Shown here: piece after piece, positions 1 through 44,019 of the stretch
Position numbering within the stretch: position 1 is the stretch's first letter
Layout: every line of letters starts with the position of its first letter
Origin: Rubrobacter sp.
GTDB lineage: Bacteria > Chloroflexota > Chloroflexia > Thermobaculales > Thermobaculaceae
Direction of reading: 5' to 3'
Length of the DNA: 44,019 bases
Assembly: GCA_016781845.1 (NCBI GenBank)
Contig: JADDPP010000227.1
Coordinates: 1-44,019, forward strand
Notes under the pieces: model-generated
What the model was told of the DNA's origin: nothing
The model's input: only the letters and a program-made list of their open reading frames with translations
The model's database searches: none
Translations under genes and position numbers: made by a program

Positions 1-2
1 TG

Positions 3-1568
3 ATGATAATTGAAGACCCTGTACCGGCTGGAGACAGCGTTGTGCCTCGCGACCCCGAGGAACAAGTGGACTCCAGCGAGAAGCTGTTCCGATATACGTT
101 TGAGCAGGCCGCGGTGGGCATCGGGCACGTGGGCCCCGATGGGCATTGGCTGCGTGTCAATCAACGTCTGTGCGACATAGTCGGCTACTCCCGCGAGGAG
201 CTGTTGCAGCGAACGTTTCAGGACATAACTTACCCAGAAGACCTCGACATTGACCTCGCACACGCTCGCCGCCTGCTGGTGGGGGAGATACAAACGTACT
301 CGCTCGAGAAGCGCTACATCCGCAAGGATGGCTCGGTCGTCTGGATCAATCTCACAGGCTCGCTCGCGCGTACGCCCGAGGGCGCGCCGGATTACTTCAT
401 CGCCATCGTCGAGGACATAGACAGACGCAAGCGCGCCGAAGAGGACCTGCGCCTGTACCGGCTGATGGTCGAGTCGGTTCAGGACTACGCAATCTTTCGC
501 CTGGACACGGAAGGGCATATCAGCAGCTGGAACACGGGGGCGCAGCGCATCAAAGGCTACACGGCAGAGGAGATCATCGGGCGGCACTTCTCCGACTTCT
601 ACCCTCGCGAAGATGTTGCCCGCGGCAGCCCGCAGCACGAGCTCGATGTCGCCACCGCGGAGGGCAGGTTCGAGGGCGAGGGGTGGCGCATCCGCAAGGA
701 CGGCTCGCGCTTTTGGGCGAATGTAGTTGTCACTCGGCTGGATGACAACCACGGCAACCTCATCGGCTTCTCGAAGGTCACTCGGGACCTCACCGAGCGC
801 CGAGCCACCGAGCAGCGCATTCTCGCTCTGAACACGGACCTCGAGCGGCGCGTCCGGGAGCGCACCAACGAACTGGTTGTCCTCAACAGGGAACTGGAGG
901 CGTTCAGCTACTCTGTCTCCCACGACCTGCGAGCGCCTCTGCGAAGCATTGATGGCTTCAGCCAGATACTGCTGGAGGACTACGAGCGCGACCTTGACGA
1001 GCAGGGCAGGGAGTATCTCCGGCGTATCCGCGCTGCCACCGGTCGCATGTCACAGCTCATAGACGCCATGCTCGACCTCGCCCGCCTCAGCCGTGTCGAG
1101 CTACGCAGGGAGAGAGTTGACCTCAGCGCGATAGCCCGTGCCGTCGCCACCGAGCTGCGGCGAACGCAACCCGAGAGGCAGGTGGAGTTCCATATCACAC
1201 CAGGGCTGAGAACGGCGGGCGATCCCAGACTGCTGCGCGTCCTGCTCGAAAACCTGCTTGGGAATGCTTGGAAGTTCACCTCGAAGAAGCCCCACGCGAC
1301 GATAGAGTTCGGGGCCACGGAGGCTGGTGGAGAACGGGCCTACTTCGTGCGAGACAACGGGGCGGGTTTCGATATGGCGTACGCCGGCAAGCTGTACGGC
1401 GTCTTCCAGCGGCTGCACTCCAGCGCGGAGTTCGAGGGGACGGGCATCGGCCTCGCCACAGTGCACCGCATCGTGCACCGCCACCGTGGCCGCACCTGGG
1501 CAGAGGGCGCGGTTGGGCGCGGAGCAACGTTCTACTTCGCCCTGCCCGAAGAACCGGAGGGAGCATGA
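3..1568 (+). CDS. PAS-PAS sensor histidine kinase
   Basis: Soluble two-component sensor kinase of 521 residues. Two PAS domains come first (about residues 25-140 and 152-268, each ending in a typical DRRKRAEE or DLTERRATE tail), then a coiled linker, a HisKA dimerisation domain with the phospho-acceptor His307 in SVSHDLRAPL, and a HATPase domain with N-box Asn421, the DNGAGF box and the GTGIGLAT box. No membrane segment is visible, so it probably senses a cytoplasmic cue through its PAS domains. The C-terminal half resembles kinases that pair with small Rcp1-type regulators, and such a regulator follows with an ATGA overlap. The ATG lies two bases from the window edge, so a longer N terminus cannot be excluded. 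Confidence 0.9.
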   Translation: MIIEDPVPAGDSVVPRDPEEQVDSSEKLFRYTFEQAAVGIGHVGPDGHWLRVNQRLCDIVGYSREELLQRTFQDITYPEDLDIDLAHARRLLVGEIQTYSLEKRYIRKDGSVVWINLTGSLARTPEGAPDYFIAIVEDIDRRKRAEEDLRLYRLMVESVQDYAIFRLDTEGHISSWNTGAQRIKGYTAEEIIGRHFSDFYPREDVARGSPQHELDVATAEGRFEGEGWRIRKDGSRFWANVVVTRLDDNHGNLIGFSKVTRDLTERRATEQRILALNTDLERRVRERTNELVVLNRELEAFSYSVSHDLRAPLRSIDGFSQILLEDYERDLDEQGREYLRRIRAATGRMSQLIDAMLDLARLSRVELRRERVDLSAIARAVATELRRTQPERQVEFHITPGLRTAGDPRLLRVLLENLLGNAWKFTSKKPHATIEFGATEAGGERAYFVRDNGAGFDMAYAGKLYGVFQRLHSSAEFEGTGIGLATVHRIVHRHRGRTWAEGAVGRGATFYFALPEEPEGA

Positions 1569-2002
1569 AGGGTCAGGAACTCATACTGCTCGTGGAGGAC
1601 AACCCGGATGACGAGGCTCTCGCACTGCGAGCCCTCCGAAGGAGCAACGTGCCCAACGAGGTAGTGGTTGCTCGCGACGGGGTAGAGGCGATTGAGCTGC
1701 TGTTCGCGCCGGGTGATGCAGCCGTGAAGCCCCGCGTCGTGCTCCTCGACCTGAAGCTGCCACGCATGGACGGCATGGAAGTGCTCGCGCGGCTGCGCGC
1801 TGATGAGCGCACGAAGCTGCTCACGGTGGTTATCCTTACATCGTCGGTGGAAGAGCGGGACCTCATTGAAAGCTACAGCCTCGGCGCAAACAGCTACGTG
1901 CGCAAGCCGGTGGACTTTGCACAGTTCTCGGAAGCCGTGCAACAACTCTCCCTATACTGGCTCTCCCTCAACGAGCCTCCGCCCCCGGCCAGGAACTCGT
2001 AA
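1565..2002 (+). CDS. single-domain response regulator (Rcp1-like)
   Basis: Receiver-only response regulator of 145 residues. The start ATG overlaps the stop of the upstream kinase (ATGA). Acidic residues in LLVEDNPDD form the metal pocket, Asp62 in LLDLKLPRMDG is the phosphorylation site, and Lys114 in YVRKPVDF is the conserved lysine. There is no DNA-binding or enzymatic output domain. It is probably phosphorylated by the preceding kinase and may relay the phosphate or act by protein contact. The next gene starts directly after its stop codon, so all three signalling genes are likely co-transcribed. Confidence 0.92.
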   Translation: MKGQELILLVEDNPDDEALALRALRRSNVPNEVVVARDGVEAIELLFAPGDAAVKPRVVLLDLKLPRMDGMEVLARLRADERTKLLTVVILTSSVEERDLIESYSLGANSYVRKPVDFAQFSEAVQQLSLYWLSLNEPPPPARNS

Positions 2003-3529
2003 ATGAACGAACCTCTGCCCCTCCGCGTATTGATAGTCGAGGATTCGGAGCCTGACACGCTGCTCCTGGTGCGTGAGCTCCAGCGTGGCGGGTACGCCCC
2101 ATCGTATAGGCGCGTGGACACACCCGAGGCTGCGAGTGCCGCCCTGGATGGCCAGGAGTGGGACCTTATCCTTGCCGACCACTCCATGCCCCACTTCAGT
2201 GCTCCGGCCGCGCTGGAGTTGGTCCGGGACAAAGGATTGGACGTGCCGTTCATAATCGTCTCCGGGAAGATAGGCGAGGAAGACGCGGTCGCGGCGATGA
2301 GGGCAGGCGCCCACGACTACATAATGAAGGACAACCTGGCACGGCTCGTGGCCGCTATCTCTCGGGAGCTGCGCGAGGCGGAGGTACGGCGGGAGCGCCG
2401 CTGGGCACAAGAGGAGCTCAGCAGGAGCGAGGCGAGCCTCGCCGCGGCGCAGCGCATCGCCCACCTGGGCAACTGGGAGCAAGACCTCGCCACGGGTGAG
2501 GAGCGGTGGTCCGACGAGGTGTACCGCATCTACGGATACGCCCCGCAACAGTTCCGGCCCACGTACGAGACGTTCCTCAACTGCGTGCATCCTGAGGACA
2601 GGGAGTACGTCCGGCGCACCGTGGATGAGAGCCTGCGGAACAGGATCCCGTACAACATTGAGCATCGCGTACTGCGGCCGGATGGTGCGGAGCGCATCGT
2701 GCAGGGGCAGGGGGAGCTCGTCCTTGACGACAGGAACGCGCCAGTCCGAATCGTTGGCACCGTACAGGACATCACCGAGCGAAAAAAGGCGGAGCAGCAA
2801 CGGGAGGAACTGCTCGCGGAGGTCGAGCATGCCCTGGAACTGCGCAACCAGTTCCTCTCGCTCGCATCGCACGAGCTCAAGACGCCCGTCACCTCCATCA
2901 AGGGCTTCGCCCAGATACTCTACCAGCGCGCCACTCGACAGCAGAGCTCGGACATGCTCAGGCCGCTTCAGCTCATGAATCGGCAGGTGGAGCGCCTGGA
3001 GCGGCTCATAGCCGACTTGCTCGACGTATCGCGCATGGAGACAGGGCAGATCCCGCTCGAGATGTTGCCCTTCGACCTCAACTCAGTGGTCGAGGAGGTC
3101 ATCGGTGAGGCCGCGATAGCGGCGCGGGGGCTCACTCTTGATTACGACAAGCAGTCCGAGCTCCTGTGGGTGCGCGGCGACAGCGAGAGGATCAGGCAGG
3201 TGCTCACAAACCTGCTCAACAACGCGGTGAAATACTCCGGCGCCCGAAGAGAGATCACCGTTGTAAGCCGCAGGGAAGGCGACTGGGGGCTTGTCTCGGT
3301 GAGAGACTACGGTATCGGTATCCCTCGCGAGCAGCAGCCGGAAGTGTTCGACCTGTACTTCCGGGGCGCGAACGCCCCCACCGACAACTACGGTGGCCTC
3401 GGCCTCGGCCTGTACATCTCCAGAAACATCATCGAGCGCCACGGCGGCAGCATCTGGCTCGAGTCCGAAGAAGGCAAGGGCAGTACGTTCTCGTTCGCCC
3501 TGCCCCTCATCGAGCCAGAGTCAGACTGA
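2003..3529 (+). CDS. hybrid receiver-PAS-histidine kinase
   Basis: 508-residue protein with an N-terminal receiver (about residues 7-120, phospho-acceptor Asp59 in LILADHSMP), a PAS domain (about 150-265, ending GTVQDITERKKAE), HisKA with His290 in SLASHELKTPVTS, and a HATPase domain (NLLNNAVKYS, DYGIGIP, GGLGLGLYIS). The receiver-first order means that its kinase activity may be controlled by phosphorylation from another kinase, probably the one encoded two genes upstream. No membrane segments or DNA-binding domain are visible. The ATG abuts the stop of the upstream regulator with no gap, which implies translational coupling. Confidence 0.92.
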   Translation: MNEPLPLRVLIVEDSEPDTLLLVRELQRGGYAPSYRRVDTPEAASAALDGQEWDLILADHSMPHFSAPAALELVRDKGLDVPFIIVSGKIGEEDAVAAMRAGAHDYIMKDNLARLVAAISRELREAEVRRERRWAQEELSRSEASLAAAQRIAHLGNWEQDLATGEERWSDEVYRIYGYAPQQFRPTYETFLNCVHPEDREYVRRTVDESLRNRIPYNIEHRVLRPDGAERIVQGQGELVLDDRNAPVRIVGTVQDITERKKAEQQREELLAEVEHALELRNQFLSLASHELKTPVTSIKGFAQILYQRATRQQSSDMLRPLQLMNRQVERLERLIADLLDVSRMETGQIPLEMLPFDLNSVVEEVIGEAAIAARGLTLDYDKQSELLWVRGDSERIRQVLTNLLNNAVKYSGARREITVVSRREGDWGLVSVRDYGIGIPREQQPEVFDLYFRGANAPTDNYGGLGLGLYISRNIIERHGGSIWLESEEGKGSTFSFALPLIEPESD

Positions 3530-3576
3530 CACAGCAGCCACGCGAACTCCTGCGGACGCTGTCATTGTGGGCCTGT

Positions 3577-3706
3577 GATACGGGTTCCGGGTGAAGGCTG
3601 CAGGTTTGTCATTCTTCGCTTCGCTGAGAATCCGTGCTCCTGGGTTACGGACTCCTCGCAAGCTCGGAACGACAGTATGAGTAGCAACTCACCCGGATCC
3701 CGTATG
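3577..3706. repeat. MITE/REP-like imperfect palindrome
   Basis: The gap between the signalling operon and the convergent dehydrogenase gene is a nested inverted repeat about 130 bp long. Outer arms are 3577-3594 and 3689-3706, matching at 16 of 18 positions in inverted orientation. Inner arms start with GTCATTCTTCGCTTCGCTGA (from about 3609) and end with GCTCGGAACGAC, which resembles the dispersed GTCATTCCGAGC type of repeat. It carries no gene. It could act as a transcriptional barrier between the convergent genes. A related half-copy is at 23056-23087. Confidence 0.6.
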
Positions 3707-3752
3707 AAAATGCTCGTCACCGTGGAGGCGCGCACGGGACGAGTGCCCTGCC

Positions 3753-4805
3753 CTACCCCTCCAGGTTTACCATCACCTTTATCGCCCCGTCCGCCGCTGT
3801 GCGCGTCAGCTCGAACGCATCCAGAACCTGCGGCAGCCCGAACCGGTGCGTCACCAGTGGCTTCACGTCCACCTTGCCGGACGACACAAGCTCTATCGCC
3901 GTCGGCCACGTATGGCGGTAGCGGAACATTCCCTTCACGTCCAGTTCTTTGATGCCCACCGTCAGCGTTGGGAACTCGAACGACGCCGGTCCCATCCCGA
4001 TCCACACAACCGTCCCTCCGGGCCGTGCAAGATCAACGCTCTGCCGCACCGCCGAGGGCGCCCCCGAGCACTCCAGCACGATCTCCGGCCCCAGATCTTC
4101 CGTCTCCTCGCGCAGGCGCTCCCCGATCTCCGGGTCGTCCGCCCGGAACGTCCCCGCCGCTCCTAGCCGCGAGGCCACGGCGAGCCGGTCGTCCTTGATG
4201 TCCGCCACATATATACGCATCGCTCCAGCCGCCTGCGCCGCGAGTAGGCACAGCAGCCCCACCGGGCCTGCCCCCAGGATGAGCACGCTCTTGCCCGGCG
4301 CGACCCCTGCCCGCCGCGTGGCGTACAACCCCACGCTGAACGGCTCCAGCATCGCCGCCTCCTCGTAGTCCACGTTCTCCGGCAGCTTGTACGACAGCGC
4401 GGCGGGATGGCTCACGTACTGCGCGAGCGCCCCGTCGTCCGGTGGTGTGGCGAAGAAGCGCATGTTGACGCACAGGTTGTAGCGTCCGGTCGTGCAGTAC
4501 GTACACACCCGGCACGGTATTCCCGGCTCGATAGCCACCCGGTCTCCCGGCTTCAGGTCTCGGACGTTCGCGCCCACCTCCACCACCTGCCCCGAGCACT
4601 CGTGCCCTAGTATCATCGGCTGCGTGACCACGAACGAGCCTATCCGCCCCTCCTGCCAGTAATGCACGTCGGAGCCGCACAATCCCACGGACCGCATCGC
4701 GATCAGCACGTCGTCCGGCCCCGCAGGTCCCCTCGGCTCTGGCACCTTCTCCAGCCTCAGATCCTTCACCCCATGGAGCACTGCCGCATCCATCTCAGCC
4801 GCCAT
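3753..4805 (-). CDS. zinc-dependent sorbitol/polyol dehydrogenase-like
   Basis: 350-residue medium-chain dehydrogenase/reductase. Catalytic zinc ligands Cys43 (GLCGSD), His68 and Glu69 (LGHECSG) are present, and Cys98, Cys101, Cys104 and Cys112 form the structural zinc lobe. The NAD(P)-binding Rossmann motif is [15 protein letters not shown]. Overall pattern is closest to sorbitol/L-iditol 2-dehydrogenase and xylitol dehydrogenase; the real substrate cannot be read from sequence. It is transcribed away from a second dehydrogenase of the same superfamily at 5057-6070, and the two may belong to one sugar or polyol pathway. Confidence 0.88.
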
Positions 4806-4896
4806 CCGCGTCTCCTCTCGAAGCTATGAGGTCAACTATGGCTAGGTTCCCGCACAGGCCGTACCGTGGCCCGGTAAGGTGCATGTGAAAGATGCC

Positions 4897-4923
4897 GTAG
4901 AGACGTTGCACGCAACGTCTGCG
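4897..4923. repeat. 27-bp palindromic repeat, copy 1
   Basis: Near-perfect palindrome with core AGACGTTGCACGCAACGTCT flanked by GTAG and GCG, in the divergent dehydrogenase intergenic region. The same 27 bases occur in reverse complement at 35208-35234, 30 kb away. Its function is unknown; a dispersed REP-like element or a protein-binding site are both possible. Confidence 0.75.
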
Positions 4924-5010
4924 TTCCACCCGCGCAGCGCGTCCACCACCAGCGCTCTCGCAATCGCCCAGGTATTCGTCTTGCCCGCGCCATCCACGAT
5001 ATACACAAGC

Positions 5011-5019
5011 TGGTATAGT
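5011..5019 (+). promoter_or_regulatory. extended -10 promoter for the 5057 dehydrogenase
   Basis: TGGTATAGT fits an extended -10 element (TGn followed by TATAGT, 5 of 6 consensus). No good -35 hexamer lies 16-18 bases upstream. It would start transcription around 5026, about 30 bases ahead of the GTG start codon and just ahead of the AAGGAGG ribosome site. Confidence 0.45.
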
Positions 5020-5056
5020 TGGCCGCATAGACGTCTGTACTGAAGGAGGTGGGTCT

Positions 5057-6070
5057 GTGAGAGCCGTAGTTGTCGAGAAGCCGGAGACCGCGACCGTTCT
5101 GGACGTGCCCCGCCCCACTCCCGGACCGGGCGAGGTCGTCGTGCAGGTTGCCGCATGCGGCATCTGTGGTACCGACAAGCACATCTACGCAGGCAGTTTC
5201 CTCTCACACTACCCGCTCACCCCCGGCCACGAGTTCGCGGGCGTGGTCTCGGACATTGGCCCCGGCGTCCACGAGGTGCGCGAGGGCGACCGCGTGGCCG
5301 TGGACCCCTCACTCTTCTGCGGCGAGTGCTACTACTGTCGCAAGCTCCAGGGCAATCACTGCGTGCGCTGGGGCGCCATCGGCGATACCACGAATGGTGC
5401 GTTCGCGGAGTACGTGAAGGTCCCCGCACGCAACTGCTACAAGTTGTCCGACAGCCTCTCCTTCGAGGAGGCCGCCGTTATCGAGCCTCTCTCCTGCGTC
5501 GCGTGGGGCCAGAAGCGGCTTCAGGCTCAGCCGGGCGACAGCGTCCTGCTCCTGGGCGCAGGCCCCATGAGTCTCCTGTGGACCCAGATGCTGCGGCACG
5601 GCAACGCCTCCCAGATAGTCGTCACCGACCTCCACGAGCCGCGCCTCGCTATGGCCCGCGGCCTCGGCGCATCAGCAACCGTCCCCGCCGGAGAAGGCCA
5701 GGCCGAGCGCCTGCACGAGCTCGCACCTCATGGCTTCGACGTCGTCATTGACGTAACCGGCATTCCCGCCGTGCTGCAGAGCGGGTTCGACTACGTCGCG
5801 CCGATGGGCAAGGTCATGGTCTTCGGCGTCTGCCCTCTCAAGAGCACCATCACCGTCGAGCCGTTCCAGGTATACAACAAGGACCTCACCATCCTCGGCT
5901 CTATGGCGCTCAACTACACCTTCCTGCCCGCGATCGCGATGCTCGAGTCCGGCGTTGTGGACGTCAAGCCCATGCTCACCCACCGCCTTCCCCTCGAAGA
6001 CTTCACCCACGCCCTCTCCCTCGCAGGCAGCCGCGAGTCCATGAAGGTCCAGATAGCTCCACAGTCGTAG
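5057..6070 (+). CDS. zinc-dependent alcohol/polyol dehydrogenase
   Basis: 337-residue medium-chain dehydrogenase. Catalytic zinc ligands are Cys37 (GICGTD), His58 and Glu59 (PGHEFAG); structural zinc cysteines are 88, 91, 94 and 102. The dinucleotide-binding segment contains LLLGAGPMSLLW, in which Ser replaces the usual second Gly region, a mild deviation. A GTG start is supported by AAGGAGG eight bases upstream. It belongs to the sorbitol/threonine dehydrogenase branch; substrate is unknown. It is divergent from the dehydrogenase at 3753-4805 and shares only general family similarity with it. Confidence 0.88.
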   Translation: MRAVVVEKPETATVLDVPRPTPGPGEVVVQVAACGICGTDKHIYAGSFLSHYPLTPGHEFAGVVSDIGPGVHEVREGDRVAVDPSLFCGECYYCRKLQGNHCVRWGAIGDTTNGAFAEYVKVPARNCYKLSDSLSFEEAAVIEPLSCVAWGQKRLQAQPGDSVLLLGAGPMSLLWTQMLRHGNASQIVVTDLHEPRLAMARGLGASATVPAGEGQAERLHELAPHGFDVVIDVTGIPAVLQSGFDYVAPMGKVMVFGVCPLKSTITVEPFQVYNKDLTILGSMALNYTFLPAIAMLESGVVDVKPMLTHRLPLEDFTHALSLAGSRESMKVQIAPQS

Positions 6071-6302
6071 CTGTAGCCGTCCAGAAGTCCCTACCTGCAT
6101 GGGCTACCAGCTACGGGAGACACAGGGAGCCGCCCGCCCCGCTATACGCTTGCAGCGACTCGACGCTTGCACGCTCTGGTATGGCCGCGGTGAATCACGC
6201 TCTCGCTCGTGCATTCTGCACGGCCCCCGTCGTGCGGCTGCGTGACCGTACCGGAATTATGCACGAAACCGCCTGTTTCGTCCTGATCCGTGTAAACAGC
6301 GG

Positions 6303-6332
6303 TTGACAGGTCAGGAAAGGCTATGTTAAGGT
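6303..6332 (+). promoter_or_regulatory. sigma70-type promoter of the ilv operon
   Basis: A perfect TTGACA (6303-6308) is followed after 18 bases by TAAGGT (6327-6332), which keeps the key TA...T positions. It lies directly upstream of the T-box leader. The second T-box in this window has the same layout (TTGACA, 18 bases, TAGACT), which supports the call. The 230 bases before it (6071-6302) hold no gene that I can support. Confidence 0.6.
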
Positions 6333-6339
6333 AGGAACT

Positions 6340-6570
6340 AACAACGAAACGCTTTGACGGGGAGTACTAGGGAAGCGCGAGGCGCATCAGAGAGCCGGGG
6401 GTTGGTGAGACCCGGCAGCCGAGGTCCCGAACTCGCCCCCGAGCGGTCGGCCTGAAGAAGTCAGGGCCGGACGGGTAGCGCACGTTACAGCGCACGAGTG
6501 GCCGCTACGGCGGCAACAAGGGTGGTACCGCGGGAGCAGGCTCTCGTCCCTTCTGGGACGGGAGTTTTTT
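6340..6570 (+). promoter_or_regulatory. T-box leader, leucine specifier (CUC)
   Basis: Canonical T-box. Stem I can be drawn as CGGGG (6358-6362) with CCCCCG (6436-6441), and GGGA (6370-6373) with TCCC (6425-6428). Between them, the specifier loop has AGTACTA on the 5' side (the conserved AGTA motif) and GAACTCG on the 3' side, giving specifier CUC (Leu) at 6432-6434. The distal AGAGAG and GGTGAGA motifs of stem I are present. The T-box proper, AAGGGTGGTACCGCGGGAGC (about 6518-6537), has a TGGT bulge fitting a tRNA end ACCA. A terminator closes the leader. Uncharged tRNA-Leu should stabilise the antiterminator and let transcription proceed toward ilvB. Confidence 0.93.
6541..6570 (+). terminator. 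T-box terminator
   Basis: Stem CTCTCGTCCC / GGGACGGGAG with a TTCT loop (6541-6564) followed by TTTTTT. It is the OFF structure of the leucine T-box; its 5' side overlaps sequence needed for the T-box antiterminator. Confidence 0.92.
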
Positions 6571-6596
6571 GTTATCTACGGCACGAGGAGCAGCAG

Positions 6597-6749
6597 GTGG
6601 ACGTGGCGGTGAGGGCACAGGCTTACAGCAGGGCGGACGGGCGCGATGTGACGCTCGGGTCCGCGCGCGCCCTCGTCATTCTCCTCGTACTCGTAGTAGT
6701 AATCCTTATTGAGCTCCTTATCGGGAGCACACACAGCGCGGGAGGCTGA
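6597..6749 (+). CDS. branched-chain leader peptide (ilvL-like)
   Basis: Short ORF of 50 codons between the T-box terminator and ilvB. The GTG at 6597 has GAGGAG six bases upstream; a second in-frame GTG at 6648 would give a 33-residue peptide with a weaker ribosome site. Codons 6672-6722 read LVILLVLVVVILIELLI: 16 of 17 are Leu (7), Val (5) or Ile (4), and they include GTA, CTT and ATT, which are uncommon in the neighbouring GC-rich genes. The stop TGA (6747-6749) overlaps an antiterminator arm. Composition and position match the leader peptides of enterobacterial ilvGMEDA and ilvBN. A chance hydrophobic ORF is possible but unlikely given the adjoining hairpins. Expression is unproven. Confidence 0.7.
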   Translation: MDVAVRAQAYSRADGRDVTLGSARALVILLVLVVVILIELLIGSTHSAGG

Positions 6750-6820
6750 AACACCCAGGCTTAGAAGAATAACCACAGACAACACAAAGCCTCCCAAACA
6801 ACAGGGAGGCTTTCTTGTTG
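6740..6820 (+). terminator. second attenuator: antiterminator/terminator pair
   Basis: A perfect 10-bp stem AAAGCCTCCC (6786-6795) / GGGAGGCTTT (6804-6813) with an 8-base loop, followed by the U-rich CTTGTT, forms a terminator ahead of ilvB. The octamer GGGAGGCT also occurs at 6740-6747, overlapping the leader-peptide stop codon, and can pair perfectly with AGCCTCCC at 6788-6795 instead. A ribosome stalled in the branched-chain codons leaves 6740-6747 free (antitermination). A ribosome that reaches the stop codon covers it, so the terminator forms. The mechanism is inferred from the sequence. Confidence 0.72.
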
Positions 6821-6853
6821 AGGGCGGACACACAAGAGAGGGGGAGCGATGCC

Positions 6854-8572
6854 ATGACATTGACCGTAGACAGGCCGGAGACAGTTGAGCAGGAACCAGG
6901 GCCCGAACAGCCCAAACGCCTCAGTGGCTCGCGCATTATGTGCGAGGCGCTCGTCGCAGAAGGGGTGGAGATTATGTGGGGCTACCCCGGCGGTGCGATA
7001 ATGCCGTTCTACGACGCGCTGCCCGAGTACTCCATCCACCACGTACTCGTGCGCCACGAGCAGGCGGGGGCTCACGCGGCGGATGGATACGCCCGAGCCA
7101 CGGGTAAGGTGGGCGTCTGCATCGGCACCTCCGGGCCCGGCGCGACGAACCTCGTCACCGGCCTCGCCACCGCGTACATGGACTCCGTCCCCATGGTTGC
7201 CATCACCGGCCAGGTCGCGCGCTCCTTTATCGGCCGCGACAGCTTCCAGGAGACGGATATCGTCGGCATCACCCTCCCCATCACGAAGCACAACTTCCTC
7301 GTCAACTCCGCGGCGGAGCTTGGTGACATCATGCACGAGGCCTTCCACCTGGCCCGCAGCGGACGGCCCGGGCCCGTCCTCGTTGATGTCCCCAAGGACG
7401 TCCAGATAGAGGAAGCGCTCTACACCCCCGCCGTCCGCCCCCACGCCGTCCCGGAGGGAGCGGGCGGAGAGTATGCTCGCGCCGCCGACCTCATCGCCCG
7501 CGCCCAGAAGCCGCTCATTATCGCGGGACACGGCGTCATCATCGCAAATGGCTACGACGAGCTGCGCTCCTTCGCGGAGAAGTCCGGCATCCCCGTTATA
7601 ACCACTCTTCTGGGTCTGAGCTGCTTCCCGGAGTCGCACCCTCTCTCCCTCGGCTGGCCCGGCATGCACGGCCCCGCCCACGTCAACCGCGCGATAGACG
7701 AGGCGGACGTGATAGTTGCCGTCGGTATGCGCTTCGATGACCGCGTGACCGGCAAGCTGGAGACGTGGGCCCCGAACGCGAGGTTCATCCACATTGACAT
7801 TGACCCCGCCGAGATCAACAAGAACGTTCCCGCCGAGGTTGGCATCATTGCCGATGCCCGCGATGCCCTCCGAGCGCTCGTGGACGCCGTCGCCCCCGCC
7901 GACCACACCGAGTGGCTGCACTCCATCAAGCGCAACGCCCGCCCGGAGGGGCCGCCTAAGGACACGACTTTCATAACCCCCTCGACAGTCGTGGACGCCA
8001 TCAAGAGCGCCACGAACGGTGAGGCGCGGCTCGTCACGGACGTGGGCCAGCACCAGATGTGGGCCGCCCGCTTCTACGGCTACAACAAGCCGAACAGCCA
8101 CATCACCTCCGGCGGCCTCGGCACGATGGGCTACGCACTCCCCGCCGCGATGGGCGTCAAGGCGGGATGCCCGGACGAGCCTGTTTGGGTTGTCGCGGGC
8201 GATGGTGGCATTCAGATGAACATCCAGGAGCTGGCTACCATCGCGCAGGAAGGCCTGAATATCAAGGTCGCGATAATCAATAACGGCTACCTCGGCATGG
8301 TGCGTCAGTGGCAGCAGTTCTTCCACAACCGCAACTACTCCGAGACCCGCATCTCCTCGCCCGACTACGCGCTCCTCACTGCTGCGTACGGACTGCAGGG
8401 CCGCAGAGTCACCGAAAAGGAGGACGTGCAGCGGCAGGTCGAGTGGGCGATGAGCACCCCTGGCGCAGTCGTTCTCGAGTTTTGTATCTCACAGGAGGCA
8501 AACGTGTACCCGATGATTCCGTCCGGCGGCTCCGTCGCCACCATGATAGAGGAGCCGGAGGTGGTCGAGTGA
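6854..8572 (+). CDS. ilvB: acetolactate synthase, large subunit
   Basis: ThDP- and FAD-dependent enzyme joining two pyruvates to 2-acetolactate (valine/leucine), or pyruvate and 2-oxobutyrate to the isoleucine precursor. 572 residues, usual family length. Catalytic Glu69 lies in VRHEQAGAHAADGYARATG; the ThDP/Mg motif begins with GDGG (Asp450) and ends with NNGYLGMVRQWQ. The ATG at 6854 was chosen because GGGGAG lies about eight bases upstream and the family N terminus begins near GSRIMCEAL; an upstream in-frame TTG at 6815 would fall at the edge of the attenuator hairpin. First enzyme gene of the operon; its GTGA stop overlaps ilvN. Confidence 0.97.
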   Translation: MTLTVDRPETVEQEPGPEQPKRLSGSRIMCEALVAEGVEIMWGYPGGAIMPFYDALPEYSIHHVLVRHEQAGAHAADGYARATGKVGVCIGTSGPGATNLVTGLATAYMDSVPMVAITGQVARSFIGRDSFQETDIVGITLPITKHNFLVNSAAELGDIMHEAFHLARSGRPGPVLVDVPKDVQIEEALYTPAVRPHAVPEGAGGEYARAADLIARAQKPLIIAGHGVIIANGYDELRSFAEKSGIPVITTLLGLSCFPESHPLSLGWPGMHGPAHVNRAIDEADVIVAVGMRFDDRVTGKLETWAPNARFIHIDIDPAEINKNVPAEVGIIADARDALRALVDAVAPADHTEWLHSIKRNARPEGPPKDTTFITPSTVVDAIKSATNGEARLVTDVGQHQMWAARFYGYNKPNSHITSGGLGTMGYALPAAMGVKAGCPDEPVWVVAGDGGIQMNIQELATIAQEGLNIKVAIINNGYLGMVRQWQQFFHNRNYSETRISSPDYALLTAAYGLQGRRVTEKEDVQRQVEWAMSTPGAVVLEFCISQEANVYPMIPSGGSVATMIEEPEVVE

Positions 8573-9105
8573 CCATAGCATCGAACGGCCACGGCCGGAC
8601 CCTCGTCGTGCTCGTGCGCGACAACCCCGGCGTGCTCACCCGCGTTGCCGGTCTCTTCCGGCGGCGCAACTTCAACATCGAGAGTCTGGTGGTCGGCCAC
8701 TCAGAGACGCCGGGCGTTAGCCGGATGACGGTAGTGGTCGCGGGTGGCGCGGCGGAGGTAGACCAGGTGGTCAAGCAGCTACTCAAGCTCGTCGAGGTGC
8801 TGGAGGTGCGCGATGTCTCCGACGGCTCCCCGCTGCTCCGCGAGATGGTGCTCATCCGCGTCGGCGCGGACGCATCGCAGCGTACCGAGGTGACCGAGCT
8901 CGCGAAGCTCTTCAGCGCCCGCATCATTGATGTCTCCCACGGCTCCATCACGCTTGAGATGACCGGCGCGGAGACGAAGGTGGACAACCTTGTCCGGCTG
9001 CTCTCGAAGTTCGGCATCCGCGAGATGGTCCGCAGCGGCCGCATCGCCATGGCTCGTGACATGTCCGACTACCCGGTCGAAACCGTAGAAGCGCTCAGCG
9101 CATAA
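8569..9105 (+). CDS. ilvN: acetolactate synthase, small regulatory subunit
   Basis: 178-residue regulatory subunit of acetolactate synthase. The N-terminal ACT domain (about residues 8-82; [21 protein letters not shown] and NIESLVVG are typical) binds feedback inhibitor, usually valine, and the C-terminal domain ([12 protein letters not shown]-type region) completes activation of IlvB. The GTG start overlaps the ilvB stop by four bases, implying coupled translation and equal stoichiometry. It is somewhat longer than the common 160-170 residues. Confidence 0.95.
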
Positions 9106-9118
9106 GGAGGAGGTACCT

Positions 9119-10159
9119 ATGACGACGACAGAAGCACGGATGTACTACGAGGCGGACGCCGACCTGGAGGCCATCAGGAACAAGCGCATCGCCATCATCG
9201 GCTACGGCAGCCAGGGCCACGCCCACGCCCTGAACCTGCGCGACAGCGGGCTCAACGTAACTGTGGGCCTGCACGAGACGAGCGCCAGCCGAGAGCGCTC
9301 CCGCGAGGAGGGCTTGGCCGTCGCGTCCGTTCGGGAGGCCGCCGAGGCCGCGGACATCATCATGGTGCTTATCCCCGACACCGAGCACAAGAAGGTGTAC
9401 GAGGAGTCCATTCAGCCCGTGATGCGCCCCGGCAAGACGCTGATGTTCGCCCACGGCTTCAGCATCCATTACGGCCAGATCCAGCCCCCCGAGGGCGTGG
9501 ACGTCCTGATGGTCGCCCCCAAGAGTCCCGGCCACATCATGCGCCACCTCTACACGCAAGGTCAGGGCGTGCCCGCGCTCTTCGCCGTCGGTCAGGACGC
9601 CAGCGGCACGGGCGAGCGCACAGCCCTCGCGTACGCCAAGGGACTGGGCTGCACCCGAGCAGGCGCCCTCCGCACCACGTTCGCGGAAGAAACGGAGACG
9701 GACCTCTTCGGCGAGCAGGCGGTGCTGTGCGGCGGCGTTACCGCGCTCATCAAGACCGGCTTCGAGACACTTGTCGAGGCTGGCTACCAGCCGGAGCTTG
9801 CGTACTTCGAGTGCATGAACGAGATGAAGCTAATAGTTGACCTGATGTACCAGGGCGGGCTCAACTACATGCGCTACAGCGTCAGCGACACCGCCGAGTA
9901 CGGCGACTACGTCTCCGGTCCCCGCCTCATAGACGACCACGTGCGCCAGGAGATGCGCGCCGTCCTCCGCGACGTGCAGGACGGGTCCTTCGCTCGCCGG
10001 TGGATAGAGGAGAACGAGCAGGGCCGCCCGAACTTCGAGCGCATGCGCGAGGCGGACCGCAACCACCAGATCGAGCAGGTCGGCGCCCGTCTCCGAGCCA
10101 TGATGAGCTGGATAGGCCCCGAAGCCGCTCCCCAGAAACAGGAGGCGAACCCCGTATAG
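9119..10159 (+). CDS. ilvC: ketol-acid reductoisomerase, class I
   Basis: Converts acetolactate to dihydroxyisovalerate (and the isoleucine homologue) with NAD(P)H and Mg2+. 346 residues, class I length. Rossmann motif [17 protein letters not shown] near residue 30; Mg ligands Asp195 and Glu199 in [14 protein letters not shown]-terminal knotted helical domain with [13 protein letters not shown]. The cofactor loop reads [12 protein letters not shown], so NADPH use is likely but not certain. AAGGAGG lies just upstream of the ATG, 13 bases after ilvN. Confidence 0.97.
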
Positions 10160-10225
10160 AGGCAGGTCCGTGTGCCTGCCCGGCACCCAGTCCCGTAGGG
10201 GCAGGTCTCCGTGCCTGCCCGGCAA
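10154..10225 (+). repeat. tandem intergenic repeat, two copies
   Basis: Two direct copies of a roughly 31-base unit: 10154-10185 and 10195-10225, both with GGCAGGTC..., a CCGTG or GTGTG centre and GCCTGCCCGGCA. Each copy can fold as GGCAGG/CCTGCC. The first copy contains the ilvC stop codon. Related elements are at 10447-10485, 14226-14260 and 28170-28200. Confidence 0.65.
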
Positions 10226-10262
10226 CCTGAACCTGAAGTAGACGTAAAAGGAGAACCGAAAA

Positions 10263-10418
10263 GTGAGCCAGCACAGCGAGATGTGGCAGGACGCGCAGGA
10301 CTTCATCGCCATGCTCTCCCGCCCCCAACCCCCCGAGCCGCCGAAGCCCGCCCCCAGGCAGGACGATCACCAGGCCGAGCGCGAGGTCACGGAAGCTATC
10401 GTAATGTGCTACCGCTAA
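10263..10418 (+). CDS. small protein in the ilv-leu operon, unknown function
   Basis: 51-residue ORF in the gap between ilvC and leuA. GTG start with AAGGAGA nine bases upstream; ends TAATAA. The protein begins MSQHSEMWQDAQDFIAML, has a proline-rich middle (PQPPEPPKPAP) and a charged C-terminal half ending VMCYR. No signal peptide, membrane segment or recognised domain. It is not rich in branched-chain codons, so it is not an obvious leader peptide. A strong ribosome site and a double stop favour a real gene, but I do not recognise it. Confidence 0.55.
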   Translation: MSQHSEMWQDAQDFIAMLSRPQPPEPPKPAPRQDDHQAEREVTEAIVMCYR

Positions 10419-10446
10419 TAACCCCTCTGGGCAGGCGCCCACAATG

Positions 10447-10485
10447 TGCAGGGGCGGGTCCTCGCGCCCGCCCAGCCCCCTGGCA
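10447..10485 (+). repeat. intergenic palindrome upstream of leuA
   Basis: GGGGCGGGTC...GCGCCCGCCC can fold as a GC-rich hairpin immediately before the leuA ribosome site (AAGGAG at 10485-10490). It ends with GGCA, like the copies at 10154-10225 and 14226-14260. Confidence 0.5.
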
Positions 10486-10496
10486 AGGAGAAACAG

Positions 10497-12119
<1,623 letters not shown>

Positions 12120-12121
12120 GA

Positions 12122-12142
12122 GCATAGCGCGCTATGCCCCTA
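12122..12142. repeat. palindrome between leuA and leuC
   Basis: Perfect palindrome GCATAGCGCGCTATGC (12122-12137) followed by CCCTA. A relative, GGCATAGCACGCTACGCC, is at 24788-24805. A dispersed intergenic repeat or an RNA processing hairpin would fit. Confidence 0.55.
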
Positions 12143-12211
12143 AGCTTAAGCGGTACATGGAACCGCGCCACCGGCGGATAACCGGCGGCTAGCGGCAACA
12201 AAAGGAGAGAG

Positions 12212-13621
12212 ATGACACCTAAGACACTGGCTGAGAAAGTGTGGGAGAGGCATGTCGTACGGCAGGCGCCGGGCGAGCCCGACCTGCTGTACATAGACCT
12301 GCACCTCGTCCACGAGGTCACATCCCCGCAGGCGTTCGAGGGGCTGCGCGCCTCGGGCCGCCGCGTGCGCCGCCCGGATCTCACGCTCGCCACGATGGAC
12401 CACAATGTGCCCACGACGGGCCTTCACCTGGGGATAACCGACCCCATCTCCCGTGCCCAGATCGAGGCGCTGAGGAAGAACTGCGAGGACTTCGGCGTGC
12501 CGCTGTACGGCATGGGCCACGCGCGTCAGGGCATCGTTCACGTCATTGGTCCCGAGCTCGGCCTCACCCAGCCGGGAATGACCATTGTGTGTGGCGACAG
12601 CCACACCGCTACCCACGGCGCGTTCGGTGCGCTCGCGTTCGGCATCGGCACCAGCGAGGTCGAGCACGTCCTCGCCACCCAGTGCCTTCCGCAATCCCGT
12701 CCCAGGACGATGGCAATCGAAGTGGACGGCGCCTTGCCCGTCGGCGTGACCGCTAAGGACCTTATCCTGAGCATCATCGAGCGCATCGGCGTGGGCGGCG
12801 GTGGCGGTCACACAGTCGAGTACCGCGGGGAGGCCGTGCGTGCGCTCACGATGGAGGAGCGCATGACTGTGTGCAATATGTCCATCGAGGGCGGCGCGCG
12901 CGCTGGCATGATCGCCCCCGACGATACGACCTACAGCTACCTGGAAGGCCGGCCCCACGCGCCGAAAGGCGCGCAGTGGGAGGAGGCGCTCGACCTGTGG
13001 AGGTCCCTGCCCACGGACCCGGACGCCGAGTTCGACGCCACGGTCCACATTGATGCCTCCCAGCTCGCCCCCTACGTCACCTGGGGCACGAACCCCGGTC
13101 AGTCCATCAAGGTAACTGAGCGCGTGCCCGACCCCGAGGAGGCCCAGACGGAGGCCGAGCGGACAGAGATACAGCGCGCCCTCAAGTACATGGGGCTCAA
13201 GCCCGGCACCCCTATCACCGAGGTTCCGGTTGATACCGTCTTCATAGGCTCCTGCACGAACGGGCGCATAGAAGACCTGCGCGTCGCCGCTCAGGTCGTA
13301 CACGGGCGCAAGGTAGCCAACCGCGTGCAGGCGATGGTCGTGCCCGGCTCCATGCAGGTCAAGGCGCAGGCCGAGCGGGAGGGGCTGGACCGTGTCTTCC
13401 GTGAGGCGGGCTTCGAGTGGCGAGACGCGGGCTGCTCGATGTGCCTCGGCATGAACCCCGACATCCTCGCCCCCGGCAAGCGCAGCGCCTCGACCTCCAA
13501 CCGCAACTTCGAGGGCCGCCAGGGCGCTGGTGGGCGCACCCACCTGCTCTCCCCCGCCATGGCCGCTGCCGCTGCTATCGAGGGCCGCTTCGTGGACATC
13601 CGTGAGTGGGAGGACCGCTGA
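12212..13621 (+). CDS. leuC: 3-isopropylmalate dehydratase, large subunit
   Basis: Catalytic 4Fe-4S subunit of isopropylmalate isomerase, aconitase family; with LeuD it converts 2- to 3-isopropylmalate and probably also handles citramalate made by CimA. 469 residues, the longer bacterial LeuC type. Cluster cysteines are Cys348 (GSCTNGR), Cys408 and Cys411 ([11 protein letters not shown]). Other markers are MDHNVPT and [38 protein letters not shown] precedes the ATG. The stop TGA shares its A with the leuD ATG. Much longer than the LysT paralogue at 26453 and not closely similar to it. Confidence 0.96.
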
Positions 13622-14217
13622 TGCGAAAAGTAGACGTGATCACCGGCACTATGGCCCCGCTCGACCGAGGGAACGTGGACACGGATCAGATAATGCCGAA
13701 GCAGTTCCTCAAGCGCATCGAGCGCAGCGGCTTCGGCCCGTTCACCTTTTTCGACTGGCGCAAGGACCCGGAGTTTGTCCTGAACCGTCCGGAGTACCAG
13801 GGCGCTCGCGTGCTCGTCACCGGCCCGAACTTCGGGTCCGGCTCCTCCCGCGAGCATGCTCCATGGGGCCTGCAGGACGCGGGCTTCGACGCCATCATCG
13901 CCCCGAGCTTCGCGGACATCTTCCGTAACAACAGCGCGAAGATCGGGCTTCTGTGCGTCGAGCTGCCCGCCCCTGCCGTCCGAGCCCTGCTCGACGTGGC
14001 GCTCTCGGACCCCGCGACCCTGTGCCACATCAATCTGCAAGCGCAGACGGTGGAGGCCGGCGGAGTGCGCGAGCGCTTTGACATAGACCCGTTTCTGAAG
14101 CACCGCCTGCTCAACGGCCTTGACGACATTGGCCTGACTCTGCAGCACGCCGACGCTGTCGCGGCGTACGAGTCGCGCCGCCCTGACGTGTTCCCGACCA
14201 CGACGCCTGTGACGTAG
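13621..14217 (+). CDS. leuD: 3-isopropylmalate dehydratase, small subunit
   Basis: 198-residue swivelling domain partner of LeuC. Family motifs: GNVDTDQIMPKQFLK near the N terminus, GPNFGSGSSREHAPWGL, and FADIFRNNSAKIGLL. The ATG at 13621 is joined to the leuC stop (TGATG), giving 1:1 coupling; an ATG at 13606 in the same frame is less likely because it lies within leuC. The length is that of standard bacterial LeuD, longer than the LysU paralogue (159 residues). Confidence 0.96.
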   Translation: MRKVDVITGTMAPLDRGNVDTDQIMPKQFLKRIERSGFGPFTFFDWRKDPEFVLNRPEYQGARVLVTGPNFGSGSSREHAPWGLQDAGFDAIIAPSFADIFRNNSAKIGLLCVELPAPAVRALLDVALSDPATLCHINLQAQTVEAGGVRERFDIDPFLKHRLLNGLDDIGLTLQHADAVAAYESRRPDVFPTTTPVT

Positions 14218-14225
14218 CACAAAAC

Positions 14226-14260
14226 GTGTAGGGGCGCGATGGTCCGCGCCCCGCCCGGCA
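14226..14260 (+). repeat. intergenic palindrome between leuD and ilvE
   Basis: GTAGGGGCGCGATGGTCCGC followed by GCCCCGCCCGGCA folds as GGGGCGCG/CGCGCCCC. It shares the GTAGGGGC start and the CCCGGCA end with the elements after ilvC and fills the only gap between leuD and ilvE. Confidence 0.55.
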
Positions 14261-14312
14261 AACGTATCTCGCCCTGAACCAACTGCAAACCGAACGACGA
14301 AAAGGTGACACC

Positions 14313-15299
14313 ATGGCCCAACTACAAGACACACCCTCCACTGCCGCAACCGAGGACTCCGTCCCTCTCAAGACCTGGAGTCTCGAGGACAGCCTCGTCT
14401 TCTTCAACGGCCGCATCTGTCCCATGCGCGAGGCTACGGTAAGCGTCGCCGCACCCGCCTTGAATTACGGCACCGGCTGCTTCGAGGGCATCCGCGCGTA
14501 CTGGAACCCTGACGCCGGACAGCTCTACGCCCTCAAGCTGCGCGAGCACTACGAGCGCTTCACCCAGAGCTGCCGCATGCTCAAGATTGACCTCCCGCAC
14601 TCCGTAGACGAACTCTGCGATGTCACGCTGGAGATCCTGCGCCGCAACGAGTACCGCGAGGACGTGTACATCCGCCCGCTCGCGTTCAAGGGTGGCGCCT
14701 CTATCAAGCTGAGGCTCCGGGGCGTGCCGGACGAGTTCGCGATCTTCACCTTCCCGTTCGGCAACTACGTTGACATAAGTGCGGGGCTGAGCGTCCAGGT
14801 CTCCTCCTGGCGGCGCATCAGTGACAACGCGATCCCCGCCCGGTCCAAGGTGACGGGCGCGTACATCAACAGTGCGCTCGCGGTGGACGACGCTCTGGAG
14901 GCCGGTTTCGACGAGGCAATCTTCCTCACCGCGGACGGCCACGTCTCGGAAGGCTCCTCCTGCAACGTCTTCCTCGTCCGCGACGGCAAGCTCATCACCC
15001 CGCCCGTCACCGCCGACATCCTGGAGGGCATCACCCGCCTCGCCGTGATGCAGGTCGCCCGTGACACCCTCGGCCTGGAGGTCGTGGAGCGCGATGTGGA
15101 CCGCACGGAACTGTACGTCGCCCACGAGATATTCTTCTGCGGCACCGGCGTCCAGGTCTCTCCGGTCACAAAGGTGGACGGGCGCGCGGTCGGCACAGGC
15201 CGCCCCGGCGACCTCACCACCCGCCTGCAGCAGGCGTACTTCGAGGCAGCGCGGGGTAGCGACCCTCGCTACGCTGACTGGCTCACACCCGTGTACTGA
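14313..15299 (+). CDS. ilvE: branched-chain amino acid aminotransferase
   Basis: PLP-dependent fold-type IV transaminase that makes leucine, isoleucine and valine from their 2-oxo acids with glutamate as donor. 328 residues. Active-site Lys179 lies in ARSKVTGAYINS; FNGRICPMREATVSV, GTGCFEGIRAYW and EGSSCNVFLV are typical of the family. gltB and gltD follow and regenerate the glutamate it consumes. Start ATG has AAAGGTGA about six bases upstream. Confidence 0.96.
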   Translation: MAQLQDTPSTAATEDSVPLKTWSLEDSLVFFNGRICPMREATVSVAAPALNYGTGCFEGIRAYWNPDAGQLYALKLREHYERFTQSCRMLKIDLPHSVDELCDVTLEILRRNEYREDVYIRPLAFKGGASIKLRLRGVPDEFAIFTFPFGNYVDISAGLSVQVSSWRRISDNAIPARSKVTGAYINSALAVDDALEAGFDEAIFLTADGHVSEGSSCNVFLVRDGKLITPPVTADILEGITRLAVMQVARDTLGLEVVERDVDRTELYVAHEIFFCGTGVQVSPVTKVDGRAVGTGRPGDLTTRLQQAYFEAARGSDPRYADWLTPVY

Positions 15300-15352
15300 T
15301 CCCTCGCCCGTGAGGTTTTCGCGGTGCATCGTTCGGACCAACATGCGTACAT

Positions 15353-15385
15353 CCGCCGGGGCGACTCACCGACCCGCCCCGGCGG
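15353..15385 (+). terminator. strong hairpin after ilvE (no U tract)
   Basis: Perfect 11-bp stem CCGCCGGGGCG / CGCCCCGGCGG with an 11-base loop, 54 bases past the ilvE stop. There is no T run, so it may be a factor-dependent terminator, a 3'-end stabiliser or a processing site between the ilv-leu segment and gltBD. Confidence 0.4.
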
Positions 15386-15512
15386 GCCCGGAGGCAACAA
15401 CTGGCGAATGCACGTATAACCGGGCAATAAGGCGCAAAATCGTGCACACTGCCCCAACATGAAGTATCATGCTCGTACACTTAATCCTCTATCGGTCAGG
15501 GACAGGAGAATC

Positions 15513-15563
15513 GTGAACCACGTCACCAACAAGCCCATACGCGCCTTCACCGGCGATAGTTGA
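15513..15563 (+). CDS. possible 16-codon upstream ORF before gltB
   Basis: A GTG with AGGAG four to five bases upstream opens a 16-residue ORF (MNHVTNKPIRAFTGDS) ending 21 bases before the gltB start. No run of one amino acid is present, so an attenuation role is not evident. It may be fortuitous. The rest of the 285-base ilvE-gltB gap contains only the hairpin at 15353-15385. Confidence 0.25.
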   Translation: MNHVTNKPIRAFTGDS

Positions 15564-15584
15564 ACCCTTCTTAGTTTGTAAGGA

Positions 15585-18500
15585 TTGAGTCCCGCCTTGG
15601 AAAACTCTGTACCTCTCCCGAAAGACCAGTTACCCCTTGCGTATCCCCAGACAGCCGGCCTGTACGACCCCCGCTACGAGCACGATGCGTGCGGTGTAGC
15701 CTTCGTGGCGGACGTCAAAGGACGCCGGTCGCACGACACCGTAGCCCAGGCGCTGCAGGCGCTCGAGAACCTGCTGCACCGTGGAGCTACCGGCTCCGAA
15801 GCGAACACCGGTGATGGCGCGGGTGTCCTGCTCCAGATACCGCATAACTTCCTCAGCCGCGAGTGCTCTCGCCTCGGCTTTACCCTGCCTGATCCCGGTC
15901 GGTACGCGGTCGGAATGGTATTCCTGCCTCACGACCCGTGCGCCGCGCGCCTCTGTGAGGAGAAGCTCGAGGAGATAGCCCGCGCTTCCGGTATGACCGC
16001 GCTCGGTTGGCGCGACGTGCCGCGCGATAACTCCCCTATAGGCCCCTCCGCCCGCGCTGGCGAGCCGCTGATGCGCCAGGTCTTCCTCGCACGGCCGGAG
16101 GCCCTGGAGGACGACCTGGCGTTTGAGCGGGCGCTGTACCTCGTGCGCCGACGTGCCGAGAACGCCCTTCGTGTTGCCGACTTCCCCGGCCACGAGAGTT
16201 TCTACGTCCCGAGTCTCTCCTCGAAGACGGTTGTGTACAAGGGCATGCTCTCCGCCGACCAGATAAGCACTTACTTCCCCGACCTCACGGACCCAGCGGT
16301 CGAGAGCGCGCTCTGCCTCGTGCATCAGCGCTTCAGCACGAACACATTCCCGGCCTGGCGCCTCGCGCACCCGTACAGAATGCTCGCGCATAACGGTGAG
16401 ATTAACACCCTGGGCGGCAACGTCAACTGGATGAAGGCGCGCGAGCGCCACCTGGCTTCCGAACTGTTCGGCGACGCCATCAAAGACATTCTGCCCGTCA
16501 CCGAGGAAGGCCAGAGCGATTCCGCCACCCTCGACAACGTGCTCGAGCTGCTTGTAATGTCCGGCCGCTCCCTGCCGCACGCCGTGATGATGCTCATCCC
16601 GGAGCCGTGGGCCGGCCACGAGGATATGAACGAGCTGAAGCGGGACTTCTACGACTACCACTCGTCCCTCATGGAGCCGTGGGACGGCCCGGCCACTGTT
16701 ACCTTCACGGACGGCACGCTCATCGGCGCGGTGCTCGACCGGAACGGCCTGCGGCCCTCACGCTACTATGTGACAAAGGACGACCGCGTCATCTTCGCCT
16801 CCGAGGTCGGCGTGCTCCCCATACCGCCCGAAAACGTGGCGCACAAGGGCCGCCTCGAACCGGGACGCATGCTTCTTATTGACACCGCCGAGGGCCGCAT
16901 CGTGGACGACTCGGAGGTCAAGGCGCGAACCGCGACGGAGCAGCCGTACGGCAGGTGGCTCGCCGAGAACCGTGTCCACCTCTGCGGCCTCCCCGAGGCG
17001 CCTTGTGTGCCGGAACCGGACCACGAAACCCTCCTGCACCGCCAGCAGGTATTCGGCTTCACTGAGGAGGAGAAGCGCCTCCTCCTCGGCCCGATGGCTC
17101 AGCAGGGAGAGGAGCCCATCGGCTCCATGGGCACCGACACCCCGCTCGCGGTTCTCTCGGAGCGCCCACAGCTGCTGTACAACTACTTCAAGCAGCTCTT
17201 TGCCCAGGTGACGAACCCCCCGCTCGACGCCATCCGTGAGCAGCTCGTCACCTCCGTCAGCGGCACTCTCGGCCCCGAGGGCAACCTGCTCGACCCGCGG
17301 CCGGAGTCGTGCCGGCAGATAGAGATCCCGTCCCCGGTGCTTGATAACGACCAGCTCTCCCGGCTGCGCTGCAACGACCTGCCCGGCTTCCGCGCCTGTA
17401 CTCTGCGCGCCGTGTTCGACGCCAGCAAGGGCCCCGATGGGCTGGCGCAGGCGATGGAAGAGATATACCGGCAGGCGGACGAGTACGTCGCCAGCGGCTG
17501 CACAATCCTCATCCTCTCAGACCGTGATGTGGACGCCGACCACGCGCCCATACCGAGCCTGCTCGCCACCGCTGGGCTGCACCACCACCTCATCCGCGAG
17601 GGCACCCGCACCACGGTGGGCTTCGTTGTGGAGTCTGGCGACGCGCGCGAGGTCCACCACTTCTGCCTGCTCTTCGGCTACGGCGCGACCGCCGTCAACC
17701 CGTACCTCGCCTTCGAGACCCTCGATGGCATGATCCGCGATGGCGAGCTTGAAGACCTGGACCACGACACCGCCGTCAAACAGTACGTCAAGGCCGTCAA
17801 CAAAGGCGTCCTCAAGGTGATGTCCAAGATGGGCATATCCACGTTGCAGAGCTACCACGGGGCGCAGATCTTCGAGGCCGTCGGCCTCAACCGCGAGGTC
17901 GTTGACCGCTACTTCACCGGGACCGCCTCGCGGATCGCCGGTGTGGGCCTGGACGTTATAGCTCAGGAAGCGCTGAAGCGCCACCGCAAGGCGTACCCCG
18001 AGCGCGTCGTGCCCGGCGGTCCGGAGCTCGACATGGGCAGCGAGTACCAGTGGCGGCGCGGCGGCGAGTACCACCTCTTCAACCCGCAGACCGTGTACAA
18101 GCTGCAGCACGCCACCCAGACGAAGCAGTACAAAATCTTCAAGGAGTACACGCAGCTCGTAGACGACCAGAGCCACGCACTCTCCACCATCCGAGGCCTC
18201 CTCGATCTCAAGTACGCCGACGAGCCCGTTCCCCTCGAAGAGGTGGAGCCGGTGGAGAACATCCTCCGCCGCTTCATGACGGGCGCTATGTCCTTCGGCT
18301 CCATCTCGAAGGAAGCGCACGAGGACCTGGCCATAGCGATGAACCGCATCGGTGGGCGCAGCAACACCGGCGAGGGCGGTGAGGACCCCGCCCGCTACGT
18401 GCGCGAGCCGAACGGCGACTGGAAGCGCAGCGCCGTCAAGCAGGTCGCCTCCGCGCGCTTCGGCGTGACGAGCGAGTACCTCGTCAACGCGGACGAGTTG

Positions 18501-20195
18501 CAGATAAAGATGGCCCAGGGCGCGAAGCCCGGCGAGGGCGGCCAGCTTCCCGGCCACAAGGTTAGCGGTGACATAGCCAGGGTACGCCACTCAACTCCCG
18601 GTGTCGGGCTCATCTCACCTCCGCCGCACCACGACATCTACTCCATCGAGGACCTCGCCCAGCTCATCTACGATCTGAAGAACGCTAACTCCACGGCGCG
18701 CGTGAGTGTGAAGCTTGTTGCCTCCGTTGGCGTGGGCACCGTCGCGGCGGGCGTCTCCAAGGCGCACTCGGACGTAGTGCTCATCTCCGGCCACGACGGC
18801 GGCACCGGCGCGTCCCCTCTGAACAGCCTGAAGCACGCGGGCATCCCCTGGGAGCTCGGTCTCGCCGAGACGCAGCAGGTGCTCGTGATGAACAACCTGC
18901 GCGATCGCATCATCGTCCAGACGGACGGCCAGCTCAAGACCGGGCGCGATGTTGTCGTTGCCGCCCTCCTAGGAGCTGAGGAGTATGGCTTCGCGACCGC
19001 GCCCCTCGTCGTCATGGGCTGCATCATGATGCGCGTCTGCCACCTCAACACCTGCCCGGTCGGCATCGCAACCCAGGACCCGGAGCTGCGCAAGCGTTAC
19101 GCGGGCAAGCCGGAGTTTGTCGAGAACTTCTTCCGCTTCATCGCGGAGGAGATCCGTGAGCAGATGGCGCGCCTGGGCTTCCGCACGATGGACGAGATGA
19201 TAGGTCGTGTGGACAGGCTCGACACGCGCAAGGCCGTGGACCACTGGAAGGCGCGCGGCCTCGACCTATCCACCGTCCTCCACCACCCGCAGGTCTCCGA
19301 GGGCGTGGCGACACGCCGCATCCAGGAGCAGGACCACGGCCTGAGCGCCGCTCTCGATAATCAACTCATCGAGCTCGCCCGCCCCGCGCTGGAGCAGCGG
19401 CTGCCCGTCCACGCCGACCTGCCCATCCACAACGTCAACCGCACCGTCGGCACGATGTTGGGCGCGGAGGTCACGTGGCGTTACGGCGGCGCGGGGCTGC
19501 CTGACGGGACGATAAGTCTCAAGTTCAACGGCTCGGCAGGCCAGACCTTCGGCGGCTGGCTCCCGCACGGCATCACCCTCACCCTGGAGGGCGATGCGAA
19601 CGACTACGTTGGCAAGGGGCTCTCCGGCGGCCGCATCGCCGTCTACCCGCCCGCCGCCTCCACCTTCGCGCCCGAGGAGAACGTGCTCATCGGCAACGTC
19701 GCCCTCTACGGGGCGACCTCCGGCGAAGCGTTCTTCAACGGCGTCGCGGGCGAGCGCTTCGCGGTACGCAACAGCGGCGCGCACGCCGTAGTGGAGGGCG
19801 TCGGCGACCACGGCTGCGAGTACATGACAGGAGGCAGGGTGGTCGTGCTCGGCCGCACCGGGCGCAACTTCGCCGCTGGAATGAGCGGCGGCTTGGCGTA
19901 CGTCCTCGACGAGGATGGCGCGTTCGAGCGCCGCTGCAACAAGGAGATGGTGGACCTCGAAACCCCTGACGAGGGCGAGGATCGCGAATCCATTCACAGG
20001 CTCGTGCAGAAGCACTACGAGTGGACAGGCAGCCCCTGGGCCCTGCGTATCCTTGAGAACTGGGAGCGCTACTATCCCCTCTTCATCAAGGTCTTCCCCC
20101 GCGACTACCGCCGCGTCCTGGAAGCGCAGCGCACAGAGACGGCGGATGTCATGCGAGTCGAGTCCGAGGTCGCGGAGGCGCGTCATGCTTTATAA
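15585..20195 (+). CDS. gltB: glutamate synthase, large subunit
   Basis: Large subunit of glutamate synthase; with GltD converts glutamine and 2-oxoglutarate to two glutamates. 1536 residues. The class II amidotransferase domain starts at Cys36 (HDACGVAFV), presumably exposed by propeptide cleavage; then come the central domain, the FMN synthase barrel ([22 protein letters not shown]), the 3Fe-4S ligands Cys1146, Cys1152 and Cys1157 (C-x5-C-x4-C), and a C-terminal GXGXG domain. The longest start is TTG 15585, but AAGGA touches it directly; TTG at 15597 (12 bases from AAGGA) may be the true start. It lies inside the branched-chain cluster, between ilvE and leuB. Confidence 0.96.
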
Positions 20196-20302
20196 CAAGC
20201 GCCGACCTCACTTCAGGAGCGATGCACTGCGTTGCCCCGTGCGCCGCCTCACGCCCCCCAACCGTGATAACGCACCGGACCCCCACCGGAAGGACCCACA
20301 CC

Positions 20303-21751
20303 ATGGCTAACTCCCGCGCCTTTATCCAGATACAGCGCGAGCTGCCCCCCCGCCGCCCCGTTGAGGAGCGCGTCCGCGACTGGGGGGAGGTCTACACTCC
20401 CTTCCCCGAGGACAGGCTGAAACAGCAGGCCGCGCGCTGTATGGACTGTGGCATCCCGTTCTGTCACCAGGGCTGTCCCCTGGGCAACCTCATCCCCGAC
20501 TGGAATGACCTCGTCACGCGCGATAAGTGGCGCGAGGTGATAGACCGGCTCCACCTGACGAACAACTTCCCCGAGTTCACCGGCAAGCTCTGCCCTGCCC
20601 CGTGCGAGGACGCCTGCGTGCTTTCCATTAACTCGCAGCCTGTCACCATCAAGCAGGTCGAGTGGAGCATCATAGAGCACGCATACAGGGAGGGCTGGGT
20701 CGTGCCCAAGCCCCCCGTAATGCGCACGGGCAAGAGTGTAGCAATCGTCGGTTCCGGCCCCGCCGGCCTAGCCGCCGCGCAGGAGCTCAACCGCGCGGGC
20801 CACCTTGTTACCGTGTACGAGCGCGACGACCGCATCGGGGGCCTCATTCGCTACGGCATCCCCGACTTCAAGATGGACAAAGCGTGGCTCGACAGGCGCC
20901 TCGCCCAGCTGGAGGGGGAGGGCATTATCTTCCGCCCCAACTCTCATATCGGGGGGAACGTGCCGGTCGAGGAGCTCCGCCGCGGCCACGACGCCATCGT
21001 GCTCGCGCTCGGCGCGCTCAAGCCCCGCGACCTCGCTGTACCCGGCAGGGATCTGGGGGGCATCCACTTCGCGATGGACTACCTGACCCTGCAGAACAGG
21101 CGCAACGCCGGCGACCACATCCCCGAAGCAGAGTTCATCAGCGCGGAGGGCAAGCACGTCATCATCATCGGCGGCGGCGACACCGGCGCGGACTGCCTCG
21201 GCACCGCCCACCGGCAGGGCGCGGCCTCCGTCACCCAGCTTCAGTACCGCCCCGCCCCGCCCCTGGCGCGGACCCCGAACAACCCCTGGCCCGAGTGGGG
21301 CTACGTCCTCCGCACGTCCCCCGCCCACGAGGAGGGCGGCGAGCGTGAGTTCTCCATCTCCACGAAGCAGTTCGTCGGGGAGAACGGCCGCGTTACGGCG
21401 CTCCGGGCAATCCGTACCGAAGTGGAGATGGATGAGAACGCGCGACCAAAGCTGGTCGAGATACCCGGCACGGAGCTGGAGATGCCCGCGCACCTCGTGC
21501 TCATCGCCATCGGCTTCGCGGGACCTGAGACCAACACCGTCGTCCGCGAGCTCGGCCTTGAACTCACCAGGCGCGGCACCCTTGCTGTGGACCCCAGTAC
21601 CAGGATGACGAGCGTCCCCGGCATCTTCGCCGCGGGCGACGCCGAGCGTGGCGCATCTCTCATCGTGAACGTCATCGCCGACGGCCGCAACGCTGCCCAG
21701 AGCGTTGACCGCTACCTCATGGGCTCCACGCAACTGCAGGGTAGCCCATAA
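20303..21751 (+). CDS. gltD: glutamate synthase, small subunit
   Basis: 482-residue NAD(P)H-oxidising FAD subunit that feeds electrons to GltB. N-terminal ferredoxin-like domain with two 4Fe-4S motifs (CMDCGIPFCHQGCPLGN and LCPAPCEDAC), FAD-binding VAIVGSGPAGLAAAQEL, and NAD(P)H-binding HVIIIGGGDTGADCLG, ending in the GIFAAGDAERGASL FAD motif. ATG 20303 was chosen over the longer frame (from 20222) because GGAAGGA lies eight bases upstream and family members begin with a similar SRAFIQIQRE-type segment. It follows gltB after about 107 bases. Confidence 0.96.
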   Translation: MANSRAFIQIQRELPPRRPVEERVRDWGEVYTPFPEDRLKQQAARCMDCGIPFCHQGCPLGNLIPDWNDLVTRDKWREVIDRLHLTNNFPEFTGKLCPAPCEDACVLSINSQPVTIKQVEWSIIEHAYREGWVVPKPPVMRTGKSVAIVGSGPAGLAAAQELNRAGHLVTVYERDDRIGGLIRYGIPDFKMDKAWLDRRLAQLEGEGIIFRPNSHIGGNVPVEELRRGHDAIVLALGALKPRDLAVPGRDLGGIHFAMDYLTLQNRRNAGDHIPEAEFISAEGKHVIIIGGGDTGADCLGTAHRQGAASVTQLQYRPAPPLARTPNNPWPEWGYVLRTSPAHEEGGEREFSISTKQFVGENGRVTALRAIRTEVEMDENARPKLVEIPGTELEMPAHLVLIAIGFAGPETNTVVRELGLELTRRGTLAVDPSTRMTSVPGIFAAGDAERGASLIVNVIADGRNAAQSVDRYLMGSTQLQGSP

Positions 21752-21769
21752 TGAACACTTGCATCGTGA

Positions 21770-21794
21770 GGGCGGCCAACCCAGTGGGTCGCCC
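21770..21794 (+). other. hairpin in the gltD-leuB gap
   Basis: GGGCG (21770-21774) pairs with CGCCC (21790-21794), enclosing ACCC/GGGT with a 3-base loop. No T run follows. The remaining 160-base gap shows no ORF or clear promoter, so leuB may be transcribed from upstream. Confidence 0.3.
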
Positions 21795-21911
21795 CAAAGG
21801 TCACAGCATCGTAAGAAGGTTTGCCAGAGGGTCCCGAAACGTGAACATGATTTCTAAAAGTGGTGTCGAGTCTGGTAGAGGGGACTTTTCGAGCCCCGCC
21901 GGGTGGTGCCG

Positions 21912-23024
21912 ATGACCGCCCCCTACCGCATAGCCGTCATCCCCGGTGACGGCATAGGGCAGGAGGTTGTGCCTGAGGCCGTCAAGGCTCTCAATGCCAT
22001 TGGCGACGCCTGCGGTCATGCCTTCGAGTTCCAGGAGATGCTCGCTGGCTGGGTCGCCATAGACGCCTACGGAACCCCTATCCGCGACGAAGACCTCGAA
22101 GTCTGCAAGCGCTCGCACGCTATCCTTTTCGGCGCGAACGGTGACCCCCGCAGGGACGAGATAAGCGTTCCTGTCCGACCCGAGCGCGCGCTGCTGCGAA
22201 TACGCAAGGAGTTACAGCTCTTCGCGAACCTTCGCCCCGTGCGGGTCACGCCCGAGCTCGCCCCCGTCTCCCCGCTCAAGCAAGACCTCGTGGAGGGGGT
22301 GGACCTCGTCGTCGTGCGAGAGCTTACCGGCGGCATCTATTACGGCGAGCCCTCCCGTCGGTGGCAGGACGAGGACGGCGAGCGGCGCGCCGTAGATACT
22401 CTCCTCTACAGCGAGACCGAGATTCGCCGTATCATCTCGTATGCGTGCGAGCTTGCCCGCACCCGCGGGAGCCACGTCGCAAGCGTGGACAAGGCGAACG
22501 TGCTCTCAAGCTCCCGCCTCTGGCGCGAGATTGCCATGGAGGTCGCCGCCGAGTACCCGGATGTCACCGTGGAGCACGTGCTCGTGGACGCGATGGCGAT
22601 GCTGCTCATCCGTGAGCCAAAGCGCTTCGATGTGATAGTCACCGAGAACATGTTCGGCGACATCCTTACCGATGAGGCGGCGCAGCTCACCGGCTCCATC
22701 GGGCTGCTCCCTTCCGCGAGCCTCGGCGCGGAGTCGAACGAGGCCGGGCATCGGCTTGGATTCTACGAGCCTATCCACGGCTCCGCTCCCGACATCGCGG
22801 GTAAGGGCATCGCCAACCCTACCGCCGCCATCCTCAGCGCCGCTCTCCTGCTTCGCAACTCGCTCGGCCTGGAGAAGGAGGCGGCCATAGTCGAGTCCGC
22901 CGTCGCCCGCGCCCTGCGAGAGAGGAAAGCCACCGCCGACATCGTGCGCGATGGCCCCGCTCTCACAACCACCCAGATGGGTGACGTTATTGCGGCCCAC
23001 ATAAAGGAGGCCGCGGCAGCGTAG
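21912..23024 (+). CDS. leuB: 3-isopropylmalate dehydrogenase
   Basis: NAD-dependent beta-decarboxylating dehydrogenase for the third leucine step, and very probably for 3-methylmalate on the citramalate route. 370 residues. Motifs: IAVIPGDGIGQEVVPEAV at the N terminus, substrate arginines in RPERALLRIRKEL and LRPVRV, VRELTGGIYYGEPS, the metal site VTENMFGDILTDEA, and the NAD-binding YEPIHGSAPDIAGKGIANP. ATG 21912 fits the family start; GTG 21903 is an alternative and neither has a strong ribosome site. It is detached from leuACD by ilvE-gltBD. Confidence 0.95.
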   Translation: MTAPYRIAVIPGDGIGQEVVPEAVKALNAIGDACGHAFEFQEMLAGWVAIDAYGTPIRDEDLEVCKRSHAILFGANGDPRRDEISVPVRPERALLRIRKELQLFANLRPVRVTPELAPVSPLKQDLVEGVDLVVVRELTGGIYYGEPSRRWQDEDGERRAVDTLLYSETEIRRIISYACELARTRGSHVASVDKANVLSSSRLWREIAMEVAAEYPDVTVEHVLVDAMAMLLIREPKRFDVIVTENMFGDILTDEAAQLTGSIGLLPSASLGAESNEAGHRLGFYEPIHGSAPDIAGKGIANPTAAILSAALLLRNSLGLEKEAAIVESAVARALRERKATADIVRDGPALTTTQMGDVIAAHIKEAAAA

Positions 23025-23055
23025 CGGCGTAGGTTGTCACTCACCGCTGCTCCCT

Positions 23056-23087
23056 TGTCGCTCGGAGCGCGGCGAAGAATCTAATCG
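23056..23087. repeat. REP-like half element
   Basis: GTCGCTCGGAGCGCGGCGAA followed by GAATCT resembles one arm of the palindrome at 3577-3706 (GTCRTTCCGAGC...GAATC type). It sits in the leuB-cimA gap (23025-23144), where nothing else was recognised. Confidence 0.4.
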
Positions 23088-23144
23088 CTCACAGCTTGTA
23101 TACCACTTCAACCGGCAGCACCAAGGCGTTTGGACGGAACCTGT

Positions 23145-24722
<1,578 letters not shown>

Positions 24723-24787
24723 GGCTGGCGACCACCAGGCTCTCATGGACAGCTGCAGTCACAACAGTAGATTCTTGGGATGCCCAA

Positions 24788-24809
24788 GGCATAGCACGCT
24801 ACGCCTCTA
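24788..24809. repeat. palindrome after cimA
   Basis: GGCATAGCACGCTACGCC followed by TCTA is an imperfect palindrome closely matching 12122-12142. It lies between cimA and the promoter of the next operon and might end the long transcript, though there is no T run. Confidence 0.45.
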
Positions 24810-24869
24810 TAGGATTGAGGCACACCGCCACACCCTCGGCTCGTGTCAGAATTATCAGTGCCGAAAGCC

Positions 24870-24899
24870 TTGACACGCTTCGCCGCCGCCTGCTAGACT
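24870..24899 (+). promoter_or_regulatory. sigma70-type promoter of the homocitrate synthase operon
   Basis: TTGACA (24870-24875), an 18-base spacer and TAGACT (24894-24899, 4 of 6), directly before the T-box leader. It separates this operon from the branched-chain block. Confidence 0.72.
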
Positions 24900-24904
24900 C
24901 ACCG

Positions 24905-25241
24905 TAACAACCAAACAGCGCATCGGCGTTGACGGGGAAGAGTAACCGGGACGTAAGAGTACAGAGAACCGCGGAAGCTGAGAAGCGGGACTCCGAACCC
25001 CGGCCAAAAAGCCCCCCGAGCCGCGGACCGAAACTCGATAAGCCGTCAGGCTTAGGCGTCAGTAGGCTCCGCCGGAGTCAGCCTCCGTTACAAGGGCTGG
25101 AGTATCAAGCCTAACCGCATCGGCGGCGCGGGCGGCGTACTTCAAGAGGTCGCCATCGTGAGATGGCGGCGAAGTGGGGTGGTACCACGAGCGTCAGGCT
25201 CTCGTCCCCAGCGCGATCGCTGGGCGGGCGAGGGTCTTTTT
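24905..25241 (+). promoter_or_regulatory. T-box leader, lysine specifier (AAA/AAG)
   Basis: Second T-box. Stem I pairs CGGGG (24933-24937) with CCCCCCG (25012-25018) and CCGGG (24946-24950) with CCCGG (24999-25003). The loop between has AAGAGTAA on the 5' side (AGTA motif) and CCAAAAAG on the 3' side. Aligned with the leucine T-box, where the specifier ends one G before the C run, the specifier is AAA at 25008-25010 (or AAG one base on), both lysine codons. The T-box proper is GAAGTGGGGTGGTACCACGA (25171-25190), followed by a terminator. Lysine starvation should switch on the downstream aminoadipate-pathway genes. The CCC at 24998-25000 was considered as specifier but is needed for the stem. 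Confidence 0.88.
25199..25241 (+). terminator. T-box terminator
   Basis: Long hairpin: CTCTCG...CCCAGCG pairs with CGCTGGG...CGAGGG, followed by TCTTTTTG. It is the OFF structure of the lysine T-box. Confidence 0.88.
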
Positions 25242-25307
25242 GTTGTCCCCAAAGCGTCACGCGCGGAGCCTGTGTGCTGGATACATTGGTGAAGGGGGAC
25301 AGAGGAC

Positions 25308-26465
25308 ATGCCACTCCGTGACTTTGCGATAGTTGACTCCACCTTGCGTGAGGGCGAGCAGTTCGCCCGCGCGCACTTCACCACAGCGCAGAAACGCGAG
25401 CTCGCCCTCGCGCTGGATGGCTTCGGCGTGGAGTACGTCGAGATGACCAACCCTGCCGCATCGCCCGCTTCGTTCGAGGACGCGCGCATGGTGGCGGGAC
25501 TCGGGCTGCGGGCCCAGGTACTTGTCCACTGTCGCTGCAACCTCGCGGACGCGGAGCGGGCTGTCGCGACAGGCGCGCAGGGTGTGAACGTCCTCTTCGG
25601 CACCTCCCGGCAGCTCCGACAGCACTCTCACGGCCGATCCATCGAGCAGATCGTCGAGGCCGCTCGACAGGTGATCGGCTACCTGCAGTCCCAGGGCGTC
25701 GAGACACGCTTCTCGTGCGAGGACGCCTTCCGCACCCCGCTCGACACTCTGCTGGAGGTGTACGGGGCCGTGGACGCGCTAGGCGTTGACCGCGTGGGCA
25801 TAGCGGACACGGTGGGCGTCGCGGACCCGCAGGGCGTGCGCGAGGTGGTCGGGGCCGTGCGGGCCACGGTCCGGTCAGGAATCGAGTTCCACGGTCACAA
25901 CGATAGCGGCTGCGCCATCGCGAACGCATACGCCGCGCTTCAGGCGGGCGCCACCCACATTGACACTACCATCCTCGGCATAGGTGAGCGCAACGGCATT
26001 ACGCCGCTCGGCGGCCTCATCGCCCGGCTGTATGCCACGGACCGGGAGCTTGTGCGGCGCTACGACCTGCCGCGCCTGCAGCATCTCGACCGCCGAGTCT
26101 CCGAGATGACCGGCGTGCCGATCCCGTTCAACAACTACGTCACCGGTGAGACCGCCTTCTCCCACAAGGCAGGACTCCACACCAAGGCGGTGCTTTCCGA
26201 CCCCTCCAGCTACGAGGCGCTCGACCCAGCCGACTTCGGGCTGGAACGCCGGCTGGATCTGGGCCACCGCCTCACCGGCTGGAACGCCGTGGCCCACCGC
26301 GCGGCGTCGCTTGGGCTGACCCTGGACGAGTGCCAGGCACGCGCCGCGACTACCGAGATAAAGCGCCTTGCCGACCACGGACCCCTGAGCCCGGAGCGCG
26401 TGGACGAGGTGCTCCTGAGCTGGACAAACGTAGCACACCAAGGAGGACGCACATGGGCACTATGA
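25308..26465 (+). CDS. hcs: homocitrate synthase (aminoadipate lysine route)
   Basis: 385-residue DRE-TIM synthase condensing acetyl-CoA with 2-oxoglutarate. It matches the Thermus-type homocitrate synthase pattern along its length: DFAIVDSTLREGEQFARAHF, VLFGTSRQLR, the metal-binding EFHGHNDSGCAIANAY, and TTILGIGERNGITPLGG. It lacks the LeuA/CimA C-terminal regulatory domain, as expected for this type. A Re-citrate synthase or isopropylmalate synthase assignment is less likely because the leader T-box reads lysine and homoaconitase genes follow. Lysine feedback on the enzyme is known in relatives but cannot be judged here. Confidence 0.88.
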   Translation: MPLRDFAIVDSTLREGEQFARAHFTTAQKRELALALDGFGVEYVEMTNPAASPASFEDARMVAGLGLRAQVLVHCRCNLADAERAVATGAQGVNVLFGTSRQLRQHSHGRSIEQIVEAARQVIGYLQSQGVETRFSCEDAFRTPLDTLLEVYGAVDALGVDRVGIADTVGVADPQGVREVVGAVRATVRSGIEFHGHNDSGCAIANAYAALQAGATHIDTTILGIGERNGITPLGGLIARLYATDRELVRRYDLPRLQHLDRRVSEMTGVPIPFNNYVTGETAFSHKAGLHTKAVLSDPSSYEALDPADFGLERRLDLGHRLTGWNAVAHRAASLGLTLDECQARAATTEIKRLADHGPLSPERVDEVLLSWTNVAHQGGRTWAL

Positions 26466-27694
26466 GTGAAGAGATCCTCAGCCGCAAGCTGGGGCGCGAG
26501 GTACGCGCGGGCGAGATCGTCATCGTGCCAGTAGACTACGTGATGGCGCATGACCAGACCGCGCCGCTCGCCATCGAGAGCTTCCGGCGGCTGGGCATGC
26601 CGCTCTTCGACCCCCAGCGCACGATCATCGTGTTCGATCACATCATCCCTGCCGCGACCGTGCAGGCGGCGACCCTGCAGCGCGGTATCCGCAACTGGAT
26701 GTCCGAGGAGCGTGTCGGCAACTTCCTTCAGGAGGGCATCTGCCACCAGGTGCTCGTCGAGCGAGGCTTTGTCACTCCCGGCGCGGTGGTCGTCGGCGCG
26801 GACTCACATACCTGCACGTACGGCGCGCTCGGCGCGTTCGGCACCGGCATGGGCTCCACCGATATAGCCGTGGCGCTCGCGACTGGCAAGACGTGGCTGC
26901 GGGTGCCCGAGACGATCCGCTTCGAGCTGTCCGGCCAGCTGGGGCCGCATGTCTACGCGAAGGACCTGGCGCTCGCGATGTGTGGCGCTATAGGCGTGGA
27001 CGGTGCGAACTACCACGCGGTCGAGTACGGCGGCTCCGCCGTCCGCGCGATGAGCATCTCCGAGCGGATGACGCTCGCGAACATGGCTATCGAGATGGGC
27101 GGCAAGACTGGTCTCGTCGAGCCGGATGAGGTGGTGGACGAGTACCTCGCGGGCCGCGCCCGTGAAGAGTACGAGCCCGTGCTCCCTCGAAACCCCCGCT
27201 ACAGTCGCGTCGTCGAGATTGATGCCTCCAGCCTCGAGCCGATGGTAGCCCTCCCGCCCGACCCGGAGCATCTCGCCCCCGCCCACGAGCTTCAGGACCT
27301 CCCGATAGACCAGGTTTTTATCGGCACCTGCACCAACGGACGGCTCGACGACCTGGAGATCGCGGCGAGCGTCCTGCGCGGCCACACAATCAGCCCCCGC
27401 ACCCGCATGGTCGTGACTCCTGCGTCCAGGCAGGTACTGCTGAGCGCCATGGAGCGTGGCTACATCCAGACGTTCGTTGAGGCAGGAGCAACTGTCACAA
27501 ACCCCGGCTGCGGTCCGTGCATCGGGCGTCACCAGGGCGTGCTCGCTGCCGGGGAGCGGGCCGTCACCACTCAGAACCGCAACTTCCCTGGACGCATGGG
27601 CGACCCCACCGCGGAGATATACCTCGCGAGTCCCGCGACCGCGGCGGCGTCCGCAATCACGGGCTACATAACTGATCCAAGGAGGCTGAGCTGA
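26453..27694 (+). CDS. lysT: homoaconitase, large subunit
   Basis: 413-residue aconitase-family subunit, with the small subunit converting homocitrate to homoisocitrate. Cluster cysteines are Cys293 (GTCTNGRLDD), Cys353 and Cys356 (GCGPCIGRHQG); VVGADSHTCTYGALGAFGTGMGSTD is typical of the short LeuC/LysT group. On sequence alone it could be called LeuC, but a full leuCD pair exists at 12212-14217 and this copy is behind a lysine T-box. ATG 26453 has AGGAGG six bases upstream and overlaps hcs by 13 bases; ATG 26462 gives a four-base overlap. Confidence 0.85.
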   Translation: MGTMSEEILSRKLGREVRAGEIVIVPVDYVMAHDQTAPLAIESFRRLGMPLFDPQRTIIVFDHIIPAATVQAATLQRGIRNWMSEERVGNFLQEGICHQVLVERGFVTPGAVVVGADSHTCTYGALGAFGTGMGSTDIAVALATGKTWLRVPETIRFELSGQLGPHVYAKDLALAMCGAIGVDGANYHAVEYGGSAVRAMSISERMTLANMAIEMGGKTGLVEPDEVVDEYLAGRAREEYEPVLPRNPRYSRVVEIDASSLEPMVALPPDPEHLAPAHELQDLPIDQVFIGTCTNGRLDDLEIAASVLRGHTISPRTRMVVTPASRQVLLSAMERGYIQTFVEAGATVTNPGCGPCIGRHQGVLAAGERAVTTQNRNFPGRMGDPTAEIYLASPATAAASAITGYITDPRRLS

Positions 27695-28173
27695 TGAGCA
27701 GGATATGGAAGGTCGGCGACAACATCTCCACCGACGAGATAATCCCCGGGCGCTACAACGTAACCACCGACCGCGAGCAGCTCGCGAAGGCGGCGTTCAT
27801 AGAGTACCGGCCAGATTACGCTCCGAACGTTCGGCCTGGCGACGTGGTCGTCGCGGGCCGCAACTTCGGCATGGGCTCCTCGCGCGAGCACGCACCCATC
27901 TCACTGCAGGCGTCCGGCATCCAGGCGATAGTTGCGCGCTCCTTCGCCCGCATCTTCTACCGAAACGCAATCAACATCGGCCTGCCGATCCTTGTCTGCG
28001 ACGAGCTGCACGGGGCGGTAGAGGACGGAGGCGCACTGCATCTGGCTCTCGCCTCGGGCCGCATCGAGCTTACGGACGGCCGGGTCTTCCACGTGGAGCC
28101 ACTGCCCGAGTTCGTGCTCCAGATAGTCCAGGCCGGTGGCATCATCCCGTTCGTCCAGGCTGGCCGCTTGTAG
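27694..28173 (+). CDS. lysU: homoaconitase, small subunit
   Basis: 159-residue swivelling-domain subunit. The N terminus is VGDNISTDEIIPGRYNVTTD, followed by GRNFGMGSSREHAPISLQ and SFARIFYRNAINIGLPIL. The loop after PGRY (NVTTD) lies where substrate specificity between isopropylmalate and homocitrate is set in this family; the exact preference cannot be deduced by eye. Its ATG shares a base with the lysT stop (TGATG), so the two subunits are translationally coupled. It is the last gene of the operon. Confidence 0.85.
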   Translation: MSRIWKVGDNISTDEIIPGRYNVTTDREQLAKAAFIEYRPDYAPNVRPGDVVVAGRNFGMGSSREHAPISLQASGIQAIVARSFARIFYRNAINIGLPILVCDELHGAVEDGGALHLALASGRIELTDGRVFHVEPLPEFVLQIVQAGGIIPFVQAGRL

Positions 28174-28200
28174 GAGGGGTGTTCAACCGAACGCCCCTAC
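28170..28200. terminator. bidirectional terminator hairpin, lysU/proline dehydrogenase
   Basis: GTAGGAGGGGTGTTC (28170-28184) pairs with GAACGCCCCTAC (28189-28200) around an AACC loop, with one bulged region. It occupies the whole gap between two convergent genes. The GTAGG...CCCCTAC form relates it to the other intergenic palindromes of the window. There is no strong T run on either side. Confidence 0.5.
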
Positions 28201-28205
28201 AAGCT

Positions 28206-29156
28206 CTACGCCGTTCCTGTGCCCGGCTGGGCGGGCAGATTACGGCGTTCGCGTAGGACGTTGCGGAGCAGGAACGCGAGGTTCGCCGGGCGCTCGGCCA
28301 GGCGGCGCATGAAGTACGGGTACCACTCCGTCCCGAACGGCACATAGCAGCGCATGTTGTATCCCTCGGCGGCGAGACTCTCCTGCAGGTCTCGCCGCAC
28401 CCCGTACAACATCTGGAACTCCCACGCCGAGTTCGGTATGTCGTGCTCCCGGACGTACCGGCGAGCGTGGGCAATCATCGCGGGGTCGTGCGTGGCTATC
28501 GCAGGATAGTTGCCGTCCGACAGCAGCCGCTCCATCAGCAGGATGTAGTTCGCGTCCACGTCCTCCTTGCGCTGGTACGCCACGTCCGCCGGCTCCAGGT
28601 ACGCGCCCTTGCACAGCCGCACCCGCGCGCCCTCCGCAATGAGGTCCTCGATGTCCTGCGCCGAGCGGTAAAGATAGCTCTGTATCACTACACCGAAGTT
28701 TGAGAACTCGGGGCGCAGACTACGGTACATGTCGAGCGTGCGCTGTGTGTACGCGCTGCTCTCCATATCGAAGCGCACGAACACACCGTACTCCTCGGCT
28801 CGGCTCAGGATACGCTGCAGGTTCTGCCGGCAAAGCTCTTCGTCCACGTCCAACCCCAACTGGGTGAGCTTCAGCGAGATGTGGGAGGGTAGACCGGAGC
28901 GGCGGATGTCCTCCAGCAGCTCAAGGTAGCTCTCCACCGACGCCTCCGCAGCGCGTAGGTCCGTCACGCTCTCACCTAGCAGGTCGAGCGTGGACTGCAC
29001 GCCCTGGCTCTGTAGCTCCCGCACTGCCTTGAGAGCACTCTCCGCCGACTCACCTGCGACGAAGCGCCACGCGAACGCCCGCGTCACCCTGTATCGCGTT
29101 ATTAGCCGCCGCACCCAGCGCTGGTTCGAGCCGAAGAGCAACAAACGTCTGAACAT
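28206..29156 (-). CDS. proline dehydrogenase
   Basis: 316-residue FAD enzyme oxidising proline to pyrroline-5-carboxylate, the first step of proline catabolism. It is a monofunctional TIM-barrel form without the PutA aldehyde dehydrogenase domain. Recognisable segments: SLKLTQLGLDVDEELC, FVRFDMESSAYTQRTLDMY, VRLCKGAYLEPADVAYQRKEDVD (split here between two strands), IATHDP, WEFQMLYGVR and the C-terminal YVPFGTEWYPYFMRRLAERP. A ferredoxin gene lies 27 bases upstream on the same strand, so they are probably co-transcribed. Confidence 0.93.
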   Translation of the reverse strand: MFRRLLLFGSNQRWVRRLITRYRVTRAFAWRFVAGESAESALKAVRELQSQGVQSTLDLLGESVTDLRAAEASVESYLELLEDIRRSGLPSHISLKLTQLGLDVDEELCRQNLQRILSRAEEYGVFVRFDMESSAYTQRTLDMYRSLRPEFSNFGVVIQSYLYRSAQDIEDLIAEGARVRLCKGAYLEPADVAYQRKEDVDANYILLMERLLSDGNYPAIATHDPAMIAHARRYVREHDIPNSAWEFQMLYGVRRDLQESLAAEGYNMRCYVPFGTEWYPYFMRRLAERPANLAFLLRNVLRERRNLPAQPGTGTA

Positions 29157-29183
29157 CTGTGGGGAACCCCCTGCGGCGACCGT

Positions 29184-29426
29184 CTACTGCTTGAAGTAGT
29201 CGGCGTTTATCTCCACGTACTGCGACCACTGCTCCGGCACAGAGTCCTCAGGGAAGATAGCGCTTACAGGACACTCTGGCTCGCACGCCCCACAGTCTAT
29301 GCACTCGTCAGGATGAATGTAGAACTGCTGGGCATCATCGTCACTGTAGATGCAGTCAACCGGGCATACCTCGACACAGCTTGCGTCCTTGACTCCTATG
29401 CACGGCTCCGCGATTACGTATGGCAC
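29184..29426 (-). CDS. 7Fe ferredoxin
   Basis: 80-residue small electron carrier with two clusters. Cys9-x7-Cys17-x3-Cys21-Pro is the pattern of a 3Fe-4S site, and Cys25 with Cys42, Cys45, Cys48 and Cys52 supplies the 4Fe-4S site and the remaining ligand. The protein is acidic, as usual for bacterial ferredoxins of this type. The GTG start has AGAGG nine bases upstream. It precedes proline dehydrogenase by 27 bases and may accept its electrons, but that link is only positional. Confidence 0.92.
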
Positions 29427-29473
29427 TTGGATTACCTCTTCTTCCAGGTAGTCGTGATACTATGGTTGCAGTA

Positions 29474-29502
29474 CGTATCGGTAGCAATTGATGCATTGTC
29501 AA
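29474..29502 (-). promoter_or_regulatory. promoter for ferredoxin-proline dehydrogenase
   Basis: On the minus strand a perfect TTGACA (29502-29497) is followed after 17 bases by GATACG (29479-29474), a weak -10. The start would be near 29467, about 40 bases before the ferredoxin GTG. Confidence 0.5.
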
Positions 29503-29518
29503 GCACATAGCGTGCCTG

Positions 29519-30289
29519 CTACAGGTGCTCCCTCAGCCAGCCCACGGTGCGCTCTATCAGCCGCCGTTCCCACGCTACGCTCGAGAACACGTGGTCCGCC
29601 CCCTCGATGAGCTCCAGCTCCGCGCGGTTTCCGAGTGCTGCTTTGTAGCGGTGGGCGTGCTCAACGGGCACGAGCGCGTCCGCTGACCCGTGAGCGACGA
29701 GCACCGGGCCTCCGTACGACGCGAGCTCTGCCACGGGGTTGGCCACCATCGCCTGCTGGATGAGGGTGGCGCCCACCTCCAGTCCGCCGTGATCGGTGTA
29801 GCCCAGGTTCATCACGGCGTGCGCCTGCTCCGGCGTCGCTCGTGCCTGGAACAACTCACCGAGGTGCGCTACGGGGGCCCACAGCACGAGGGAGCGCACA
29901 CTCGGGTTCGACCCTGCCGCGAATGCCGCAATCAACCCACCGAGGCTCAGCCCAATCAAGCCCAGGCGGTTGGGGTCCACCTCTGACTGCCTGGCCAGAA
30001 ACTGGAGACCCACGTTCGTGTCATCCACTTCGGTCGCGATGGATACATCCCGGAACGAACCCTCGCTGTCGCCGCTGCCGCGGAAGTCGAAGCGCAGCGC
30101 GGCGGTGCCGGACGACGCCAGAGCGCGGGCCGTCTTTGTGAAGAGGGCGTGCGGCTCGACGTGGTTGCCCCCAAACCCGTGGAGTAAGGCGACCGCGGGG
30201 TGCGGCCCGGCGCCCTCAGGCACGTGCAGGAACCCATACAGCTTCTGCCCGTGGTTCTCGAACGCTATCTGTCGCTCCATGTAGCCCAA
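29519..30289 (-). CDS. alpha/beta hydrolase
   Basis: 256-residue serine hydrolase. HGFGG forms the oxyanion region, the nucleophile Ser is in GLSLGG, the acid is probably the Asp of HGSADALVP and the His lies in GADHVF. No signal peptide. Domain type is the esterase/dienelactone-hydrolase-like group with a cap region around residues 135-190; substrate unknown. A TTG start at 30289 was preferred because GGAGG lies six bases upstream; ATG 30280 is 15 bases from it. Confidence 0.85.
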   Translation of the reverse strand: MGYMERQIAFENHGQKLYGFLHVPEGAGPHPAVALLHGFGGNHVEPHALFTKTARALASSGTAALRFDFRGSGDSEGSFRDVSIATEVDDTNVGLQFLARQSEVDPNRLGLIGLSLGGLIAAFAAGSNPSVRSLVLWAPVAHLGELFQARATPEQAHAVMNLGYTDHGGLEVGATLIQQAMVANPVAELASYGGPVLVAHGSADALVPVEHAHRYKAALGNRAELELIEGADHVFSSVAWERRLIERTVGWLREHL

Positions 30290-30408
30290 TACAGACCTCC
30301 GATGCTGTTTCCGCTATTGTCCGGCACCCTGTCGCACGAATCGTGCAATAGCTCTACCGGCGTCGTGACGAGGCGCGAGGGACGGCGCCACCGGTTTGCC
30401 ATGTGGTC

Positions 30409-30417
30409 TGCTAATAT
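30409..30417 (+). promoter_or_regulatory. possible extended -10 promoter
   Basis: TGCTAATAT fits TGn plus a 4-of-6 -10 hexamer, about 50 bases before the TTG start of the beta-lactamase-fold gene. No good -35 is present. The intergenic region 30290-30468 is shared with the divergent hydrolase gene. Confidence 0.3.
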
Positions 30418-30468
30418 ACAGGGCGTTCGGCGGGTACAGGCATGGACGTGAAGTGAAAGGGGTAGGGC

Positions 30469-31293
30469 TTGACTCTTCTGGATGAGGTAACCCGAATCGC
30501 GGATGCGGGAGGCGGCACGTACGGGGTGGCCGCCAGGAACCTGAGCACGGGAGAGACCCTGGAGCTGCGCGCCGACGAGACGTTCAACACCGCGAGCGTC
30601 ATAAAGGTGCCGGTGATGGTGGAGCTTTACCGCCGTGCCCACGAGGGCGCCATCTCCCTCGACGAGCGGCTTGAGCTCGCCGATGAGTACAGGGTCGGCG
30701 GGTCGGGCCTGCTTCAGGAGTTCGGAAACGGTCTGTGTCCCACCCTGCGCGACCTCTGCGTCGCGATGATAGTCATCAGCGACAACGTGGCGACGAACAT
30801 GCTTGTGACCAGGCTCGGCCTCGACTCCATCAATGAGTGCATGCGTGGGCTTGGCCTCAACCGTACCCGCCTCAACCGCCTCATCAGGTTCCAACCCGTC
30901 CCTCCAGACCAGCCGAGTGAGCTCGGCCTCACCACCCCTACTGAGATGTTGCGGCTCTACGAGGGGCTTGCGAAGGGCACGGTCGTTAGCTCCGAGGCGA
31001 GCGCCGAGATGGTGCGCATACTCGCTCGCCAGCACTATCGGAACATGATACCCAGGTTCCTCCCAGAGGAGTACGATGCTGTGACGGGCGAGAGTGAGCC
31101 GCAGATAGCGAACAAGACGGGCGCCATCAACGGCGTCCGTGGTGATGTTGCCCTCATCACCTTCAAGGATGGCCGTCAGTGGATTATCAGCGCGTTCAGC
31201 AAGGACCTGCAAGACCTGAGCTGGAGCGTTGATAACACCGGTCAGGTTACCATCGCTCGTATAGCCCGTGCGATCTACGATGCCTGGGTCTAG
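30469..31293 (+). CDS. serine beta-lactamase-fold hydrolase
   Basis: 274-residue protein of the class A beta-lactamase/DD-peptidase fold. Catalytic motifs: Ser43-Val-Ile-Lys46 (SxxK), Ser104-Asp-Asn106 (SDN) and Lys216-Thr-Gly (KTG). The region where class A enzymes carry the omega-loop Glu (ExELN) reads PPDQPSELGLTTP, so the usual deacylating Glu is not clearly present. No signal peptide is visible, which is unusual for a cell-wall or drug-inactivating enzyme. It may be an esterase or peptidase rather than a resistance enzyme. TTG start with AAAGGGG upstream. Confidence 0.8.
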   Translation: MTLLDEVTRIADAGGGTYGVAARNLSTGETLELRADETFNTASVIKVPVMVELYRRAHEGAISLDERLELADEYRVGGSGLLQEFGNGLCPTLRDLCVAMIVISDNVATNMLVTRLGLDSINECMRGLGLNRTRLNRLIRFQPVPPDQPSELGLTTPTEMLRLYEGLAKGTVVSSEASAEMVRILARQHYRNMIPRFLPEEYDAVTGESEPQIANKTGAINGVRGDVALITFKDGRQWIISAFSKDLQDLSWSVDNTGQVTIARIARAIYDAWV

Positions 31294-31305
31294 GGGCAGC
31301 AATCC

Positions 31306-31527
31306 ACCGCTGAGCACGCAGAGAGCGCAGAGAAGTAGTATGAGGGCGAATGGTAATGGGCTGAGGCTCCTGGCGTATGTGCCGGATCGCGTACACCCGC
31401 TCCAAACGTGTTGACTGCCTCCGCACAACGCTGTTATGCCTGCAACGGACTGGCAGCCCCCCCAACTATCCAGGTCGAGGCACTCTCACTTCTACATAAT
31501 CTCAGCGCTCTCCGCGTGCTTTGCGGT
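31306..31527. repeat. 222-bp gap element with 28-bp inverted ends
   Basis: The ends 31306-31333 and 31500-31527 are inverted copies matching at 24 of 28 positions (ACCGC, AGCACGC, GAGAGCGC and GAGA blocks). The interior has no ORF; TTGACT (31411-31416) and TATGCC, 18 bases apart, could be a promoter for the following gene. The arrangement looks like a small non-autonomous element or two convergent copies of a dispersed repeat. Confidence 0.5.
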
Positions 31528-31554
31528 AGAGCCCAACTGTTTTGGAGGTAACCG

Positions 31555-32484
31555 GTGCGTTTTGGCTTGCAACTGAAGACGTACGCCCCCCGCGAACATG
31601 GCAACCACTGGGACTCGACGCTCGCTGTCGCCCGCGCGTGTGAGGAGGCGGGCCTCGACTCCGTGTGGTTCGCGGATCACTTCATGTTCCCCGACGAGGA
31701 GAACCCGGACAAGGAGGTGCCTGTGATGGAGTGCTTCACCGTCCTCGGCGCCCTCGCCGCTGCTACAAACAGGATACGCATAGGCGCGCTCGTCGCGGGT
31801 GTGCCGTATCGGAATCCTGCCCTGCTCGCGAAGATGCACTCCACGCTCGACGTGATCAGCCACGGTCGTACCATCGTAGGTCTGGGAGCTGGGTGGCACC
31901 AGCCCGAGTTTGACGCATACGGCTGGCCTTTCGGTACCGTGAAGCAACGGATGGAGCAGTTGGAGGACGCTGCGCAGATCATCAAAGCGATGATGACCCA
32001 GCGCCCGGCAAGCCACACGGGCAAGCACTACTCCATACGCGATGCCTACAACGACCCGATGCCGATACAGAAGCCGCATCCACCCATAATGATCGGCGGC
32101 GGCGGAGAGAGGCAGACGCTGCGCCTGGTGGCGAAACACGCAGACTTCTGCAACGTGTTCGGCGACCCGGAGACTGTGGCGCACAAGTTCGAGGTGCTCC
32201 GCGGCCACTGCGAGAAGGTCGGTCGGCCTTACGAGGAGATAACACGCTCCAACCACGTTCCCATGCTCATCGGCCGTAGCGAGGCCGAGCTGCGCGAGAA
32301 GCATGGCGAGTCGCTGGATAGCTTTAGCGGCCTGATGGGTACTCCGGAGACGATCATACAGCGGCTTGGGGAGTACGCCGCTGTCGGCTCGCAATATATC
32401 ACGCTCAGGATGGAGAACGCGGACGACCTCGATCCCATCCATCTCTTCGGAGAGACCGTCCTCCCGGCGCTCGCGGATGCATAG
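31555..32484 (+). CDS. LLM-class (F420-dependent type) oxidoreductase
   Basis: 309-residue luciferase-like TIM-barrel enzyme. Characteristic segments are AVARACEEAGLDSVWFADHF, the RIRIGALVAGVPYRNPALLAKMHSTLD strand-helix (in two parts), GRTIVGLGAGWHQPEFDAYGW and PHPPIMIGGGGERQTLRLVAKHAD. The pattern fits F420-dependent LLM enzymes, though FMN use cannot be excluded and the substrate is unknown. GTG start with GGAGGT about six bases upstream. It stands alone, with convergent inositol monophosphatase downstream. Confidence 0.85.
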   Translation: MRFGLQLKTYAPREHGNHWDSTLAVARACEEAGLDSVWFADHFMFPDEENPDKEVPVMECFTVLGALAAATNRIRIGALVAGVPYRNPALLAKMHSTLDVISHGRTIVGLGAGWHQPEFDAYGWPFGTVKQRMEQLEDAAQIIKAMMTQRPASHTGKHYSIRDAYNDPMPIQKPHPPIMIGGGGERQTLRLVAKHADFCNVFGDPETVAHKFEVLRGHCEKVGRPYEEITRSNHVPMLIGRSEAELREKHGESLDSFSGLMGTPETIIQRLGEYAAVGSQYITLRMENADDLDPIHLFGETVLPALADA

Positions 32485-32654
32485 AGCGTCCGCCGGGGTG
32501 CTAATTGCTGGATGCCACTGGGAGCGGTAGCGGCGGATCACGACCGCGTCCTCGGGACAGTGCCAAAGTCGCCACCGTTGCTGACTGAGGCTGCGGGGTG
32601 AAGGGGTGCGAGGGAGGCTATTCGGGACGGCACAGCAGCCTGCGACGTACTCGC

Positions 32655-33455
32655 TTATGCCTGCGCGCCCCTCATCAGTCGGTCCTTCTCAGCCAGGAAC
32701 TGCTCGACCAGGGCGGGGTTTGCGGCCAGGATAGAGTTTGTGTCCGCCTGCCACTCCTCGCCCTCGAACGAGCGCACCTCACCGCCCGCCTCGCGCACGA
32801 GCAGCACCGCCGCCGCAACATCCCACACGTTCACCTGCGGCCTGTAGTACAGGTCGAACCGCCCAGCCGCGACGTAACATACAGAGCAGCACACCGAGCC
32901 GAGCATCCGGGTTCGCCTTGAAGCTGCGATCAAGCCGGCGAACACCGTGGCTGGCAATCCCTGGGGATACGCCTGCGACAGCAGATCGGTCATAACCACC
33001 GAGTCCGCTAGCGTCGCGGTGCGGCTGACGTGCAGGCGCTCCTCGCCGAGCCACGCGCCGTGCCCTCGGGCAGTCTGGAAAAGCTCCCCGGTCACTGGCA
33101 GGTACGCCACTCCGGCGACCGGCGAGCCGTGCTCCAGTGCAGCGACGGAGACGGCCCACAACGGGATGCCAGCCGCAAAGTTGCGAGTGCCGTCTATAGG
33201 ATCTATCGCCCAGGAGCACTCTCCAGCGCTCACGTTCGGCGTGAACTCCTCTCCAATGAGCGTGTGCTTCGGGTAACGCGAGCCTATCCTCTCCCGAATC
33301 ATGCGCTCAGCGTCCAGGTCGAGGCTCGTTACCACGCTGTCGCGTCCCTTCGGGTCGGTCTGAATCGCGCCGCCGAACCTCTGCAGCAGCCAGTCTCCGG
33401 CCTCCTTTGCGGCGTCCGCCGCGGTCTGCATCAGCTCTCGATAGTTGTCTGCCAT
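32655..33455 (-). CDS. inositol monophosphatase family protein
   Basis: 266-residue Mg2+-dependent, Li+-sensitive-type phosphatase. Metal ligands: Glu69/Glu70 in IGEEF, Asp85 and Asp88 in IDPIDGTRNF, and the C-terminal Asp in NVWDVAAAVLLVREAGG. Likely substrates are inositol phosphate, histidinol phosphate or related sugar phosphates; sequence alone does not decide. Convergent with the LLM gene; the 170-base gap between them (32485-32654) has no recognised feature. Confidence 0.88.
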   Translation of the reverse strand: MADNYRELMQTAADAAKEAGDWLLQRFGGAIQTDPKGRDSVVTSLDLDAERMIRERIGSRYPKHTLIGEEFTPNVSAGECSWAIDPIDGTRNFAAGIPLWAVSVAALEHGSPVAGVAYLPVTGELFQTARGHGAWLGEERLHVSRTATLADSVVMTDLLSQAYPQGLPATVFAGLIAASRRTRMLGSVCCSVCYVAAGRFDLYYRPQVNVWDVAAAVLLVREAGGEVRSFEGEEWQADTNSILAANPALVEQFLAEKDRLMRGAQA

Positions 33456-33538
33456 GTGATCGTAGTCCGTTCGGGTAGGAGCGAGCGCAGCCGGTGAGAA
33501 GGCGTGTCGGTGAAGGCCCCTTCGTCAGTCACCTTGCT

Positions 33539-35068
33539 TTAGACCTCGGACCTGAGCTTATCCAGGCTCAGGAACTGGTCTGCGAGGTAGCTAACATCGA
33601 ACGGTTCGTAGCCGATCATCCGAGCGATCTCCTCGTTCTCCTTGCTCTCACCCGTCGCCCACAGGCTGCGGAGGAACTCGCCTGCCTCGTGGTTCGTGAA
33701 CCAGCGCTCGCCGTACGTCCTCTCCAGGTGGTGGCGCAGCATCGCCTCCGTGATCCACGCCCGCAGGTAATCCGCGGAGTAGAAGCCGCTGTCCATGTCA
33801 TTCACGAAGTTGGCGGGCGGATACACGAACTCGGTAGTCTCGCTGAGCGTCGTAGCATAGAGCGCCCGGTTGCGCGCCTCGTCGTACGGACCCTGGAAGA
33901 ACCCGAGCTCGTACCGTAGCTTCCCGACGTACCGGCGCAACAGGAAGAACTCCGCCAGCCTCGTGTAGTACACCACCTCGTTTACTTTGTCCGCCGGCAC
34001 GCCCACCACGTCTCGCAGCCACGCCGGATTCATGGTCAGGAACTGCATCAGAAAGCTGTAGATCTCTGAGAGCGCATAACTTGTGGCGACGTTGCGGTCC
34101 ACGTATGGCAGCGCCGGGTCCGCGTTGCCGAAGTGCTGGGCGTGCCCGGCCTCGTGGAAGAATGCCGCGTAGTCGTCGAGCCCGCCGAGCGGCTTGATTA
34201 TGAGGTGTACCTCGGACGGAGGGTTGGCGGGGTAGCACACCGCGCGCGGGTTTTTCTTCGGCCTGTCCTCCGTGTCCAGGTGGATGTTGTGCTGCTGCGC
34301 GAGGTCAATGCCCAATCCCCTGAGCGTTCGCTCGTACACACCGAGCAGGCTCTCCTTCTTGAAGTACAGGTCGTACTCGGGCACACGGCTGATGTACGCG
34401 AAGTGGTTGCTGCCCAACTCTCCGAGGCGCCGCGCGGTGGTGCGTTCCACCCACTCGCCCATCAGCTTGTTGTACGTCTCCTCGGTGCGCGCGAGGAAGA
34501 CCTCCAGTCGCGCGCGCAGAAGCTCGTAGTCCACGCGCTTCTTCTCGCTGTTGTACCCGGCATAGTCGTAGTAGCCGAAGTCATCGCACAGCGTCCGCAG
34601 CCGGGTGTGAATGATTTCCAGCCTGTCCGGGTTCGTCTGCTCCACTACTTGAAGCTGGGCGTCTCGCAGGCGGTCTCGCCGGTCGTACTCCGGCTCACGG
34701 GCCATCAGTGCCCGGACGTTGTGGTAGGGAATGGTTTGACCATCAACCTCGACAGCGGCGTTCATCTCGAAGGAAACGACCTTGTCCTCCTGCGCCGCCG
34801 TCTGGCGTTCAACATAGCCGTCCATCAGGTAATAGTAGACACGTCGGAGCCGCTCCTTCTCCCCGGAGTCCGCCTCGGCTTCGTACGCTTCGCGCGCGCG
34901 CCGCACCGTATCCAGGCTATACAGCCATGCGTACTTCTCCAGAACGGCTGCGGTGTCCTGCTCGTCCTTGAGCCCCACGCGCGCGAGCCTGCTCTCTGTC
35001 AGCAGCTCGTACGTGCTGTCCTGAATACCCTTGATGATATCGCCTGTCGTGATTGCTCCTGCGGTCAC
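33539..35068 (-). CDS. zinc metallopeptidase, M3-like
   Basis: Large gluzincin-type peptidase. FFHEAGHAQHFG carries the two zinc histidines of HExxH (His305 and His309 from the start used here), and the Glu in ALSEIYSFLMQFL some 30 residues later is a plausible third ligand. The rest is helical, as in the M3 oligopeptidase fold, and no signal peptide is seen, so a cytoplasmic oligopeptidase is likely. GTG 35068 was chosen because GGAGGG lies 4-5 bases upstream; an in-frame GTG at 35128 would give 529 residues. Confidence 0.82.
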   Translation of the reverse strand: MTAGAITTGDIIKGIQDSTYELLTESRLARVGLKDEQDTAAVLEKYAWLYSLDTVRRAREAYEAEADSGEKERLRRVYYYLMDGYVERQTAAQEDKVVSFEMNAAVEVDGQTIPYHNVRALMAREPEYDRRDRLRDAQLQVVEQTNPDRLEIIHTRLRTLCDDFGYYDYAGYNSEKKRVDYELLRARLEVFLARTEETYNKLMGEWVERTTARRLGELGSNHFAYISRVPEYDLYFKKESLLGVYERTLRGLGIDLAQQHNIHLDTEDRPKKNPRAVCYPANPPSEVHLIIKPLGGLDDYAAFFHEAGHAQHFGNADPALPYVDRNVATSYALSEIYSFLMQFLTMNPAWLRDVVGVPADKVNEVVYYTRLAEFFLLRRYVGKLRYELGFFQGPYDEARNRALYATTLSETTEFVYPPANFVNDMDSGFYSADYLRAWITEAMLRHHLERTYGERWFTNHEAGEFLRSLWATGESKENEEIARMIGYEPFDVSYLADQFLSLDKLRSEV

Positions 35069-35207
35069 CAATCCCTCCAATCGGACTTTCGGCGTAGCGG
35101 TGCGTGATTCTACCACAGCCACCCGCACCAGCCGCCTGTTGATACCAGCAGAGCAGGGTGATTCTGAAGGCGGTGTTGGTGGATATGGACGCGCTACGCA
35201 GACGTTG

Positions 35208-35234
35208 CGCAGACGTTGCGTGCAACGTCTCTAC
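35208..35234. repeat. 27-bp palindromic repeat, copy 2
   Basis: Exact reverse complement of 4897-4923 (core AGACGTTGCGTGCAACGTCT). It is preceded by a partial tandem copy, GCAGACGTTGCGCAGACGTT (35198-35217). It lies in the 386-base gap 35069-35454, in which nothing else was recognised. Confidence 0.75.
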
Positions 35235-35454
35235 AGTGCTTTACCCTCCTTGCGCTGATGTGCCCGGCAAACAGCTGCCGGAGGAGGGGGAGTAGGTCTC
35301 CTGTGAGCACTTTGCAATCGCCCTGCCAGCAGAGGGCGCGAGTGGTTATCTTCTACGTCCGTCGGCGCGAGCGTGTGGCTCCGCGCTGGCATCCACTTTG
35401 CGCCCCGTGCCACCAACTGAAAATCAGATGTAGCGAGACGGAGGAGCAAGAGGT

Positions 35455-35613
35455 ATGTGTCTTAGCTGTGGCTGCGGGTCGCCGAACGACTCGAAGGGAG
35501 ACCCGCGCAACATAACATTGGAGCAACTGCAGGCCGCCGCGGAGGCCGCTGGCATCCCGGTGGACGAGGCCGCGGCGAACATCCTCGAGGGCGTATCCAA
35601 AAGCGAGGCGTGA
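35455..35613 (+). CDS. small Cys-rich protein (MCLSCGCG type)
   Basis: 52-residue ORF with an ATG preceded by GGAGGAG. Starts MCLSCGCGSPNDSKGDPRNI, with Cys2, Cys5 and Cys7 able to bind metal, followed by a helical acidic segment (TLEQLQAAAEAAGIPVDEAA). Small proteins with this N-terminal pattern and the GDPRNIT segment recur in Chloroflexota and Actinomycetota as uncharacterised proteins, as far as I recall. Function unknown. The next gene, lgt, starts 167 bases later on the same strand. Confidence 0.65.
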   Translation: MCLSCGCGSPNDSKGDPRNITLEQLQAAAEAAGIPVDEAAANILEGVSKSEA

Positions 35614-35780
35614 TGGGGCTGCGAGCACAGAGCCCATAGAGTCACGACAGGGGGTAGGGGCCATCCCTCGGCGTGTCCTGGCCCGTTCCGAATCCCCACG
35701 CTACGGCTCCCTCTTGGGCTACAATTGGGCAGCGGCGCCAGTGGTGGCGCTTGCCTGATCGGGGGAGGGAACCGAACACT

Positions 35781-36629
35781 GTGATAGACATCAACATTGA
35801 TCCCAATGTGGTGGAGATAGGCAACTTCGTGCTTGCGTGGCACGGCATCTTCACCGCTCTTGGCATTCTGGCAGGCGTCTGGCTCGCAGCGCGCGTCATG
35901 CGCTGGTACGGTCTCAGCGACGACCCTGTGTACAACGGTGCGCTCGTCGCCGTGCCGGCCGCCATCGTTGGCGCGCGCATCCTGTACGTGCTCGGTAACT
36001 GGAGCCAGTTCTCCGGCAATCTCGGCCGCGTGTTCCTCATTAACGAGGGCGGCATCTCCGTATGGGGCGCGGTGGTTGGCGGCATCCTGGGCGGCACCTT
36101 GTATGCCCTGCGCACTCGAACGCCGCTCGGGCCGTTCGCGGATGCGGCTGGCCTCGGGCTGCTGCTTGGGCTTGCGGTAGGGCGTATCGGAGACATCATC
36201 AACGGGGAGCACCACGGCGCCCACACCAACGTTCCCTGGTCCGTGGTGTACACCCACCCGGATACGCTGGCCGAGCGAGGAATCCCGGTCCACCTGGCCG
36301 TCGGCTACGAGATGGTCTGGGACCTGGTCCTTTTGGGCTTCCTCTTATGGTTCCTGCGCAGGGTGCGCATACCAGGCGTCGTTTTCTGGCTTTTCCTCGT
36401 GTTCTACTCCATCGGCCGCTTCTGGACACACTACTTCCGCACGGATGGCGCTGTGGTACTCGGGCTCCGCGAAGCCCAGATCATCTCGCTTATCGGCCTC
36501 CTCATCTCCGTGCCTGCGCTTCTGTGGGTATGGCGCAGGGGCATCAGGCAGGCCCGCTACGATACTCGTGCGCCGCAGCCTGGCACGGCTCGCCTGGAGG
36601 ACACGAGAGGTCCCGAGCTGGCGGGATAG
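35781..36629 (+). CDS. lgt: prolipoprotein diacylglyceryl transferase
   Basis: 282-residue multi-pass membrane enzyme transferring diacylglycerol from phosphatidylglycerol to the lipobox Cys of prolipoproteins. Signature segments: AWHGIFTALGILAG in the first membrane helix, GGISVWGAVVGGILGG, and GRIGDIINGEHHG, corresponding to the Lgt signature. About seven hydrophobic segments are visible. GTG 35781 gives the family N terminus; GGGGGAGGG lies roughly 11 bases upstream, a long spacing. A predicted lipoprotein that would need this enzyme is encoded at 38446-38697. Confidence 0.93.
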   Translation: MIDINIDPNVVEIGNFVLAWHGIFTALGILAGVWLAARVMRWYGLSDDPVYNGALVAVPAAIVGARILYVLGNWSQFSGNLGRVFLINEGGISVWGAVVGGILGGTLYALRTRTPLGPFADAAGLGLLLGLAVGRIGDIINGEHHGAHTNVPWSVVYTHPDTLAERGIPVHLAVGYEMVWDLVLLGFLLWFLRRVRIPGVVFWLFLVFYSIGRFWTHYFRTDGAVVLGLREAQIISLIGLLISVPALLWVWRRGIRQARYDTRAPQPGTARLEDTRGPELAG

Positions 36630-36808
36630 ACCGAAGCTGCCTTACTGCGGACGGTAGAGGACGCAGGAGCGGGTATGCCGCGTGCGTCCAGCTCCAAACA
36701 ACGAAGATGTTGTCCGCGAGTTCGTATCTGGCACGTGGGGAATGACCACAGAATGGTCTGCCGTGTGAAGCGTGCAGCACCAGTTGTGCGTGAGCTGTCC
36801 AGAGCCGG

Positions 36809-37084
36809 TTACGGTGCGGGAGATGGCGTTGGGTTCAGGGGTACTGGGGTGTTGTAGACGAGCTCTGGTCCCGTTACTGTAGCCACGCCGGTGCCGTAGA
36901 CCGTGGGCGCGCCTGCCACCGCGGTGTTCTCCTGCCGCGTAACGACAGCCTCCCCTGGAGTGGGGCCGGTTACGGGTTCGAGTGATAGCTGGCGGCCGTC
37001 GGAAACCGAACCCCAGATGAACCAGGCGAGCACCGCCACGACAAGCACGCCTGTCGCCAGGGCTAGAATTCTGTTCAAGGTCAC
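36809..37084 (-). CDS. small single-pass membrane protein, unknown function
   Basis: 91-residue protein with one N-terminal membrane helix (about residues 6-27, ILALATGVLVVAVLAWFIW) and a hydrophilic tail rich in Pro, Thr and Val that ends NPTPSPAP. GTG start with GGAG seven bases upstream. It follows the 127-residue gene at 37179 by 94 bases on the same strand and is the last plausible member of the formate dehydrogenase operon. No family recognised. Confidence 0.55.
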   Translation of the reverse strand: MTLNRILALATGVLVVAVLAWFIWGSVSDGRQLSLEPVTGPTPGEAVVTRQENTAVAGAPTVYGTGVATVTGPELVYNTPVPLNPTPSPAP

Positions 37085-37178
37085 TCTGCTTCTCCATGAT
37101 TACAAGGGTAGCCCGTATTGACACGTCAGGGCCGGTCCACCGGTCCGAGAGGCGCCAGGCAAGACCAAGCGCGCTTCT

Positions 37179-37562
37179 CTACGAGTCCGGCTGCCGCTGC
37201 GCGTCGTCGGAGGGAGCGCCGGCATCGAGCCAACCTTTGAAGGACTCGGACGCCTGCGCGAGCCGCCACTCTTCGAGAATGTCCATCGCCATGACTCGCA
37301 CGGCGCCCTTCGACATGCCGGCGGAAAGCCATCGCTGGAACAGCCATGCCTCGAACTCAGCGGGCTCCGGGTCCTCCCGTGCCGCGGCCTCCAACAGGTC
37401 GCGCTTGATGCTCAGTCCTATCGCATCTGGCGTCGTGTTGCGCTTGCGGCGCTTCCTGCGTCCGTCGGAGACGTCGAGAGCCTCGAGCAACTCTGAACAA
37501 AACCGGGCGGGCCGGAGCACCTCGGTCTCGGACCTGATATCCGGCGTGCTCACGATCGCCAC
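37179..37562 (-). CDS. unknown protein in formate dehydrogenase operon
   Basis: 127-residue soluble protein, charged and helical, with a basic patch GRRKRRKR near residue 35. No membrane segment, signal peptide or recognised motif. Its start lies inside the 3' end of fdhE (13-base overlap), so it is translated with that gene and may take part in maturation or assembly of the enzyme. That role is an inference from position only. Confidence 0.65.
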   Translation of the reverse strand: MAIVSTPDIRSETEVLRPARFCSELLEALDVSDGRRKRRKRNTTPDAIGLSIKRDLLEAAAREDPEPAEFEAWLFQRWLSAGMSKGAVRVMAMDILEEWRLAQASESFKGWLDAGAPSDDAQRQPDS

Positions 37563-38449
37563 CCCAGGAAGCGACGCCTCGGGGCCGTCAGCTCAACTCG
37601 GATCTTGAGAGGGTAGCCAGGGGGGGAAGGGCGGATGTAACCGCGATCTAGTGCCACGACATCTAGGTCAACGCTCGCGAGGTCTTCCAGTGCCACGCGG
37701 AGGGCGGGCCACTTGTGCAGCGTTGTGACGGTCTTGATGTAGCCCCGGCACTCGTCGCACGTATCCACCTTGCGGAGCTCGCCGTTCTCTTCGGGCACGA
37801 GCGAGCCGAGCCTTTGGTGGTCATTCGTGCGGCAGTAGGGGCAGCGCAGCAGCGCTATTCCCCAGTCTCCGCCACAGCGGCCACACAACAATCGCCGGTT
37901 ACGCTCCAGCCCACGCACGTCCGCCATCGTAGGCCAGGCGCCGCACTTCGGGCAGTAACCGTGAGGCCAGACGGCGGGCGCGTGGTCCTCCAGGTGACGG
38001 CCGCACGCCTGGAGCAGGGGCATCGCGGCAAGCTGGGCGACCGGGCTGAGCACGGCTGGCTCGATGCCAGCGTCCCTGGCTAGCTGCCCGAGGCGCTCCT
38101 CATCCTGAGCGATTGCGGCCTCCAGGAGCGCCCTGGCATCCAGGTGGTCATCTGACGCGACCGCGCCCAAGGGGGCAAGTTGGGGACTGCCGGTGCCGGC
38201 TGCCGTAGCGAGCAGGTGAGTCACCCAGTTCCTGGCCATGCGAGCATCGAGTGTTAGGACTATGCCATCGAGCAAGGGCGCGTTCGGTGTACGGTCTGCG
38301 CGAGGTTCGGGGGTAGCAGAGGCCCACGCGGGATCAGACGCGGCATGGAGGGTCTCGCCGATCAGCGTAAGCCAGGCGCGCCACTCGGGGGTGGTCTCCG
38401 CGATCCGATCGAGGAGTTGCTGGGTGTCGTCGGAGACAGTGCTCGTCAC
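37550..38449 (-). CDS. fdhE: formate dehydrogenase accessory protein FdhE
   Basis: 299-residue cytoplasmic maturation factor for exported formate dehydrogenases. The central zinc-ribbon region carries four CxxC pairs (CPKCGAW, LCGRCGGDW, CPYCRT and CDECRGYIKT), the diagnostic pattern of FdhE, and LHKWPALRVALEDLASVDLD matches its C terminus. In E. coli, FdhE binds the Tat-exported catalytic subunit; here that subunit is FdhA at 40484-43858. ATG start overlaps the stop of the upstream lipoprotein gene by about four bases. Confidence 0.92.
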   Translation of the reverse strand: MTSTVSDDTQQLLDRIAETTPEWRAWLTLIGETLHAASDPAWASATPEPRADRTPNAPLLDGIVLTLDARMARNWVTHLLATAAGTGSPQLAPLGAVASDDHLDARALLEAAIAQDEERLGQLARDAGIEPAVLSPVAQLAAMPLLQACGRHLEDHAPAVWPHGYCPKCGAWPTMADVRGLERNRRLLCGRCGGDWGIALLRCPYCRTNDHQRLGSLVPEENGELRKVDTCDECRGYIKTVTTLHKWPALRVALEDLASVDLDVVALDRGYIRPSPPGYPLKIRVELTAPRRRFLGWRS

Positions 38450-38697
38450 CTCGACACATCCTCGCGGCTGGCGTCGCTGCGGATGTTGTCATCCCGTCCG
38501 GCCCCGGTGAGGGGGACTTTGTAGCCAGGGTCCGCACCCCTGTGGATCTCTACGACGCTGTCCACGTTGCCCGGGTCCGCGCCCGGTCCGCCACCGCGCG
38601 TGCGCTGGGCCTCGGGGCTACAGCCAATCAACCCAACCGCGAGGAGTGCAACGAGGAGGGGGCATCGGGTTCGCTTCTTAGACATCTTATCCCCCAT
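38446..38697 (-). CDS. predicted small lipoprotein
   Basis: 83-residue protein with a lipoprotein signal: a basic N terminus (KKRTR), hydrophobic LLVALLAVGL and the lipobox LIGC. The mature part is short, polar, Gly/Asp/Arg-rich and without recognised motifs. Start ATG 38697 overlaps the nrfD end; ATG 38685 is an alternative with GGGGG five bases upstream. Inserted between nrfD and fdhE with overlaps on both sides, so it is probably a tightly coupled accessory of the membrane complex on the outer face. Confidence 0.65.
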   Translation of the reverse strand: MGDKMSKKRTRCPLLVALLAVGLIGCSPEAQRTRGGGPGADPGNVDSVVEIHRGADPGYKVPLTGAGRDDNIRSDASREDVSR

Positions 38698-39658
38698 GCG
38701 CTACCCGCTCCAACGACTCGATCGTCTCCGAAGACATGACCACGACTGTGCGCAGGAGGAAGCTGCCAACGAGTACGAGGATCGCGGCCAGGACTCCACT
38801 GTTCCCGCCGAGCATCCGTGGGCGGGCATACAGAACCAGCGGTACGAGGATGCCCAGGACCAGTACACCGATGATGAGCAGTGCGCCCCATCCTGCCAGC
38901 CATGCGGCTGAAACCGAACCGAAGAAAGAGGCGAGCGAGACGATGGCAGCGATCAAGACCAGCAGTTCCAGGCCGAGGACCCAGTCATCGAACCGGGTCA
39001 AGGCATGCAGCGACTCGTGCTCGACCCCCGCGCCTCGGCGGCGCCCAAGCAGGTAGAGCGTTGCGGCGGCGGCCGAGACAGCGGACGCGAGGAAGAGCAG
39101 CCCTAGCAGGTTGATGCCGAAGAGGTTCATGTTCGCCCAAACCGGACGGTTTGTGACGGAGAGAAGCATCCCGGTGTACCCGGCGAGCGCCAGTCCAGTG
39201 AGTGCGCCGAGAATGAGGAAGAGCTTGCTGAGCGGCCCCAGGCCGTAGACTATCTTGTGGAACGGCACGAGGGGACCCCTTTGGGGGCGGTCGCCCGACC
39301 GTACCAGCGCGGCGAGGAATGCCACGAAGGCGAACGCGCCGAAGGCGCTGACTATCCATGTGCCGAAGGATATCGGTGACCACCACTTGAACATCGGGCG
39401 GAACGTCTCCGACTGCACGAGCATATGCCAGAAGCGCTCCTTCCGGCCCAGGTCAAGGATGAGCAGGGGGCCACCGATGGCTATACCTGGCAGGGCGACG
39501 AGGTAGCCGAGCCGGGAGAGGGAGCGGTCGGCGCGGTTGCCGACGAGGTCAAGCATGGCCGCGATGAAGAAGCTGCCGCCCGCGATGCCACCAACGAAGA
39601 AATACACGACGATCAGCCACGTCCAGTGCGCGGGGCTTGTGAAGAGCTCTCTTGGCAT
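38687..39658 (-). CDS. nrfD: NrfD/PsrC-type membrane subunit
   Basis: 323-residue polytopic membrane protein (about eight hydrophobic segments), the quinone-reactive anchor of many exported molybdopterin enzymes. Starts PRELFTSPAHWTWLIVVYFF; GGIAGGSFF and DLGRKERFWHML are typical of NrfD. It replaces the cytochrome b FdnI of E. coli FDH-N, so no haem is expected in this complex. It lies 10 bases after fdhB and should pass electrons from the FdhB clusters into the quinone pool. Confidence 0.92.
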   Translation of the reverse strand: MPRELFTSPAHWTWLIVVYFFVGGIAGGSFFIAAMLDLVGNRADRSLSRLGYLVALPGIAIGGPLLILDLGRKERFWHMLVQSETFRPMFKWWSPISFGTWIVSAFGAFAFVAFLAALVRSGDRPQRGPLVPFHKIVYGLGPLSKLFLILGALTGLALAGYTGMLLSVTNRPVWANMNLFGINLLGLLFLASAVSAAAATLYLLGRRRGAGVEHESLHALTRFDDWVLGLELLVLIAAIVSLASFFGSVSAAWLAGWGALLIIGVLVLGILVPLVLYARPRMLGGNSGVLAAILVLVGSFLLRTVVVMSSETIESLERVAHGG

Positions 39659-39668
39659 GGGGTACTCC

Positions 39669-40484
39669 CTAACTCTCTCTATGGCCTTGTGCAGCGAACC
39701 GGTCCATGCGGCGCTTGCGGAAGTTGAGCAGGCCGAGCAGGCCGACGAGTACCGCGCCGATGCCCGAGCCTATGCCACTGGGCGCCAGGTTGCGCGACGG
39801 CAGCTGAGGGTCCTTGGGCAAGCCGTACACCTCCGGTTTGTCCATGAGCAGGAAGAAGGAGTTGAGCCCACCGACTATCTTGTCGTCCGCGCCGTACAGG
39901 TACGCCTCTGTCTGTCCCTGCTGGTGCAGGTCGCCAACGCGCTTCTGGGCGCGGTCGCGTAACTGAGAGATCGTGCCGAACTGGATGGAGTCGGTGGGAC
40001 ACGCCTTGGAGCACGCGGGTTCCATCCCCACTTTGAGACGGTCGTAGCAGAGCGTACACTTCTGTGCTGTGTGTGAGACAGGGTTGATGCCTATGACGCC
40101 GAACGGGCACGCGGAGATGCACGCACGACAGCCGTTGCACACATCCGACTGGATAACGACGGTGTCAAACTCGGTGCGGACAATCGCGCCCGTTGGGCAC
40201 ACCTCGAGGCAGCCGGCCTGCACGCAGTGCTTGCACACATCGCTCATCAGTAGCCAGCGGCCGTCCGTACGATTGGGATCGCGCGTGTCGAACTGCTCGA
40301 TGAAGCGGACGTGCCGCCAGTGGATGCCGTCGAGCTGGCGCGTGTTGTCGTAGCTCACGCCGCTAATTGTGTTCTGGCCGCCGTTTGTGGCCGGCAACTG
40401 GTTCCACTGCTTGCACGCGATCTCGCACGCCTTGCAGCCGATGCAGACAGTGGTGTCCGTGAAGAATCCCATCGGCTCTGCCAT
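39669..40484 (-). CDS. fdhB: formate dehydrogenase, four-cluster iron-sulfur subunit
   Basis: 271-residue electron-transfer subunit with 16 cysteines for four 4Fe-4S clusters: CIGCKACEIAC near the start, CKHCVQAGCLEVCP, CNGCRACISACPFG and CTLCYDR...ACSKACP. A C-terminal membrane helix (GSGIGAVLVGLLGLL) followed by basic residues anchors it. ATG 40484 shares a base with the fdhA stop (TAATG) and has GGAGA upstream; a longer frame from 40505 is less likely. Connects FdhA to NrfD. Confidence 0.94.
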   Translation of the reverse strand: MAEPMGFFTDTTVCIGCKACEIACKQWNQLPATNGGQNTISGVSYDNTRQLDGIHWRHVRFIEQFDTRDPNRTDGRWLLMSDVCKHCVQAGCLEVCPTGAIVRTEFDTVVIQSDVCNGCRACISACPFGVIGINPVSHTAQKCTLCYDRLKVGMEPACSKACPTDSIQFGTISQLRDRAQKRVGDLHQQGQTEAYLYGADDKIVGGLNSFFLLMDKPEVYGLPKDPQLPSRNLAPSGIGSGIGAVLVGLLGLLNFRKRRMDRFAAQGHRES

Positions 40485-43400
40485 TATTTCTTCTCCACGT
40501 TGCACACGAAGGTCTTGCCCTCGTGGATAGCCACGTTCGGCTCACCGATCAGCGCGACGAGGTCGTTCACGACGGCGCCGGTAACCACCCCCTGGTAGCC
40601 CCACTGCCACGGCATGCCTACGTGGTGGATGCGCTTGCCGTCAATCATGAACGGGCGCATTCGGCCAGTAACGAGCGCCTTCGCCTCAATCGTCCCGCGC
40701 GGGGTGCTGATTCGGACCATCTCGGTGTTTTCGATCTTCTTCTCCTGTGCCAGCTCCGGGCTGATCTCGATGAAGAGCTCGGGCTGCACCTCCGCTAGCC
40801 ACGGCAGCCACCTGGTCATCACGCCGGTGAGGTGGTGCTCGGTCAGCCGGTACGTGCTGATCACGTACGGGTACTTCTCATCACCCACCTGCGCAAGTGC
40901 GTTGTCGTCCCGCTTCCAGTACTTGACGACCGGGCTGATCTGCTGCTTGTACATCGGGTTCTGTACGGGTGACTCCAGCGGCTCGTAGTGAGTCGGCAGC
41001 GGGCCATCCACCAGACCAGTCGGGGTGAAGAGCCAGCCCTTGCCGTCCAGCTTCATGATGAACGGATCAGTACCTGAGTGCGCGTCAAGGCCGATAGCCC
41101 CTTCGGGCGGCTTGTAATCGGGCGGCTTGTTCCGACCGAAGTCGGGCACGTCGTACCCTAGCCATGCTCCCTTCACCGGTTCCCCTGTCGTGGCGTTCGT
41201 CCACGGCTGGCCGGTCTTCGGGTCAGCCGTGGATTCGGGATCCCACCAGATGTACTTCTTGCGCTCGCTCCACGGCTTGCCGGCCGGGTCGGCCGAGGCG
41301 CGGTTGTACAGGATGCGCCGGTTGGCCGGCCAGGAGAACCCCCAGCCGAGGTGGGTCTGCGCCGGGTTGGTGGGCGGGTCGGGCTGCCGGTTGTTGGCGA
41401 GTAGCTTGCCCGGCTCCGGGTACACTCCGGAGTAGATCCAGGAGGCGCACGTAGTGGAGCCGTCGTCCTTCAGCTCGGCGAAACTCTTCAGGTGCTTGGT
41501 GGGGTCCGCCGACTGGTAGCCGTTGATCTCACGGATCATCTTGTGAATGTCCGGCTCGCCTTCGGGGTGTGTGTCCTCGGATGGCTCGGAGCCCTGGTGC
41601 AGCTCCGGGGAGTCGGGACCAAAGTCGAAGTTCCATAGCAGGTTCTTGATGCCCTGGTCACGCGGCAGGGTGCTGTTGGCGTACATCGCCTTTAGCCGCT
41701 TGGCGAGTTGATGCGTGAACCAGGGGTCCGTGCGGCAGTCCCCCGGCGCGTCGGCGGCCTTGTTGTGCCACTGCACCAGGCGCTGCGTGTTCGTGTAAGA
41801 GCCATCCATCTCCGCGACCTGAGCGGATGGGAAGAAGAACACCTCCGTCTTGATGTCCTCAGTCTTGAGATCGCCGTTTTGTACCTCGGGCGACTTGTAC
41901 CAGAACGCAGCCGTCTCGTGCTCGAAGTTGTCCTTGACCACTAGCCAGTCCAGCTTCGCGAGCGCCTTGCGCTGCAGGATGGCGTTTTGACCGCCGACGG
42001 CTGGGTTCTGGCCCATGCAGAACATGCCCTTGACCTGCCCCTCGGCCATTCGGATAAACATCGGCATGTGAGAGTAGTCACCGGCTATCTTCGGGTGCCA
42101 GTCATAGCCGAAGTCGTTCTCCGGGGTCGCAGCGTCGCCGTACATTGACTTGAGGTAACTGACCATGAACTTCGGCATGTTTGCCCAGTAGCTCTTGGCG
42201 AGCGTCTCGGTTGCAAGGTAGTCGCGTAGAGTGTCGTGCTTCTTCGCCTTGGCCGCCGAGGGATGGGGCATGTAACCGTGGATGCTGTGGTACAGCGTCG
42301 GTATGTCCGTGGAGCCCTGGATCGTGGCATGGCCGCGAAGGGCCATGACCCCTCCGCCCGGACGGCCGATGTTGCCGAGCAGGAGTTGGAGGAGGGCGCA
42401 GCAACCGATCATCTGGCATCCGTACGAGTGCTGTGTCCAGCCGACGGCGTACGCGAACGCGCTTGTCCTCTCCCGCCCGGAATTATCGAGGAGCGTGCGC
42501 GCCACCTCGATGAACCTCTCCTGGGGGCAGCCGGTTACCCGCTCCACCATCTCTGGAGTGTAGCGGCTGAAGTGGCGCCTGACGATGTTGATGACGCACC
42601 TGGGGTTCTTTAGCGTCTCATCACGGTTCGGAGCGGGCTTGAGCAGCAGCTTTGGTATGTCGCTGAGGGGAGTGTCCGGCTTCACCTGTGGCTGCTGGTT
42701 GCTCTCCTGGCCGGACTCCACGCTCTGCTCGCCGGACTGCCCGGTGGCCGCCGACCGGCCCTGATCCTGCGCGGGGCCGCCCTCGTACTGCCAGGACTTG
42801 TTGTCGTACTCTCCGACGAATCCATTCATCGGGTCGCCGGTGTATTCCATCAGGCCAGAGAAGACGCCGGACTCCCCATCCTCGGTGTCCTTGAAGTCCT
42901 TGTTGATGATCGTCGCGGCGTTGGTGTACGTCTTCAAGTACGTCTGGAAGAACTCGTCTGTCTGCCAGCGCTTGTCGTTGAGCACGTAGTTGATGATTCC
43001 GCCGAGGAACGCGATGTCCGAGCCGGCGCGGATGGGAGCGTGAATGTTCGCGAGCGCGCTGGTTCGGGTGAAGCGTGGGTCCACGTGGATGATCTTCGCA
43101 CCGTTGAGCTTCGCCTTCATCACCCAGCGGAAACCGACCGGGTGACACTCGGCAAAGTTGGACCCCTCGATGACGATGCAGTCGGCGAACTGCAGGTTCT
43201 GCTGATATGTGGTGGCTGCGCCACGCCCTAGTCGTACCCCCAGACCGGGGACGCTAGCGCTGTGTCATATACGTGCCTGGTTCTCGATGGCGACGACACC
43301 GAGCCCCCGCATCAGCTTCTGCTGGATGTGGTTCCACTCATTGTCCATCGTCGCGCCGCCGAGTGAGAAGATGCCCAGCGTGTGGTTGGCGAGCTTGCCG

Positions 43401-43858
43401 TCCTCGGTCCTCTCTACGAACGTCTCGTCGCGGGTCTTCTTCGTCAGCTCAGCGACGCGGTTCATAGCCCGCTCGAGGTCCCACTGTTCCCATTCTTTCG
43501 CACCGGGCGCTCGGTGGAGCACCTTGGTCGCGCGGTTGGGGTTGACATGCAACTGGAAGATGGCGGAGCCCTTGGGGCAAAGCGTGCCCTGGCTAATCGG
43601 GCTTGCTGGGTCGCCCTCTATATCAATGATCTGGTTCTTGCCATCGGGCCCTTTGACCGTGTACACAAGCGTGCCGCAGCCGACCGCGCAATACGGACAG
43701 ATGCTCGGGTAGGCTTTGGCGCCCTTGACGCGCGCCTCCTCCGCCCGCACCGTCGCAGGTCCTAAATCGGCGCCCGTGCCAATAAGGCCGGCGAGCGCCG
43801 TGCCCGCCGTTGCGCCGCCGAGCCTAAGAAAGTCGCGACGCGAGATACTGGTGCTCAT
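40484..43858 (-). CDS. fdhA: selenocysteine formate dehydrogenase, catalytic subunit
   Basis: One 1124-residue gene read through an in-frame TGA (43267-43265) as Sec198. A Tat signal (SRRDFLRLGG) opens the protein, so it is exported. Cys54, Cys57, Cys61 and Cys94 bind a 4Fe-4S cluster. The segment before the TGA, VVAIENQARI, and after it, HSASVPGLGVRLGRGA then ECHPVGFRWVMKAKLNGAK, match the E. coli FdnG frame around its Sec without any shift. The molybdopterin domains follow, with a Gln/Ser/Gly-rich insertion at about residues 360-395. GGAGGGAG lies six bases before the ATG. Likely reaction: formate to CO2 on the outer face, feeding quinone through FdhB and NrfD. Confidence 0.94.
43224..43267 (-). 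promoter_or_regulatory. bacterial SECIS element
   Basis: Starting at the UGA, 18 bases lead to the loop GGTCT (43246-43242), closed by CCCC/GGGG (extended to six pairs with G-U wobbles); CTAG/CTAG can pair below. E. coli fdhF has the same loop, GGUCU, at the same 18-base distance from its UGA. This should recruit SelB and tRNA-Sec; neither gene is in the window. Confidence 0.88.
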
Positions 43859-44019
43859 GCCTGGTCTCCCTCCAGATCAAAAACCACAGACCATCTCTCC
43901 ACCTGGGCAGACCCCTTCTAGACCGGATAGCCCCGGCCAATCGTATTAGGTTGTAAAAGTGTGCGGATTGTACCGTCGGCAGGACAGGAAAGCAAGCCTT
44001 GTGCCTGGCCTGGGCGCGT

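Follow-up and report, generated by a model that had tools for sequence, protein, structure and literature searches.

It is usual to regard T-boxes and leader-peptide attenuators as different answers, given by different bacteria, to the same problem. The closest known system to the locus described here is the T-box(Leu)/ppGpp-riboswitch tandem, which has been described as an AND gate (PMC9481103, PMC7583486) with 15 and 16 examples in the two orders of its elements (PMC9481103). As in the present locus, a leucine T-box with its own expression platform stands in series with a second starvation sensor ahead of branched-chain genes. In the known gate both devices must be ON and the partner is a metabolite riboswitch for ppGpp, whereas the partner found here is a putative ribosome-stalling leader peptide. 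No ppGpp riboswitch was detected in the window (i.e. the whole 44,019-nucleotide stretch of DNA that was analysed), as a T-box match (RF00230, 6345-6554) was the only Rfam match within these 44 kb to reach its gathering score.

Leader peptides of ilv genes are known in several phyla, including those of the Staphylococcus aureus ilv-leu (PMC5794164) and actinobacterial ilvB (PMC1262725) genes. The window shares with these attenuators, and with those of the Escherichia coli ilvL/ivbL type, a short ORF rich in Leu, Val and Ile codons, alternative hairpins and an ilv target. The known examples lack an upstream T-box, whereas the window attenuator lies 3' of one and has a three-strand layout in which the first strand (S1) overlaps the ORF stop. 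The Bacillus subtilis ilv-leu operon also has a CUC-type leucine T-box before ilvB, and leuA in the operon, but has no leader peptide and receives its Ile/Val input from CodY (PMC12452182). Tandem T-boxes, which are common (PMC12452182), similarly place two tRNA-charging sensors in series, but both copies bind tRNA directly whereas one stage of the window system would use the ribosome. Finally, the actinobacterial LEU element (PMC1262725) combines a leucine ORF with a structured element before leuA and so resembles the second stage of the leuA leaders L290-L309 described below; it has no T-box upstream, its target and structure are unlike those of the window ilvB attenuator, and the likeness is without model support.

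An earlier note on this DNA had proposed that a leucine T-box and a ribosome-mediated attenuator stand in tandem before ilvB and knew of no described case. None was found in open-access papers, most subscription papers being outside the coverage. As far as searched, the locus consists of known parts in a combination that is unreported in open-access papers and recurrent in the lineage. Four points go beyond the earlier note: an ancestral origin of the leader-peptide half, restriction of the Leu codons by tRNA, recurrence of the tandem at leuA and gltB, and an inferred gating of Ile/Val signals largely by Leu.

Elements of the ilvB leader

The leader precedes an ilvBNC-leuA operon and contains the following features.

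6303..6332, plus strand: promoter-like TTGACA, 18 nt, TAAGGT preceded by TG (by eye; sole candidate, 5' of both attenuators)
6345..6554, plus strand: leucine T-box, putative stage 1 sensor (Rfam RF00230, 106.5 bits, E 1.1e-22)
6432..6434, plus strand: specifier CUC (Leu) within GAACUCG (specifier position of the Rfam alignment)
6538..6570, plus strand: stage 1 terminator hairpin and U-run (pattern scan and folding, z -3.6)
6585..6590, plus strand: ribosome binding site GAGGAG of the leader ORF (sequence)
6597..6749, plus strand: leader ORF, GTG 6597 to TGA 6749, 50 codons, VDVAVRAQAYSRADGRDVTLGSARALVILLVLVVVILIELLIGSTHSAGG (translation; branched-chain ORF in the same place in four relatives)
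6672..6722, plus strand: putative regulatory codon run LVILLVLVVVILIELLI, 16/17 Leu, Val or Ile (Leu codons only CUC/CUU)
6713..6728, plus strand: small hairpin GCUCC..GGGAGC inside the end of the codon run (predicted fold)
6740..6747, plus strand: S1, putative antiterminator strand GGGAGGCU, overlapping the ORF stop (repeat, folding, covariation)
6786..6795, plus strand: S2, shared strand AAAGCCUCCC (complementarity, folding)
6804..6813, plus strand: S3, putative terminator 3' arm GGGAGGCUUU, then CUUGUUG (folding)
6854..8572, plus strand: ilvB, acetolactate synthase large subunit (TIGR00118, 704 bits)
8569..9105, plus strand: ilvN, acetolactate synthase small subunit, start approximate (translation by eye)
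9119..10159, plus strand: ilvC, ketol-acid reductoisomerase (TIGR00465, 448 bits)
10494..12119, plus strand: leuA, 2-isopropylmalate synthase (TIGR00973, 701 bits)

Judged by its sequence, the 6345-6554 region is a genuine leucine T-box, with tRNA binding and an effect on read-through being inferred only. Its score exceeded the RF00230 gathering score of 93 bits, meeting membership by covariance model, the proposed CUC specifier lay at the specifier position of the alignment, and pattern scanning and folding agreed with the terminator to 6570 that had been proposed. The 5' arm of this terminator is also used by the T-box antiterminator. Leucine tRNAs with GAG, CAG, CAA and UAA anticodons were found in the window genome (G000), and the discriminator A of tRNA-Leu(GAG) fits the T-box UGGU bulge. 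Hence the CUC specifier fits both the pathway (i.e. ilvBNC-leuA) and a genomic tRNA. The promoter-like 6303-6332 sequence was absent from the output of a 9-of-12 consensus promoter scan; by eye, TTGACA-18-TAnnnT with the same spacing and TG was also present in three relatives (G001, G002 and G003). Pattern scanning and inspection detected no internal promoter between 6570 and 6597, and parallel stages driven from a separate promoter were rejected on this basis.

The GTG of the leader ORF follows the end of the T-box terminator by 26 nt (about 15–30 nt across leaders). The coordinates previously assigned to this ORF, its GAGGAG site and its codon run were correct, and the run was the sole stretch of at least 15/17 Leu, Val or Ile in six frames of the window, the next independent run having 14. 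A chance origin of the run was rejected on this uniqueness and on an excess in leaders of the class over shuffles and the reverse strand. A direct repeat, GGGAGGCT, occurs at 6740-6747 and 6804-6811 with each copy being 8/8 complementary to 6788-6795, and S1:S2 was the best fold before addition of S3, in keeping with the idea that 6740-6747 can replace the terminator 3' arm. Complementarity of S1 in the window exceeded that of shuffles (P 0.013). The second terminator that had been placed at 6786-6813 stood as a hairpin, with 10 perfect pairs between 6786-6795 and 6804-6813 and with a z of -4.2 for the 6723-6822 stretch (0/200 shuffles equally stable), but not as a canonical terminator tail: the plus-strand U-run (UUUCUUGUU) is imperfect (7 of 9), as a result of which a terminator scan reported this hairpin for the minus strand alone. 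The hairpin is separated from ilvB by 40 nt and does not reach over the ilvB ribosome site.

Two further pairings were observed within the ORF. Sequences similar to the 6713-6728 hairpin occur in G001, G002 and G005; a pause or 1:2 hairpin is possible, the role being conjectural. The ribosome site of the leader ORF (6583-6603) is 71% complementary over 21 nt to its own CUC run (6668-6688) and appeared similarly so, by eye, in relatives. This complementarity could sequester the site, or could follow from the purine richness of such sites and the pyrimidine richness of the codons.

Conservation, codon choice and age of the leader-peptide attenuator

The window genome was compared with six genomes of the same family, of which four (G001, G002, G003 and G005) had a readable ilvB leader. 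All four relatives contained a T-box in this leader (RF00230, 131–147 bits), the GAACUC specifier was present in all five leaders, and the order of T-box, terminator, Leu/Val/Ile ORF, S1, hairpin and ilvB was kept in 5/5, with IlvB being 74–80% identical to that of the window in G001, G002 and G003. The earlier note would have taken as a refutation any relative with a T-box in which the ORF or the GGGAGGCT duplication was lost; none was encountered among the five readable family leaders. The S1 strand reads GGGAGGC(U) in G002, G003 and the window; in the sisters G001 and G005 it reads CGGGAAGC, with one A-C mismatch, and due to this mismatch these two did not pass an ungapped S1 shuffle test. 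When the transcript was folded up to S2, S1:S2 was the best structure in 5/5 leaders, mismatched sisters included. Addition of S3 made the terminator the best structure in all five (window arms, -17.8 kcal/mol for the terminator versus -14.9 kcal/mol for the antiterminator), a predicted shift that is the one expected of co-transcriptional competition. The U-run after S3 was poor in G002 and G003.

A survey of the class to which this family belongs involved a search of 149 genomes and analysis of 102 ilvB upstream regions. An ORF with at least 9/11 Leu, Val or Ile preceded ilvB in 56% of these regions, as compared to 3% for the reverse strand and 0% for shuffles. Typical leader peptides end in LLSLVVVLLILTGLPLAGG directly before the stop or carry VSLILLVLVLLLSLIGGW a short way before it; only the Leu/Val/Ile content is conserved and not the sequence. 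Downstream of the ORF lies a hairpin with a 5' arm that complements a strand close to the stop codon; this hairpin has a full U-run in other class members, and U-poor tails also occur in leaders without a T-box. Own S1/S2 pairs scored 18.2 as compared to 16.3 for those of others, and 0/5000 permutations reached the own score (P 2e-4); the use of distinct arms removes kinship only partly, and some divergent species did not show this preference. In an 18-sequence alignment, S1:S2 pairs were present in 92% of cells versus 41–65% when slid, with one position changing from G-C to C-G and four cells from A-U to G-U. The proposal of a ribosome-mediated attenuator thus gained support from codon selection, from the tracking by S1 of its own S2 and from one double change.

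Codon choice differed strongly between leaders and genes. Leu was encoded by CUC/CUU in 358/414 cases in class leaders versus 194/611 in ilvB genes, Val by GUA in 143/202 versus 32/656, and Ile by AUU in 142/210 versus 134/605, with AUA never used. Within the window family alone, CUC/CUU accounted for 26/28 Leu codons of leaders versus 70/141 of ilvB genes (P 1e-5). This bias points to selection on tRNAs, beyond residues alone. By standard wobble, CUC/CUU are read by tRNA-Leu(GAG), the match of the T-box specifier; on codon identity, both stages would thus listen to one and the same isoacceptor.

Motif searches of the class set found no T-box before other class ilvB genes, and Rfam searches of a subset detected window-family members only. 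As none was detected in other class ilvB leaders, the leader-peptide attenuator is inferred to be the older, class-wide device, on top of which a T-box sits in the window's family. Before ilvB in family f8 (probably Herpetosiphonaceae; L015-L020, L124 and L126), a T-box motif and a Leu/Val/Ile ORF are both lacking, apparently through loss within the class.

The tandem at leuA and gltB, and other T-boxes

Use of the window leader as a query against 400 genomes of the phylum led to leuA of G028. Its leader contains a CUC T-box and terminator, then an ORF ending in MVIGQMAARNLDLLGLFLLSLLRPLGGARGALGGCP and a stop, with a leucine run of CUC/CUU, and CUGGGAGGC before the ORF stop, followed by a hairpin (CCGGCCUCCC/GGGAGGCCGG) ahead of leuA. 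Twenty leuA leaders were read, 19 of which were long enough to judge (16 from family f7 and 3 from family f13). A T-box was detected by motif and model in 19/19 (f7 16/16, f13 3/3), with eight below the gathering cut-off, including one cut by a contig end, and the specifier was GAACUC wherever its region was present. These leaders carry a short ORF with leucine codons 5' of a GCCCC...GGGGC hairpin motif (by eye only for L293 and L295), the leucine codons being few in the f7 group L299, L302 and L303. In f7, a second hairpin follows; in the leaders inspected by eye it matches a strand close to the stop of the ORF, some of these strand/hairpin pairs having altered letters (GGAGAC/GUCUCC). The second hairpin was absent in the three f13 leaders, and so stage 2 may there act on translation, by analogy with the proposal for the actinobacterial LEU element. 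As a separate observation, the last leucine codons of L290-L305 and L307-L309 (for example CUCUCCCUU, CUCCUU) appear able to pair with the ribosome site of leuA (GGGAGA, AAGGAG), a feature also of the actinobacterial LEU element. The ilvB gene of f7 has a leader peptide only, while in the window family leuA lies inside the ilv operon and this operon has both devices; in these families, therefore, T-box(Leu) stands before the operon that carries leuA.

In G003, a duplicate of the whole tandem precedes gltB (NF008730 fragment match; L310, C1 about 529,900-530,450, minus strand). Its T-box groups with that of G003 ilvB (100/99) in a T-box tree, and its specifier is CGC (Arg) instead of CUC. The leader ORF ends in VLSIGLLAAIEGG and a stop with few Leu, Val or Ile codons left, and S1, S2 and S3 are intact. 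Most inner branches of the tree are weak and long branches meet, leaving an origin from leuA, from leuS or by transfer unresolved by the tree.

Ten other T-boxes of G000, inspected by eye, lead into a gene, likewise identified by eye, without a visible leader ORF of this type (i.e. trpE, tyrS, thrS, glyS, argG-like, valS, metG, ileS, leuS and homocitrate-synthase-like). A second T-box within the window (24920-25212; 85.6 bits, below the cut-off) precedes homocitrate-synthase-like and aconitase-like genes (25308-27694), with a citramalate-synthase-like gene just upstream (23130-24722), and is possibly lysine-specific. In other families of the phylum, ilvB or ilvC is preceded by a pair of consecutive T-box cores (L232, L233, L240 and L257), the leading one being CUC where read, with no leader peptide.

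Proposed two-stage gate and competing explanations

Both parts, their order and conservation, the codon selection and the mutually exclusive pairing can be read from the DNA; tRNA binding, stalling, termination efficiency and AND behaviour are inferred. With this distinction, it is very likely that two attenuators act in series from one promoter. In stage 1, the CUC specifier would capture uncharged tRNA-Leu(GAG), and without capture polymerase would stop at 6570. Beyond this point, a ribosome would trail RNA polymerase along the 50-codon leader. With plentiful charged Leu, Val and Ile tRNAs, it would reach the UGA at 6747-6749 and cover S1, which would leave S2 to pair with S3 and terminate transcription near 6815. 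A ribosome stalled within 6672-6722 would leave S1, which is made before S3, free to pair with S2, allowing read-through into ilvBNC-leuA. Expression would depend on both gates being open, and Leu shortage would open both because the CUC/CUU codons of the leader belong to the isoacceptor sensed by the T-box. Shortage of Ile or Val would act only on transcripts passing or leaking through stage 1 and, by itself, would be expected to be mostly stopped at the Leu gate before it. The inferred design is for this reason leucine-dominant with an Ile/Val weighting, and not the symmetric sensor of three inputs that the codon run would suggest. A series design could lower leak and steepen the Leu response. 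Termination at the second hairpin could be weak or factor-dependent, given the imperfect U-run of the window and the poor ones of G002 and G003. Altered ilvB leader codons in Streptomyces coelicolor were reportedly without effect (cited in PMC1262725), which counts against the proposal.

These same U-runs of G002 and G003, with the mismatched S1 of G001 and G005, would suit a T-box that is the only active device, the downstream attenuator being a relic of the ancestral class-wide system made redundant by T-box gain; leucine shortage alone would be manageable by a T-box. Such a relic is an unlikely explanation, however, given that the codon run, codon choice, ORF frame and S1/S2/S3 persist in five genomes with IlvB only 74–80% identical, that the gltB duplicate of G003 keeps all three strands, and that poor U-runs are also a property of leaders without a T-box. 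We consider it very unlikely that stage 2 is ribosome-mediated but lacks intrinsic termination, with the hairpin serving as a pause, a Rho-dependent end or a switch of stability or translation. The window hairpin stops short of the ilvB ribosome site by 40 nt, and elsewhere in the class the same hairpin has its full U-run, although the imperfect plus-strand U-run, the three f13 leuA leaders without a second hairpin and the actinobacterial leuA elements with leucine ORFs, which seem to act on the Shine-Dalgarno box (PMC1262725), would all be accommodated.

The codon run could also be read as protein: LVILLVLVVVILIELLIG could span a membrane, in which case the ORF would encode a small membrane peptide with a function of its own, the S1 repeat being incidental. 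This is scarcely credible since conservation extends to Leu/Val/Ile content and not to sequence, codons are restricted by tRNA and not by residue, and S1, which overlaps the stop or is close to it, corresponds to its own terminator arm.

The two-stage gate, in which a T-box for tRNA-Leu(GAG) precedes a peptide attenuator with codons that belong to that isoacceptor, is probably a stable module of this lineage, although this is held with some reserve; it would have been kept or assembled at ilvBNC-leuA, at leuA and in a duplicated gltB copy with a changed specifier, with stage 2 codons tuned to the products of each operon. If true, a single transcript would, in nature, monitor one tRNA pool both through the tRNA itself and through stalled ribosomes. 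Stacking on one transcript for the same isoacceptor would make it possible to ask what each sensor contributes (i.e. a sharper response, a lower leak or integration of Leu, Val and Ile). With its 102 upstream regions, the survey also broadens ribosome-mediated ilvB attenuation to an entire bacterial class, for which no earlier report was found, and the window's family would provide an example in which one attenuator has been added to an older one.
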